Shown: piece by piece, positions 1 to 64,000 of the stretch | How positions within the stretch are numbered: the first letter of the stretch is position 1 | Layout of the letters: each line of letters opens with the position of its first letter | NCBI RefSeq assembly: GCF_016906535.1 | Contig: NC_057372.1 | Span: forward strand, 1,531,501 to 1,595,500 | From: Rhizoctonia solani | Lineage: Eukaryota > Basidiomycota > Agaricomycetes > Cantharellales > Ceratobasidiaceae | Reading direction: 5' to 3' | DNA: 64,000 nucleotides | The notes under the pieces: model-generated | What the model was told of the DNA's origin: nothing | Databases searched by the model: none | Seen by the model: the letters and a program-made list of their open reading frames with translations, nothing else | Position numbers and translations under genes: made by a program

Positions 1-1565
1 ACATTTGCTGCAATTGCAAGCGGTTCAAGATACAGCTTAAGCCTGGAACAAGATAATATTCAGCATACATCTAAGTAGATTCAATCGAATCATGCTCACT
101 CGTTCAATCTAAGCCAAAATTCAGGATCGTCAATGTTTTTCAAAACTGTTTTGGCTTGCTGAACCAACTCGGGGGTTCGCCCTGCACTTGCTCGAAATTC
201 TTTGGGATTACGGGCAGCAAGAGCACGAAGTGATTGAGACTCGGACAATAAGCTACGGAACGAAAGGAAGTGTGAGGTCCATCGAGTGAGAACAGGAAGT
301 GCAAGACTGCGAGGCTTCCTGCCATCTCGGGCTTGCTCCTGACGGAAGAGTCCAAGTAGGTACAAATGGTTGAGCATCCACTTGATGATATTGATTGCAT
401 CATCTGCGGTGTCAACAAGCCGTGAGGTTAGGCTCATGATATCACCAACAACAAGGTTAATCTATGGTCACTCTAGTTAGACCTCAATTGAGCACATACA
501 CTAGCCATATGCACATACCTGGTGTGCCCAGCAGTCAAATACCAAAATGTGAGGGCGTAAACGGTGAAGTTGGACTCGCATGGCTCGTGAGTCGCCTCCT
601 GCATCAGAAACCCAAGCAATAACACGGACGTTATGCTCCTTCTTGGTCTTGTCTATGTCACTAAGTACAAGCTTCAAGTGGTTCTCGGCTGTCTTGTGTT
701 GCGCTGACAGATCGTGCACACGAACAGTGTAAGTCTGAAACATTGTATCAGCATATTTTGTAGAAGACAGCAATGGTTAAACTAGCATACCTTGTAATCA
801 ACTGAGAGCATAGAGGCGATCAACGCATTACACCTAACATTCTTCCATCCATCACTCATGCCTGTAGCTAACCGACCTGAAATTGCATTGTGCATTGAGG
901 TATTTGCAGCCTCAAGCTGAGTCCAAAGGATAGGCCCTGACAGTTTGTGACAATCGGGTAATGTTGCACCAGGTAGCCATTTTTGAAAAAATTTATATGT
1001 TTCGGGTGCGTTGATTGCGTGCCAGGCAAATCCATTTGCAATCCACAACTTACAGAGGTCAAAGTTGAACTCGTCCTGTTGCTCCTTTGACAGTAAGTTG
1101 TAGATTGTGGCCGGGGCTGGATGCGGTGACAATTTGCTATGGTTCTCAGTATTTGGGGTCAAGGAGTGAGTACGCATGCGCTCTGAGGCCAACCTATCCT
1201 TGGCCTCCGGTGGGATTTGTTCACAGCTGCGTATATGCGCCTCAAACGCCTCTCTGCGACCAGGGATAGGGCGAACAAGTGAAAGTGCTAATAACCAACA
1301 TGAGCAAAGTAGGATTAAATGAAAAATATAGGGGCTTACCTTGACGAAGAAGTTCATTTTGTGGTCGAACTTTGGAGATGACGCCCTCCTCCAGTGCCTT
1401 TTGATCTTCTTGCTCCATAACACTGATACATGATGCAATGCATGTGCGACACCAGGTGTTTGCGTAGATACCACCATTATAGTGGTCCCTGTCACCAGGG
1501 GACTTAAGGTTGTGTGGGCGGGTTTGGAAGTACTGCCAGTGCCAGAGTGATGCCGGCATTGTCAC
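1..1565 (-). CDS. hAT/BED-type transposase-like gene, five exons, 3' end outside window
   Basis: The reading frame passes through four short GT-AG introns: 1339-1288 (52 bp), 790-735 (56 bp), 518-462 (57 bp) and 99-43 (57 bp). Exons are 1565-1340, 1287-791, 734-519, 461-100 and 42 to beyond 1. Each join restores frame. Exon 1 has a WCRTC pair and exon 2 has HIRSC, together a BED-like C2HC zinc finger. Exon 3 carries a WVSDAGGDSRA segment and FDCWAHQ, which joins INLVVGDIM in exon 4. This is the Asp-containing block and the C-x2-H...L pattern of the RNase H-like core of hAT/DUF659 proteins. Exon 5 reads LYLEPLAIAAN, a usual hAT block. I see no stop or frameshift, and CpG is not depleted, so the gene may be young or domesticated. 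The start at 1565 is the first ATG in frame. The hATC dimerisation domain would lie to the left of the window. Confidence 0.8.
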
Positions 1566-2433
1566 AGCAGGTTGGAAGCAAGTTACTTTAGAACTTGAAT
1601 CCTAACAGTTGTTTATATATGCGCCCTAACGCGCCTTGATTGTTCAAGAACCATGTAGAAACTAACATATATGGTATTATTCTGACTAAAGCAGTACTCA
1701 GCGGTGGGGTTGACTTGGTCTTTGTTTGCTCCGATCCGGACTCGGGCTTTGTCAGCTTTTGGCGAACATTTGCCGGGATCGGCTCCCATATGGTATCCCA
1801 TGGTAACCACTTATGTAATCCCTATTCCCTCCCAGCAATTTCCAATCATGTTTCCCATGGGAATGGGATTTGCCAACACTGCTCAGCAACACCATCAAGA
1901 AAAGTCTGATTGGTCACGTGGCCTCTTTTTTTTTAACACATTTCCATATATAAACAATACGGGAGCTACATGCGAACAAGGCAAACCGCTCACTCACGTG
2001 GCCTCTTTCTCTTATCAAAATGGCCGCATTTTTGTTCTCGGTCTTAGCTACCAATACATTTACGGAAACTGGCAGATTAAATAGATAATTAAGTTCAAAT
2101 ATGATCCTTATTGTCGAAATAGCGTTAGCAATGTTAGATGATTAGGTAGGTCACATAGGGGGTGCATATCGACAGTGTATTTTATGAACTAGACCACGTC
2201 AGAAAAATCTGACCGAGCATTTTGTGCGAACGCGCATGAAACGTAGACTTGGAAAAGCCTAGAGGTGGTTAAATAACAAAAAAATTAGCGCGAATTTATT
2301 CCACAACAGCTACTTGGATTGTTGTGCGCTATTTGGATATGAGAGGCGAGGCAAGGCGTCGCTGGTTCTCCTACGATCCGCTAAGCCCTACAGACTCGTT
2401 GGTGGGCCCGATACTGCTCGATAATAGCTCAAA
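1566..2433. other. Intergenic stretch, CpG-normal, with an E-box direct repeat
   Basis: I find no supported coding region between the two divergent genes. The stretch holds a direct repeat of TCACGTGGCCTCTTT at about 1914 and 1994, each centred on a CACGTG E-box. Either copy could serve the hAT-like gene to the left or the gene to the right, but this is inference. No hAT terminal inverted repeat was recognised. Confidence 0.4.
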
Positions 2434-4456
2434 ATGACCGCAAGATGCCGCGTTACATGCTCGCGCAACCGAAAAGGACGTTCACCGCTTCAACAAGCCG
2501 CGTTTGCCCGGTTACCGTATGCTATCCAGAATAACAATACAAGCAAGGTGGATGATGTTGTACTGTATTGTGAACCACATCAGACTGAGCGTATACTGTG
2601 TGTTTCTATGTAAATACATTAGAAATCATTCAAGAGAAGTAAGGGCTCGCAACAGAGCTATCTGGATGTAGTAAAGACACTCCAAACGCAACAGCAGCTT
2701 TTGCGGGCCCGGAACAAGGCGCTGCGTGAGAAGACACGCAATTGTATTAAAGTGGCAAGGCGAGCAAAAGAAAAAGCCTCTAAACTTTGCTCCAAGCGTA
2801 ACCAGTTGCTTCAAGACACTGAGATGCTCTCAAAAAAGTCAAGGGATCAAGAAATTGCCCATAAATACACTGCAGACTGACTTCGAATTGCTGTGGACCG
2901 GGCTAAAAAATCGCAGAAATATTGGAAAAAGCGGGCGTGTGCAGCTGCAGAGGCTCGGCAATATTCACAAGCAAAGAATCTCAAATTCAAACGTACCCCC
3001 AAAACCAAAATATACGGCGCATATAGCAAGCAAATTTGAAGTTTGTGCCGTAGGCTTGTAATGTCAGGGGTTGCTGCTGTGCAGGTTCCAAAAGTGATTC
3101 AAATGTGCACTTGTGCTTTTGGGATTGAACCAGGTCCTCTGCCAGACCCTCAATCAGTTGGACGATTTATTATTGAGGGAGGAATTGCAGCCAAAATACA
3201 AGCAGGTTATCTGCTCTCTGTAGCAGAAGGTGTGCATTTCCCAGATTTCCTGGCTGTATGCTATTAACATAAAGATCACTGAGTCAGGTGTCACTACTAG
3301 CATGGATTCGACATTGCAACGCAGCATTAATTTCAGTAGTATGCACATAATGGCAAATTCTCCAAAGTCCCATAATCAGCTCTACCTTGCAGTTGAATCA
3401 ACAACAGACCACACTAGCAAAACTCAAGTCTATGTTCTCAAAAATACTATTGATGCTATATGCAACATAACTAGGCATGCTCCAAAGTGTGAATCTGATC
3501 CCAAGGTGTCACTTTGCACCTCTGATATTGCTTGTAAACTTTATGGAGTCAATGGAGATCATGCAAGTGATCAGCTCAAAGTTGCACAACTGGAGAAGGA
3601 GTGGAAGATAGACTCCTGGATTAATCACCTTGGGAATACAAAACTCTTGAGTCTAGGGGATTCAGAGTCAAAAGATTTATACAAATCACTACATGCAGCT
3701 GCTGAGACTGAAGCTGGGGGTATGGATGCATTTGCTGGGCTGTCAACAACTGATCAGGAGGACCTGTTAGCCTCAGAGTATCAAAAGTGTGTCTGGGCTC
3801 TTGGGCAGATTGAATTTGATTGTACCAAGCCTAATCTAAAGCAGGATATGACTTGTGTGGTCCATGGTGGGTGCTGTGCTCACAAAGATATGAATGCAAC
3901 AAAAGGTGGGGCTGCTGCAATGTCCACCTTCTGGAAGGCAAACACTAGCCTCTTACCCCCAGTGAAGCTTTTCAATAAAGATAATGATGCCACTGTATCA
4001 CTTTTGGACCCCTCAGGGGAAATGCTGGAGGCAGAACAAAGGGCACTATCTATAACAGAAGGAGGTGCAATCAAGTTTTGTAATCTTGCAGGATACACAT
4101 TTAATCACAAAGATGACAAGAAGGGGCATCAAGACAGCCATGCATACTATTTTGCAGAGAAGTTTGGCTGATCTTGTCAATTTCCTGACACAAGTAGTGC
4201 ATACTATAGCTCATTTATCAATGCTGCAACAGAACTTTGTACCCTTCATAATGTATACATTGAGTACATGGAGCATACACAAAAGCAGAGAGCAACTGGG
4301 AGGCTTAACCATCTTGAATTGAACATTGTTCTTGCCCTTAACTGTCCCTCTATGCTTGCCAAGCTCCTTTGCATGTCATTATATGGTCAAATTGTCTCTA
4401 AGCCCTATATACAACTTGTCCAAATTGCAACAACACTTGGAAATGGACTAGCAGAC
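2434..4456 (+). pseudogene. Agaricomycete-specific protein family, part 1 (5' two thirds)
   Basis: ATG at 2434 opens a basic N-terminus, followed by a Lys/Arg/Gln-rich coiled-coil-like stretch (about 2660-3010). The conserved core contains VNGDHASDQLK, VVHGGCCAHKDMNA and FNHKDDKKGHQD. I recognise these as signatures of a high-copy Agaricomycete family without a named domain. Its function is unknown to me. A 58-bp GT-AG intron at 3230-3287 joins two frames. A second junction near 2590-2625 is unclear. In-frame TGA codons near 2878, 3035 and 4168 sit where Arg (CGA) fits. The gene is cut at 4456 by a solo LTR, with target duplication CAGAC at 4452-4456 and 5029-5033. It continues at 5029 and again at 17960. 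CpG is almost absent after about 3060 but present before it. Confidence 0.7.
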
Positions 4457-5028
4457 TGTTGTACACCACTGTAAGGTGGGTACTTGCTAGTGGGTTGGGC
4501 ACTTGTGGCCATACTACTACTACACTGCTTATGTAATCTAACTAACTAAGGCTAACTACTACTATACTAAGCCGCTTAAGGCAACTACTAACTATCTACT
4601 GTTGGTGCAAGGGGGCCAGAGGCCTGGAGGTGTGGTAGGTAAGGTAAGGGGGTAAGTGGATAATGCTACTGAGGGCTGGCTACTTAGCTGGCTGGTTAAC
4701 CTTCTCTAATGAGTAAGAGACAGGGTAAAATCAACTTGGGGTCTCCAAGCAATTTCCCTGCTGTATATATAATCATAAGGGCGCTATCTACATGGTCTGT
4801 GCACATGAGAAAAGAAGTATATGAATGAAATAAGAAGCATGCTGCAGGCTGCGCAGAAGCATGGATTTCTCCTAAGCGCCCTTGGCACAGCATCTTGGTG
4901 TGGCACCTTGGCATAATAAGCGCCAAGATCACGTGATTGAAAAAAAAAAGATATCAGGTCCGTAAAAAATACTATAAATATCAGAAAAAACAGGCAATTC
5001 CAGTGGTATATGTTAAGAGGGTGTAACA
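4457..5028 (-). mobile_element. Solo LTR, family A (572 bp)
   Basis: It begins TGTTGTACACC and ends GGGTGTAACA on the plus strand, so it lies in reverse orientation to element B. Target duplication CAGAC flanks it on both sides (4452-4456 and 5029-5033). It is a diverged relative of the LTRs of element A, sharing the E-box region, the TATA region and the GTAAAATCAACTT tract. Most CG sites have decayed to TG or CA. No internal domain remains, which indicates LTR-LTR recombination. Confidence 0.93.
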
Positions 5029-5090
5029 CAGACTTAGTCCTGTTACACACTTGAGTCCAAACCCTTCTTCAATCAATCATCACAAACCCC
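5029..5090 (+). pseudogene. Agaricomycete family gene, short middle remnant
   Basis: After the second CAGAC copy the interrupted frame continues for about 20 codons, including VQTLLQSIITNP, which fits the family. It has one TGA at an Arg position near 5050. At about 5091 the sequence switches abruptly into the untranslated leader of element B. About 60 codons of the gene that would lie between here and 17960 are missing. Confidence 0.65.
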
Positions 5091-5605
5091 AGTACCACAT
5101 TGCTATAAGGCAGACAGTCTCTAATTGTCCACATACCACAAGTTTTGCTGGAACTCAGTACTTAGCAACCCTAGTCAGCTGACACACCTGCTTGCTAAAA
5201 ACCCACTCATATCACAACTGCCAGGTCTGCTGATTTGTTGTAGGGATAGTCCAACGCTAGGTGCTAGATGCAATGGTTTAGCAAATAACACAGTACACAA
5301 AAACCACTCATAAGTCCTGTATCAGGCAATTCTATTACCCCCCATGGTTTCATCATTCCATCCACACGCTCTGGCATCCCTCACCCATACTCCTGTCCCT
5401 CCAGCTGCTCCAGCCAACGTTCTGTTCCAACCCATTCCCAACCACGCTCTTGCAGCCCATCACCCACTTTGCAAGATGTGCCCAGAATGGAACAAGAGCT
5501 GTCCATTACAACTCTCCTTGAAGCTATCACAGCCCTCACCACCACCGTTGGGTCCTTGCAGGCCCAAATTCAGTCACAAGGCCAACAGCTTGCAGAGCTC
5601 AAAAC

Positions 5606-6187
5606 TGTCCTAGACGTCTATAAGGACGTCAAGGCAGAGGGCGCTTGCAGCCGGGTGAATACAAGTAAGAACCACGTAAGGCGGTGTGCAAGCTACCTAC
5701 AACAACAACAAGCTATACTACGGCAACCAAGCCTATAAGGGCAATGGCAACTATCTAAGTACAACAATGAGGCCGCTTAAGGCGGTGTGGAACTAGTAAC
5801 TAAGTAGGGGTTACTGGGCTGTAGGGCCCTTGTACAATGTGGGATGCAACAAGAGGTAATCAACCTGGGTGTTACCATGGTCGGTTGGCCTCCTTATATA
5901 TTCTACAAGAGAGCTAATTACAAATATAATAAATCAAATACCTAATCCAATAAGAACCCCGCTCTGCAGTTGGCCTTACTCATGCATATGTGTCACTGAC
6001 GTGTCATGATGACATCATAGGTGGAGGTGGCTACATGTGCTGAATAAGCGCGGTTTGGGGACGTGGCTTGGCGCTTAGTGTATGATATAAGCGCCGACGT
6101 CACGTGATTGAAAATGTCGTCCATTCAACTTCGTTTAAATTTGAGAAATTCGGAATAAATTCCGTGGTATTGAATGTGTCTACAACA
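5606..6187 (-). mobile_element. Solo LTR, family C (582 bp), in B gag
   Basis: It starts TGTCCTAGACG and ends GTGTCTACAACA, with target duplication AAAAC at 5601-5605 and 6188-6192. Compared with element D, whose 3' LTR is the same family, the orientation is minus. It keeps many CG sites, including GTCACGTGATT, so it is a younger copy of the family than those at 20105, 22348 and 55111. Confidence 0.93.
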
Positions 6188-7020
6188 AAAACCATATGCA
6201 AGGAAACAGCCAACCATCTTGGGGACAAGGACCAAGGAGGAACCCAAGCCCAACCTGGCCCATTGACTGGGCCTATAACCCCTCCTACTTTCACAGGGGC
6301 TCAAGCCAACACTCCAAGAATGGCTAGGCCTGGGCTTAGGGAACCATTCCACCCTCTCAGGAGCACAATGGGATACAGCTCAGAGGAAGAAAGGGAAGAA
6401 GAGCCAAGGAGGCAAATTAAAAAAGAGCCTTGTGGATCATCTAGGGATCTAAGGACCCTTACTCCATTTAGCTTGGGATTGGACACCAAATGTCCCAAAA
6501 TGGACTTACCAAACCCCTTCAAAGGAGACATCAGGGGCCGGAAGGTGGTACAATGGCTTGATTGGATGCTACTATGGGGTGCCATACGTTGGGACCAGTT
6601 CAATGAGGACAAACAAATGGTGGTCTGGATCCTGTACCATATGGAGGACAAGGCTGCTGACTGGGCGCTCCCCATAATTGGCACCATCATCAAAGGCAAA
6701 ACCAACACCCCCACCACTATCCCTGCCATAACAGCTTGCTTCAAGGAGTCCTTTGCCAATCCTGACGCTAAACAGGCAGCTGCGCATAAAATTGCCACCC
6801 TTATCCAGACCGCCTCAACAGCAGAATACGTCACTGAGCTCCGCAATGAGATTGCAGAGCTTGACTGGAACAAAGAGGCATACATTGCCCAGTTCACAAG
6901 GGGCCTTCACTGGAAGGTCAAGGAGCTCTTGTCTACCAAAGACAACATCCCAGAGGAGCTCAAGGCCATCTTTGCTGCAGCCACAAAAATTGACAATATC
7001 TGCTGCAAAAACAAGGAAAA

Positions 7021-7581
7021 TGTTGTACACCACTGTAAGGTGGGTACACGCTAATGAGAGCGGGCGCTTAAGGCCGTACTACTACACTGGCTTACGTAAG
7101 ATAACTATCTAAGGCTATACTACTAGCGCCTAAGGCACTCTACTTCTAACTACTGTCGGCAAAGGGGCCTGAGGCCTGGGAGGTGTGATAGGTTAAGGGG
7201 GGTGGTGAGCGTCTGTGAACTACTTAGGGCCGGCTACTTAGCTGGCTGGATACCTTCTCTAATGAGTAAGAGACGAGGTAAAATTGACTTGGGATCTCCA
7301 AGCGATTTTCCTGCTGTTTATATAGACAAAGGGGAAAGTATATACATGGTCTGTGCGTGAGATAAGGAAGCGTCCATGTGAAAAGAGAAGCCTGCTGCGG
7401 GCTGCGCAGAGGCGTGGATTTCTCCTAAGCGCCCTTGGCACGGCATCTTGGCGCGGCATCTCGGCATAATAAGCGCCGAGATCACGTGATCGAAAAACAA
7501 AAGATATTGAGTCCGTAAAAAATACTAAAAATAATAGAAAAAACGTGCAATTCTAATGGTATATGTTAGGAGGTTATAACA
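7021..7581 (-). repeat. Element A 3' LTR
   Basis: On plus it begins TGTTGTACACC and ends GGTTATAACA. Read on minus it has a 12-bp palindrome GATCACGTGATC (7480-7491), then a TATATAAA box near 7316-7323, then the presumed transcript start region about 35 nt on. It differs from the 5' LTR at four positions that I could see. Confidence 0.93.
7480..7491. promoter_or_regulatory. E-box palindrome GATCACGTGATC in element A U3
   Basis: A perfect 12-bp palindrome centred on CACGTG, upstream of the LTR TATA box. The same site is in the 5' LTR (about 13164-13175). It recurs in LTR families A and C, often decayed to CACATG or CATGTG. CACGTG is the known target of basic helix-loop-helix factors in fungi; use by this element is inference. 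Confidence 0.5.
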
Positions 7582-7594
7582 TTGCCCCCCCCCT

Positions 7595-10500
7595 TTAAAG
7601 GCTCTTGGCAGAGTCACAAGCCTTTTTCAGTTGTGACTTGTTGAAGCAACGGATTTCCTCTTGGCTATGTTCCAGTAGTTCCTCTGGTTCCCAAGAGTTG
7701 TCTTCTGGCCTGTACCCTTTCCATTTGATTAGGTAGAACCACTTTCCTCGTTGCCTCTTGGAATCTATGATCTGTTCCACCTCGTATTCTTCCTCTCCTC
7801 TTATTGTTTCAGGAGGGGGACGTTCCAGGAATGGCTGGTTTGGTGATTTGTGGCTTTTGGAAAGTAGTCCTATGTAGAAAACATCATGGATCTTCAATGA
7901 TTCAGGGAGCTTTAGGCGGTAAGCGTGGCTTGAGATCTTCTTGGTGACTTCAAAAGGACCTAGGCGCTTGGGGTCTAATTTGTTGGAGTTGGATTGAATC
8001 TCCACATTTTTTGCGTCTAGCCATACTTTTTCCCCAATAGTGTATTCTGGGGTCGTGCCTTTTACTCCTGCCATTCTTTCCTTTGTCATCCTTAAAGCAG
8101 ATTCTGCCTCCTTCCATTCCTGTGCAAGGGTGTCCGCTACAAGGTCTGCTTCTGGGACGTTTGCTGGGACGTTGGATGGGTTCATTACCAGGTTTCTTCC
8201 ATAAACTAGTTCAAAAGGGGTTTTCCCTGTGGCAGAATGCTTGGCGTTATTGTATGCATATTCAGCCAGCAGCAACCATGTGGCCCAATCTGAGTGATCT
8301 GCAGCCACATACAATCTGAGGTAGAACTCTATGAACTGGTTGACCCTTTCCGTTTGACCATCTGATTCCGGGTGATAGGCCAATGAGAATGCGGGCTTGA
8401 TTCCAAGTTGTTGGTATAGTGCCCTGAGGAACTTCCCGGTGAACGTGGTACCTCTATCAGAGATGGTTTTTATGGGTAGCCCATGTAACTTCCAGACGTG
8501 GTTGACAATTAAGTCCGCTAAACCCTTTGATGTGACCTTTTTCAAGGTGGGAATGAAATGGCCAAATTTTGAAAAGGAATCAATTACAACCAGTATGGCG
8601 TTGTGTCCCTGGGATTTGGGGAATCCTGTGATGAAGTCATAGGATATGGTGTGGAAAGGATAAGGGGGAACTTCTAAGGGTTTCAGGGAGATAGCTGGGG
8701 CGTGCGCGCGTCGGTTGGCTTGACAAACTGGACAGCATTCAACCCATTCTTTAGCAGAGGATTTCATTCCGGGCCACCAATAGCTTCTGCTGATAAGTTC
8801 AAGCGTCCTTTGTTGGCCTGGATGTCCTGCCAGTGGGGAGTTGTGGAATTCCCTCAGGAGTCGTTCTTTCAGGGGTTCTGAGTCCGGAACCACCAGTTTC
8901 CCGCGATACCATAGCAAATCTTCTTCCCAATCATAGTCCCTATAGGCCTTCCTAATTGAAGGGGGCGCGTTGTCTGCATCCTCAGTAAGGAATTTGATAA
9001 TTGGTTCCAGTGATGGGTCTTCCTTGAGCTTGGCGCAAATATCCATGACTATTTCTAATTCCTCTTCCGCTGTATTCGCAAAAACCTCTGGTGGTAACAT
9101 GACTTCTGGTTCTTGGGGGTTGTCAACATAGTCCAATCGTCTGGACAAGGCATCTGGCTTCCCTGATTGCTTCCCTGGGCGATAATGTATTTCAAAGTTG
9201 AAATTGCTCAGGAATACACGCCATCTAGCATGCCGTTGATTGAATGTCCTTGCCTGCATCCAGTACTCAAGGTTGCGGTGATCTGTGAATACCTGAACCG
9301 GCTTGTCCGTAGCTTCCAGGAAAATACGCCATTCTTCCAAGGCCTTGATGATGGCCAGGAGTTCCTTGTTGTGGGTGTTGTAGTTTCCTTCTGCCCCTGA
9401 GAATGACTTGGACATATACGCAATTGGGTGTAGTTGGTTATCTGGGCCCCGCTGACTAAGGATGGCTCCCATGGCAACCCCTGAGGCGTCTGTCTCAAGG
9501 TAATAGGGGAGCCCTGGGTTGGAATGGATGAGAACCGGCAACTTGGTGACAAGAATCTTCAATTCCTGAAATGCTGCTTCCTCTAGGTCGCCCCATGACC
9601 AGGGGGTTTCCTTTCTAGTAAGGTTGTGCAGGGGACGTGCTACTGAACTGAAGTTGGGGATGAATCGGCAGAGGTAGTTGACAAATCCTAGGAAGGCTTG
9701 GACCTGCTTGACTGTTTTGGGGGTTGGCCATGACGTGACTGCCTCAATCTTCTTCTGATCCATGGAAAAGCCTGCCGGGGAAATGACAATACCCAAGTAA
9801 TCCACTGTGGTGACATGGAAATGGCACTTGGAGAGTTTACAGAACAACTGATTCCTCATTAACCATGATAGGACTTCCCTGACATGGGTTGGGTGGTCCT
9901 TAAGGTCCTCTGAGAAGATCAGGATGTTGTCCAAGTAGATGACCACAGTGACGTCAATGAGGTCCCTAAACAGGTTGTTCATGAAGTGTTGGAAGGCGGC
10001 GGGGGCATTGGTGAGGCCAAAGGGCATCACCAGGTATTCAAATAGCCCGTACTTTGTTCTAAAAGCCGTCTTCCATTCGTCTCCTTCCTTAATCCGGACG
10101 TTGTTATAACCCCAGCGTAGATCAAGCTTTGTGAATATCTTAGCATGTCTCAGCTTTGCCATGAGGTTGTCCTGTCTTGGGAGTGGATATACATTTTTGT
10201 GGGTTACGTCATTGAGTTTCTGGTAATCCACAACCAGCCTAAGAGATCCGTCTGCTTTCTTAACAAACATGACTGGGGCGCCAGTGGAAGAAGTGCTGGG
10301 GTGGATCTTGCCCGTTGCTAATTCTTTGTCAATGTGCTGTTTGAGCGCCTTGGATTCAGCATCAGTCATGCCATATAAGGGTCCTGGGGATAGTTTGGCA
10401 TCCAGGACAAGGTCTATGGATATATCATACTCCCTATGTGGAGGGAGGACCTTAAATTCTTCCTCACCAAAGACTTTAGCAAATTCATGGTACTGCGGAG

Positions 10501-10963
10501 GAAGGTCTGCCAAAGGATCTAGGTCTGCTTCTTCCTCAGAGGCAATCTGTGCTTGCTCAGGGAAGGTGATCAGTCCCTGTTGCCAGTCAATGAGGGGGGA
10601 TTCCGTTGTGAGCCAGGTCATGCCAAGGATTGCCGAGGTGTTGCCAAGGGGACAGACAAGAAAGGGGATATTGTGGGGATGGCCATTGGCCAAGACCGCG
10701 AGTTGAACCTGGTGCCATATGCAACCAGTCTGAGATAGGGTACCATCTAGCATTCTCACTACTCGTGGATTTTCGAGTAGGGTTTTTGGGATTTTGAGTT
10801 TTTCTACTAAAGAGGGGGAGATGAAGTTGGAGGTGGCGCCAGAGTCAATGAGGGTTTTGATGGGGTCCGTCGGATAGTCACGCAGTATTATGTCTAAAAA
10901 GAGGAGGGGTTTTTTGTTTGAGTCCATTGCAATATTTACAAACTCTGAGACAGATACATGCAT
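7595..10963 (-). CDS. pol: Element A pol: protease, RT, RNase H, integrase, chromodomain
   Basis: About 1120 residues read from ATG 10963 (the open frame begins 18 bases earlier, and no ATG precedes). The order is aspartic protease with LIDSGATSNF; reverse transcriptase with [10 protein letters not shown] and [12 protein letters not shown]; RNase H with LETDASGVAMG, FTDHRNLEYW and PDALSR; integrase with an HHCC finger (H..H..CCPVC), then SYDFITGF, ISDRGTTFTG and YHPESDGQTERVN for the DDE triad; and a C-terminal chromodomain (YEVEQIID..KWKGY..NSWEPEE). Integration would be steered to marked chromatin, as known for chromoviruses. The oddity is YLDN in place of the usual YxDD. The frame lies at -1 relative to gag. 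No stop or frameshift was seen. Confidence 0.95.
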   Translation of the reverse strand: MHVSVSEFVNIAMDSNKKPLLFLDIILRDYPTDPIKTLIDSGATSNFISPSLVEKLKIPKTLLENPRVVRMLDGTLSQTGCIWHQVQLAVLANGHPHNIPFLVCPLGNTSAILGMTWLTTESPLIDWQQGLITFPEQAQIASEEEADLDPLADLPPQYHEFAKVFGEEEFKVLPPHREYDISIDLVLDAKLSPGPLYGMTDAESKALKQHIDKELATGKIHPSTSSTGAPVMFVKKADGSLRLVVDYQKLNDVTHKNVYPLPRQDNLMAKLRHAKIFTKLDLRWGYNNVRIKEGDEWKTAFRTKYGLFEYLVMPFGLTNAPAAFQHFMNNLFRDLIDVTVVIYLDNILIFSEDLKDHPTHVREVLSWLMRNQLFCKLSKCHFHVTTVDYLGIVISPAGFSMDQKKIEAVTSWPTPKTVKQVQAFLGFVNYLCRFIPNFSSVARPLHNLTRKETPWSWGDLEEAAFQELKILVTKLPVLIHSNPGLPYYLETDASGVAMGAILSQRGPDNQLHPIAYMSKSFSGAEGNYNTHNKELLAIIKALEEWRIFLEATDKPVQVFTDHRNLEYWMQARTFNQRHARWRVFLSNFNFEIHYRPGKQSGKPDALSRRLDYVDNPQEPEVMLPPEVFANTAEEELEIVMDICAKLKEDPSLEPIIKFLTEDADNAPPSIRKAYRDYDWEEDLLWYRGKLVVPDSEPLKERLLREFHNSPLAGHPGQQRTLELISRSYWWPGMKSSAKEWVECCPVCQANRRAHAPAISLKPLEVPPYPFHTISYDFITGFPKSQGHNAILVVIDSFSKFGHFIPTLKKVTSKGLADLIVNHVWKLHGLPIKTISDRGTTFTGKFLRALYQQLGIKPAFSLAYHPESDGQTERVNQFIEFYLRLYVAADHSDWATWLLLAEYAYNNAKHSATGKTPFELVYGRNLVMNPSNVPANVPEADLVADTLAQEWKEAESALRMTKERMAGVKGTTPEYTIGEKVWLDAKNVEIQSNSNKLDPKRLGPFEVTKKISSHAYRLKLPESLKIHDVFYIGLLSKSHKSPNQPFLERPPPETIRGEEEYEVEQIIDSKRQRGKWFYLIKWKGYRPEDNSWEPEELLEHSQEEIRCFNKSQLKKACDSAKSL

Positions 10964-11004
10964 TTCTAATTTAGAGACCAAGGGCTTGACAGCAGCTCTT
11001 GGCC

Positions 11005-12183
11005 TTACTCTTTTTCCAACTCCTCCTGTCCAGTCTTGGCAGCCTCCTTGATTGTGGCCTTCCAGCCATTAGGGCATTGTTTGATGCCATGCCCCTTTTG
11101 GCCGCACTTGACGCAAAGGCCATATGCGCGGTGGCGGTCCCGTTCCTCCGGGGTAACATAGTTTGGGTCTTCTGATAGGCAGACCCTTGTGGTGGTTGTG
11201 GAGGTGGCTACGGTAGCCGGGGTTTTGGCTGGAGCTTTTTTTGGGCGGTTCTCCTTGTTCTCTTGACGGGTGTTATCAATTTTGATGGAGGCGGCAAATA
11301 TAGCCTCCAGCTTGTCAGGGATGTTGTCCTTGGTGGACAGGAGTTCCTTGACCTTCCAGTGAAGGCCGCGTGTGAATTGGGCAATGTATGCCTCTTTGTT
11401 CCAGTCAAGTTCTGCCATAAGATTGCGGAACTTGGTGACATACTCAGACGTGGTGGTGGTCTGGGTGAGCGCGGCAATTTTCCTGGCGGCCGCCCGCTTT
11501 GCGTTGGGGTCTGCAAAGGCTTCTTTAAATTTGGCCGTTAAGGCCGGGATAGTGGTTGGCGGATTACCCTTGCCCTTGATGATGGCCCCTATGAGGGGGA
11601 GTGCCCAATCGGCTGCTTTGTCTGTCATGTGGTAAAGGATCCACACGACCATCTGCTCTTCTTCATTGAACTGGTCTTGATGAAGCGCAACCCAAAGTAG
11701 CATGCGGTCTAGCCACTGGGTTGCCTTTCTTCCCCTGGAGTCCCCTTTATATGGGTTGGGGAGTTCCATTTTGGGCCGCTTTACGCTGGACCCTGAATTG
11801 AATGGGGTGAGTGAGCTCAAGCTCCTAGGCGTTCCGCAAGGCTCTTTTTTTGGGGGTTGCGTGGGTTCTTCCTCTTCTGAGTCATAACCTGTTCCTCTGG
11901 AGGGGCAAAACGGGGCCTTGAGTCCAGGCCTAACCATGCCTGGAGTGTGGACTTCCCCTCCTGAGTGGGTAGGAGGGGTGATAGGCCCAATCAATGGGCC
12001 AGGCTTGGTTTGGGGGGCTCCTTGATCCTTATCCCCAAGGAGGTCCGCTGTTTCCTTGCATATGGCCCTAAGCTCGGTGAGTTGTTGGCTTTGGGCGCGT
12101 ATTTGGTCCTGCAGGGACCCAACTGTGGCTGTGAGGGCTGTGATAGCCTTGAGGAGAGCGGCAGGGGATGGCTCTGGTTCCAT
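11005..12183 (-). CDS. gag: Element A gag
   Basis: Capsid/nucleocapsid protein of about 392 residues that would assemble the cytoplasmic particle. I chose ATG 12183; the frame is open further upstream without another ATG. A coiled-coil-like N-terminus (ALLKAITALTATVGSLQDQI) is followed by a Pro-rich linker, the retrotransposon gag capsid domain (about residues 130-290) and one CCHC knuckle, CVKCGQKGHGIKQC, near the C-terminus. It ends EELEKE and stop. The protein is intact and about 75% similar by eye to B gag. Confidence 0.93.
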   Translation of the reverse strand: MEPEPSPAALLKAITALTATVGSLQDQIRAQSQQLTELRAICKETADLLGDKDQGAPQTKPGPLIGPITPPTHSGGEVHTPGMVRPGLKAPFCPSRGTGYDSEEEEPTQPPKKEPCGTPRSLSSLTPFNSGSSVKRPKMELPNPYKGDSRGRKATQWLDRMLLWVALHQDQFNEEEQMVVWILYHMTDKAADWALPLIGAIIKGKGNPPTTIPALTAKFKEAFADPNAKRAAARKIAALTQTTTTSEYVTKFRNLMAELDWNKEAYIAQFTRGLHWKVKELLSTKDNIPDKLEAIFAASIKIDNTRQENKENRPKKAPAKTPATVATSTTTTRVCLSEDPNYVTPEERDRHRAYGLCVKCGQKGHGIKQCPNGWKATIKEAAKTGQEELEKE

Positions 12184-12689
12184 CCTGGGCAAGTCTTGCA
12201 AAGCGGGAGATGTGCTGCAAGAGGCCGGTTGGGAGTGGGATGGAATGGAACGTTGAGAGGAGCAAGAGGAGGGCCGGGAGTAAGGGTGTGGGACTCCAGA
12301 GCAAGTGGAGGGAATAATGAAACAGCGTGGGAGGAATGTGTGCCTGATACAGGACTTATGAGCAGTTTTTGCGCAAGATGTTATTTGCTAACTCCTTGCG
12401 TCAAGCACCTAGCGTTGAACAATCCCTACAGCAAATCAGCAGATCTGGCAATTGTGATATGTGCGGGTTTTTTGCAAGCAGGTGTTTCAGCTGTCTAGGA
12501 GCGCTACTTGCAGAGTTCCGGCAAAACTCGTGGTATGCGGGCAATCAGAGCCTGTCAGCCTTATAGCAATTTGGTACTACGTGGGACCGACGCTAGTTTG
12601 ATTATTAATAGCAAAAGGCAAGTCTGTTCACGTGATTTCCCTTGTGCTAGTACTGGAGGTCCTCTTGTTGTCGATCAAAAGCCTACAGA

Positions 12690-12702
12690 AAGTTGATTTT
12701 AC
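12690..12702 (-). promoter_or_regulatory. Element A primer-binding site, self-priming type
   Basis: Read on minus, the 5' LTR ends ACAACA, then TT, then GTAAAATCAACTT. This lacks the TGG start of a tRNA-primed site. The same LTR carries, about 35 nt after its TATA box, AAGTCAATTTTAC (plus 12962-12974), which pairs with it except at two adjacent bases. Those two differ as CA versus TG, the two decay products of one CG. Tf1-type elements are known to prime from the 5' end of their own RNA; this layout fits. Confidence 0.65.
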
Positions 12703-12704
12703 AA

Positions 12705-13265
12705 TGTTGTACACCACTGTAAGGTGGGTACATGCTAATGAGAGCGGGCGCTTAAGGCCGTACTACTACACTGGCTTACGTAAGATAACTATCTAAGGCT
12801 ATACTACTAGCGCCTAAGGCACTCTACTTCTAACTACTGTCGGCAAAGGGGCCTGAGGCCTGGGAGGTGTGATAGGTTAAGGGGGGTGGTGAGCGTCTGT
12901 GAACTACTTAGGGCCGGCTACTTAGCTGGCTGGATACCTTCTCTAATGAGTAAGAGACGAGGTAAAATTGACTTGGGATCTCCAAGCAATTTTCCTGCTG
13001 TTTATATAGACAAAGGGGAAAGTATATACATGGTCTGTGCGTGAGATAAGGAAGCGTCCATGTGAAAAGAGAAGCCTGCTGCGGGCTGCGCAGAAGCGTG
13101 GATTTCTCCTAAGCGCCCTTGGCACGGCATCTTGGCGCGGCATCTCGGCATAATAAGCGCCGAGATCACGTGATCGAAAAACAAAAGATATTGAGTCCGT
13201 AAAAAATACTAAAAATAATAGAAAAAACGTGCGATTCTAATGGTATATGTTAGGAGGTTATAACA
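12705..13265 (-). repeat. Element A 5' LTR
   Basis: A 561-bp copy of the 7021-7581 repeat. It drives the minus-strand transcript, with TATATAAA near 13000 on minus and the E-box palindrome upstream. It ends at the TT spacer before the primer-binding site. Confidence 0.93.
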
Positions 13266-13516
13266 GAAAACCATCCCAAGAAGCAGCCTGCTAAGTCCCC
13301 GGCCACCATGGCCACCTCCACATCCACCACCACTCACAGGGTCCACCTTTCTGAGGATCCAAATTATGTCACCCTGGAGGAACAGGATTGCTGCTGCGCT
13401 GCTGGTCTCTGTGTCATGTGCGGGCAAAAGGGCCATGGTATCAAGCAGTGCCCCAATGGCTGGAAAGCCACCATAAAAGAAGGGGCTAAGGTTGCCCAGG
13501 AGGAGTTGGAAAAAGA

Positions 13517-16500
13517 GTGAAGCCAAGGACTGCCATCAAGCCCTTGGTGAAACCCATAAAAATGAATGTACCAGCTTTGGATTTTGAATTTGTTTCTTTA
13601 GCTCTTGATTCAAATAAAAAACCCCTACTACATCTTGATCTGGTCATACATGACAACCCAACGGAAAAACTGAAAACATTAATTGACTCTGGCACCACCT
13701 CCAACTTTATATCACCAGCCATAGTCAAAAAATACAAAATTCCAAAAACCCAACTCAAAAATCCACAAGTTGTGAGAATGTTAGATGGTACCATTTCCCA
13801 GACTGGTTGCATATGGCACCAGGTTCAACTTGCGGTTTTGGCCAATGGCCACCCACATACTATCCCCTTTCTAGTCTGTCCAATTGGCAGCACCCCAGCT
13901 ATACTTGGCATGACTTGGCTCACAGCAGAAGCCCCCCTCATTGACTGGCAACAGGGACTAATCACATTCCCTGAACAAGCTCAAATTGCCTCTGAGGAAG
14001 AAGCTGACCCAAACCCCTTGGCAGACCTACCCACTCAGTATCACAAGTTTGCCAAGGTCTTTGGGGAAGAAGAATTCAAGGTCCTGCCCCCTCATAGGGA
14101 ATACAATATTGCAATAGACCTTGTCCCAGATGCCAAGCTCTCCCCTGGTCCCATCTATGGCATGACTGACACGGAATCAAAGGCATTAAAACAGCACATT
14201 GATAAGGAATTGGCAACAGGCAAAATTTGCCCTAGTACCTCCTCTGCTGGCGCACCAGTTATGTTTGTTAAAAAGGCTGATGGCTCCCTCAGGCTGGTAG
14301 TAGATTATTGTAAGCTCAATGATGTCACGCATAAAAATGTATATCCTCTCCCACACCAAGACAATCTTATGGCCAAATTATGGCATGCAAAGGTATTCAC
14401 CAAGTTGGACTTACAATGGGGCTACAACAATGTCCAAATCAAGGAAGGAGATGAGTGGAAGACAGCTTTTAGGACCAAATATGGGCTATCTGAATACCTG
14501 GTCATGCCTTTTGGTCTTACCAACGCACCAGCTGCCTTCCAGCACTTTATGAACAACCTATTCAGAGACCTGATAGATGTAACAGTGGTCATCCACCTTG
14601 ACAATATACTGATCTTCTCCAAGAAACCAGAAGAACATCCCAGACATGTAAGGGAAGTCCTGTCCAGACTCATGAAGAACCAGTTATTTTGCAAATTGTT
14701 GAAGTGTCACTTCCATGTCACAATGGTTGATTATTTAGGCATTGTCATCTCCCCTGCTGGGTTTTCCATGGACCAGAAAAAGGTTGAAGCTGTTGCCTCA
14801 TGGCCACAACCCAAAACAGTCAAGCAAGTCCAGGCATTCCTAGGATTTGTCAACTACCTCAGACAGTTCATTCCCAACTTCAGCTTGGTTGCACGTCCCC
14901 TCCACAACCTCACAAAAAAGGATTCCCCATGGTCAATGGGGCAATCAGGAGGACCAAGCTTTCCAGGAACTGAAGTCTCTGGTCACCAAGGCACCAGTAC
15001 TTGTCCACTCCAACCCAGAACTACCTATTTCCTTGAGACAGATGCATCAGGGGTAGCCATGGGGGCTGTTCTCAGTCAAAGGGGCCCAGACAACCAATTA
15101 CATCCCATTGCCTATATGTCAAAATCTTTCTCAGGTGCCAAAGCCAACTACAACACCCATGACAAGGAACTTTTGGCAGTTATCAAAGCCCTGGAAGAAT
15201 GGAGAATCTTCTTAGAAGCAATGGACCGTCCAGTGCAGGTGTTCACAGATCATAGGAACCTAGAATACTGGATGCAGGCACAAACATTCAACAGGAGGCA
15301 TGCACAATGGCAGATATTCCTAAGTGACTTCAATTTTGACATCCACTATTGCCCAGGAAAACAGTCAGGGAAGCTGGACACACTATCCAGGAGATCAGAC
15401 TACATTGATGCAACCCCAGAACTGGAGGTCATGCTTCCATCAGAAGTATTTGCCAATACGTCAGAAGAGGAACTTGAAATTGTCACAGAAATTTGTAGCA
15501 AGCTGAGGGAAGACCCCTCCCTTGACCAAATCATTCAGTTCCTAACAGAAGACGTGGACAATGCCCCACCGTCAATCCAAAAGGCCTATAGAGAGTACAA
15601 CTGGGAAGAAGACCTTCTATGGTATTGCAGAAAACTGGTAGTCCCTGATTCAGAGCCTCTCAAGGAGCGGTTATTGAGGGAATTCCATGACTCCCCACTG
15701 GCAGGCCATCCAGGTCAACAACAAACCTTGGAACTCCTAAGTTGCAACTACTGGTGGCCAGGCATGAAATCTTCTGCCAAAGAATGGGTTGAATGCTGCC
15801 CAACTTGTCAGGCCAACCAGCGCCCTCATGCCCCAGTAATTGCCCTAAAACCCCTGGAAGTCCCCCCATTCCCATTTCACACCATTTCATATGACTTCAT
15901 CACAGGGTTCCCCAAATCACAAGGCTTTGATGCAATACTGGTTGTCATAGATTCCTTTTCAAAGTTTGGCCACTTCATCCCCACATCCAAGAAAGTGTCC
16001 GCTAAAGGCCTGGCAGATCTGTTTGTCTCCCACATATGGAAGCTGCATGGGCTACTAATTAAGACCATCTCAGACAGGGGGACCATGTTTACTGGAACAT
16101 TCTTAAGGGCACTTTACCAGCAACTTGGGATCAAACCATTGTTCTCTTCTGCATACCACCCCAAATCTGATGGACAGACAGAAAGGGTTAACCAGTTCAT
16201 TGAGTTCTACCTACATTCTCATGTTGCTGCGGATCACTTGGACTGGGCCAAATGGTTGCTGCTAGCAGAATATGCTTATAATAATGCCAAACACGCAGCA
16301 ATGGGAAGAACACCTTTTGAATTGGTATACAGACAAAACCCAGTAATGAACCCCTCAAATGTCCCAGCTGATGTACCAGAAGCCAACACTGTTGTTGACA
16401 CCCTGGTGCAAGAATGGAAGGAGGCCAAGTCAGCCCTGAGACTATCAAAAGAACGGATGGCAAGGACTAAAGGAGTGACCCCAGAATACTCCATTGGGGA

Positions 16501-16936
16501 GAAAGTCTGGTTGGACAGAAAGAACGTGGAACTCAGGACCAACTCCAACAAGTTGGATCCAAAACGGTTGGGACCCTTCAAAGTTATGGAAAAGGTCTCC
16601 AGTCACACCTACTGCCTAAAGCTACCAGAAACCCTAAAAATCCACAACATATTCTATGTAGGGCTACTATCAAAAACCCATGAGTCACCAAGCCAACCCT
16701 TCCCAGAACAACCTCCTCCAGAAACAATTGAAGGAGAAAAAGAATTTGAAGTTGAACAGATCATTGACTTGAAAAGGCAAAAAGGGAAATGGTGGTACCT
16801 GATAAAATGGAAAGGATACAGCCCAGAGGATAATTCTTGGGAACCAGAAGAACTACTGGAACACAGCCAGGACAAGATCAAGCGCTTCAACCAGGCTAGA
16901 CTCAGAAAGGCTTGTGACGCTGCCAAGAGCCTTTAA
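13517..16936 (+). CDS. pol: Element B pol, open but locally scrambled
   Basis: A continuous frame of 1139 codons begins inside the gag stop region; an ATG occurs at 13562. Domains match A pol: protease LIDSGTTSNF, RT with FTKLDLQWGY and VVIHLDNILIFS, RNase H LETDASGVAMG, integrase HHCC with DFITG, SDRGT and SDGQTE, and chromodomain KWKGYSPEDNSWEPEE. Compared with A there is one extra base near 14935 and one missing near 15025. About 30 codons at the RT/RNase H connection are therefore read out of frame while the overall frame survives. The active site is HLDN. It is probably inactive, despite the long open frame. Confidence 0.92.
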   Translation: MKPRTAIKPLVKPIKMNVPALDFEFVSLALDSNKKPLLHLDLVIHDNPTEKLKTLIDSGTTSNFISPAIVKKYKIPKTQLKNPQVVRMLDGTISQTGCIWHQVQLAVLANGHPHTIPFLVCPIGSTPAILGMTWLTAEAPLIDWQQGLITFPEQAQIASEEEADPNPLADLPTQYHKFAKVFGEEEFKVLPPHREYNIAIDLVPDAKLSPGPIYGMTDTESKALKQHIDKELATGKICPSTSSAGAPVMFVKKADGSLRLVVDYCKLNDVTHKNVYPLPHQDNLMAKLWHAKVFTKLDLQWGYNNVQIKEGDEWKTAFRTKYGLSEYLVMPFGLTNAPAAFQHFMNNLFRDLIDVTVVIHLDNILIFSKKPEEHPRHVREVLSRLMKNQLFCKLLKCHFHVTMVDYLGIVISPAGFSMDQKKVEAVASWPQPKTVKQVQAFLGFVNYLRQFIPNFSLVARPLHNLTKKDSPWSMGQSGGPSFPGTEVSGHQGTSTCPLQPRTTYFLETDASGVAMGAVLSQRGPDNQLHPIAYMSKSFSGAKANYNTHDKELLAVIKALEEWRIFLEAMDRPVQVFTDHRNLEYWMQAQTFNRRHAQWQIFLSDFNFDIHYCPGKQSGKLDTLSRRSDYIDATPELEVMLPSEVFANTSEEELEIVTEICSKLREDPSLDQIIQFLTEDVDNAPPSIQKAYREYNWEEDLLWYCRKLVVPDSEPLKERLLREFHDSPLAGHPGQQQTLELLSCNYWWPGMKSSAKEWVECCPTCQANQRPHAPVIALKPLEVPPFPFHTISYDFITGFPKSQGFDAILVVIDSFSKFGHFIPTSKKVSAKGLADLFVSHIWKLHGLLIKTISDRGTMFTGTFLRALYQQLGIKPLFSSAYHPKSDGQTERVNQFIEFYLHSHVAADHLDWAKWLLLAEYAYNNAKHAAMGRTPFELVYRQNPVMNPSNVPADVPEANTVVDTLVQEWKEAKSALRLSKERMARTKGVTPEYSIGEKVWLDRKNVELRTNSNKLDPKRLGPFKVMEKVSSHTYCLKLPETLKIHNIFYVGLLSKTHESPSQPFPEQPPPETIEGEKEFEVEQIIDLKRQKGKWWYLIKWKGYSPEDNSWEPEELLEHSQDKIKRFNQARLRKACDAAKSL

Positions 16937-16946
16937 TGGGGGGCAG

Positions 16947-17959
16947 TGTTATAACCTCCTAACTTATACCACTGGATTTGCCTCTTTTTTCTGATATTTC
17001 TACTATTTTTTCCAATCTCAATATCTTATAGTTTTTGATCACGTGATCTTGGCGCTTGTAATACCAAGATGCTGCGCCAAGATGCTGTGCCAAGGGTGCT
17101 TAGGATAAATCCATGCTTCTGTGCAGCCCACAGCATGCTTCTCTTTTAAAATGGACTCTTCCTTTCCCACACGCACAGACTGCTTTGTAGATAGTTCTCT
17201 TGTTATAAATACAGCAGGGAAATTGCTTGGAGACCCCAAGTTGATTTTACCTTGTCTCATATCCATTGAGGAGGCATCCCAGCCAGCTAAGTAGCCAGCC
17301 CCTAATCCTTCAGAAGTTAACCCCTTTACTTGCACTTATCACACCTCCCAGGCCTTTGGCCCCTCTGCATTGACAATAGTGGTTAGTAGGACGCCTTAAG
17401 CATCAAGTAGATACAGTATAGCCTTTGTTAGTTAGATTACATAAGCAGTGTAGTAGTAGTACGGCCACAAGTGCCCAACCCACAATGTCATGACCCATGC
17501 CTTTGCTGGCATGTCTCCTGACCAAGCCACCTACTAATAGGATATTCCACAGTCTTTAGAAGGCCGCATATACTCACATATATGCAGTCAGAACTGTCAT
17601 TACTCTAAGGGCTCATGACTTAGAGACTGACAGTCCACCAGGGTCACATGACCTCCCCCCCTCCAGTCTTTTATCAAATACTATACTAAACTACTACGGA
17701 TTTGAGGTGGGGGGGGGGATGACATAATCTCTTCTATAATAATATATTATTCAGACCTTGCCCGCGGGCTCCCTTAACATTGGCCCATGGCTAGGGGGCG
17801 GGGGGAGTGCAACGTCCCCCAGCAACTTATATTATTAATATATCACTGTGCATCATATATACTATATATATCTTTGACAGTGGATATATATGGTAATAAC
17901 CCCTCCAGATATGGGTTATGACACACAAGTGAGTACCCACCTTATAGTGGTGTACAACA
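16947..17959 (+). repeat. Element B 3' LTR, interrupted
   Basis: It starts TGTTATAACCTCC right after a purine tract (AATGGGGGGCAG, 16935-16946) and ends GGTGTACAACA. Net length is about 570 bp in two parts, 16947-17485 and 17929-17959, split by the solo LTR at 17486-17923. It includes AAGTTGATTTTAC (near 17231), which would pair perfectly with the primer site seen in element A. Confidence 0.9.
17486..17923 (+). mobile_element. Solo LTR, family I (438 bp)
   Basis: It begins TGTCATGACCC and ends GGGTTATGACA, with target duplication CACAA at 17481-17485 and 17924-17928. It is GC- and AT-patchy, with G/C runs and a TATATATA stretch. A partial inverted-orientation relative lies at 57302. Confidence 0.9.
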
Positions 17960-18590
17960 GTGGACTTGTTTTACTGACAATCTCTCCATGGGTGGCCCAA
18001 TTGCTTCATTAACATCAGAACAGTACAAAAAAGCATTTATGCCACCAACAAACAATGCCAACAAAGGTGCACTGGGTACATTCTGTGTTTGGGCCAGGCA
18101 GTTCCCAAGTTTAGCACTACATAAGTTTAATGCAATAATAATGAACAGAACCAATCAAACTGAGGCCTACATTGACAAGAACTTCAAGCCTGAGCAACAT
18201 AGCTGGATTTGAGGAGAGGCAAGACATGTTAAATTGTCAAAACCTGAGCAGACCCAAAAATTGCAAATTGTTGCTGCACAGATTGAGGCAGCAGCAAAGA
18301 GCAAATTGGTGCAATTAAAACAAGTGGACAGAGAGAATAAATGCAAGGAGTACATAGCCGGGATTCAACTAATACTCAATCCAGTGGTGATACAAAGAAT
18401 GGTTGGAAAGGAGCTCAACAATCAACTCAAAGTTTATAAGAAAACTGGCATACTTTCAAGCAGAAAATCATCCCCAACTGTCAGCAAGCTAAATGTTGTG
18501 CAGAAACAAGAGCTGGTGATTGACTTAGCCTGGAGATATGTACAAGGAGTGTCACCTGGCAACCCTACCATGGATGCCCCCACAGTTTAG
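17960..18590 (+). pseudogene. Agaricomycete family gene, part 3 (C-terminal third)
   Basis: The frame resumes as NLSMGGPIASLTSEQ and FMPPTNNANKGALG, typical of the C-terminal half of the family interrupted at 4456 and 5090. A TGA near 18210 again sits at an Arg position. A Lys/Gln-rich coiled-coil-like tail follows, with a stop at 18588-18590. Together with 2434-4456 and 5029-5090 this shows one gene split across 16 kb, with about 60 codons lost at the element B junction. Confidence 0.7.
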
Positions 18591-18861
18591 CTCCAAAATG
18601 GTTTTTTGTAGCATTGAGCCATTGATTTTTTTCTCTAACATGTTTGTCTTCCTGCCTAAAAGCTTAACTGTATTACTCATGTATGTACAAATGTCCACCT
18701 ACATTGTCTACAGTGTGTACAGGACAGTGGTCACCTTTTTGCAAAAAGTGCTTATGTAAGCCACAGGAAAGACCACATGATGTTGCCAAGTCCCATTGCA
18801 AGTCACTTGTGTAATTGGATCCAGCACTTAGTGCAATACCTAAAATTCCAAAGTTGAATAC
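18591..18861. other. 3' flank of the broken gene, nothing recognised
   Basis: AT-rich sequence without a supported gene. It ends at the AATAC duplication before the next LTR. Confidence 0.4.
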
Positions 18862-19432
18862 TGTTGTACACCAACTGTAAGGTTGGGTACACACTAATAG
18901 GTGGGCACTTGAGGCTGTACTACTACTAACACTGCTTATCTAATCTACAGTCTAGGCTATACTATTGGAACTATGATGCTTAAGATGTCCTACTGCTAAC
19001 TACTGACAACAAAGGGGCCTTAGGCCTAGGAGGTGTGATGAGGTTAATAAGTGGGGTAAGCGGTGTGACTACTGATACTCCAGCTACTTAGCTGGACTTC
19101 TGGGGACCTGTCTGTAATGAGAGACAAGGTAAAATCAACTTGGGGTCTCCAAGCAATTTCCCTGCTGTATATATAACAAAAGACAAACTATCTACATGGT
19201 CTGTGCACATGGGAGAAGAAGAGTCTGTATGAAATAAGAAGTGTACTGCAGGTTGCGCAGAAGCATGGATCTCACCTAAGCGCCCTTGGCATGGCATCTT
19301 GGCATAGCATCTTAGCATAGTCAGTGCCAAGATCATGTGATTGAAAAATAAAAGATATAAGGTTTGTAAAAAATACTAAAAATAATAGAATATTCAGGCA
19401 ATTCTGGTGGTATAATTCAAGAGGGTGTAACA
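18862..19432 (-). mobile_element. Solo LTR, family A (571 bp)
   Basis: It begins TGTTGTACACC and ends GAGGGTGTAACA, with target duplication AATAC at 18857-18861 and 19433-19437. CG sites are strongly decayed. Confidence 0.92.
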
Positions 19433-19960
19433 AATACCTCCTTTTGTGGGTTGTTTCCAGACCTGGTTTTGGCATAAGCCTGGTTTAAAAAAATTTCTTT
19501 GCTCCTGTACTGCTTTGTTTCATGTAAATCAAACATTTGAGGTTTGGGCAAAGTGAAATTAGAACAAGGGCCCTAAGTGTCCTCCAAGCATCTGGTTGGA
19601 GATGACCAATTACATTTGTCTCTCATCTGTACCATTTTTGGCTTATCTACAGTACTAACATAGCCACCTCCATCATTATCTGTTTTCAATATCTTCTGGT
19701 GCAATGTGAATTTTTTAACAGCATGTTAAGTCATCAAACCAGTTGGTCCTTTCTATATGCATCCATACATTGTTGCATCTTCTGAAGGAAGTGGCAGGCT
19801 GTTTGGATTGGGCACATGTCAAGCTATTTCAGGACCAGTTCTTTGACCAGCAAGAGAGAGCCATTGCATTGGCTGCATAACTGTGTAAAGTATATGAATG
19901 ATGTTGTATATATGATGGCTAGATAATATGTGAAGAGGTTTACTGTTGTAGACACAGAGT
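19433..19960. other. Unassigned host DNA, no gene recognised
   Basis: About 520 bp between two LTR insertions. Short open stretches exist in several frames, but none resembles a family I know. It may be decayed coding sequence. Confidence 0.3.
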
Positions 19961-21112
19961 TGTTGTAGACCTGTTTTAAGACAGACTACTCACTAGTGGG
20001 AGCAGGCACTCAAGGCCATATCTACTACATTGAACTTGACTAAGGCTACAACTATCTACCTATGTTGTGAGGAGACTGCTTAAGGAAGTGTAGAGGATGC
20101 TATCTGTCCTAGATGTCCTGTAGGGCATTGAGGCAGCTGGTGCTTATGGCTGTGTGGGGTACAAGGTAAGAACCACTTAAGGCAGTGAGGGAGCTACCTA
20201 TGACAAGTAACTATCTAACTATGGTGACCAAGGCCTTAAGGGCAATGGCAAGTTACCTAAGTACAATGAGAAAGCCACTTAAGGTGGTGTGGATGACTAT
20301 GTAGCTAGCTAAGTAATTACTGGGCTATAAGGCCCTTGTACACTGAGTGGATGCAACAAGAGGTAATCAACCTGGGTGTTACCATGGTTGGTTGGCCTCC
20401 TTATATATTACAAGACAGTCTATTTACAAATACAGCATGTGTGGGAAAAGAAGCTAGCAATATCCAATAATAACCCCACTCCTGCTGCAGCCTTACTCAT
20501 GCATGTGTCACCTATGTGTCATAATGACATTATCAAGGTGGAGGTGGCTTACATTGCTGACTAAGCAAGAAGGAGGATGTGGCAAGGTGCTTGGGGTATG
20601 ACATAAGCGCCAAAGTCACATGATTGGAAAACTTATCTATTTGTGTTTGTTTAAATTTGAGAAAATTGGAATAAATTCCGTGGTATCAAATGTGTCTATG
20701 ACACTATCTACATAAGTGAGAGGCTTAAGGCCCAAGCTACCATATCTACTGGTTAGTAAGTGGCCTTAGGGACCAAACACTACTGGCTATACTACTGAGA
20801 CCTGCCTGTATTCATAGACAAGGTGAAATTGACTTGGGGGTTCCAAGTGATTTTCCTGTGCTTTATATACACTGAGGGTCAACTATTTACAAATGTCAAA
20901 GAGCAAATATGATATCAAACAGGAAGCTGCTGCAGGCTGTGCAGAAGTGTCATGTGGTCTTGGTGCAGCATGTTGGTATTTGTAAGTGCTGGGCTCTTGT
21001 ATAAGTGCCAAGCTCATGTGGCTTGAAAAGTTGAGATGAAGAGTCTGTACAAATTACTAAAAAAATAAGAAATTTGGGCAGTTTTAATGGTATAATTCTT
21101 GGGGTTGTAATA
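19961..21112 (-). mobile_element. Solo LTR, A-related, interrupted by a family C LTR
   Basis: It begins TGTTGTAGACC and ends GGGTTGTAATA, with target duplication AGAGT at 19956-19960 and 21113-21117. Net length is about 548 bp after removing the nested copy at 20105-20703. The expected terminal CA has become TA, consistent with age. Confidence 0.8.
20105..20703 (-). mobile_element. Solo LTR, family C (599 bp), nested
   Basis: It begins TGTCCTAGATG and ends GTGTCTATGACA. Target duplication CTATC lies at 20100-20104 and 20704-20708. It sits inside the older LTR at 19961-21112. Confidence 0.92.
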
Positions 21113-21164
21113 AGAGTGGATCCCTAGATTTATTACAATTTTCTGAAGTTAAACAAAAACAAAA

Positions 21165-21336
21165 TGTCACAAACAGAGGAAAATAGAACTAGCCAGAATT
21201 GAACCAGCTTGACCACTAAGCCATAGAGCCCTATTATTCCCTGCTGAAAACCCATGATTACACCTGCTACCCCCCAAATTTGGGCTTGGGCCAGCATGCA
21301 ACCACTTGTACTGGTCATGCAACCATGTCCAGGACA
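21165..21336 (-). mobile_element. Mini LTR-like element with tRNA-type boxes, copy 1 (172 bp)
   Basis: This is the reverse complement of the repeats at 58463 and 60619, starting TGTCACAAAC and ending CCAGGACA on plus. On minus it contains TGGCTTAGTGG (matches the RNA polymerase III A-box consensus) and GGTTCAATTCT (B-box-like) only 7 nt apart. There is no matching target duplication, so it is older or rearranged. It has several differences from the other two copies. Confidence 0.75.
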
Positions 21337-21688
21337 CATTGGCTTGGCTTGATGTGCTGGAGAGGCTTACCAATGCATGCAAGGCCCCCCCTCCAACCAT
21401 GTGTGCCCCTCCCCCTCCTGTTGCCAAACTCCATGCATCCAATGCCCACAACATCTGGTACCATCAGTACCCTGTCAGATCCAAGCCATTGCAACTACTC
21501 ACCCAGAGCCAGATTGACAGCCTCATACCTGTGGTCAAAAAGTACCAAGCCAATACAGCTTTTGATCAGATTTAACACCTGTCTTTGGAGTACAAGGCAT
21601 TGATGTGTGTGTGCTGTCTGTAAGTCATAATGACAAGTACACATTATGCTCAAGTCCAAGGCTAATTTATTTTTGTTTTGATATAACA
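21337..21688 (+). other. Decayed coding-like sequence upstream of hAT pseudogene 2
   Basis: Open plus-strand stretches with a Pro-rich segment (KAPPPTMCAPPPP) and a short helical segment near 21480-21570. This may be the first exon of the hAT gene that follows or a separate remnant. I do not recognise it. Confidence 0.3.
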
Positions 21689-22347
21689 GATATAATGGTG
21701 CAACTAAGTATTACATTAAACAAGAGGGGGGGATAACAGGCACTATTTGTGATCACATGAAGAAGGCCCATCCCAGCAAATATTACAGCAAGTGTATGCA
21801 CAAAGGCCTGTTTGATTGCTACAAAGACATGCTGTCCAACAGTCTTAGGACTCAGCTGAAGTTCACACTCAATAGTTTCATTGACCATCTTGTTTGTTGG
21901 GTGGTTGTGGATGATCAGGTATGTCAAATAGAGCTAATATATTGTATATTTTTTTATTTATAAACCTGTCTAGGCCTTTAATTTACTTGATGTTCCAGAG
22001 TTTTGCAACTTGATGATTTATGTTGGCCACAGATGCATCAAAAATTCCAATCTTCTGCACCATAATAAGTTGGAAGCATTGGCAGAGGATATGTACCAGA
22101 TTGAGAGGGATTATGTTGACAAGGAAATGCTGGTAAGTTTTACCTGATATTAATTAATTTGACAAAGTAGCTAACAGTCAAAGGCATTGCACAGACTAAT
22201 TTCACTCACAAGTGATTTATGGAGCAATATTTGGACTTGTTCATTTATGTCAGTTACAGCACACTTTGTAAATGAACTTGGGCTTTTATGCAATCATCTT
22301 ATTGCATTCTGCAAGCTCAATGGTCACCATACAGGAATCAACATTGG
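21689..22347 (+). pseudogene. hAT transposase 2, part 1 (BED finger and N-terminal core)
   Basis: The exons are about 21689-21918, 21974-22132 and 22178-22347, separated by GT-AG introns of 55 bp and 45 bp. The first has a BED-like ICDHMKKAHPSKY motif, then FIDHLVCWVVVDDQ. The next two carry the hAT core, including ISLTSDLWSN with the first catalytic Asp. The gene is cut at 22347 by a solo LTR (duplication ATTGG). Confidence 0.8.
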
Positions 22348-22940
22348 TGTCCTAGATGTCTTTAAGGGGCATCTAGGCAGTGGGCACTTGTGGCTGTATG
22401 GACTGAGTATGTAAGACTGCTAAAGGCAGTGGCTATGCTACCTGCAACAACTAACTACTAAACTACAGTGACCAAGGCCTTTAAGGGCAATGGCAAACCA
22501 CCTAAGTACAGTGGGTGAGCTGCTTAAGGCAGTGACAATGGTAGAGACTAGTGACTTAGTGATAACCCAGGCTGTAAGGCCCTGTGTACAATTGGAGAGT
22601 GACAAGAGGTAATTGACCTGGGTGTTACCATGGTTGGTTGGCCTCCTTATATATTACAGAGAGTGTCCTAATTACAAATCCATATATGCAAAACCTAATC
22701 CAATAAGAATCCTGCTCTGACTGCAGCCTTACTCATACATACATGTCACTGACATGTCATGATGATGTCATCAGGTGGAGGTGGCTACATGTGCTGAGTA
22801 AGCGTGGAAGGGAATGTGGATTGGCGCTTAGCGTATGATATAAGCGCCAATGTCATGTGATCAAAAACATTGTCTGTTTGACTTTGTTTAAACTTGAGAA
22901 AATAGGAATAAATTCCCTGGTATCAAGTGTGTCTACAACA
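22348..22940 (-). mobile_element. Solo LTR, family C (593 bp)
   Basis: It begins TGTCCTAGATG and ends GTGTCTACAACA. Target duplication ATTGG is at 22343-22347 and 22941-22945. It splits hAT transposase 2 between HTGINIG and the next codons. Confidence 0.93.
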
Positions 22941-23318
22941 ATTGGCCAAAGTCTGCACCAAGTTCTTCAGGAATTGGGAATCGCCCATAAGGTATATAGG
23001 TTTCATATTGATTAACAGCTTTGACTGACAAGTTACACATTGATTGGATACATTACTCTCAACAATGCATCAAATAATCATACAGCAATGATTACTCTTG
23101 CAGACAAGTTAAGCCTGCATGGTATCACTTTCAGCCCCAAGAACAATTGGATTAGGTGTGGCCTACTTTTTCTTATTGATTTACTGAGCTCATAGTACTT
23201 AACAGGTGCTTCCCTCACATTCTGAACCTTGCTGTTCAAACAATAATCAAGCCTCTTGGGGATCCCACCAATAGATATTGGTTGAGTATGGAAAACCTCA
23301 ATCTGGCTATTGGCTTGG
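22941..23318 (+). pseudogene. hAT transposase 2, part 2 (catalytic core)
   Basis: After the LTR the frame continues with QSLHQVLQELGIAHK, then the second catalytic block and CFPHILNLAVQ (the C-x2-H pattern). Introns lie at about 22992-23030 and 23157-23205. The block that normally reads T-x-DNA reads TLNNASNN, an Asp-to-Asn change, so catalysis is lost. Element D interrupts it at 23318. Confidence 0.8.
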
Positions 23319-23907
23319 TGTCCTAGATGTCTATAAGGACATCAAGGCAGCAGGCACTTATGGCTGTATGTACTTGTAACCAGACTGCTTAAGGTGGTGT
23401 GGATGCTAACTATAACAACAAGCTACTACACTATGGTGACCAGGTCAATACAGGCAATGGCAAACTACCTAAGCACAATGAACAAGCTGCTTAAGGTGGT
23501 GACTACATATGTAACTAGTGAGACTTAGTGGAACCCAGGCTGTAAGGCCCTGTGTACAAGTGGAGATGTGACAAGAGGTAATTGACCTGGGTGTTACCAT
23601 GGTTGGCTGGTCTCCTTATATCACAGAGTGTGACCTAATTACAAATACATATAAGGAAAAGCTAATCCAATAAGAACCCTGCTCCAACTGCAGCCTTACT
23701 CATGCATATGTGTCACTGATGTGTCATAATGATGTCATCAGGTGGAGGTGGCTACATATGCTGAGTAAGAGTGGATGGGGACATGGCTTGGCGCTTAGTG
23801 TATGATATAAACACCAAAGTCATGTGATTGAAAATATTGTCCATTTGGCTTTGTTTAAATTTGAGAAAGTAGGGATTAAATCCCTAGGTATAAGTGTGTC
23901 TATGACA
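23319..23907 (-). repeat. Element D 3' LTR (family C)
   Basis: TGTCCTAGATG to GTGTCTATGACA on plus, directly followed by the C-rich complement of a polypurine tract (CTGCCTCCCCTCT). This links the frequent solo LTRs of family C to D-type elements. Confidence 0.88.
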
Positions 23908-25249
23908 CTGCCTCCCCTCTAAGGGCCTTGGCAGCACCAAGGGCCTTCTTTTTCATCTCCTTTTCGAAATTTTTTAGGATTTTCTTGGCGTTTTTGAGGT
24001 TTTCCCTTGGTTCCCAGGTATTTTCCTCTGATCTGTAGCCTTTCCAATTAACCCTAAAGAACCATTCTCTGTTTTGTTCTTCCATGTCTGTGATCCCTTC
24101 TACCTTGTATTCTTCCTCCCTGTCAACTGTTACTGGGGGTGGTCTGTTCTCAAAGGTTCTGGCTTTGTCCCTTTTTACTTTCAATAGTAACCCCACATAG
24201 AAGACATTGTGGATTTTCATTGACAGGGGAAGTTCCAACCAGTAGGCCCTGTCAGAGATTTTCTCCATGATCTTGAAGGGTCTCAAGTGTTGTTCCATTA
24301 GCTTGGGGCTCAGGGTTTTAAGCTTGATATTCTTGGCATCAAGCCAAGCTTCTTCCCTGTTTTGAACTCTATGGGTACCTGGTCTGGTTCTCCTGCAATC
24401 ATACAGTTCTTGGCTTGCTGGAGTGTGGCTTCCACCTCCTTTCATTGACTTTCCATTACTTAGGCAAGATTGTCTGCCTCTGGTACATCTGTAGGAACAT
24501 TGCTGGGGGTCAAGGATGGTTCCCACCCATATAATGCCTTGAACAGTGTTTTCCCTGTACTACTGTGGACTGTGTTGTTATAGGCAAACCTGGCCATAGG
24601 GAGCCACCTGGTCCAGTCCTTTTGGTTGATGCCAGAGTATGCCCTCAGGAAGTTTTTGATTGATGGGTTCACATGTTTGGTCTGTCTGTCACTCTGTGGG
24701 ATGGTAAGCCAAAGAGAAGTGAGGGTCTATTCCCAGCCGTTTGTAAAGGGCTTTCAGGAACTTGTTATTGAACACCCTTCCCCTATCTGATATTGTCTTC
24801 TCTGGTATTCCATGATGTTTCCATACATGTTGTAGGAATAGTTCTGCTAACTCTGGTGCTTTGAGTTTCTTGGAACATTCAATAAAGATCCTGTAATTGG
24901 TGAAACTATTGATGATGACTAGGATGGAATCATAGGCTCCATCCTTTGGTAGATCAACAATCATATTGTACAAGATGTGTTGCCAGGGACATGATGGATT
25001 TCAAGGGGTTGAGGCAGAATGGAGGAGTACTTGGGCTTTCTGATGTGTTGGCATGTTTCACATGAGTCTACATGCCAGTAAGTATCTGCTCAGATGCCAG
25101 GCCAGTAGTAAGATTGGGATATCAATTCCAATGTTTGTTGCCTTCCAGGGTGCCCAGTCAAAGGGCTGTCATGGAAGATTTGTAACAGATCCATACATAG
25201 GGTACCAACACCAGGAACTGCTATTTGTCCTTGGTAAAACAATAGGCCA

Positions 25250-26771
25250 TGTTATGGATATTACATTTCTCCTATGATCTGTACTTATTTTATTAATTAC
25301 ACAAGTAATATTACAGCAAATAAAATCAGATAAAGATGCAAACTAAGATTTTCAAGGTACCTCTATCCAATTGCAACCTTTTCAAAACCTCTAAGCCTCA
25401 GGAATATCCTCAATATGCAATATCTTTTGCATATATGCTGTTTTCTCACTCATCTAAATATATGTAAATTCAGCTGAGTAGATAAACAGGAACAAGCAAT
25501 ATTTCTCCTGTTTATAGTATATATTATAGAAGATTCTATCTTGTGGCTACACACAGAAATATTCAGGGTCCTCCTGTTGCATAGGCAAGTGCTCCTGCAC
25601 TTAATCAGCACTTAAGCGCCAATGCAATAAATGCGCCTTTTTTCCATCAACCGGGCATCCCACACTACTGAATTGCTTGCGCTTAGGTGTGCCTGCCTGT
25701 GCGCTCCAGAACGCTGGCTCAAACTTCCAAAACGGACAACATTTGGCGGAGTTATGTCCTATTTACTGTAAGTACCCAATGTAGTGGTATCATACCTTTG
25801 GGACTGTTTACTCCAAAGATGAAACACTTAGCCTTGAGACATCCAAGGACCCACACAGGTAAATACTGCCTTGGGGCAAACATTGCCCTGGGGCAAATAT
25901 TAGGAACTGTTATTGTTTACCATGTACCAAAGTATTGGCTCTCCTAAGTGTTTCAGTTGCCACATGTACCTCCTGTACCCCCTCTTCATATCAATCATGT
26001 ATATACTTGTTTGTGTGCCTTTTCAGGGTATAAAAGGACCCTGTGAAGACGCTTCTAATGCATCCATTTATCCACTGTTATATATTGACATATACACACA
26101 AGCCTTTAACAGCTTATCTGCACATTTACTTTAGTGATTGACTCACTGTAAATAGCATAGGAGGTTATTTGGCACACTAAGACCATAGGCCAGTCCCAAC
26201 AGACACAGGGTAGCCTATTAGTGTACTTACTGCAACTCTGTGCCCCTTGACTGTCACAGTTGTTGAGTTCAACATTGAGTACAGTGCAATGATACTGTAA
26301 GGATTGTTGTGATTGAGTGATAGTGTATCAATCCACCATACCCCCCATATTGTAGATAGCTTTATCTACAAGATCTCATAGATCCTAGATATATTTTAGG
26401 TAAACCCCACAAGTCTTAAGTCTTACTTAAGCATCTATAAGTCCTATACTTATTAGGCAAATCCTGTAAATCCTGTACATTAGTCAGGTAACCCTCTTAC
26501 TTAAGGTACTATCCCAGAGACCTTAAGTATACATACCCTTAGTCACTTAGGCTTAAGTAACATTAGTCCAAGGTACTATACATAACCAACCACCTGCACT
26601 TCATAGTTGCTAGACTATTTGTTAGGAGTTGTTATTTCTGATCACCTAGCCAGTATTGTGCATATATTCTGTGCATATATTCTGATTTGTAATAGTAGTT
26701 CTTAGCTATTCTCATATACATTTTGTATATAGTAATTCTTTCTTACTCCTGTACTTATGCAACTCTTAACA
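25250..26771 (+). mobile_element. Solo LTR, family F (1522 bp)
   Basis: It begins TGTTATGGATATTAC and ends ACTCTTAACA, the reverse complement of the LTRs of element F. The flanks read GGCCA and GGCTG. Both derive by one transition from GGCCG, so the duplication has decayed at its CG. A GGTATAAAAGG TATA box lies near 26029. Confidence 0.9.
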
Positions 26772-27675
26772 GGCTGGCCTCCATTTTGTAATCTTTGAAT
26801 GTGTGCTTTATGGAGGTGGGTGCTTTGGACTCATTTTGTAGGAAGGTCAGTATCTCTTCCAAGGATTTGTCTTGGTCTAGGCTTGACTCAATCTGATGTT
26901 GGAGTTCCTTTTTGGGTGTTACTAAGGCAATATTGGCAAAGACAGGATAGGGGAGCATGGTTTGGGGAGCTGGAGGAATATCTGTGAGATCAGTGCATTG
27001 GGAAAGAGCATCTGGTTTTCCCAATTGTTTCCTGGGTTGGTATACTATTTGGAAATTGTATCCTGCCAGAAGCAGGTGCCATCTGGTGTATCTACAGTTG
27101 AAAGTTCTAGATTCCTTCCAGTATTCCAAATTCAGGTGATTGGTGAACACAGTGACAGGGTGAAGGGTCCCTTCCAGGAAGATGCACCAGTATTCAAAGG
27201 ACCTTATGATAGCAAGTAGTTATTTATTGTGCATATCATAGTTCTGTTTGGCACCCTTGAATGATTCCAATAAGAAGCCTAGCGGGTGTAACCAGCTGTC
27301 TTCTTGGTGTTGGCTAAGGATTGAACCAAGGGTGGCACCAGATGGATCTGTTCCCAGGAAGTAAGGCTTTTCAGGGTTGGCATGTGCAAGTATGGGTGTG
27401 TTGGTGATGGCACCCTTGAGTACCTGGAACACTTCTTGTTCCTTAGTATCCCACTTCCATGGTGTGTTTTTTTTAACCAGGTTATGCAGAGGTTGTGCCA
27501 TGTGACTGAAATTGGCAACAAACCAGCACAGAAAATTGGCAAAGCCTAGGAAGGACTGGACTTCTTTAACCTTTGTGGGTGTGGGCCATTCTTGTACTGC
27601 TTGGATTTTGAGCTTTTCCAAGCTAAACCCTTTATCCAATACAATGATTCCAAGGTATTCAATGGACATCATGTG

Positions 27676-28799
27676 TGTTGTAGACACACTTATACCTAGG
27701 GAATTTATTCCTAAATTCTTGAATTTAAACAAAGGCAATTGGACTACATTTTCAATCATGTGACATTGATGCTTATATCATACATTAAAGCACCAAGCCA
27801 TGTCCCCTCCTGCGCTTATTCAGCACATGTAGCCACCTCCACCTATGACATCATCATGACACATCAGTGACACGTATGCATGAGTAAGGCCAACTGCAGA
27901 GCAGGGTTCTTATTGGATTAGGTATTGGATATAATGTATTTGTAAATAGTTCATCTGTAGAATATATAAGGAGGCCAACTGACCATGGTAACGCCCAGGT
28001 CAATTACCTCTTGTTGCATCCCTCATTGTATGAGAGCCTTAGGCTCAGTAAATACTTAGTTACTTAGTGTCAGAGCCAACAACTACCAAGATGGTAAACC
28101 AACAAGCTATTGCCTAATATAGGACTTATCAGCAAGTGGGATCTAACAATGCTCTAAGGCAAAGCCAGATAAAGGGTGGACAAGACCAATTTAAGTAAGA
28201 GTGCACTAATGCTGTAAAGACAGCTGGGCAAGGGACCTTTGACAGGGACTGGTATGCTCTCAGGCAATACTCTTAGGTGTATGTCTTAGGGTAGGTAGGT
28301 GTGGATGGGGATAAGAGGTCAAGTTCTGAGGCTTAAGGCTCTCAGAACCCTCCTTATATATTCAACAAGCAAGGGGAATAGTATATACAGTGACAAACAC
28401 AATAACAAAGATAAGGTCACATGACCAGAGATAAGAAAACAAGATCACATGACCTTTAGTCATGTGATGAGATTAAATAATAAGCGCTCAGCGCCTAAAT
28501 AGCATAAAGATGCATATATCCATAAATCTTCATGAAAATAGCGCATATATTCACTATTTCTTTGACTTAGTGGATTCTAAGGTGGTCACGCCTCTAGGGC
28601 ATGACACTTAGCTACACACCGCCTTAAGTGGCTTTGTCACTGTACTTAGATAGCTTGCCACTGCCATAAGTGGTCTTGATGTTGTAGGATAGTTGGTCAT
28701 TGCTGTAGTTAGGATTCTTGTTGCCTTATGCAACTTTCTCATTGTACACTGCAGCCACAAGCGCCAACCCCCTTGATGTCCATACAGATGTCTAGGACA
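27676..28799 (+). mobile_element. Solo LTR, family C, in D pol, carrying an E LTR
   Basis: It begins TGTTGTAGACAC and ends GTCTAGGACA. Target duplication ATGTG is at 27671-27675 and 28800-28804. Net length is about 580 bp without the nested copy. It separates the RT palm from the thumb of D. Confidence 0.92.
28068..28606 (+). mobile_element. Solo LTR, family E (539 bp)
   Basis: It begins TGTCAGAGCC and ends GGGCATGACA, with target duplication CTTAG at 28063-28067 and 28607-28611. No internal region of this family appears in the window. It contains GGTCACATGACC, a palindrome also seen in the mini element. Strand is arbitrary. Confidence 0.88.
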
Positions 28800-29937
28800 A
28801 TGTGGAATACGCATTTGGATGCTTTGCAGAACAATTGATTGTCCATTAACTGCTGTAGTACTTTGTGAATGTGTGTGGAGTGTGATGCGTCATCCTTGGA
28901 GTAAATTAGGATGTCATTGAGATAGATGATGATGCATACATCCAACAGGTCTTTGAACAATTCATTCATAAAGTGTTGGAACAAAGTGGGGCATTTGTTA
29001 AACCAAAGGTCATGACCAAAGACTAGTAGAGACCATACTTGGTGCGGAAAGCTGTTTTCCACTTGTTGCCTTCCTTAACACAGACATTATAGTAACCCCA
29101 TCTTAGATTCAATTTGGTGAAGACCTTGGCACCACAAAGCTGGGCCATGAGGTTGTCAGGATGGGGTAAGGGGTATACATTCTTCTTAGTCTGGTTATTA
29201 AGGCAGCAATAATCAACAACCAATTGGCAGGAGCCATCCTTTGTAGGACCAAACATGACCAGGGAACTGATGGAGGATTTACTGGGGAGTATTTTCCCAG
29301 TTTTCAACTCATCCCTGAGCCAATCCTTGAGGGTTGAGGATTTGGCATTGGTCATGCTGTAGAGCAGGTAGTTAAGGTGGCCTTCTTCCACAGGTTTGAC
29401 CCCAATATCATAGTGCCTATGTAGGGGAAGCTTGTTGAACTCTTCCTCCCCAAATACCTTGGTGTATTGGTGGTATTCTGGGGGTAATCCTTCAAGCAGG
29501 TTACAATCAGCTTCCTCTTCTTTGGCTATGGCCACGTGATTGGGAGGGGAATAGGGAAAGGATAATGAGTGGGAGTTCCAATCAATCTCTGGATTGTGCA
29601 CATCTAACTATTATAGTCCTAGGATGGCAGCATGTGAGCTGGTGTTACAAATGAGGAATGTTTCTGTCATTTTTTTGCCATCAAAGGTAAAGGTAAGATT
29701 TGCCTGTTTCCAGATTTTACCAGCCTGGGGGCTTGACCCATCAAGCATAGTTACAGTGTGGGGAAAAGGGAGATCTATGAGTGGAAGGTGTAATGCCTCA
29801 GCAGTGCATGGGTGTAGGAAAGATGATGTGGTGCCTGAATCTATCAGGACTTCTAAGTGTTCTGCTTGTTTCTCTGGTTTAATTGAAATAGTAAAAAGGG
29901 GGAGATTCTATTGGTCCTATTCAATATGTTACAAATT

Positions 29938-31477
29938 TCAATTCCACCAGAGTCCTTGGGGTCCTTGCACATGGCAGCAGGTACCCTTAGTCTTTTCCCA
30001 ATTCAGGTTTGGACTCTTTGCCAATCTTGGTGGCTTCTTTTGGCTTCCCCTTGTCATCCTTAGGGGTTGCCTTCCATTCTGTGCAACATTTGGCAAATTT
30101 GTGCCCCATTTTGCCTCATTTGATACATGTGCCTTCAGCATGGTGGCAATTATGCTCTTCCTCCAAGACAAAGTTGGGATCCTTGGAGAGTTTCTTGGAG
30201 GTACTGGCCTGATGGCTGGTACTTGCCCCCCAGTTGAGGGTGGAAGAGCTGCCAGACTTAATACCCTTAGGCAGGTGGCTGGCGTGCTCCTCTTGGAGGG
30301 CATTATTGATGATTAGAGCTACATTCTGTAACTCCAAGAGCTTGGTGGGGCAATGTTTGCACATTGCAATCTGTCTACTGACCTCCCAGTGGAGGCCTCA
30401 TGCAAATTGGCCCCTCAGGGCTGCATTATTCCAGTCCAATTCCATTGCCAGGGTGCAGAACTTTGTGATATAATTGGCACAAGTACCAGTTTGTGTAAGT
30501 GAAGTAATTTTATGTTCTGCTGCCCTTGTGGCATCTGGATCCCCAAAGGCTGCCAAGAATTCCCTTTTGAAGTTATCTGTGGTCTGGATGATTGTGCAAT
30601 GGGACCCTAGAAGGTCCAAGTGGGGGTGGGCCCATGCACTGGCAGCATTGTCCATGTTCATGAGCAGGAATGAAAGGACTTCCACCTGGGTGGGAAACAT
30701 CCTTTGATTCAGCTGGACCCACACAAGCATGCAGGTCAGCCATTGCTTAGACTTGCTCCCAACCTTCCCTTTGTAAGGGTCTGGGTGGTCTACTTTGACA
30801 GCTGTGTATTGAGGGATAGTGGCTGTAGCTGGAGCTGGAGGGGGAGGTGTAGGCATCTGGACAGAGTGGGCCCAATAGAGGGGGGACATGGGGGGAAGGA
30901 TTGGTTTGACAGGAGTGGGCTGGTAAAGCCTTGGGATGGATCTAGTTGGGCCTGTAAAGGCCAGGTGGATAGCCTCTTGCTTAGGCTTGGTTTTGGGTAG
31001 GGGGCAAGGGGTTTCCTTGACCAGGGGTGGTGCCTTTTGGTCCTTGGGGGTGCTTGGTTGAGGGGCTTGGGGAATCCTAGCCTCAATGCCATCAACCATT
31101 TGGGAGACTCCTTTGACAATGGAGCAGGTCTCCTTGATTGCTTTGGCTTGTTTGCCAAATTTTTGTTTGAGGCAGTCCAGTTGTCCTTGGACCCCACACA
31201 GGAGGTGGATGACCCTTTTGAGGGACACTTCCCCAACATTGTAGTTGTCAACAGAGGGGGCTGGCAGTAATTGGGATCCCATGTCTCCCAGATGGATAGG
31301 GGGAGCAGCTCTAGAGGGAGGCCAGGAATGGGTTGCCATGGAATGTGTTGGATAGGACCTGCCAGCATGGGAAGAGGCCCTGGAAGACAAGTAAGTGGGG
31401 GTGCAAGAGGTAATGGTGGGAGTGAAGTGGGAAGTGCATGCAGCTCCTTTGAGATTCTCCTGTTTGATGGGGCTCAA
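29938..31477 (-). pseudogene. gag: Element D gag
   Basis: Long Pro/Ser/Thr-rich N-terminus, then a capsid domain with LNQRMFPTQVEVLSFLLMNM near 30700. QFA-stop-GLHWEV at 30398 is a TGA where A gag has Arg. The zinc knuckle reads CIK-stop-GKMGH near 30118, so a TGA replaces its second Cys. The frame starts at the element's truncated right end, and no ATG is assigned. Confidence 0.8.
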
Positions 31478-32768
31478 CTTATCTGATGATGGATTGCTAC
31501 AAGACTATGTATCCAGTAAGTTAATCTCACTTTTATTGATACTATTTGGCTGAATACAAATTGTATGTTACAGGCTATTGCTGACTTTGCATTCCAAATG
31601 TGCTGTGAAGCCATCATACTCATACTTGACCATTCTCAGTACAAGGTTTTGCAAGACCTGATTTTGATCTTGCACATACCATACAACACACAGGAGGTCT
31701 TGTCCTTGGAGAAGACCCCAACTCTTGCTCTTGCCATCCCTCTCTTCAAGACAATTACCTGGTCTTGGGAGCAGCTTGCAACTTTGATGCCCAAACTGTT
31801 GCATGCTATCTCTTGAGGGATTTTCAAGCTCCAAGAGTACCTTGGGACATTTAAGGATGCTCTGGCCCACACCATTGCAATGTTCCTTAATCCCTCAATC
31901 AAGCTCTCTTGGATTCAAACTCACCAATTGCACACCAATATCAAGGAGGCTGAGGAAATCATTTTGGACAAGGTAAGACTACATATTCAATATATTATTA
32001 GTACTTAATCATCTTTTTTTGTCTTAGATGCTGCAAATTCAACAAAATTGGCTGCTGCCACCTGTTGCATGTTCAACATTATTGGCTTGTCAAGCTGCCT
32101 GGGCCCAGGGCTCCAGATATCTGCAAGTTGTTACTGCAGGCATAAATCTGCAACATGCATCCAATGCATCCAGCCCAGGCCTGCAGCCTCTGTCCTTGTG
32201 GGTACAGTTCAATAGCACTAATTTTGATGTATATATGCCTGAAACCTGGCAGAACTTCTAGTACATCAGAGACAGTTAGCTGGGACAATGGGCCAAGCCC
32301 CTTTGAGGTTGAAAAGTGCAACCAACAAATTGTGCAGGAAGAGTACCAGCGCTAGCTTGACAAGCCCTTTGTTGGCCAAGAGACAATGGGTAGCTTGGAC
32401 CTGGTAGAGTACTGGATTGTAAGTACTAGACTCTTCAAATCATTGCTGTAGTGCTTATTATTTATTGGCAGAATCATCAGTATACATACCCAATACTCTA
32501 CCAGATTGCAATGAACATCCTCCCTGCACAAGCCTTGTCTGTATTGTCTGAACAAGTATTCTTGTTGAGCAAGTTGACTGTAACTGCTCAGAGAACTTGC
32601 CTCTCTGCTTTGAACATCATATATTTGCAAGTTTTGAAGCACACATTGCATTGGTGCTGCAGAGACCATCTAGATGATGTTACAGAGACTAGGATTGAGA
32701 TCAGGCCCAATAGTCTTAATTTTGTCTCTCATCTGTTTAAGAGTGTGACTTGCAAGGATGAAGAATAG
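31478..32768 (+). pseudogene. hAT transposase 2, part 3 (C-terminal half, dimerisation)
   Basis: The hAT gene cut at 23318 resumes. An exon from about 31575 (ADFAFQMCCEAIILILDHSQ, then FLNPSIKLSW) ends with a GT-AG intron from 31972 to 32028. A diverged segment follows. The last exon, from about 32472, contains NHQYTYPILYQIAMNILP and LSVLSEQVF, the hATC dimerisation motif. The stop is at about 32766-32768. One TGA near 31816 sits at an Arg-like position. It is the remnant of a once ordinary hAT transposase. Confidence 0.75.
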
Positions 32769-33002
32769 TCAGAAGTTATTGATTCCATGTACATACTAAC
32801 TTAAACCTCATTATCATTTCATGTACTGTACATGCACCATACCAAACCAGGCTGAATATATGTATAACCCAACAGAATGGACCCATCACACAAGCCAGGG
32901 CACAAATTGCTTAATCATCACACCAAGTAACCACAAGGCTGCTTACTCTAGCACAAGCAAGTTGGCTTGGCTCAGCTCAACTTGGCTCATACACAACACT
33001 AG
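32769..33002. other. Short intergenic stretch, nothing recognised
   Basis: It lies between the hAT stop and the broken end of element H pol. The repeated GGCTTGGCTCAGCTCAACTT wording near 32960 is low-complexity only. Confidence 0.4.
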
Positions 33003-34156
33003 TAGAGGACCCTGAGGAATTACCCTGTGAATGTAGTGCCCCTGTCTAAAATGGTTCTGATTGGTAAACCATGGAGTTTCCAGATCTGGTTGATGAATAA
33101 TTCTGACAGTCCTTTTGCAGTCACTTTCTTGGAGGTAGGGATAAAGTGGCCAAATTTAGAGAAGGAGTCAATTACCACCAGGATTGCATCATGCCCTTGC
33201 AACTTGGGAAAGCCTGTGATGAAGTTGTAGGAGATTGTGTGAGATGGGTAAGGCAGTACTTCCAATGGTTTCAAGGAGATGGTTGGAGCACATGCCCTTC
33301 TATTGCTCTGGCAAAATGGACAGCACTTGACCCATTCTTTAGCAGGAGCCTTCATTCCAGGCCACCAGTAGTTCTGGTTATGGAGTTCTAATGTCCTTTG
33401 TTGTCCAGGGTGTCCTGCCAAAGGAGAGTCATGGAATTCTTTGAGAAGTTGTTCCTTCAGGGGTTCCAAGTCTGGGACTACTAGCTTTCCTTGATACCAG
33501 AGAAGGTCCTCTTCCCAATCATAATCTTGGTACACCTTTTTGATGGACAGTGGTGCAGATTCAATGTCTTCTGTTAGGAATCTGATAATGGGTTCTAGTG
33601 ACAGATCTTCCTTTATCTTGCTCTGTATTTCCTTGGTGATAGCAACTTCTTCCTCCAATACACCCTGATTGGCAAAGGTCTCCAGGGGGAGCATGACTTC
33701 TGGTTTGTGTTTTGTGTCCCTGTAATCCAATCTTGATAGAGTGTCTGGTTTCCCTGATTGCTTTCTTGGTCTATAGTGAATTTCAAAGTTGAAATCACTT
33801 AAGAATACTCTCCATTGGGCATGTCTCCAGTTAAATGTTCTGGTGCTCATCCAATGCTCCAGGTTTCTGTGGTCTGTAAATACCTGGATTGGAGTGTGGG
33901 TTGCCTTGAGGAAAATTTGCCATTCTTCCAATGCCTTGGTGATTGCCAGTAGTTCCTTGTTGTAGGTGTCATAATTGGATTCTGTGCCACTGAAGGATTT
34001 GGACATATAGGCAATGGGATGCAGTTGTCCATCAGAGCTTCTTTGGCTTAGGATAGCTCCCATAGCAACTCCTGAGGCATCTGTCTCCAAGTAGTAAGGA
34101 TAGTCTGGGTTGGAATGGATAAGAACTGGACTTTTGGTTACCAAGTCCTTGAGTTC

Positions 34157-34611
34157 TGTCACAACCAAGAGTGAAATGACTGCTGTGAGATATTGAGACA
34201 ATTCACACAGATGAGAGAGTGGGAAATTGACAAGGTGAATTGTTCTTGGGGTTTCCAAGCCAATTCACAGTCTTCTTTTATAACAAAAGTGAAAGGGGGT
34301 AAATACAAGGAGAAGGGACAGTGTCTGGGCTGCACAACTTGGAAGCAAGATGGAGCATATGGCTCAGAAGCTCTACACATTGAACTGGGCCAGTGTGCAG
34401 CAAGATAAGCAAGATAGAAGCACTTAGAGCAGAATAAGTCCAGGCCAAGTGCAAGAAGGGAACAAGGGAGAGGGAAGAACATAAACATGGAAGATAGGAA
34501 CTATGCAAACAGATGAGATGGATACAGATGAGTCCCCCAGACAAATACACTGGGGGGAGGGAGGAGGTGACAGGCAGCACATAATCATGTCAGGAGGTGA
34601 GGCTCATGACA
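34157..34611 (-). repeat. Element G 3' LTR
   Basis: TGTCACAACC to GGCTCATGACA on plus. It has a TTATAAAAG box on minus and the AAGAACAATTCAC start-region tract. Confidence 0.93.
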
Positions 34612-34652
34612 TTGCCCCCCTCAAAAGCCCTTAGGCAGTGACAAAGGGCTGC

Positions 34653-35384
34653 TTACATCCATTCCAAACAATCAATAGCTAGTAACTCCTCAAAACTAAA
34701 CAGCTCCTCATTCTCACTGCCTTCAAATGTTTCCACATTCCTTCTTATCTCCTCATCGCTCCATCCTAGGTAGCTCTGAGGCTCCCATTGTGTTTCTCTC
34801 ACTGGGGACAAGTATCCTGGGGCCCAGCAAGTGTCTGGTGTGCTGGAGAACAGGGGGAAGGGCAAAGGTGCTGGTACCTGCGCCTCTGTTGGCCTGGGAG
34901 TGTCTGGGCATGCTGAAGGGGTCACTGGTATTGCTGGCCTGCTTGTGTAGGCTGGTGGGTCTGCTGGGTAAAGCAGAATGAGGTTCTGCATTGCCTGGGT
35001 CAGCTCTCTTGCAGATGAAGGTGTGGAGACTGTAGGGGGTGGGGTTGCAAACCCATGACAATGCCATTGTGCCAGATCCCTGAAAGCACCTGGATGGGAG
35101 GCAATGAAGTGCCACCAGCAGTATACTTGTTTTCCATACAGTGTATCTGGTCCTTCTTCTCCCCTGGGGTCAAGCCAATAGAGGAATCCCCACTTGGGGT
35201 GCTTGTACACGTTGCGCTTGAAGAACCTAACCTTGTTGCAACTGCTGGTGCTCATCAGAGTGTGAGTTATGTTGGCAGAGCTGTCTAGGTGTGCTCTCAT
35301 CTCCTCTGGGCCGTTCATGATGTAGCAATTGATGTTGAGGCAAGGGTTGTAAGCCAAGGCGTCAATGGAGCTGAAGATGGGCAT
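34653..35384 (-). CDS. Element G ORF3, accessory protein of unknown function
   Basis: 243 codons from ATG 35384, overlapping the last 23 bases of pol in another frame and ending 42 bp before the 3' LTR. This is the position an env gene takes in other retroelements. The N-terminal half is globular-looking, with W/Y/H/C content (YKHPKWGFLYWLDPRGEE, VYCWWHFIASHPGAF). The C-terminal half is Pro/Ser-rich, and the tail is acidic (SENEELFSFEELLAID). I see no signal peptide, transmembrane segment or known domain. The frame is open although gag and pol of the same copy each carry stops. Confidence 0.7.
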   Translation of the reverse strand: MPIFSSIDALAYNPCLNINCYIMNGPEEMRAHLDSSANITHTLMSTSSCNKVRFFKRNVYKHPKWGFLYWLDPRGEEGPDTLYGKQVYCWWHFIASHPGAFRDLAQWHCHGFATPPPTVSTPSSARELTQAMQNLILLYPADPPAYTSRPAIPVTPSACPDTPRPTEAQVPAPLPFPLFSSTPDTCWAPGYLSPVRETQWEPQSYLGWSDEEIRRNVETFEGSENEELFSFEELLAIDCLEWM

Positions 35385-38300
35385 GCTGGGATAGTGGAGA
35401 GCGCAAGAAGAGCTTAGCAGGGCACATTTTGGCAGTGAGAGCTTGTAAAGTGACAAAGCAGGCAGTTTTTGACTTGCTGAGTTGCTTGACTATCTTCCCT
35501 CTTTTAACTCTGCGCGCATTTGCAGGGATGGCGTTGTTGTCCGCCGGAGCATCCAGGTAATTGGCAAAGAAGTCGCGCAATTTGTCCTTGCAATGCTGTA
35601 GATCCTTGGCTGGTTCCCATGTGTCCTCATGGGGCACATATCCCTTCCATCCCATCCTGTACTTCCAGATTCCATCTTCTGCTGCCCAATCTACAAATTT
35701 GTTTACTTTGTACTCTTCTTCTCCTTCTGCTGTGATTACAGGTGGCAGAGGGGTGAATGTGCAATCAAACTCTGTGTCTTGTTTGAAAGCAGACAATAAG
35801 CTGACATAGAACACATCATGGATTCTCATGGTCTCAGGGAGAGCCAGGCAATAGACGTGAGAGCCCACTCTTTCTATGACAGGGAAAGGGCCATATTGTT
35901 TGTGGTCTAGCTTTTTATTGGGGCACTGCAACATGATATTGGAAGCCAGAAGCCAAACTTTGTCTCCTGGTTGAAACTCAGGTGGTTTCCCTGTGTCTGC
36001 CTGTTTGTAGCGCTCCTGAGCCCATTTGATTGATGCCTGTACTTCCTGAATTGTCTCAGCCAGTTGCTTGGCTCTGTCATCAGCAATAGGCAATCCAGTA
36101 GGTTCCAGTAGTGGTGAAATGACAGGAGAACATCCATACACAATCTCAAAGGGCAATTTGCCCATTGCTTTGCTTCTGGTGTTGTTGTGAGCAAAGTCAG
36201 CCAGTGGGAGCCAATCAACCCAATTAGACTGTCTATGATTAATGAAGGGACATAGGTAAGCCTCTAGCCATTGGTTCTTGATCTCAGTTTGTCCATCAGA
36301 TTGTGGGTGGTAAGCAGTAGAGAAAGTAGGAATGATTTGCAGAGATTTGTAGAGTGCCTTGAGGAACTTGGAGTTGAATGTAGTCCCTCTGTCAGACACA
36401 GTGTGCTTTGGAGTGCCATGTAGCTTCCAGACATGCTCCAAGAACATCTGAGCAACATCCTCAGCAGTAGCAGTTTCTTTGCAGGGAACCAGGTGCATCA
36501 TCTTTGAGAAGTGGTCTACAACCACCAGGATGCTGTCATATCCCTTACACTTGGGAAACTTGACAATGAAATCATATGAGATGTCTTCCCAGGGACCTGC
36601 AGGGACAGAAAGCAGGTTGAGAGCATAGTTGTGTGCATGGCCCTTGCTTCTTTGGCAGATTTCACAAGACTCCACATAGCAATTGACTTGGAATTTCATT
36701 GCTGGCCAGTAGTAGTGACAACTGATTAACTCTAGAGTTCATGCTCTTCCTTGGTGACCAGAAGCAGGAGAATCATGGAAGTGAGATAAGAGTTGCTGTT
36801 TGATCTCAGGTTCATCTGGCACAACTACTCTTCCTTGATACAGAAGTAGACCCTTCTGAATTGTATAGTCCTTGAACTTTTGTGCAATGCTGTGGGGCGT
36901 GGATTTAGGATCTGATACAGCTAGCAAGATTGTGTCAAGACTAGGGTCTTCCTGGGTAGCTTCCTTGATTTGATCCAACAAGGACAACTCTATGTGTGCT
37001 GAAAATGCCTCAAAGTGAGATTCTGGAATCATAACTTGTGGAGATGGTTCTAAGTCCATGTGATCTGGTTGTCTTGACAGGGCATCAGGTTTCTGTGACT
37101 GTTTCCCAGGTCAATAAGCAATGACAAAGTTGTAGGACGCCAGCATGAGATGCCAGCACACATGACGCCTGTTGAAGGTTCTAGCTGATTTCCAGTACTC
37201 CAGATTCTTGTGATCAGTAAACACAGTGATAGGCTGCTCAGTTCCTTCCAGGAAGATTCTCCAGTGCTCAAATGCACAAGTGATGGCAAGTAGCTCCTTA
37301 TCATGCATGTCATAGTTCAGCTCAGCAGGTGAAAAGCTGGCTGACATGAATGCAACAGGATGTAGACAACCATCTTCCTTTCTCTGAGATAGTACAGCGC
37401 CCATGGCTGCTCCAGAAGCGTCTGTTTCCAAGGTGTAAGGTTTAGATTCATCAGGGTGGGCTAGAACAGGCTCCTTGCAAATCTCAGCCTTGATTGCGTC
37501 AAATGCAGCCTTCTGTTCTTCTAGCCAGATCCATGGTTGCTCCTTCTGAGTAAGGATATTCAGAGGGCGTGCTAAGCAAGAGAAGTTGGGAACAAAGCAA
37601 TGGTAGAAGTTTGCAAAACCTAGGAATGATTGCACCTGTTTCATATCTTGGGGTTCAGGCCAGTCCATGATTGCTTGCACCTTGTCTTTCTCCATGGAGA
37701 TGCCCTCAGGAGTAATCACAAGACCAATGTAGGTGACTTCTGTGACAAAGAAGTAGCATTTGGCAGGGTTGCAGAATAATTTATGCTTCAGCAAGCAAGA
37801 TAAGACTTCCTTGACATGTTCCACATGCTCTTCTCTTGAGTTTGAGAAGATCAAGATGTCATCCAAATACACAACCACAGAGATGTCAAGTAAATCACGG
37901 AATATGTTGTTCATGAAGCGCATAAACACAGCTGGGGCATTGCTAAGGCCAAATTGCATGACTGTGGGAGCAAAGTGACCAAGGGCAGTGCAAAATGCAG
38001 CCTTCCATTCATCTCCTTCCTTGATTCTGATGTTGTGATATCCATTCCTCAAATCTAGCTTTGTGAAGATCTTAGCATGGCACAATTTCTCAATTAGCTT
38101 GTCCTGTCTGGGTAGTGCATATGTGTCCTTGATTGTGATGGCATTTAGCTGGCAATAGTCCACCACTAAGCAAAGCCTGCCATCAGCCCTTTTTACAAAT
38201 ATTACTGGAGCTCCTGCTGGTGAGGTGGTTGGCACAATCTTCCCAGCTGCAAGTTCTGAGTCAATGTGTTCCTTGAGTGCTTCTCTCTCTGCAGGGGTCA

Positions 38301-38898
38301 CAGAATAGATAGGGCCATAGGGAGGCTGTTTGTCTTCTTCCAGGTCAATAGCAATGTCATAGGGGCAATGTTCTGGTAGTGTGGTAAAGAACTCTTCACT
38401 GAACACTTTCTGGAAATCCTGGAATTCAACAGGGAGGTTCTGAGGCTCAGGGTTGATGCTGCCAGCTTGTGCTTCTGTAGCTAAGCAGAGTGAAACTTTC
38501 ATGGTGGTCCAATCAATGTCTGGATCAGCCAATTTGAGCCATGGGGTTCCAAGGATAAGTTTTCTGTTTCCAAGGGGAAGAGCATAGAAGATGGCAGAGA
38601 ATTGCCTGTTTTGAGAGCTAAAGACTAACCAAGCCTTGAAGCAGATAGGGTTGCGGACTTGTTTGCCATTAATGCCAATGACAGAGTGTGGGGAGTCCAA
38701 TTCAATGAGTGGAATGTTGTGAGAAAGGGCAAATTGGGGATCAATGAAGTTTGCAGAAGAACCAGAATCAATTAGAGCAGTTTGAGTGTCTGTGATTCCT
38801 TCTATGTCTATAGTGAGCAGTGGTGATTTATTGGTTTGCAGGGCTGCACAAAACAAGGGTTCTATAGACATTGAGGGAGATTCAGGAAGCCTAGACAC
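35362..38898 (-). pseudogene. pol: Element G pol, two nonsense codons
   Basis: Protease LIDSGSSANF; RT with FTKLDLRNGY and an intact VVVYLDDILIFS; RNase H LETDASGAAMG and FTDHKNLEYW; integrase finger C..CEICQ, SYDFIVKF, VSDRGTTFNSKF and HPQSDGQTEIK; chromodomain GWKGYVPHEDTWEP. In-frame TGA codons at 37111-37113 (after NFVIAY) and 36739-36741 (after HQGRA) both stand where Arg CGA fits. Otherwise the frame is continuous. Pol begins overlapping the end of gag in another frame. It differs clearly in sequence from A, B and H. Confidence 0.92.
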
Positions 38899-40472
38899 AG
38901 GGCAAGACTTCCTCAGACTTTTCCTGCTTGGGGAAGTGATTCCAGCTCTCTACTTCTGTAGCCTTTCCTGATTCAGGCTTAGAGCGTTCTATTGTTTTGA
39001 GGCACCATCCATTCTTGCAGTCCTCCCATTTGTGAGACTTCTCCCCACACTTGGAACATTCTCCAGCATTTCTTCTTGCTTCCTGAATCTTCTTGGAAAC
39101 AAAATTGCTTGAGTGCCCTTGAGCTGGGTGTTGTGGTGAGCTGGTGCTGCTGTTGCTATCTTTTCTTAGCTCCTTGCGCGCTTCAAACAGCATGTCATCA
39201 TTTAGACAGGCAGTAGAAATGAACTTGTCCAGTGCAGTGATGTTCTTGTGCAGGGTGTACTCAATTAGCTTGCTTCTGACTTCTGCCTTGAGCCCCTGGC
39301 AGAAGGAGGCAATGAGGGCAGGGTCTGACCATTCTAGTTTGCTGGCTATGATTCTAAACTCTGTGGCATAATTGCTTGCTGATTTCAGCTGCTTGAGCTT
39401 GCGCAGGTGTTGTTCTGCAATTTGTGCTACTGCTGGATTGCTCCAGTTACGCAAGAATGCTGCTTGAAATGTATCTCAGGATTCCAAGGTTGGCTTGTCA
39501 TCCCCATTCAGCAGCTTCTCTAAATAGATCTGTCCCCACTTCTTGGGTTGTCCATCCCTTAGGTTCATGAGGACAAAGGAGATTTGACTGTGATCAGAAG
39601 GGAATGAAGAAGCATTGCTAAGGAAGTAGGTTTTGCAATCCATGATAAATGATTTGGCTGCAGGGCCCTTCTTGCTATCATACTTCTCAGGAGCAGGGAT
39701 TTTGGATTTTGCTTGGGCTGGGCCAGGAGTTTGGGACAGTCCCCTGAAGGTGCTCTGGAGTGGGACAGATAAGGCTCTGCCCATGATGGTAGCAATGTTG
39801 TGTAGCGTTCTTGCCTCCTTTTCTTCATCTGTTTCTCCTGGTTGCGCTGATAGATATCCTTTGCTTAGGGGATTACTTGTTGCTGCTTGAGATGTGCTTG
39901 GGAGATCTACAGGCGTTGGTCTGATGAAGGGCTGCTCTGGGTTGAGGTCAAGGTGTTCCTGGGTGTGTGGGATTGCCCAGGAGGTGTTTGGGGTTGTTTT
40001 AGGTGGTTCTGGTGACTCCAATTTGACCCTTTTTCCTTTGGGTCAGGCTCATCCTTGATAGGGACTAAGAAGTCCTTGTTGCCTGAGCTGCCTGAGCCAG
40101 AAGGGGCCTTGGGGGTGTTGTCTATGGCTGTGAAGACTCTTCTGGGAGGTGTGTGTGGATCTGTGCTGCTGGGGGCAGTCAGAAGGCGCTGAATTGCGCT
40201 CTCTACTGCTTGTGTAACATCCTGCAACATGGTTTGTTTCCAAGCATCTAGATGGCTGATAAGGTGCCCTGTGTTCTTCTCCAGTAGTCTGTGGAGCGCT
40301 GGGGGCTGAGATCTGCTTCTGGCATTGTTGCCTATGAGATATCTGTGAAGGTGATTGAGTTTTGTAGCATCCTCTTGCTGCCAGAGGATTTCTGGACAGA
40401 GTTTGACCCTTATGCAACTTATAGGCACATTGGAAGGTCCTTCTAGTGTGGCTGGAGTGATAAGAGGGGATG

Positions 40473-41995
40473 TGTTAAGAGTCGTGTAAGTACAGGAGTA
40501 AGAAAGAATTACTATATACAAAATGTATATGGGAATAACTAAGAACTAGTATTAAGAATCAGAATATATGCACAGAATATATGCACAATATAGGCTAGGT
40601 TATCAGGAATAACAACTCCTAACAAATAGTCTAGCAACTATGAAGTGCAGGTGGTTGGTTATGTATAGTACCTTAGACTAATGTTACTTAAGCCTAAGTG
40701 ACCAAGGGTATGTATACTTAAGGTTTCTGGGATAGTACCTTAAGTAAGAGGGTTACCTGACTAATGTACAGGATTTATAGGACTTGCCTAATAAGTATAG
40801 GACTTATATATGCTTAAGTAAGACTTAAGACTTATGGGGTTTACCTAAAATATATCTAGGATTTATGAGATATTGTAGATAAAGCTATCTACAATATAAG
40901 GGGTATGGTGGATTGAAACACTGTCACTCAATCACAACAATCCTTGCAGTATTGTCGCACTATACTCAATGTTGAACTCAACAACTGTGACAGTCAAGGG
41001 GCACAGGGTTGCAGTAAGTACACTAATAGGTTACCCTGTGTCTGTTGGGACTGGCCTATGGTCTTAGTGCGCCGAATAACCTCCTATGCTATTTACAGTG
41101 AGTCAATCACTAAAGTAAATGCGCAGATAAGCTGTTAAAGGCTTGTGTGTATATGTCAATATATAAGAGTGGATAAATGGATGCATTAGAAGCGTCTTCA
41201 CAGGGTCCTTTTATACCCTGAGAAGGCGCACAAACAAGTATATACATGATTGATACCAAGAGGGGGTACAGGAGGTATATGTGGCAACTGAAACACTTGA
41301 GGGAGCCAATACTCTGGTACATAGTAAACAAACAATAGATACTAATATTTGCCCCAAGGCAATGTTTGCCCCAAGGCATTATTTACCTGTGTGGGTCCTT
41401 AGATGTCCCAAGGCTAAGTGTTTCATCCTTGGAGTAAACAATCCCAAAGGTAGGATACCTCTGCATTGGGTACTTACAGTAAATGGGGCATAACTCAGCC
41501 AAATGTTGTCCGTTTTGGGAGTTTGACCCAGCGTTCTGGAGCGCACAAACATGCGCACCTAAGCGCAAGCGATTCGGCAGTGTGGGATGCCCGGGTGATG
41601 GAGAAAAGGCGCATTTAGTGCGTCGGCGCTTAAGGGCTGATTAAGCGCCAGAGCACTTGCCTACGCGACAGGGGGGACCCTGAATATTTCTGTGTGTAGC
41701 CACAAGATAGAATCTTGAATAATAAATACTACAAACAAGAGAAATATTACTTGTTACTGTTTATCTACTCAGCTGAATTTATATATATTTAAATGAGTGA
41801 GAAAACAGCATATATGCAAAAGGCATTGCATATTAAGGGCATTCCTGAGCTTTGTAGGTTTTGTAAAGGTCACTATTGGATAGAGGGACCTTGAAAACCT
41901 TAGCTCGCATCTTTATCTCATTTATTTACTGTGAGATTACTAGTGTAATTAATAAAATAAGTACAGATTAAAGAAGAAATGTCATATCCATAACA
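40473..41995 (-). repeat. Element F 3' LTR
   Basis: TGTTAAGAGTCG to TCCATAACA on plus. A GGTATAAAAGG box reads on minus near 41215. It is nearly identical to the 5' LTR over the first 1.34 kb, but has about 21 differences in the last 150 bp before 41975. Confidence 0.93.
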
Positions 41996-42447
41996 TATCC
42001 CCCCCAATCTGGACTTATCCTATCAAGAGATGGCTTCCTAATTAAAGGTTTGATGCTAATTGATTATACCCCTTGAAATTGGAATTAAATTCCTTAATTT
42101 TATTGCTAAGTCTTAAGGTGTCGGAGCCATGGGCGCTTAAGGCTTAGTCACCCGCTCTGAGTCTTCAGTTGGTGCAGGGTATTTACTTGTTGTAATTATT
42201 ACAAGGTCAAATCCGAGGCTTTTGACTTAGTTAAAAGTGCTATCGATATCTATCGAATCGTGGCTATCGATCGGTACTAAGTGTGGTGGGACGTTCACAC
42301 GAATAAGGGTTGAATTCCTAGCGACGATTATTCAGACGAGTCAAAACGATTGGATTCGCGAGTACAGTATTAATGATCGCAGAATACAGGAATTGAGACG
42401 CGGAGAACGTTGAGATGTTGTATATACAGGCAGGGCACATGGTTAGC
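41996..42447 (-). other. Element F 3' untranslated region with polypurine tract
   Basis: About 450 bp between ORF3 and the 3' LTR. No gene is recognised. The polypurine tract adjoins the LTR. From about 42120 upward it becomes CpG-rich, including clustered ATCGAT-like sites at 42240-42270. Confidence 0.6.
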
Positions 42448-43791
42448 TTAGTTAGTGACGACGGGAAGAGGGCGAATGATATGTTCCGAATCGATTTCGA
42501 GCCCTCCGCCGATGTTGACGTCCTGGTTGTCGCTTAGCTCTAGGTCGCGAGCGTGAACCTCGTGCCAGTGGTCTTCCCACGAGAACGGCGGCGTATGTTG
42601 CTGCGGTACGGTGGGCCATTCAGGTGGTCCCAAGTTGTCGACGGGATTTGGTTCTCCCGGCCATTCCCAAACAGAAGCGACGAAGTTGTTACCGAACCCG
42701 GGGGAGACGGATTTGACGCTCTGCGCGACGGCAACCAAAGAGAGTTGCTGCGTGAGGGCAGCAATGTCGAATTCGTGGCCGTGGGCGTACTCTGGAGCGG
42801 GGAATTCGCCTGCTTCGTTGGCGGCGTGCAACGGGGCGTATTCCGGAGCCGTAAACGAGTCACCGTTCTGGTAACCCAGGTAAGCCGTTTCGGGTTGTTT
42901 GGAAGATTCTTGAGGGGGAAGTCCCCAGGCGGCGTAGTCAAAGGGGATTTCCGCAAAGTCCACCAACTGGGGCGGCGGAACGTTCTCAGGCGGCGGAGTA
43001 ATTGGTCCCAGTGCTTCGTCGTCGCCGTCGTATCCGTTGACAGGGAATCCTGCGATTGATAGCCTGGTGAGCTGAGTACGATTATGTTGCATTATACTAC
43101 AAGTCTTACCTGCGTTGGATAGATTGTCTTTGGAGTGTTCAACTACCGGGTGACCATGCAAACGGCACCAAAAACAATGCGCCAAAACGCAGGCAGGGGA
43201 GCCGCAAATATACCCAACATGGGCTATGTTACTATACTCCATCTGTTTAGTAGCAGTGATAATAATTGATAGAGCATTGAGGCAAATTGCGTAGAAATTG
43301 TTGTGATGTACTTGTTGCTGTAGCTTGTGGAAGGAATTGGCGGGGAAGTGGTAGACATCCTCCTTGAAACAAATGGGATGCAGGATGTATGGAAAGCCAA
43401 TCTTGACAAGCTCAGTTGCGTAGTCGTAATTTGCCCAGGGCTTGCAACAATTCCATCCAACAGGTTGGACAGCTTTGCCAAAGACACAAAGAGCATGGGT
43501 GTAGGCCCCGTGCAACGCGTGAGTAAGGTCAACACCTAGGAACCATTGAGGGGGGTGGTCATCATCCATAAGGAAGACCTCAATGTCAGGCATGGCATGA
43601 ATACAACGTTCTAAGGGGTCTGGGTGATTCTCAGAGTATGGGGAGTAGTGGTCATTGTGGCGATTAGCATAGACATAGTATAAATTGCGGACATGACTAG
43701 CTTCAATGATACCCAGCTCAGGAGTGAGGGGCACGTCATTCCTGTAGGAGGTGAAGATGGGGTAGCAATAATAATCTTGGGAGAAAGACAT
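42448..43791 (-). CDS. Element F ORF3, accessory protein of unknown function
   Basis: 447 codons from ATG 43791; the frame is open further upstream without an ATG. It lies between pol and the 3' LTR. The N-terminal 220 residues look folded and rich in Tyr, His and Cys, with FLGVDLTHALHGAYTHAL. A Cys/His cluster CGSPACVLAHCFWCRLHGH near residue 215 could bind zinc. The C-terminal half is acidic and Pro-rich (ITPPPENVPPP), like an activation or docking tail. No signal peptide, membrane span or known domain is evident. A TATA-like GTATAAATG lies about 70 nt upstream of the ATG. The C-terminal half is CpG-rich, unlike pol. It shows no visible similarity to ORF3 of element G. Confidence 0.75.
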   Translation of the reverse strand: MSFSQDYYCYPIFTSYRNDVPLTPELGIIEASHVRNLYYVYANRHNDHYSPYSENHPDPLERCIHAMPDIEVFLMDDDHPPQWFLGVDLTHALHGAYTHALCVFGKAVQPVGWNCCKPWANYDYATELVKIGFPYILHPICFKEDVYHFPANSFHKLQQQVHHNNFYAICLNALSIIITATKQMEYSNIAHVGYICGSPACVLAHCFWCRLHGHPVVEHSKDNLSNAGKTCSIMQHNRTQLTRLSIAGFPVNGYDGDDEALGPITPPPENVPPPQLVDFAEIPFDYAAWGLPPQESSKQPETAYLGYQNGDSFTAPEYAPLHAANEAGEFPAPEYAHGHEFDIAALTQQLSLVAVAQSVKSVSPGFGNNFVASVWEWPGEPNPVDNLGPPEWPTVPQQHTPPFSWEDHWHEVHARDLELSDNQDVNIGGGLEIDSEHIIRPLPVVTN

Positions 43792-43871
43792 AGTAGACAG
43801 AGTGTGTGGGCAATTGAATATGATTGGGATGACAATTTGGAGAATTGAATGAGAGCATTTATACAAAATTC

Positions 43872-43942
43872 ATCCTCCATAAGATAGGTTTGACTTAGTG
43901 CTTCAAACGTTGAGTATGTTGTTATTTCCTATCTTGGAGGAT
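43872..43942. repeat. Inverted repeat between F pol and ORF3
   Basis: ATCCTCCATAAGATAGG (43872-43888) and CCTATCTTGGAGGAT (43928-43942) pair as an imperfect 15-bp stem around a 39-nt loop. It sits just upstream (on minus) of the TATA-like sequence before ORF3. It could act as a transcription boundary or RNA structure; this is inference. Confidence 0.55.
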
Positions 43943-43991
43943 ATGACCGGTTTAGTTACACCTGTGGTACATGGAAGAAGCCATGTGGAGC

Positions 43992-46900
43992 TTAGAACTC
44001 CTTCTTCTTCTTGTGATTGGGATGGATAGTGGAGCCAGAGGTTTGCTTCCATTCTTTGATTACTTCTGGAGCATTCCTTAATTCTTTCTCTGTCTTCCAT
44101 CTATCATGTTCTGAGCTGTACCCAAGCCAACGGATTTTGTACTGCCTAATCCTCTTGTTGCCCTTCTTGACTGTCCTTTCTTCTACTATCTTTTCCACCT
44201 CATATTCAGGCATTTGTTGGAAGTCCTCTCTAGGTATATTCTGAGTGGGTTGGCTTCCAAACTCTGGGGGTGATGCCTTGTAAGATTCCAAGTGTGCTAT
44301 GTTAATGATTGGGTGTATGCAATAGCTAGCAGGTAATCTTATCCTATATGCTACTGGTGATATGCTTTCCATAACTTCAAATGGTCCTTCATAACGCATA
44401 TTTAGCTTATTCCCTTTCCCTGACTGATGTTTGAGTAAGTTTAAGGAATGGGGATTGATTAATACTAAATCTCCTGGCTCAAAGGTAACATGTGTCTTGT
44501 CAGAATTATAGTATTTCTGTTGATAATTCTGAGCTACTTTGAGAGCGTCCTTAGCTAGTGATTGTGCTAATTCCATGGATTCCTTGAATTCTTCAGCTGT
44601 TTGACTTTCTTGGGCTGGTCTTGGAATGTTCTCAGAAGTGAGAGCCAGTAAGTTGGCTGATGTTAGAGGCTGGAATCCACGGAGTAGAAAGGCTGGTGTC
44701 TGTTGTGTGGATGTATGCATACCTGTGTTGTATGAGTGCGCAAATCCTGGTAGAAGCTTACTCCAATTGTCCTTAGCTGGGTTAGTGAATACTCTAATTG
44801 CTACTTCTGTAGTTTGATTAAGTATCTCTGTTTGTCCATCACTCTGAGGATGATGTGCAGTGGTGAGTGCTTGCTGAATTCCTAACATACTAACTAAGTG
44901 ACCCCAAAAGGCTCCTGTCCATCTAGCATCTCTATCAGTGATTACTTGCCAAGGTAAACCATAGTGACACCATATGTGATCATGGAACAGTTGCGCTGTT
45001 TGTACTTCATCTATCTGAGTAGTACATGGGATGAAATGTCCATACTTAGTTAGTTTGTCCACAATAACTAGGATAGCATTGTAGTTGTTACTTGGTGGAA
45101 GATCCATGATGAAGTCCATTGATACTACTTCAAAAGGTTGCTGTGGAATAGGTAAAGGTTGAAGGAATCCTCTGGGTCCATGCCGTCAATGTCCTGCTTT
45201 CTGACAGATGTCACAAGTGTGTACATACTTCTGAATGCTTCTAGCCATCTTAGGCCAATAGTAAATAGAAGCAATTCGATGATATGTCTTAGCATAACCA
45301 GCATGTGCTCCTTGATTGAGGTTATCATGATTTTCCTTCAAAATATCTACTTGTAGATCCCTAGGTACACATAGCCAATACTTTTCCTGGGAATCTATAA
45401 AGTAGATCAATCCATTATCTCCTATCTGATATTGATGGAAGGGTGGATTGAGTGGATTGTGGTGCGATTGGAACTCTTCCATCACTTGCTTAAAATGGGA
45501 GTCCTTCTTGTATGCTTCTATGAACCTTGTGATTTCTTCTGAGTTTATTGATATTTCCACAGAGTATGATGTAGTTGTTTGATAAGAGATAGCTTCTGCC
45601 GGTGTGGGTATCCACTTCTTGATGGGCTTCTGGCTATTTCTAATTTTGTAACTCTGGGTGAATGCACTTGCAACTTTAAGAAGTTTCTCTTCAAAACGTT
45701 CATTTATCTCCTTATAGAGGTTTCTTAATGGGTCTTCCTCCATGTTGAGCTTGAGTGGAGTTGATTGGTCTGCTAGAGGGCTGGTATGATATGGGGTTCT
45801 CCTCCTAAGTCTTGAGATAGGATCTGCATTGTCATGTACTCTTCCCGCGCGGTGCACAATCTGCATTCCTGGATAGGCTGAGAATACTAAGCCCCATGTC
45901 ATGAGTCTTCTGTTGACATTATTGTAAGTCTTGCTCCAAGTGAGAGCGGCATGATCTGTGATAGCAACAAATTCAGCTCCTTCCAAGTATACCTGAAATT
46001 TCACAAGTGCTTCCTTGAGGGCTAATGCTTTGCGCTCTGTTGGGGAGTAGTTTCTTTCTGCTTCTTTTAGAATCCTTGACCAATAAGCAATGACTCGCTC
46101 CACTTGTACAGTTGTTTCTTCAAAGTCTTGCTTATCCCATGTATCCCCCCCAGTCACGTCGTCTCTCTGCTTGGAAGCAGGAATTGTCATTCTGGGAACT
46201 GGGTTTCCTTTATCATATTCCCCCCTTAAGTACTTGTATGCCTTTGTCCCTTTTAGGTCTTTTATCTTGATTGATTGGACTTGCTGTAATATTCCTCCAA
46301 GGCCATAGTCACATGCATCTGTATATAATCTGTATGGTTTTCCAATAATAGGATAAGCCATTACTGGAGCAGATGCAAGGGCCTCTTTAGCAAGTTCAAA
46401 TGCTTGTTGTTCCTTTTCCTCCCAAGACCAAGCTGTTCCTTTCTTGAGAAGCTTGAACAAAGGCGCTACAATCCATGAGTAGAAGGGAATATAGCTAGAG
46501 AAATAAGTCATCATCCCTAGGAAAGTCTGTAAGGTAGGAACATTTTTAGGGGGTTCCAACTCTAAGATAGCATCAACTTTTTCCTTGTGGGTTGATAGAC
46601 CTAATCTTGATACCTTCTGTCCTAGCAATAGTAGTGATTGGTATCCAATGTGATATTTCTTTGGAGATAGGGTGATTTCAGCTTCTTCAATAGCTCCTAA
46701 GACTTGATCTAAGTGATTGCAATGGTCTTCAAACTTAACACTATAGATCACTATGTCATCAATATATACTAGGGCAAATTGCCATAGAAATCTTGAAAGT
46801 ATCCTATTCATGACACGCTGGAACTCTGCTGGTCCATTCCTATATCCAAAGAGTAGTTTGGTAGGTTGCCAATGGCCGTTGTGACATCTGAAAGCAAGTT

Positions 46901-49900
46901 TCTCTCTGTCTTCCTCCTTAATGGTTAGCTGAGTGAAACCAGCTAGCGCATCTAAGGTAGTAAGCCATTGAGATCCTTCCAAGGCATGCAAAATGTCAGT
47001 TTGCTTTGGTAAGGGATACTCATCTGGTACAGCTACTTCATTGAGACGTCTGTAATCCACACATAGTCTGGGTTTACTGTTGCGATAGACTACTATGACA
47101 GGAAATCCCCAAGCACTTTTGGATGGCTCAATGACTCCCAGTTTAAGCCATTCCTCAATCTGCTTGTCAATGACTTCTCTTTTAGCTGGAGAAGCATGGT
47201 AAGGGGTTAGAGATATTTCTTTAGTTCCTGGCCTTAGTCTAATTTCCAGTTGAGTGTTATGAGTACCAAGTCTACCATCTAATCCAAAGGCTAACTCATG
47301 CTTGCGCAAAACTTTTTCTAGTTTAGCCCTTTGATTAGGGGTGAGATGTTCTGAGAAATTAACTTCTTGAAGAAATCTATCTGAAGGGACAGGTTCTGGG
47401 TCAGGTACTTCAGCAGTCTTAGGTCCTCCTTCAGGCAACTTCATTAATTCCTCTTCTTGCACAGTAGGCTTCTCTTCAGCTTTCCTCTGCACCATGGCTT
47501 GCACTAAGGTAGCATACTTGATAATGCTGTCTTTTTCTTCCTTAGCAATGTCCTTTTCCTTTGCAAGGTATTTGTTAGGATCATGCATATATCCAAGAAT
47601 TTCTCCTCCTTGCAATCTTAAAGGATGTTCTGATAGGTTAGAAACCTGAATCTTGGGATTGTTCCTATCTATCAGGCAGTCTGTTATTGCAAACAGATGT
47701 TCTTCTTGTCGATGGGAATTGAAAGATCTGTCCATAAAACCAGAGGCTTGACCTTCCTTCCATGTTGTCTTTACTTTGATGAGCTTGATGGTATGCGCTG
47801 GGATAGTAACTGTCTCATAGACTTTTACTTTGACAGTATTGGGAGGTAATTTCCTATGTTGGAGTCGCTTTTTGTAGGCTTTCTTAGAGATCTTGATTTT
47901 CTCAGAATTCTTGATGAATCCTTGCGCAACTTCAACCATAAAGGTATTACCTTGTTGGTCAATTCTTGGGCTGGAATCTGATTCTTCCACAGGAATAGAA
48001 TGTCCTGTATCCCCAAAAACTATCCTTGTTCCATCTCCATTCCTAACTAATGACAGTTGATACTGAGATGCAAAGTCTGTTCCTAAGATAAAAGGTGTGT
48101 TCATGTTAGGAACTATGTAGGCTTCTACAATCATTTTAACTAATCCTTGTTCAGTATCAAAGATGATAGGAAGGGAAATATACTGTGATAAGCTACTATT
48201 CCCAGTAACTTGAATTAACTTGAGTTTTTGTCCAATGCGCACTCTAGGTGATGGATCTAGAGTTTTAAGTATTGACTCATTAATGAGAGTGATCTCTGAT
48301 CCTGAGTCAAAGGTGATGCGCTTCTTAGGTCCATTATTTGTCTGAAGCCAACCTTTGATGATGGTGGCTTTAGATCCAAAGAAAGCAGTTCCTGGTGGTC
48401 TTGACATTAATTGCTTGAGAGTGATTTCTTCTCCATTTTTGGCAATAGCTGTATGACTACTAGCCATTTTCAGTTTCTTATTAAGGCTCTTCCTAGTGGG
48501 GAGCTTGGGTTGTACATATCCAGAGAATACAGATGAATCAGATTCCTTACTGCCCTGGTCAGCAGAGTTAGTACCCTGGCTGACAGTGGTCCCCTCCAGA
48601 CCATGCTGTTCCTCCTGGGATCCAGAGCTGGGCTTAGCGCTGGAGGTAGAGACAGCTAATGACTGAAGGGGCTTATGAAAATCCTGCTCTTCCTCAGAAA
48701 CAGACTCTTCTCCTTCAGTGTCATATTCTGTTTCATCAAGGTAGGCTTCATCACAGAGATCTTCATAAGCTTCCTGGGCTTCCCATTCATCATCATCTGC
48801 TTGTGCCATATGTGATTGCACAAATCTGGAGTTCTTCTTGGCATGCTTACAGTCTCTATCCCAGTGCATCATACTTCCACAGTGTCTACAAGGTCTAGCT
48901 TTCTTGTCTTTAGGAGTTTTACCTTTAGATACTGTAGAGTCATCCTTAGGGTATTTTGGTGGAGGATTATTTTGATGCCATCCTACTGGTTTAGATCCTG
49001 CTAAGTGTGAGCGCGCACTTGGCCTAGAGTGCCTGTTTCCTTCTAGTCTCTTGAGAGTAGATTGCATCTGATGTAGCTGACGCTGTATGTCAGAGTTATG
49101 AGAAGAATCTTTTCCCAAAAGGTCCTCCTCATGCCATGCAATCTTGTCAAGGAAGTCCTCCCAAGTGACTATTCTTGAGGTGTCTATATGCGTGGTCCAG
49201 GACTTAGGAGCACCATTCATGATTTCAAAGATTAATTCAGAGTCAGTCCAGTCACTGACAATAGTAAGAGCCTCCATCTTCCTGATGACATAGTCTTCTG
49301 GAGTCTCTTCTGAATGATCTTTATCCCTGAACCTGATGCGCATGGCTTCATTCTTGCTTCTGTTCAGGAAGGTCCTATTCATGAAGTGGATAGTGATAGC
49401 TTGCCTAAGTGCTGGCCAGTCTTCAGTTATAATTCGCCTATAGTCCTTATCTAATGCATTGAACCATCTAAGAGCTCTTCCTGTGAACCTGAGAGGAATC
49501 TGCTGTCCAAGCTGAATTCTAGTGTAGCTACTATACTCAGCTATGTTGTTGATGGATGTCATCCAGCGCAACAGCTTCTTAGTGTCTCCATCCCACTCTG
49601 GGATTATGTCAGGTTTCAGCTTAGTATCAAAATGTACAGGAGCTGGATTGAAAGGTCTAGCTCTAGCTGCATTTGCTTGAGCATATGGTTCATTTCCTGG
49701 ATCTTCTGGGTCGTTGGGAGGTCCTCCTCCATTCCTTCTGGGTGGGTTGTTCCTTCTTTTACCAGAGTTATCAAAATCTCCCTCATCGCTATCATATGGT
49801 GGGTCATTTCCTCCTCCTCCTTCAGCTAAGGGAGCTAGTCTATCTCTAAGTTGATCCCTAGGAGGTGGATCATTAAACAGCTCACTAAACCTTCTAGAGG

Positions 49901-52466
49901 AGACCATACGTCCTACAATATGAGGAGGTAACCTAGTCCTATCAATGGGTGGTGCTGGAAGTACTTGAAGTTGTGGGACAGGTGCTAGTAGAGGGGCTAA
50001 GAAGTTTCCTCTCCTACTCATATTAGCTTCTTCTCTAGTAACTGGTGCTGGCGGCTCCTGTAAGTAAGGTAAATTGGTATGGATACTTAGAGGAGTTCTT
50101 CTTGATTCAGGAGAGGAGGTAGGTCTCCTGTGGGCACTTTCAGCTAGTCTAGAGGAGCGCTCTTCTGGGATTGTAGATACTCTGGTAAAGGATTCAGCTG
50201 GTATAGCTGGTCTTCCTGAGGATTGCCAATTTGCTCCCAAGGAAGATCTGCGATTAATAAAGTCAGCATGTGGAGGTGGATCTCTAAGAGGAATACTTGG
50301 GCCTGCAAGGCTAACTCTTCTAGCAGCGTTGCTTAAAGGTGGATTATAAGGTATATTCCTAACATTATCCTCTTCTACTTGGCTCCTAATCCTGGGAGTA
50401 GACTGTGCTACTGGAATTTGCATGGTATGAGTAGCAGCACTTGAGACAGAAGTAATAGAATCAGCAGGAGTAGCTGGGGCTATTAGTTCTGGGGCTACTT
50501 GGTCTCTTCCAGTTGATGATTCAGAAGAACTTAAGCCATCTATACTTCCATCTGAAAGATTGTTGATGTAGTCTTCAAGGGCTTGTATATTGAAAGGAGG
50601 TATAGCTGAAGGTTGGGCAATAGGAACACTTGCATTACCTCTAGGTGATGACGGTAAGGTTTCTTCTGAACTAGTGGAAGGGACTATAGTGGGTCTAGGA
50701 GTAGGTGGTCTAGGTCCTAGAGATCTAGCAGCTTCTCTCCTAAGTCTCTCAGTCCTTTCTAAGGTAGGTGGGACTTGTAATGTTACATGGGGTGACTCTT
50801 CTGGTATTCTTCCTAAGGGTATAGATCTAGAGGAAGAAGTAGCAATAGAGCTAGGAGGTGATGATAAAGGTTCTGAGGGAATAAGTGTGGTTCCATTATC
50901 AGGTCCTAAATACCTAGGTTGCATAGTAACAGTAAGAGAGGCTTTGGATGAATGAAGACTACTAGGAGGTTGTCCTGGAGGAGTGCTACTGGAGGTGTGC
51001 AGGGTTACAGTTGGAGGAGAAACTTGAGGATCTGGAAGTAAAGGACTAGCAATAGTAACTTGACTAGTGGGTTTGATAAGACTCCTTAGTAAGTTTTCTT
51101 GAGCCGCCTCCTGTGGAGTGACAGAAGAGGCTCTAGAACTTTTGGGCACTAAAAGGGTCATATCTTGCTTGAGTTGTAGGGTCCTATCCCTAAGGTGTTC
51201 TTGTCCAGGTTCTACCTCACTGAGATGTCCTGCAGAGATGACTGGGGAAGGTGGTCCAGTCTGAAGTTGTCTACCAAGGATCTCATATAGCTTCTGAATG
51301 AAACGCTCCATCTGATCCCTATAAGTGACAGCAGCTACCTCAAAGGAATGAGAGGTGAATAAACAGTCATGTTCTGGCCATTCAGGAATGGGCAATAGCT
51401 CCTCCATGTCATAGACGCTATGAACAGTTCTCTTGATTAGTTTATTCAGGTCTATGTGTAACTTACCATATTCAGGCCAATGGTTGATTTCTTGAGCAGG
51501 AACTAACTTGGTAGTAATGCAACATGTAGGTCTAAAGGTTACTACAGTATCTAGTAGTTTGAAGTAGTGAGAAGCCCATTGCTCACAAGAAGGTGAGGGG
51601 TAGCAATTCTCATGGGCTGGAGGTATCTCCACATGATAGAATACTCTTCCTAGCTGCCTGTAGACTTTCCTAAAACTATTAGCTTGAGGGTTCTTCCTGC
51701 ACCAAGAGGTCATTTGGGTACAGTCAGGCTGATAGTTGAATTCTCCTGGAGATTCTTCATTTAAAGGGTATAAGGTAGTGGAAGGAGAATAGGGTAGGTA
51801 CTTCTGGATTGCTGGGTCATTAGTAAAAGACCTATCATTAGGATCCAGTAAGGCAGCTTGAGTTTCCCTATGCTTAGATATGTGGGCTTCAGAAGTCTTT
51901 CCTTTAGATCTCTTAAGCTCATGAGAGTTCATAGGCTCAGAGGGCTGAGGTTTACTAGAGGAAGGTTCCAACATCTCTATATCAGGGAGTCCAAATACAG
52001 GTATCATCCTCTGGAAGGTAGCTGAGCTAGCCTTATTACCAAAAGGTGAAGGTTTCCTTATAGAAGAACTTGGCTTAGCTAGCTTGTTTGCTTCCTGACT
52101 AGCTTCATATTCCAAAGGAGACAATCTTGGAGAGTGTCTGGATGATGACTTATGAGAGTGGGGTGATATTCTTCTTGAGCTACTAGGTCCTGTTTGAGGG
52201 TCTTCCAAGGCTGGCATGGAAGCAAGTGGCTTGATGGGTGATTCATAGGGTTGGATAGGTTGGGGAATCACTAGCTCCTCAGGAGAGGATTGCTCAATAG
52301 AGTACCTAGTAGGTCCAAAAGGGTTGCTGGGACTATCTGTAGGTATCCTGTCTCTAGGAAGCACAGAGCTTCTAGGGGTACTATGTCTAGGCATACCTTC
52401 TCTTGAAAGTCTTGTGTCCCAAGGGGTCCTATTAGAGGATACAGGTCTACTTGATCTTCTAGACAT
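43992..52466 (-). CDS. pol: Element F gag-pol polyprotein, one in-frame TGA
   Basis: A single frame of about 2824 residues from ATG 52466, broken only by TGA at 45186-45188 after DICQKAGH, where CGA fits. Residues 1 to about 900 are Ser/Pro/Arg-rich and of low complexity, apart from one block around residues 260-410. Then come a capsid domain (about 945-1090), knuckle CRHCGSMMHWDRDC (about 1195), protease TFDSGSEITL (about 1387), RT with LCVDYRRLNE and VYIDDIVIYS (about 1800-1900), RNase H YTDACDYGLGG (about 2050), integrase HHCC (about 2395-2424) with MDFIMDLP, ITDRDARW and HPQSDGQTEIL, and a chromodomain (YEVEKIVEER..IRWLGYSSEHDRW). Gag and pol are fused without a frameshift, unlike A, B and G. 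The RT active site is intact. Confidence 0.93.
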
Positions 52467-52570
52467 AAAAGAATGTTAGTAGAGTATCACAATTAGAATG
52501 TATATACAAAGTATGAAAGCTTGTACAAAAGATTACAGGTAAGAATTAAAGATAACCAACACTAGGCCCT

Positions 52571-52583
52571 GCGGTGGTCACCA
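52571..52583 (-). promoter_or_regulatory. Element F primer-binding site, tRNA type
   Basis: On minus the 5' LTR ends TTAACA, then T, then TGGTGACCACCGC. TGG complements the CCA end of a tRNA, so F would use a tRNA primer, unlike A and G. I do not assign the tRNA. Confidence 0.7.
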
Positions 52584-52584
52584 A

Positions 52585-54107
52585 TGTTAAGAGTTGTGTA
52601 AGTACAGGAGTAAGAAAGAATTACTATATACAAAATGTATATGGGAATAACTAAGAACTAGTATTAAGAATCAGAATATATGCACAGAATATATGCACAA
52701 CATAGGCTAGGTTATCAGGAATAACAACTCCTAACAAATAGTCTAGCAACTATGAAGTGCAGGTGGTTGGTTATGTATAGTACCTTAGACTAATGTTACT
52801 TAAGCCTAAGTGACCAAGGGTATGTATACTTAAGGTTTCTGGGATAGTACCTTAAGTAAGAGGGTTACCTGACTAATGTACAGGATTTATAGGACTTGCC
52901 TAATAAGTATAGGACTTATATATGCTTAAGTAAGACTTAAGACTTATGGGGTTTACCTAAAATATATCTAGGATTTATGAGATATTGTAGATAAAGCTAT
53001 CTACAATATAAGGGGTATGGTGGATTGAAACACTATCACTCAATCACAACAATCCTTGCAGTATTGTTGCACTATACTCAATGTTGAACTCAACAACTGT
53101 GACAGTCAAGGGGCACAGGGTTGCAGTAAGTACACTAATAGGTTACCCTGTGTCTGTTGGGACTGGCCTATGGTCTTAGTGCGCCGAATAACCTCCTATG
53201 CTATTTACAGTGAGTCAATCACTAAAGTAAATGCGCAGATAAGCTGTTAAAGGCTTGTGTGTATATGTCAATATATAAGAGTGGATAAATGGATGCATTA
53301 GAAGCGTCTTCACAGGGTCCTTTTATACCCTGAGAAGGCGCACAAACAAGTATATACATGATTGATACCAAGAGGGGGTACAGGAGGTATATGTGGCAAC
53401 TGAAACACTTGAGGGAGCCAATACTTTGGTACATAGTAAACAAACAATAGATCCTAATATTTGCCCCAAGGCAATGTTTGCCCCAAGGCATTATTTACCT
53501 GTGTGGGTCCTTAGATGTCCCAAGGCTAAGTGTTTCATCCTTGGAGTAAACAATCCCAAAGGTAGGATACCTCTGCATTGGGTACTTACAGTAAATGGGG
53601 CATAACTCAGCCAAATGTTGTCCGTTTTGGGAGTTTGACCCAGCGTTCTGGAGCGCACAAACATGCGCACCTAAGCGCAAGTGATTCGGCAGTGTGGGAT
53701 GCCCGGGTGATGGAGAAAAGGCGCATTTAGTGCGTCGGCGCTTAAGGGCTGATTAAGCGCCAGAGCACTTGCCTACGCGACAGGGGGGACCCTGAATATT
53801 TCTGTGTGTAGCCACAAGATAGAATCTTGAATAATAAATACTACAAACAAGAGAAATATTACTTGTTACTGTTTATCTACTCAGCTGAATTTATATATAT
53901 TTAAATGAGTGAGAAAACAGCATATATGCAAAAGATATTGCATATTGAGGGTGTTCCTGAGGTTTATAGGTTTTGCAAAGGTTGCAATTGGATAGAAGGA
54001 CCTTGAAAACCTTAGTTTGGATCTCTATCTTATTTATTTACTGTAGTATTACTTGTGTAATTAATAAAATAAGTACAGATTAAAGAAGAAATGTCATATC
54101 CATAACA
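52585..54107 (-). repeat. Element F 5' LTR
   Basis: TGTTAAGAGTTG to TCCATAACA on plus. Its final 180 bp match the truncated F LTR at 62976 better than they match its own partner LTR. Confidence 0.93.
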
Positions 54108-54373
54108 GGATGCCTGCCTCAATGCAAGTGAGGCCATTGACAATTTGCGTGATCTGGCATGTGCCATAGCGTCTGATGCAAACTACATGCAATCTGAGGG
54201 GTGTATTGAGGTAAAAGAGTTCAGGTCTTTCTGAATCCATGTGAGGATAGCCTAGTTGGTGGTGTGCAATCACCCAGTGCGCTCTGTGGCAAGGGAAAAA
54301 AGAACTGTAAGAAGTAAAGGTGGGGATGAGGACCTGAGTGATGTCCAGGTTGATAAATTGGCTACAGCCAGGA

Positions 54374-54386
54374 AAGAACAATTCAC
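54374..54386 (-). promoter_or_regulatory. Element G primer-binding site, self-priming type
   Basis: On minus, the 5' LTR end ATGACA..TGTGACA is followed by TT and then GTGAATTGTTCTT. The same LTR contains the exact complement AAGAACAATTCAC (plus 54467-54479), roughly 35-40 nt after its TTATAAAAG box, where the transcript should start. All 13 bases pair. There is no TGG. Confidence 0.75.
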
Positions 54387-54388
54387 AA

Positions 54389-54843
54389 TGTCACAACCAA
54401 GAGTGAAATGACTGCTGTGAGATATTGAGACAATTCACACAGATGAGAGAGTGGGAAATCAACAAGGTGAATTGTTCTTGGGGTTTCCAAGGCAATTCAC
54501 AGTCTTCTTTTATAACAAAAGTGAAAGGGGGTAAATACAAGGAGAAGGGATGGTGTCTGGGCTGCACAACTTGGAAGCAAGATGGAGCATATGGCTCAGA
54601 AGCTCTACACATTGAACTGGGCTGGTGCGCAGCAAGATAAGCAAGATAGAAGCACTTAGAGCGGAATAAGTCTGGGCTAAGTGCAAGAAGGGAACAAGGG
54701 AGAGGGAAGAACATAAACAGGGAAGATAGGAACTATGCAAACAGATGAGATGGATACAGATGAGTCCCCCAGACAAATGCACTGGGGGGAGGGAGGAGGT
54801 GACAGGCAGCACATAATCATGTCAGGAGGTGAGGCTCATGACA
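54389..54843 (-). repeat. Element G 5' LTR
   Basis: 455 bp with about 14 differences by eye from the 3' LTR, mostly transitions. Confidence 0.93.
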
Positions 54844-55458
54844 AGTTCTTGGAAGGCTGCTTTCTCTGGTGGTCCCCAAGAGCAGGAGTTCTCCTTTTTT
54901 GTAAGGTTGTGGGGGGGACACACTACTGAACTAAAGCTGGGGATAAATCTTCTCAGGTAGTTGACAAATCCTAAAAAGGCTTGGACTTGTTTGACCATTT
55001 TGGGGAATGGCCATGATGTGACTGCCTTGACTTTCTTCTGGTCCATGGAGAAGCTGGTGGGAGAAATGACAATGGCAAGGTAATCAACCATGGTAGCATG
55101 AAGGTGGCACTGTCCTAGATGTCCCCAAGGGGCACTGAGGCAGCAGGTGCTTGTGGCTGTGTAATACAGAGAATATACCACATAAGGTGGTGGAAGTGCT
55201 ACCTACAACAACTAACTACTATACTACAGTGACAAGATGCTGTAAGGGATCAACAAGCTACCTAAGTACAACCAAGAAGCCACTCAAGGCAGTGTGAGCA
55301 CTGTATCTACTTTAGCAGTGAGTGAACCCAGGCTATATGGCCCTGTGTGCAATGGTGGAGACAACAAGAGGTAATTGACCTGGGGATTACCATGGTCAAT
55401 TGCCCTCCTTATATATTCCTAGATGTGACTATTTACAAATACAACATATCAAATATCA

Positions 55459-56006
55459 TGTTGTACACCAACTGTAAGGTTGGGTACTTGCTAGTGGTGG
55501 GCACTTGAGGCCATACTACTACAGACAAAGATGACTAAGCTAAGGCTAAACTACTGGGAAAACCACTTAAGGCAGTGTGGAAAGGCCTAAGGCCAGTGAC
55601 AAGCTATTCTACTTGTGTGAGTGGGGGACCTTAGGGGTCCAAGCTACAGTTAGTCAGAGGTCTTATGGACCTAGCTACTGGAGACTACTGAGACCTGTCT
55701 GAGCAGTTAGACAAGGTAAAATTGACTTGGGGTCTCCAAGCAATTTTCCTGTGGTTTATATAGACATGAGAACTACATACAGGCAGTCTGTGCACATGAG
55801 AAAAAGGAAGAGTTCATGTGAAAAGAAGCATGCTGCAGGCTGCGCAGAAGCATGGTTATGTGCTAAGCACCCTTGGGACGGCATCTCAGCATAATAAGCA
55901 CTGAGGTCACATGACCAGAAAACAAAAGATATTGAGTCCGTAAAAAATACTAAAAATAAGAGAAAAAATAGGAGATTCCAATGGTAAAAATTGTAGGGGT
56001 GTAACA
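55459..56006 (-). mobile_element. Solo LTR, family A (548 bp), nested
   Basis: It begins TGTTGTACACC and ends GGGGTGTAACA, with target duplication TATCA at 55454-55458 and 56007-56011. Confidence 0.92.
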
Positions 56007-56118
56007 TATCATAACCAATAAGACCCCTGTTCCATTTGCAGCCTTACTCATGCATACATGTCACCTATGTGTCATAGTGATGTCATTGAGGTGTAGGTGG
56101 CTATGTATGCTGACTAAG

Positions 56119-56706
56119 TGTTACACCCTCATGAATAATACCCCTGGAATCCCCTTATGTTTTTGATATCTATAGTATTTTTTCCAAACTCTTTATCTGT
56201 TGTTTTTTCAATCATGTGATCTTGGCACCTACACATGCTGAGATGCCATGCTGAGATGCTGTGCCAGGATGCCATGCCAAGATGCCATGCCAAGGGTGCT
56301 TATTATAGATCCATGCTTCTGCACAGCCTGTAGCACACTTCTCATTTCACATGTAAACTTCTCTTCCCACATGCACAGACCACATGTACATAGCTCTCTT
56401 TGTTATAAATACAGCAGGGAAATTGCTTGGAGACCCCAAGTCAATTTTACCTTGTCTTTCATTACAGACAGGTACCTCAGTAGCTAAGTAGTTCAGGCCC
56501 CCATAGGCCCCTTACTCAATGACCATCTCAGTAGTTACCCCACCCTCACTGGCCTAAGGCCCCTCATCACCATCAGTAGTTAGTTAGACACTGCCATAAG
56601 CAGTTTAGTTAGTAGTAGTTAGCCTAGATAGTAGTTTTACCTTGTTTAGTACAGCCACAAGTGCCTGCCACTAGCAAGTACCCAACCTTACAGTTGGCAT
56701 ACAACA
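56119..56706 (+). mobile_element. Solo LTR, family A (588 bp), nested, opposite orientation
   Basis: It begins TGTTACACCCTC and ends TTGGCATACAACA, with target duplication CTAAG at 56114-56118 and 56707-56711. It contains several ATGCCATGC-type tandem variants near 56240-56300 in place of the GC-rich stretch of element A. Confidence 0.92.
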
Positions 56707-57301
56707 CTAAGCATGGAGGGGGACATGGCAAGGCACTTAGGGTATGACATAAGCGCTGAAGTCACATGATCAAAAATGTAGTCTGTTCTTTGTTTAAATT
56801 TGAGAAAATGGGAATAATTTCCCTGGTATTGAGTGTGTCTATGACAGGCACTTAGACAGTTTACAAAACAACTGGTTCCTCATTAGCCTTTATAGGACCT
56901 CCCTTATGTGGCTATTGTGATCCTTGGGGTTCTCAAACATCAGGATGTTGTCAAGGTAAATGACCACAGATACATCAATCAGGTCCCTGAATAAGTTGTT
57001 CATAAAGTGCTGGAAGGCCACTGGTGCATTGGTGAGACCAAAAGGCATGACTAGGTATTCAAACAACCCATATTTGGTTTGGAAGGCTGTCTTCCATTTG
57101 TCCCCTTCCTTGATGTGTATGTTGTTGTAGCCCCATCTGAGATCAAGCTTGGTGAAAATCTTGGTGTGGCATAGTTTGGTCATTAGATCATCTTGTTGGG
57201 GAAGAGGATAGACATTCTTTATAGCCATGTTGTTTGGCTTCCTATAATCCACCACCAGCCTGAGAGGACTGTCTGCCTTTTTGACAAACATGACCAGTGC
57301 C

Positions 57302-57580
57302 TGTCATAACCCATATCTGGAAGGGTTATTACCATATATATCCACTGTCAAAGATATATATAGTATATATGATGCACAGTGATAGATGAATAATATAAGT
57401 TGCTGGTGGACATTGCACTCCCCTGCCCCCCTAGCTGTGGGCCAATGTTAAGGGAGCCTGCAGGTAAGGTCTGAATATTATATTATTATAGAAGAGATTA
57501 TGTCATCTCCCCCCACCTCAAATCTGTAGTAGTTTAGTATAGTATTTGATAAAGGACTGGAGGGGGGGAGGTCATGTGAC
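57302..57580 (-). mobile_element. Family I LTR remnant
   Basis: Begins TGTCATAACCC and runs as the reverse complement of 17486-17923 through the G-run and GGTCATGTGACC. Similarity becomes uncertain after about 57580. It breaks element H pol at 57301. No second target duplication was found, so the right end is undefined. Confidence 0.75.
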
Positions 57581-57609
57581 CTGGACTTAGAGAATATCAC
57601 TAAGTCCAG
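57581..57609. repeat. Perfect hairpin: 10-bp stem, 9-nt loop
   Basis: CTGGACTTAG (57581-57590), loop AGAATATCA, CTAAGTCCAG (57600-57609). It lies 206 bp before the ATG of the Rep-like gene. CRESS-DNA virus origins are known to be stem-loops of about this size with a nonanucleotide such as TAATATTAC. GAATATCAC overlapping this loop matches that at 7 of 9 positions. It may instead be a diverged part of the adjacent LTR remnant. Confidence 0.45.
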
Positions 57610-57815
57610 CCATGTCAACCATAAATCTCTTATATGTGGGAACCTTGGGGTTCTGAGTGAATAAGTGCAAGTATTTCATGGCTGCTTGGTTACTGCATGG
57701 TGCCATTTTAATGTTCTGAAAAAAACTGGTAGAGCAAGTCATTCTCCTCTGACTCAGTCTCTTGGCCCCCATGGTATAAAGAAGAGGGCAGTGGGAGGTG
57801 GGATAAGTCATCACC

Positions 57816-59674
57816 ATGTCTCAATGCCCAACTGCCAGTGCCACTCCCTCAACAGTCTTGGATTCACAGCCTTCAGGGCTGTTGGATGCCACCCCCTATG
57901 TCTCCCAGATTGCATCTACTGTGTGGCAGAGTCAAGAGCTGCCTCTGTCACAGCTCACTCCCAGGGCTCTCAAAAGAAGGTTGGATCTGGACCCCCAAGA
58001 AGAAGGAGTAAGTGATCTTGTTTGGTAGCAAAAGATCCTTTTACTAAAAGATAACTGTATAGTCACAGATATCCTGCATGCTTCCCCCCTTGTCCAGGCG
58101 TTGGTTAGCAGTGCCCAGCAACAGGGAAGGCTCAGAAGATGGAGGAAACTCCATTGTCCCATCCATGGCTCCATTGGAGTCAAGGAGATCCATTGTTCCT
58201 GAAGCCCCTGAAGGGGAGGAGGACATTGGGGTTCTTCCCCAAGAAGGAAGGCGCTTCTGTTGTAAGGGGAAGTGCTATCTTCTCACTTATGCTTGCTATG
58301 TCAAGAGTGAGGAGACAAGGGAAACCTCTTGTCATGAGGTTATAAAAGAGTAAGTAGTCATATCAAGGATGTTTTTACTTTTACTGAAGTTTATCCAAGT
58401 CTTGTAGATCATCTTCTTACTCTAAGGAGTGGGGATAATTCCCTTTTGGAGTATGCCATGGGTGTCCTGGACATGGTCACATGACCAGTACAAGTGGTTG
58501 CATGCTGGCCCAAGCCCAACTTTGGGGGGTAGCAGGTGTAATCATGGGTTGTCAGCAGAGGAATAATAGGGCTCTATGGCTTAGTGGTCAAGCTGGTTCA
58601 ATTCCAGCTAGTTCTATTTTCCTCTGTTTATGACAATGGGAGTCACTGAGTCCCATGACCTGAGGGAAGGTGAATGGCAACCTGATTGGCATTGCCATGT
58701 TATTGTTTGGGCCAGGACCCTCATCTCATCAGAGGCCCTGAACCTGTGGAAGTGTAAGGGAGTGCGCCCTCATGAGCGTCTTCTTGTACTTAGGGATGAT
58801 AAGGGAAGGTTTGCCCCTTTATCAGCCTATGAATATCTCAAGAAGGAGGCAGATGCCTGGGAGGCAAGATATGGGACCCTTACAGAGGAGTTCTTATTAG
58901 GCCAGTGCCCTGCAGGGTTGAAGGCTAATACCAATGTAAGTCCCTGGGTATGGAAATAAGTTCTCAGCTGATGGTTCTCTCATTATAGCACAATGAAGAT
59001 TTTGCCTATGCCATGGAGGCATAGGATGCTGAGGGATTTTTTGGTTGCTTAAAGGAGTGCCAACCTTGTGATATGGCCATGGGGTATAACAACCTCAAGG
59101 CTTTCACTGGTTACTTTTACAGGGACAAGGGTGCCCTTCCTCAGGGTGTATGTGAGCCTAAGGCCCTTAAGAAGTAAGTCCTCTTCTTTTTCATGGTAGA
59201 AGGGAATGTTGACAAGTTGTTACCAGGGCTACAGTCACTCTGCCACCTGGTGTTCAGGAGTGGGTTACTTTCAATATACTGGAACATGACCCTGAATCTG
59301 ATTGTGGTAAGATCCTTGTTTTGTGGGGACGCTCAGAGACAGGGAAGTCAGCCCTGGCTTGTTCTTGGGGACATCACATTAGGTTCAGGCAGAACCTCAA
59401 CTCTGATGAGTTTAGTGACCATCCTATGGTTCAGTATGCAGTGCTGGATGATATGGATTGGTCCAAGGTTCCATTAAAGATGTGGGTGCAGGAAGACTTC
59501 AACTTCTGCACTAGTTACAGATCAGAGTGCCATTGCCAATGGGGGTGTTCTACTGTTATTTGTTCCAATTCTAAGCCTTCTGTCTTTGCTGATTGTAGTT
59601 ATGCCACAGTTGATGGCAAGAATTGGATTGACACCAATTGCACCTTTGTGTATATTGGTGATAAGTTGTATTAG
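57816..59674 (+). pseudogene. CRESS-type Rep-like gene (HUH nuclease and SF3 helicase), broken
   Basis: A TATAAA box at about 57775 and a good ATG context precede 57816. Exons by splice sites are 57816-58007, 58069-58349, 58400-58935 (minus the insertion at 58463-58640), 58989-59173, and about 59200-59674. The introns carry GTAAGT donors. Visible motifs are a YLLTYA-like motif I (58273 on), HCH (58690-58698) as the HUH metal site, YLKK (Tyr at 58834) as the nicking motif, Walker A GRSETGKS (59327-59350), Walker B YAVLDDMDW (59435-59461) and motif C with Asn (about 59549-59578). This order is that of geminivirus- and genomovirus-like Rep proteins, known to be endogenised in some fungi. A 173-bp element, a TAG at 59022 and a TGA near 59210 break it, so no active protein is expected. 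Residues before motif I form a long, non-viral-looking extension. Confidence 0.8.
58463..58635 (+). mobile_element. Mini LTR-like element with tRNA-type boxes, copy 2 (173 bp)
   Basis: TGTCCTGGACA to TGTTTATGACA, with target duplication ATGGG at 58458-58462 and 58636-58640 inside an exon of the Rep-like gene. It carries TGGCTTAGTGG and GGTTCAATTCC, 7 nt apart. It matches copy 3 except for one visible base. Confidence 0.88.
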
Positions 59675-59882
59675 ATAGTTCTTCTTCTCTTGTTTTGTTC
59701 CTTTGATTGAGTTTGTTTCTGTTCTTAATAAAGTGTCTCCCTTTTTCCTCCATTTGGTACTTAGAAATAAGATGGTTTTGGAAGATCAGATAAGACAGAT
59801 GGTTACTAAGAAGAAGCAAACATTGGAAGAAAAGGAAGAAGAGAAGGATGTAAGCTTATTGGATGGAATGTTACATATTTCA
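59675..59882. other. Short convergent 3' region between two genes
   Basis: It holds AATAAA at about 59726, a candidate poly(A) signal for the Rep-like gene, and purine-rich sequence. No gene is recognised. Confidence 0.45.
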
Positions 59883-61592
59883 TCACATTCCATCAGCATA
59901 ATCCAAGGGATTCCATTTGTTCATGGCCTTGTTACTTTCAAGGTCAGACTCATGTCCTCCTTCATCACTTAGTTGATGGATTGCTAGGTTGGATATACTT
60001 CTGCTCAGGTCATTCTGAGCTGCTTGCATGGCCCATTGTTTGAGCCAGTCATGTAGATCCTCTATGCTCATTTTGTGTTCTAGGATCATGTAATAGACAT
60101 CCTCAGGGGTGAGGTTGTCCACATAGCCACCTAAGCCTGATGGCAATTTGTCTTTCCAGTTTTCAGTTTCTGCAGCCAGCCATTCCCTTACTGTTGAGAT
60201 TGGTATCCACCATTCAGGATCAATTTCCTCAATGTCTAGATGCCACTCTGCTAACTTCCTTGTGTGCTTTAGCACTGGGGCCCTCACTACATCCTCCACA
60301 GAGGCACCCACATTACCTCTACACACAAAGAACTTGGTGCTTTGCATTAGTTTGGGTTGTTTTGGTGGCTCACTGCCAACCCAGCAGAGGTATCCCCTGA
60401 TTGGACAGCATAGGGTTCTTCCAATCCAGTAGCACTTCCATTGTTGGCCCATTGGTATGTAATCAAGGGTTGCTGAGGGATCAAGTAGTTTGGCATAAGC
60501 CTTGGATTGTTGGAAGGAGTCACATCTTGTGATGACCTTTTGCCAGTCATGGATGTTGGTGATAGGGGGTTGATCATTCCCCATGTCCCAGCCCATGGAT
60601 GGATCTGGGGGTGCCCATTGTCCTGGACATGGTCACATGACCAGTACAAGTGATTGCATGCTGGCCCAAGCCCAACTTTGGGGGGTAGCAGGTGTAATCA
60701 TGGGTTGTCAGCAGAGGAATAATAGGGCTCTATGGCTTAGTGGTCAAGCTGGTTCAATTCCAGCTAGTTCTATTTTCCTCTGTTTATGACACCCATTGAT
60801 CCAGGTTGTCCTGGGACCAAGGGAGCTTGGTCCTGTGCTCACTGGATCTGTCAAGGGGGTAAGAGATGGTATCTCCAGTTGCCTTGGAGATCCTGGTCTC
60901 TGTTCTGATGGCAGGCATGATGTCTTAGTGATGGGAATGGATAAGAAGGTAGTGGTGCCAGTGGTGGTTTGTGATGACTCCCCAGCCATGGGATGCCTTC
61001 CTGTATACCCTGGGTTGCCAGGACCCTTATCTTTCTGCTTATCAGACCCTTTGTTGCCCTTTGCCCTAGGATTACATGATCTCCTATGTTCTTCAGTAGA
61101 GTGGTTAGTTCTCCCACACACCTCACATTGGATTTCAGTAGACCCTGATTTGTCAGAATTGGATTCACTGTTGTTCTCAGCTTCCCAGAGGGAAGACAAG
61201 GGAAGTATTTTATCCAATTAGTCAATTACTTCCTGAGAAATACCTTGATCTAGCATTTCCTGTTCCATCTTCAGATGGTTGTCAATATGTTTCTCCAACC
61301 TTTTGACTCCCATTACTAGTTCCATTAAGAATCCATAGACCTTTTGGGTACTTGTAAGGTGGTCATTAGTAATCTGTTTCTTGTTTGCCTCAGTTTTTGC
61401 TGGTTGAGTCTCCTTAGGGAATTTGGCAAAGAAGTCTTCAATAAAATCCTTCACTGTCTTATTCCTGGTTGCCTCATCTACCAAAGGGGTTTCCTCTTCC
61501 CTGGCAACAGGGTCCTCCAAGGGTGTATTATTCCCTGGATTCTCATGCCTAGGGTCTAGGATCCTAGCAGTAGCAAATTGAAATGGTTCCAT
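59883..61592 (-). pseudogene. Uncharacterised zinc-knuckle gene, convergent with the Rep-like gene
   Basis: ATG 61592 opens an acidic, charged N-terminal region with a helical stretch (KVYGFLMELVMGVKRLEKHI). A TAA at 61218-61220 interrupts the frame where CAA would fit. A knuckle-like CEVCGRTNHSTEEHRRSC (about 61065-61120) and a Gly/Ser/Thr-rich linker follow. The mini element is inserted at 60619-60791 (duplication CCCAT). The C-terminal part, 60618-59883, is Trp/Cys-rich (WKCYWIGRTLCCPIRGYLCW) and ends in helices, and it is in a shifted frame relative to the first part. A knuckle plus linker suggests a nucleic-acid-binding or gag-like protein. I do not recognise a family. Confidence 0.55.
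60619..60791 (+). mobile_element. Mini LTR-like element with tRNA-type boxes, copy 3 (173 bp)
   Basis: TGTCCTGGACA to TGTTTATGACA, with target duplication CCCAT at 60614-60618 and 60792-60796. It is nearly identical to copy 2, so both moved recently relative to the CpG-decayed surroundings. Confidence 0.88.
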
Positions 61593-62975
61593 ATCCAGTT
61601 GGTTAGCCTGTTTAGAAGGGGTAATTCCTACTCAATCCTGATGTCCCTGTTCCATGCCTTGCATAGGAGATGTCAGCTCCATGACATGACCATGTTCAGA
61701 GTTATCCAATTGGGGTAAAGTCCCAAATACATGCCTAGGTTGCATCTTGTGGAATCCCATGTTGTTGCAAGAAGGCCAGATAGAGCAGTAGAATAGTCTC
61801 TATTAATCACAAGTTCCAAGATATACCTATCTTAGTCAGTAAGAGGCAAAATAGTGCAACCCACAAAGGAAGTCTTTAGCTGTTTGCAAAAGGAAGACAA
61901 GAAGTCTCAGTTAGTAAGAGGCAAAATAGCACAACCCACAGAGGAAGTCTTTAGCTATTTGCAAGTAAAGTAGTGGACACCTAGGGTCCTAGTGATGAGA
62001 AGACTCTGACAGTACTTCTTATCACCAATCAGATAGAAGGATCAGTGGAGATCCTTTGTTGACAGTTGTTGATAGTTGAATTTCAAATAAATCATGCAGT
62101 TGCTCTTTTTGAGGTGTAGCAACACCTGCTTGTCCCTATAGGTTGTAAGACAAGGGAAAACAAGCTGGTTTGTAAGCAGCTTGTTCTGCCCCTATATACC
62201 TGGGCATCACTTGGGTCTATATACATATTTCAAGTAGGAGCACAGGCTTTTGGAGCCGTAGCACAGACTCAAGAAGCATCATGAGTCAAAGAACCCCGTG
62301 GAAGTGTTTAATTAGCCAATCAGATGCCAAGAAATACACCAGTGATGTGAGGTCTTGGCAGAGTTGGTTCTATTTTTAGCACATGATCATGTGGAACACT
62401 GCTTAAGTATGACTCATACTCTTGGCATGCAGAGCCACAACATAAGTATGACTCATCCAATTTCCTTATATGGTAATCCTATTCCACAATCCAGCCTGGT
62501 TTCACCCGGAGATCAAGCACAGCCATCATCATGTGATTATGGTGGTGCTTGATGACTAATCATCCATAGTCTCAGTCATGTGACTTGTGGCTAGGTTGAA
62601 TACTTGCTGACTAAGCATCTGTCCTCATGCTTGGTCATCCTTGATTTGTCATTCATGAGTCAATCATGTGACTTGATTGCTGACTCATCATAGTTTGGAT
62701 GACTAAGCTTAGTCATCCATCCATTTCATCTTCTTCCTAATTTGGAAAGGAGAGTGCCATTTTTGGTAATTCTAAGTTGCTTAGTTTCTACTTGTCTTGA
62801 AGGTCTTCTTCAAGTTATGTGTCTTTCCTAATTAGGAAGATGAATTACCATAAATGGTAATCTGAAGTTGTGTTGTTGGGACAATATGTTGTGCATCATT
62901 GATGTAGGGGCATTAGTCATCCCTACATCCCCTATAGGCAATACATATACACATATATGTATATATATTGGGTAT
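61593..62975. other. Non-coding stretch with short repeats
   Basis: No supported gene. It contains a 52-bp tandem duplication (next entry), four TGACTCA-type sites between 62410 and 62687, several CATGTGACTT-like repeats and a TATATGTATATATAT run near 62955. Confidence 0.4.
61838..61963 (+). repeat. Direct repeat, two units of about 52 bp, 75-bp period
   Basis: AGTAAGAGGCAAAATAG..TTTGCAA occurs at 61838-61889 and again at 61913-61963, with a few mismatches, mostly transitions. Confidence 0.75.
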
Positions 62976-63740
62976 TGTTATGGATATGACATTTCTTCAA
63001 TAATCTGTACTTATTTTATTAATTACACAAGTAATACTACAGTAAATAAATAAGATAGAGATCCAAACTAAGGTTTTCAAGGTCCTTCTATCCAATTGCA
63101 ACCTTTGCAAAACTTATAAACCTCAGGAACACCCTCAATATGCAATATCTTTTGCATATATGCTGTTTTCTCACTCATTTCAATATATATAAATTCAGCT
63201 GAGCAGATAAACAGTAACAAGGAATATTTCCATTGTTTGTAGTATTTATTACTCAAGATTCTATCTTGTGGCTACACACAGAAATATTCAGGGTCCCCCC
63301 TGTTGCATAGGCAAGTGCTCTGGCGCTTAATCAGCGCTTAAGCGCCAACGCACTAAATGCGCCTTTTCTCCATCACCCGGGCATCCCACACTGCCGAATC
63401 ACTTGCGCTTAGGTGCGCCTGTTTGTGCGCTCCAGAACGCTGGGTCAAACTCCCAAAACGGACAACATTTGGCAGAGTTATGCCTCATTTACTGTAAGTA
63501 CCCAATGCAGAGATATCCTACCTTTGGGACTGTTTACTCCAAGGATGAAACACTTAGCCTTGGGACATCTAAGGACCCACACAGGTAAATACTGCCTTGG
63601 GGCAAATATTAGGATATGTTATTTGTTTACTATGTACCTAAGTATTGGTTCCCTCAAGTGTTTCAGTTGCCACATGTACCTCCTGTACCCCCTCTTGGTA
63701 TCAATCATGTATATACTTGTTTGTGCACCTTCTCAGGGTA
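62976..63740 (+). mobile_element. Truncated family F LTR
   Basis: It begins TGTTATGGATATGAC and follows the F LTR in its own orientation for about 765 bp, keeping GCGC-rich stretches. It then stops at CTCAGGGTA, exactly where the LTR TATA box (TATAAAAGG) should follow. Confidence 0.85.
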
Positions 63741-64000
63741 CACTGAGCAGCAAAAGTATTGCAGGTCAGGAGAGGTCAAAGGTTTATCTCCATTGCTGAG
63801 CATCCAATAAGTGAATGCCATCCAAATTTTACTGACACATGTAGCCATTGTAACACTATGCTGTAGCACAAAATCTCACAAATCCATCATGAACTAAGCT
63901 CACAACCCCACTTTTGCTATAATGCAACCTGCAAAACTTTTGCTGATTGTGTTGAGCCTCTTCAAAATCTGCACATAACTGATTATGCAGTTCAGTACAA
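63741..64000. other. Window end, nothing recognised
   Basis: About 260 bp of CpG-free AT-rich sequence without a gene or repeat I can identify. Confidence 0.35.

Follow-up and report, generated by a model that had tools for sequence, protein, structure and literature searches.

The Rep-like gene at positions 57816–59674 (plus strand) of the 64,000-nucleotide stretch of Rhizoctonia solani DNA analysed here, which we call the window, is very probably a cargo gene, under selection, of a family of non-autonomous LTR retrotransposons that depends on a Gypsy element. The original prediction had taken the gene for a lone, broken capture within a transposon nest. Instead, it lies antisense within a multicopy LTR retrotransposon family, and open copies under selection are present elsewhere in the genome.

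Gene model, copies and relatives of the Rep-like gene

The gene comprises five exons (57816–58007, 58069 or 58098–58349, 58400–58935, 58989–59173 and 59227–59674), with a TATAAA box at 57775–57780 and an AATAAA signal at 59727–59732, all on the plus strand. Exon 1 encodes an N-terminal extension (MSQCPT...), exon 2 carries motif I (CYLLTY), exon 3 the HUH motif II (WHCHV) and the YxxK motif III (YLKKE), exon 4 a linker towards the helicase, and exon 5 the SF3-type helicase motifs Walker A, Walker B and motif C together with the stop codon, an order that is the one seen in CRESS-type Reps. The junction between exons 1 and 2 is putative, with two candidate acceptors for intron 1; exon 2, annotated as 58099–58349, would start at 58069 or 58098 depending on the acceptor chosen. 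An N-terminal extension had been proposed from the outset, and an R. solani protein with 71% identity, P0012, indeed begins with the same kind of MSQCPT... exon.

The helicase exon has 23 matches with 86–100% identity in the genome of the same R. solani (40.7 Mb, 16 contigs), which correspond to 22 loci, one copy being split. The window copy was aligned with 16 of the 20 fetched loci, leaving out L025, L041, L042 and L043, which are split by insertions or are fragments. All 17 aligned copies retain the intron 1 donor (GTAAGTG at 58008) as well as the GT and AG of introns 2 (58350–58399), 3 (58936–58988) and 4 (59174–59226), in the case of intron 2 despite a mean difference between copies of 26%. 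Similarly, the TATAAA box and the AATAAA signal are each conserved in 16 of the 17 copies, the latter despite a mean difference of 20% in the 3' UTR. The motif order, short introns, TATA box and poly(A) signal described by the original prediction are therefore not only all present but conserved, and a chance pattern of motifs is excluded because the copies conserve sequence, splice sites, signals and reading frames.

The window copy itself is broken by a 173-bp insertion in exon 3, an in-frame stop in exon 4 and an upstream deletion of about 0.33 kb. Two stops had been predicted in addition to the insertion; the insertion is confirmed, but among the exon pieces tested only the stop in exon 4 was found, and exon 4 is free of stops in 16 of the 17 aligned copies. 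The insertion (58463–58635) is a solo LTR of the Helenus type with TG...CA ends, a 5-bp target duplication (ATGGG) and a second copy with 99.4% identity, the typing being based on the description of Helenus elements (PMC10886601), the main text of which does not mention Rhizoctonia. A second solo LTR of this type, also of 173 bp, is located at 60619–60791 with the target duplication CCCAT, and a third related stretch is found at 21165–21339. By eye, the 173-bp insertions contain tRNA-like A and B boxes; ARAGORN finds no tRNA in the window, and an Rfam search of 56000–64000 returns nothing.

Eight of the 17 aligned copies are open and of full length in all five tested exon pieces (exon 2 being tested from 58165 onwards); the other nine show a stop or an altered length in these pieces. 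With exon 3 as the query, the same genome yields 23 rows, every one 80–100% identical to the window sequence, and thus no divergent host Rep is seen. In two stretches, L041 and L042, which are 98.5% identical to each other over 7.2 kb, a 648-bp piece of Rep exons 4–5 (L041:4525–5173 and L042:4507–5155) lies between other repeats without an LTR carrier.

The assignment as a spliced Rep-like gene of geminivirus type is upheld by the motif order and the conserved splice sites, with profile support coming from a single relative. A profile search of the separate exons against Gemini_AL1 and SF3 had been proposed as a check, and none of the four window exons scanned (exon 4, with its stop, lay outside the scan) passes the Pfam cut-off. 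The catalytic domain PF00799 gives no match in these four exons, in the frames of other copies or in the relatives scanned. The spliced R. solani relative P0006 passes PF08283 (Gemini_AL1_M) with 25.8 bits against a cut-off of 24, a value below which P0004 (12.4) and P0025 (12.8) fall; in the window, the region corresponding to PF08283 is made up of exons 4 and 5, which are separated by an intron and were scanned unjoined. A low-confidence structural model of the HUH domain of a relative has CRESS Reps as its nearest structures. The Rep call, which needs care, is based on the motif order, the Gemini_AL1_M match of P0006 and this low-confidence model. In addition, the catalytic residues H, H, Y and K are invariant in a 15-row alignment of relatives, the helicase GxSxTGKS and DD are invariant and the N of motif C nearly so in a 10-row alignment, and motif I is also present in the relatives P0016 and P0019.

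The helicase domain has no profile match of its own in the exon and profile searches. Searches of the PDB with the window helicase exon and with exon-3 and exon-5 profiles give nothing significant, AAV Rep appearing at an E value of about 0.65 only; PHROGs and NCBIfam yield no significant match, IMG/VR no confirmed relative of the exon-5 and exon-3 alignments, and a plasmid search with P0016 no match. The named database relatives of exons 3 and 5 (one of six in one search and 14 of 21 in another) belong to R. solani or Ceratobasidium sp. 423. In an exon-3 tree, built from 15 database proteins and the 11 exon-3 pieces of this genome, out of 14 tried, that had an open and unshifted frame, the window family, comprising both of the alleles described below, clusters with RHS01, RHS03 and RhiTH proteins (support 100/99), apart from those of AG-8, 123E and Ceratobasidium. 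The joins between exons 2 and 3, 3 and 4, and 4 and 5 recur as in the window model in the predicted gene models of some relatives (P0024, P0008, P0006 and P0025), whereas those of other relatives splice differently.

The LTR carrier and its Gypsy partner

A comparison of 20 loci, with 9.9 kb taken at each, shows that the conserved sequence extends far past the Rep gene, and the carrier is revealed as an LTR element of about 6.1 kb with direct LTRs of about 465 bp and the Rep gene antisense inside. An LTR pair is present in seven of the 20 fetched loci (alignments of 465–476 columns), with 97.6–99.6% identity in six and 92.2% in one. The LTRs have TG...CA ends, and in nearly all cases start with TGTCATAACC and end with GTCATGACA. 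Exact 5-bp target duplications flank four of the seven paired loci, four of five bases agree in one and none is seen in two. A polypurine tract (PPT) is located on the minus strand next to the left LTR; thus, the sense strand of the retroelement is the minus strand, and Rep is antisense to it. The PBS side is conserved across the family but without a TGG start (L029, oriented 8404–8433). Self-priming as in Tf1 is not supported: no complementarity of at least six bases between LTR and PBS was found.

In the window, the element starts at 57302 and probably ends beyond the window, where an LTR junction of the same orientation is located at G000:C3:1597563. The left LTR, which is the 3' LTR in the retroelement sense, occupies 57302–57688 and aligns to the LTRs of about 465 bp, its end having been lost in the deletion of about 0.33 kb. 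Downstream of the Rep gene, and convergent to it, lies the remnant of a 287-aa ORF (59883–60618, minus strand), separated by the second solo LTR from the remnant of a 449-aa ORF (60792–61631, minus strand), which occupies the gag position and has a zinc-knuckle-like CX2CX4HX4H, both ORFs running in the retroelement sense. The rest of the internal region (61632–62975) includes the start of the leader common with the autonomous Gypsy element described below, the right LTR being outside the window. A repeat of about 1.5 kb, found in at least four places of the window (62976–63740, 25238–26771, 40473–41998 and 52585–54108), is apparently inserted, at the first of these, into the right part of the Rep element.

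Among 12 copies compared, the 287-aa frame is open in ten and the 449-aa frame in five, and neither ORF has a Pfam match above cut-off. Two database relatives of the 287-aa ORF (L029, oriented 5467–6327) carry the name 'Vegetative incompatibility protein HET-E-1', apparently in error. The 449-aa ORF was considered as the gag of the partner and rejected, with no blastp match below an E value of 0.9 to the gag ORFs of the Gypsy member L044. No reverse transcriptase or integrase was found in L029, L032, L037 and L027, where the frames of at least 110 aa are the Rep exons, the two ORFs and frames overlapping them.

The LTR–PPT junction of the family occurs at 41 places (at most two mismatches) and the PBS–LTR junction at 43 (at most three mismatches), the LTR search having scored 40 of 281 first-look candidates. 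Pairing with a PBS-side junction is seen for 28 of the 41, leaving 13 unpaired. Twelve pairs enclose Rep, nine of them with 5.1–5.3 kb inside; the other pairs enclose 6.6–6.7 kb in four cases, 2.2 kb in ten, 3.4 kb in one and 13.1 kb in one. L044, the one 6.6-kb member read, encodes gag, RT, RNase H and integrase domains of the Ty3/Gypsy type, with a stop within RT. Its LTRs match those of the Rep element with 94.6–94.9% identity over about 410 bp, and the PPT and leader match as well, whereas about 4 kb of the Rep element, encompassing Rep and the two other ORFs, has no match in L044. Given the LTRs and leader in common with L044, and no RT of its own being found, the Rep element is therefore a non-autonomous relative of a Gypsy element. 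The same LTR ends with 2.2 kb inside are found in L045 (G000:C4:646690–649920) and at nine more places of the same size; L045, the only such member read, has no frame of at least 110 aa. L046 on contig C9, tried as a copy without Rep, proved to be a fragment.

A terminal hairpin is found at the LTR end; a Rep-specific origin at this hairpin is ruled out, as L044 and L045 carry it without Rep. Within the full-length copy L029, neither TAATATTAC nor TA[AG]TATTAC, the nonanucleotide origin, is present, and a degenerate form of the origin matches many AT-rich places.

Selection, alleles and alternative explanations

The Rep protein is under purifying selection, as reflected in pN/pS values for exons 1 to 5 of 0.30, 0.47, 0.12, 0.07 and 0.12 (136 pairs among the 17 copies; for exon 3, on 58636–58935). 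In the other two frames of exons 3, 4 and 5 the values are 0.90–2.26, whereas those for exon 1 are 0.57 and 1.23 and those for exon 2, at 0.56 and 0.78, lie only slightly above 0.47; thus, exons 3–5 are well supported and exons 1–2 less so. Divergence between copies amounts to 14–26% in introns 2–4 and the 3' UTR, compared with about 7% in intron 1 and the 5' flank. The other ORFs were evaluated over 12 copies other than that of the window, and the 287-aa ORF is constrained too (pN/pS 0.11 in the part that is not overlapping), the 449-aa ORF less (0.34, N-terminal part).

For exons 3–5, the neutral ratio of non-synonymous to synonymous changes (N:S), derived from the mutation spectrum of non-coding columns and with L034 omitted as a near-duplicate of L033, is 3.0. 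Relative to this expectation, N:S is 0.06 for fixed differences between the alleles A and B (p 3e-18), 0.20 for the 16 changes that are shared within an allele (p 2e-3), 0.17 for other shared changes (p 4e-9) and 0.37 for changes confined to one copy (49 N and 44 S, p = 2.7e-6), classes that are not fully independent owing to recombination. Purifying selection thus extends to single-copy changes, and the depletion of N among these and among within-allele changes indicates that constraint also seems to have acted on Rep while the copies already resided in the element.

Two alleles of the Rep region are distinguished. The young copies L029 and L032, which carry different alleles, differ by 5–25% per 200 bp from the end of exon 1 to the Rep 3' UTR, compared with 0.5–5% per 200 bp over the rest of the element; in older copies, such as L038 and L033, the backbone differs more, by up to 18% in one 200-bp step (element-wide comparison of 15 of the 20 loci in 14 chosen pairs). 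Judged by 211 sites at which two A copies differ from two B copies, most copies belong predominantly to one allele or the other. Three of the 17 (L026, L030 and L038) are B-like through exon 3 and A-like thereafter, the switch falling at exon 3/intron 3, and some others are mixed, L036 above all. The Rep region and the backbone therefore have different histories, reflecting either old alleles exchanged between elements or two captures, and template switching during reverse transcription would accomplish such an exchange.

The uptake of the two alleles at different times is the core of a possible, if doubtful, alternative, in which the constraint stems from a Rep gene elsewhere (a host gene, a plasmid, a mycovirus or another transposon) and A and B are passive cargo of repeated captures. 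The A/B divergence of up to 25%, which far exceeds the 0.5–5% of the backbone in young copies, fits this account, as does the constraint, which is strongest for the A/B differences; other R. solani groups and Ceratobasidium sp. 423 have Rep relatives too, where the carrier may be a different one, and the piece of exons 4–5 in L041 and L042 lies outside an LTR carrier. Repeated capture does not account so readily for the constraint on within-allele and single-copy changes, for the lack of a divergent Rep in the exon-3 search of the genome, or for the same two ORFs adjoining Rep in all 12 copies compared. That Rep is instead a domesticated gene serving the fungus and merely spread by retrotransposons is highly unlikely: its own promoter, introns and poly(A) signal and its presence across Rhizoctonia lineages would suit a host gene, but no single-copy locus is seen among the 22, several of which are truncated or split, nine of the 17 aligned copies bear a lesion, and within the element only the Rep region shows the split into alleles.

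Those same lesions, along with the insertion, stop and deletion of the window copy, are what would be expected of a dead endogenous viral relic, carried by chance and decaying, as the original prediction had it. This description is true only of the window copy, and for the family it is scarcely credible in view of the eight aligned copies that are open and full length in all five tested pieces and of the purifying selection on Rep; at the level of the family, both a solo capture and a decaying relic can be dismissed on the grounds of copy number and selection. A more active role is envisaged if Rep provides a second, DNA-based copying route, nicking and unwinding linear cDNA or LTR circles outside the chromosomes, with more substrate for integration then arising by rolling-circle copying. 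The invariant or nearly invariant endonuclease and helicase residues and the selection on copies inside the element would accord with such a route, but the missing origin motif in L029 and a terminal hairpin that is not specific to Rep members speak against it, and we regard it as improbable. A comparably low probability attaches to a hybrid element with two engines, which would move through RNA by means of a borrowed Gypsy RT while the Rep nickase-helicase acts on its own DNA, by rolling-circle amplification of circles or by strand-specific nicking at integration, the alleles then representing two specificities kept apart while the backbone was homogenised.

For the reading that we favour, that of Rep as a selected cargo gene of a Gypsy-dependent element, the following mechanism can be proposed. 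The autonomous Ty3/Gypsy element would supply the enzymes and copy the Rep element via RNA, as suggested by the common LTRs (about 95% identity) and leader. The Rep gene, which lies on the strand opposite to gag-pol and has introns together with a TATA box and a poly(A) signal of its own, would be transcribed from its own promoter, and its introns would survive retrotransposition because the genomic RNA of the element is presumably antisense to them. The protein may help the element in trans as a nicking endonuclease and helicase. Which step it would serve is a matter of conjecture, the likeliest candidates being the amplification or maintenance of extrachromosomal element DNA, or else interference with host silencing or the cell cycle. 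Interference of the latter kinds is exerted by the Reps of plant geminiviruses.

Comparison with known Rep genes and mobile elements

Geminivirus-type Rep-like sequences in fungal genomes, to which the original prediction had referred, are indeed on record. A geminivirus-like transposon with 42 Rep genes or remnants is described for Tuber melanosporum (Liu et al. 2011, PMC3198968), and that article also reports Rep-like genes of this type in the basidiomycete Laccaria bicolor (five) and in several ascomycetes. Transposon-borne Rep genes are thus already known. The Tuber transposon and the R. solani element are both fungal, multicopy and mobile and carry a geminivirus-type Rep-like ORF; the Tuber transposon, however, is bounded by terminal inverted repeats of 37 bp and encodes two transposase ORFs, its Rep ORF is interrupted and it lacks obvious target duplications (PMC3198968), whereas the R. 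solani element has LTRs, 5-bp duplications and an intron-bearing Rep under selection, a transposase not being found. Indeed, a transposon with terminal inverted repeats of the Tuber type is ruled out by the direct LTRs at the termini and the target duplications, the two other ORFs again lacking a Pfam match above cut-off. For the Laccaria and ascomycete genes, which we set beside the R. solani Rep by description only, the text available describes no LTR carrier (PMC3198968).

With the Reps of genomoviruses and geminiviruses, the R. solani protein shares the motif order; PF08283 is matched by a relative, and the low-confidence HUH model of a relative appears nearest to CRESS Reps. The R. solani gene differs in its four introns, its N-terminal extension and the lack of a PF00799 match. 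In contrast to these viruses, the element shows no viral origin motif or capsid gene, and no relative was confirmed in IMG/VR. Helitrons are eukaryotic transposons with an HUH protein and a Pif1-type helicase, and have neither LTRs nor target duplications. The LTRs and target duplications of the R. solani element rule out a Helitron, and its helicase motifs are of the SF3 rather than the Pif1 type.

What appears to be new here is that Rep resides in an LTR retrotransposon as an antisense, intron-containing gene under selection, a combination that we have not met in the open-licence literature. No description of any Rep gene inside an LTR retrotransposon was found in the portions of that literature available, a result that argues only weakly for there being none. 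Fungal Rep-like sequences are commonly interpreted as remnants of integrated viruses, whereas here Rep would be a maintained part of a retrotransposon, and a replication gene of the DNA-virus type would be spreading by reverse transcription. The element would also illustrate how a gene with introns can be carried intact by a retroelement, namely antisense to the genomic RNA, and the 22 natural loci and the two alleles that this one genome offers make it testable whether fungal Rep-like genes still act. Non-autonomous LTR retrotransposons with foreign internal sequence are known in the form of LARDs, TR-GAGs and gene-capturing elements. Like these, the R. solani element bears the LTRs, PPT and leader of its autonomous partner and has no polymerase, but is distinguished from them by its cargo, an antisense, intron-bearing Rep gene under purifying selection.
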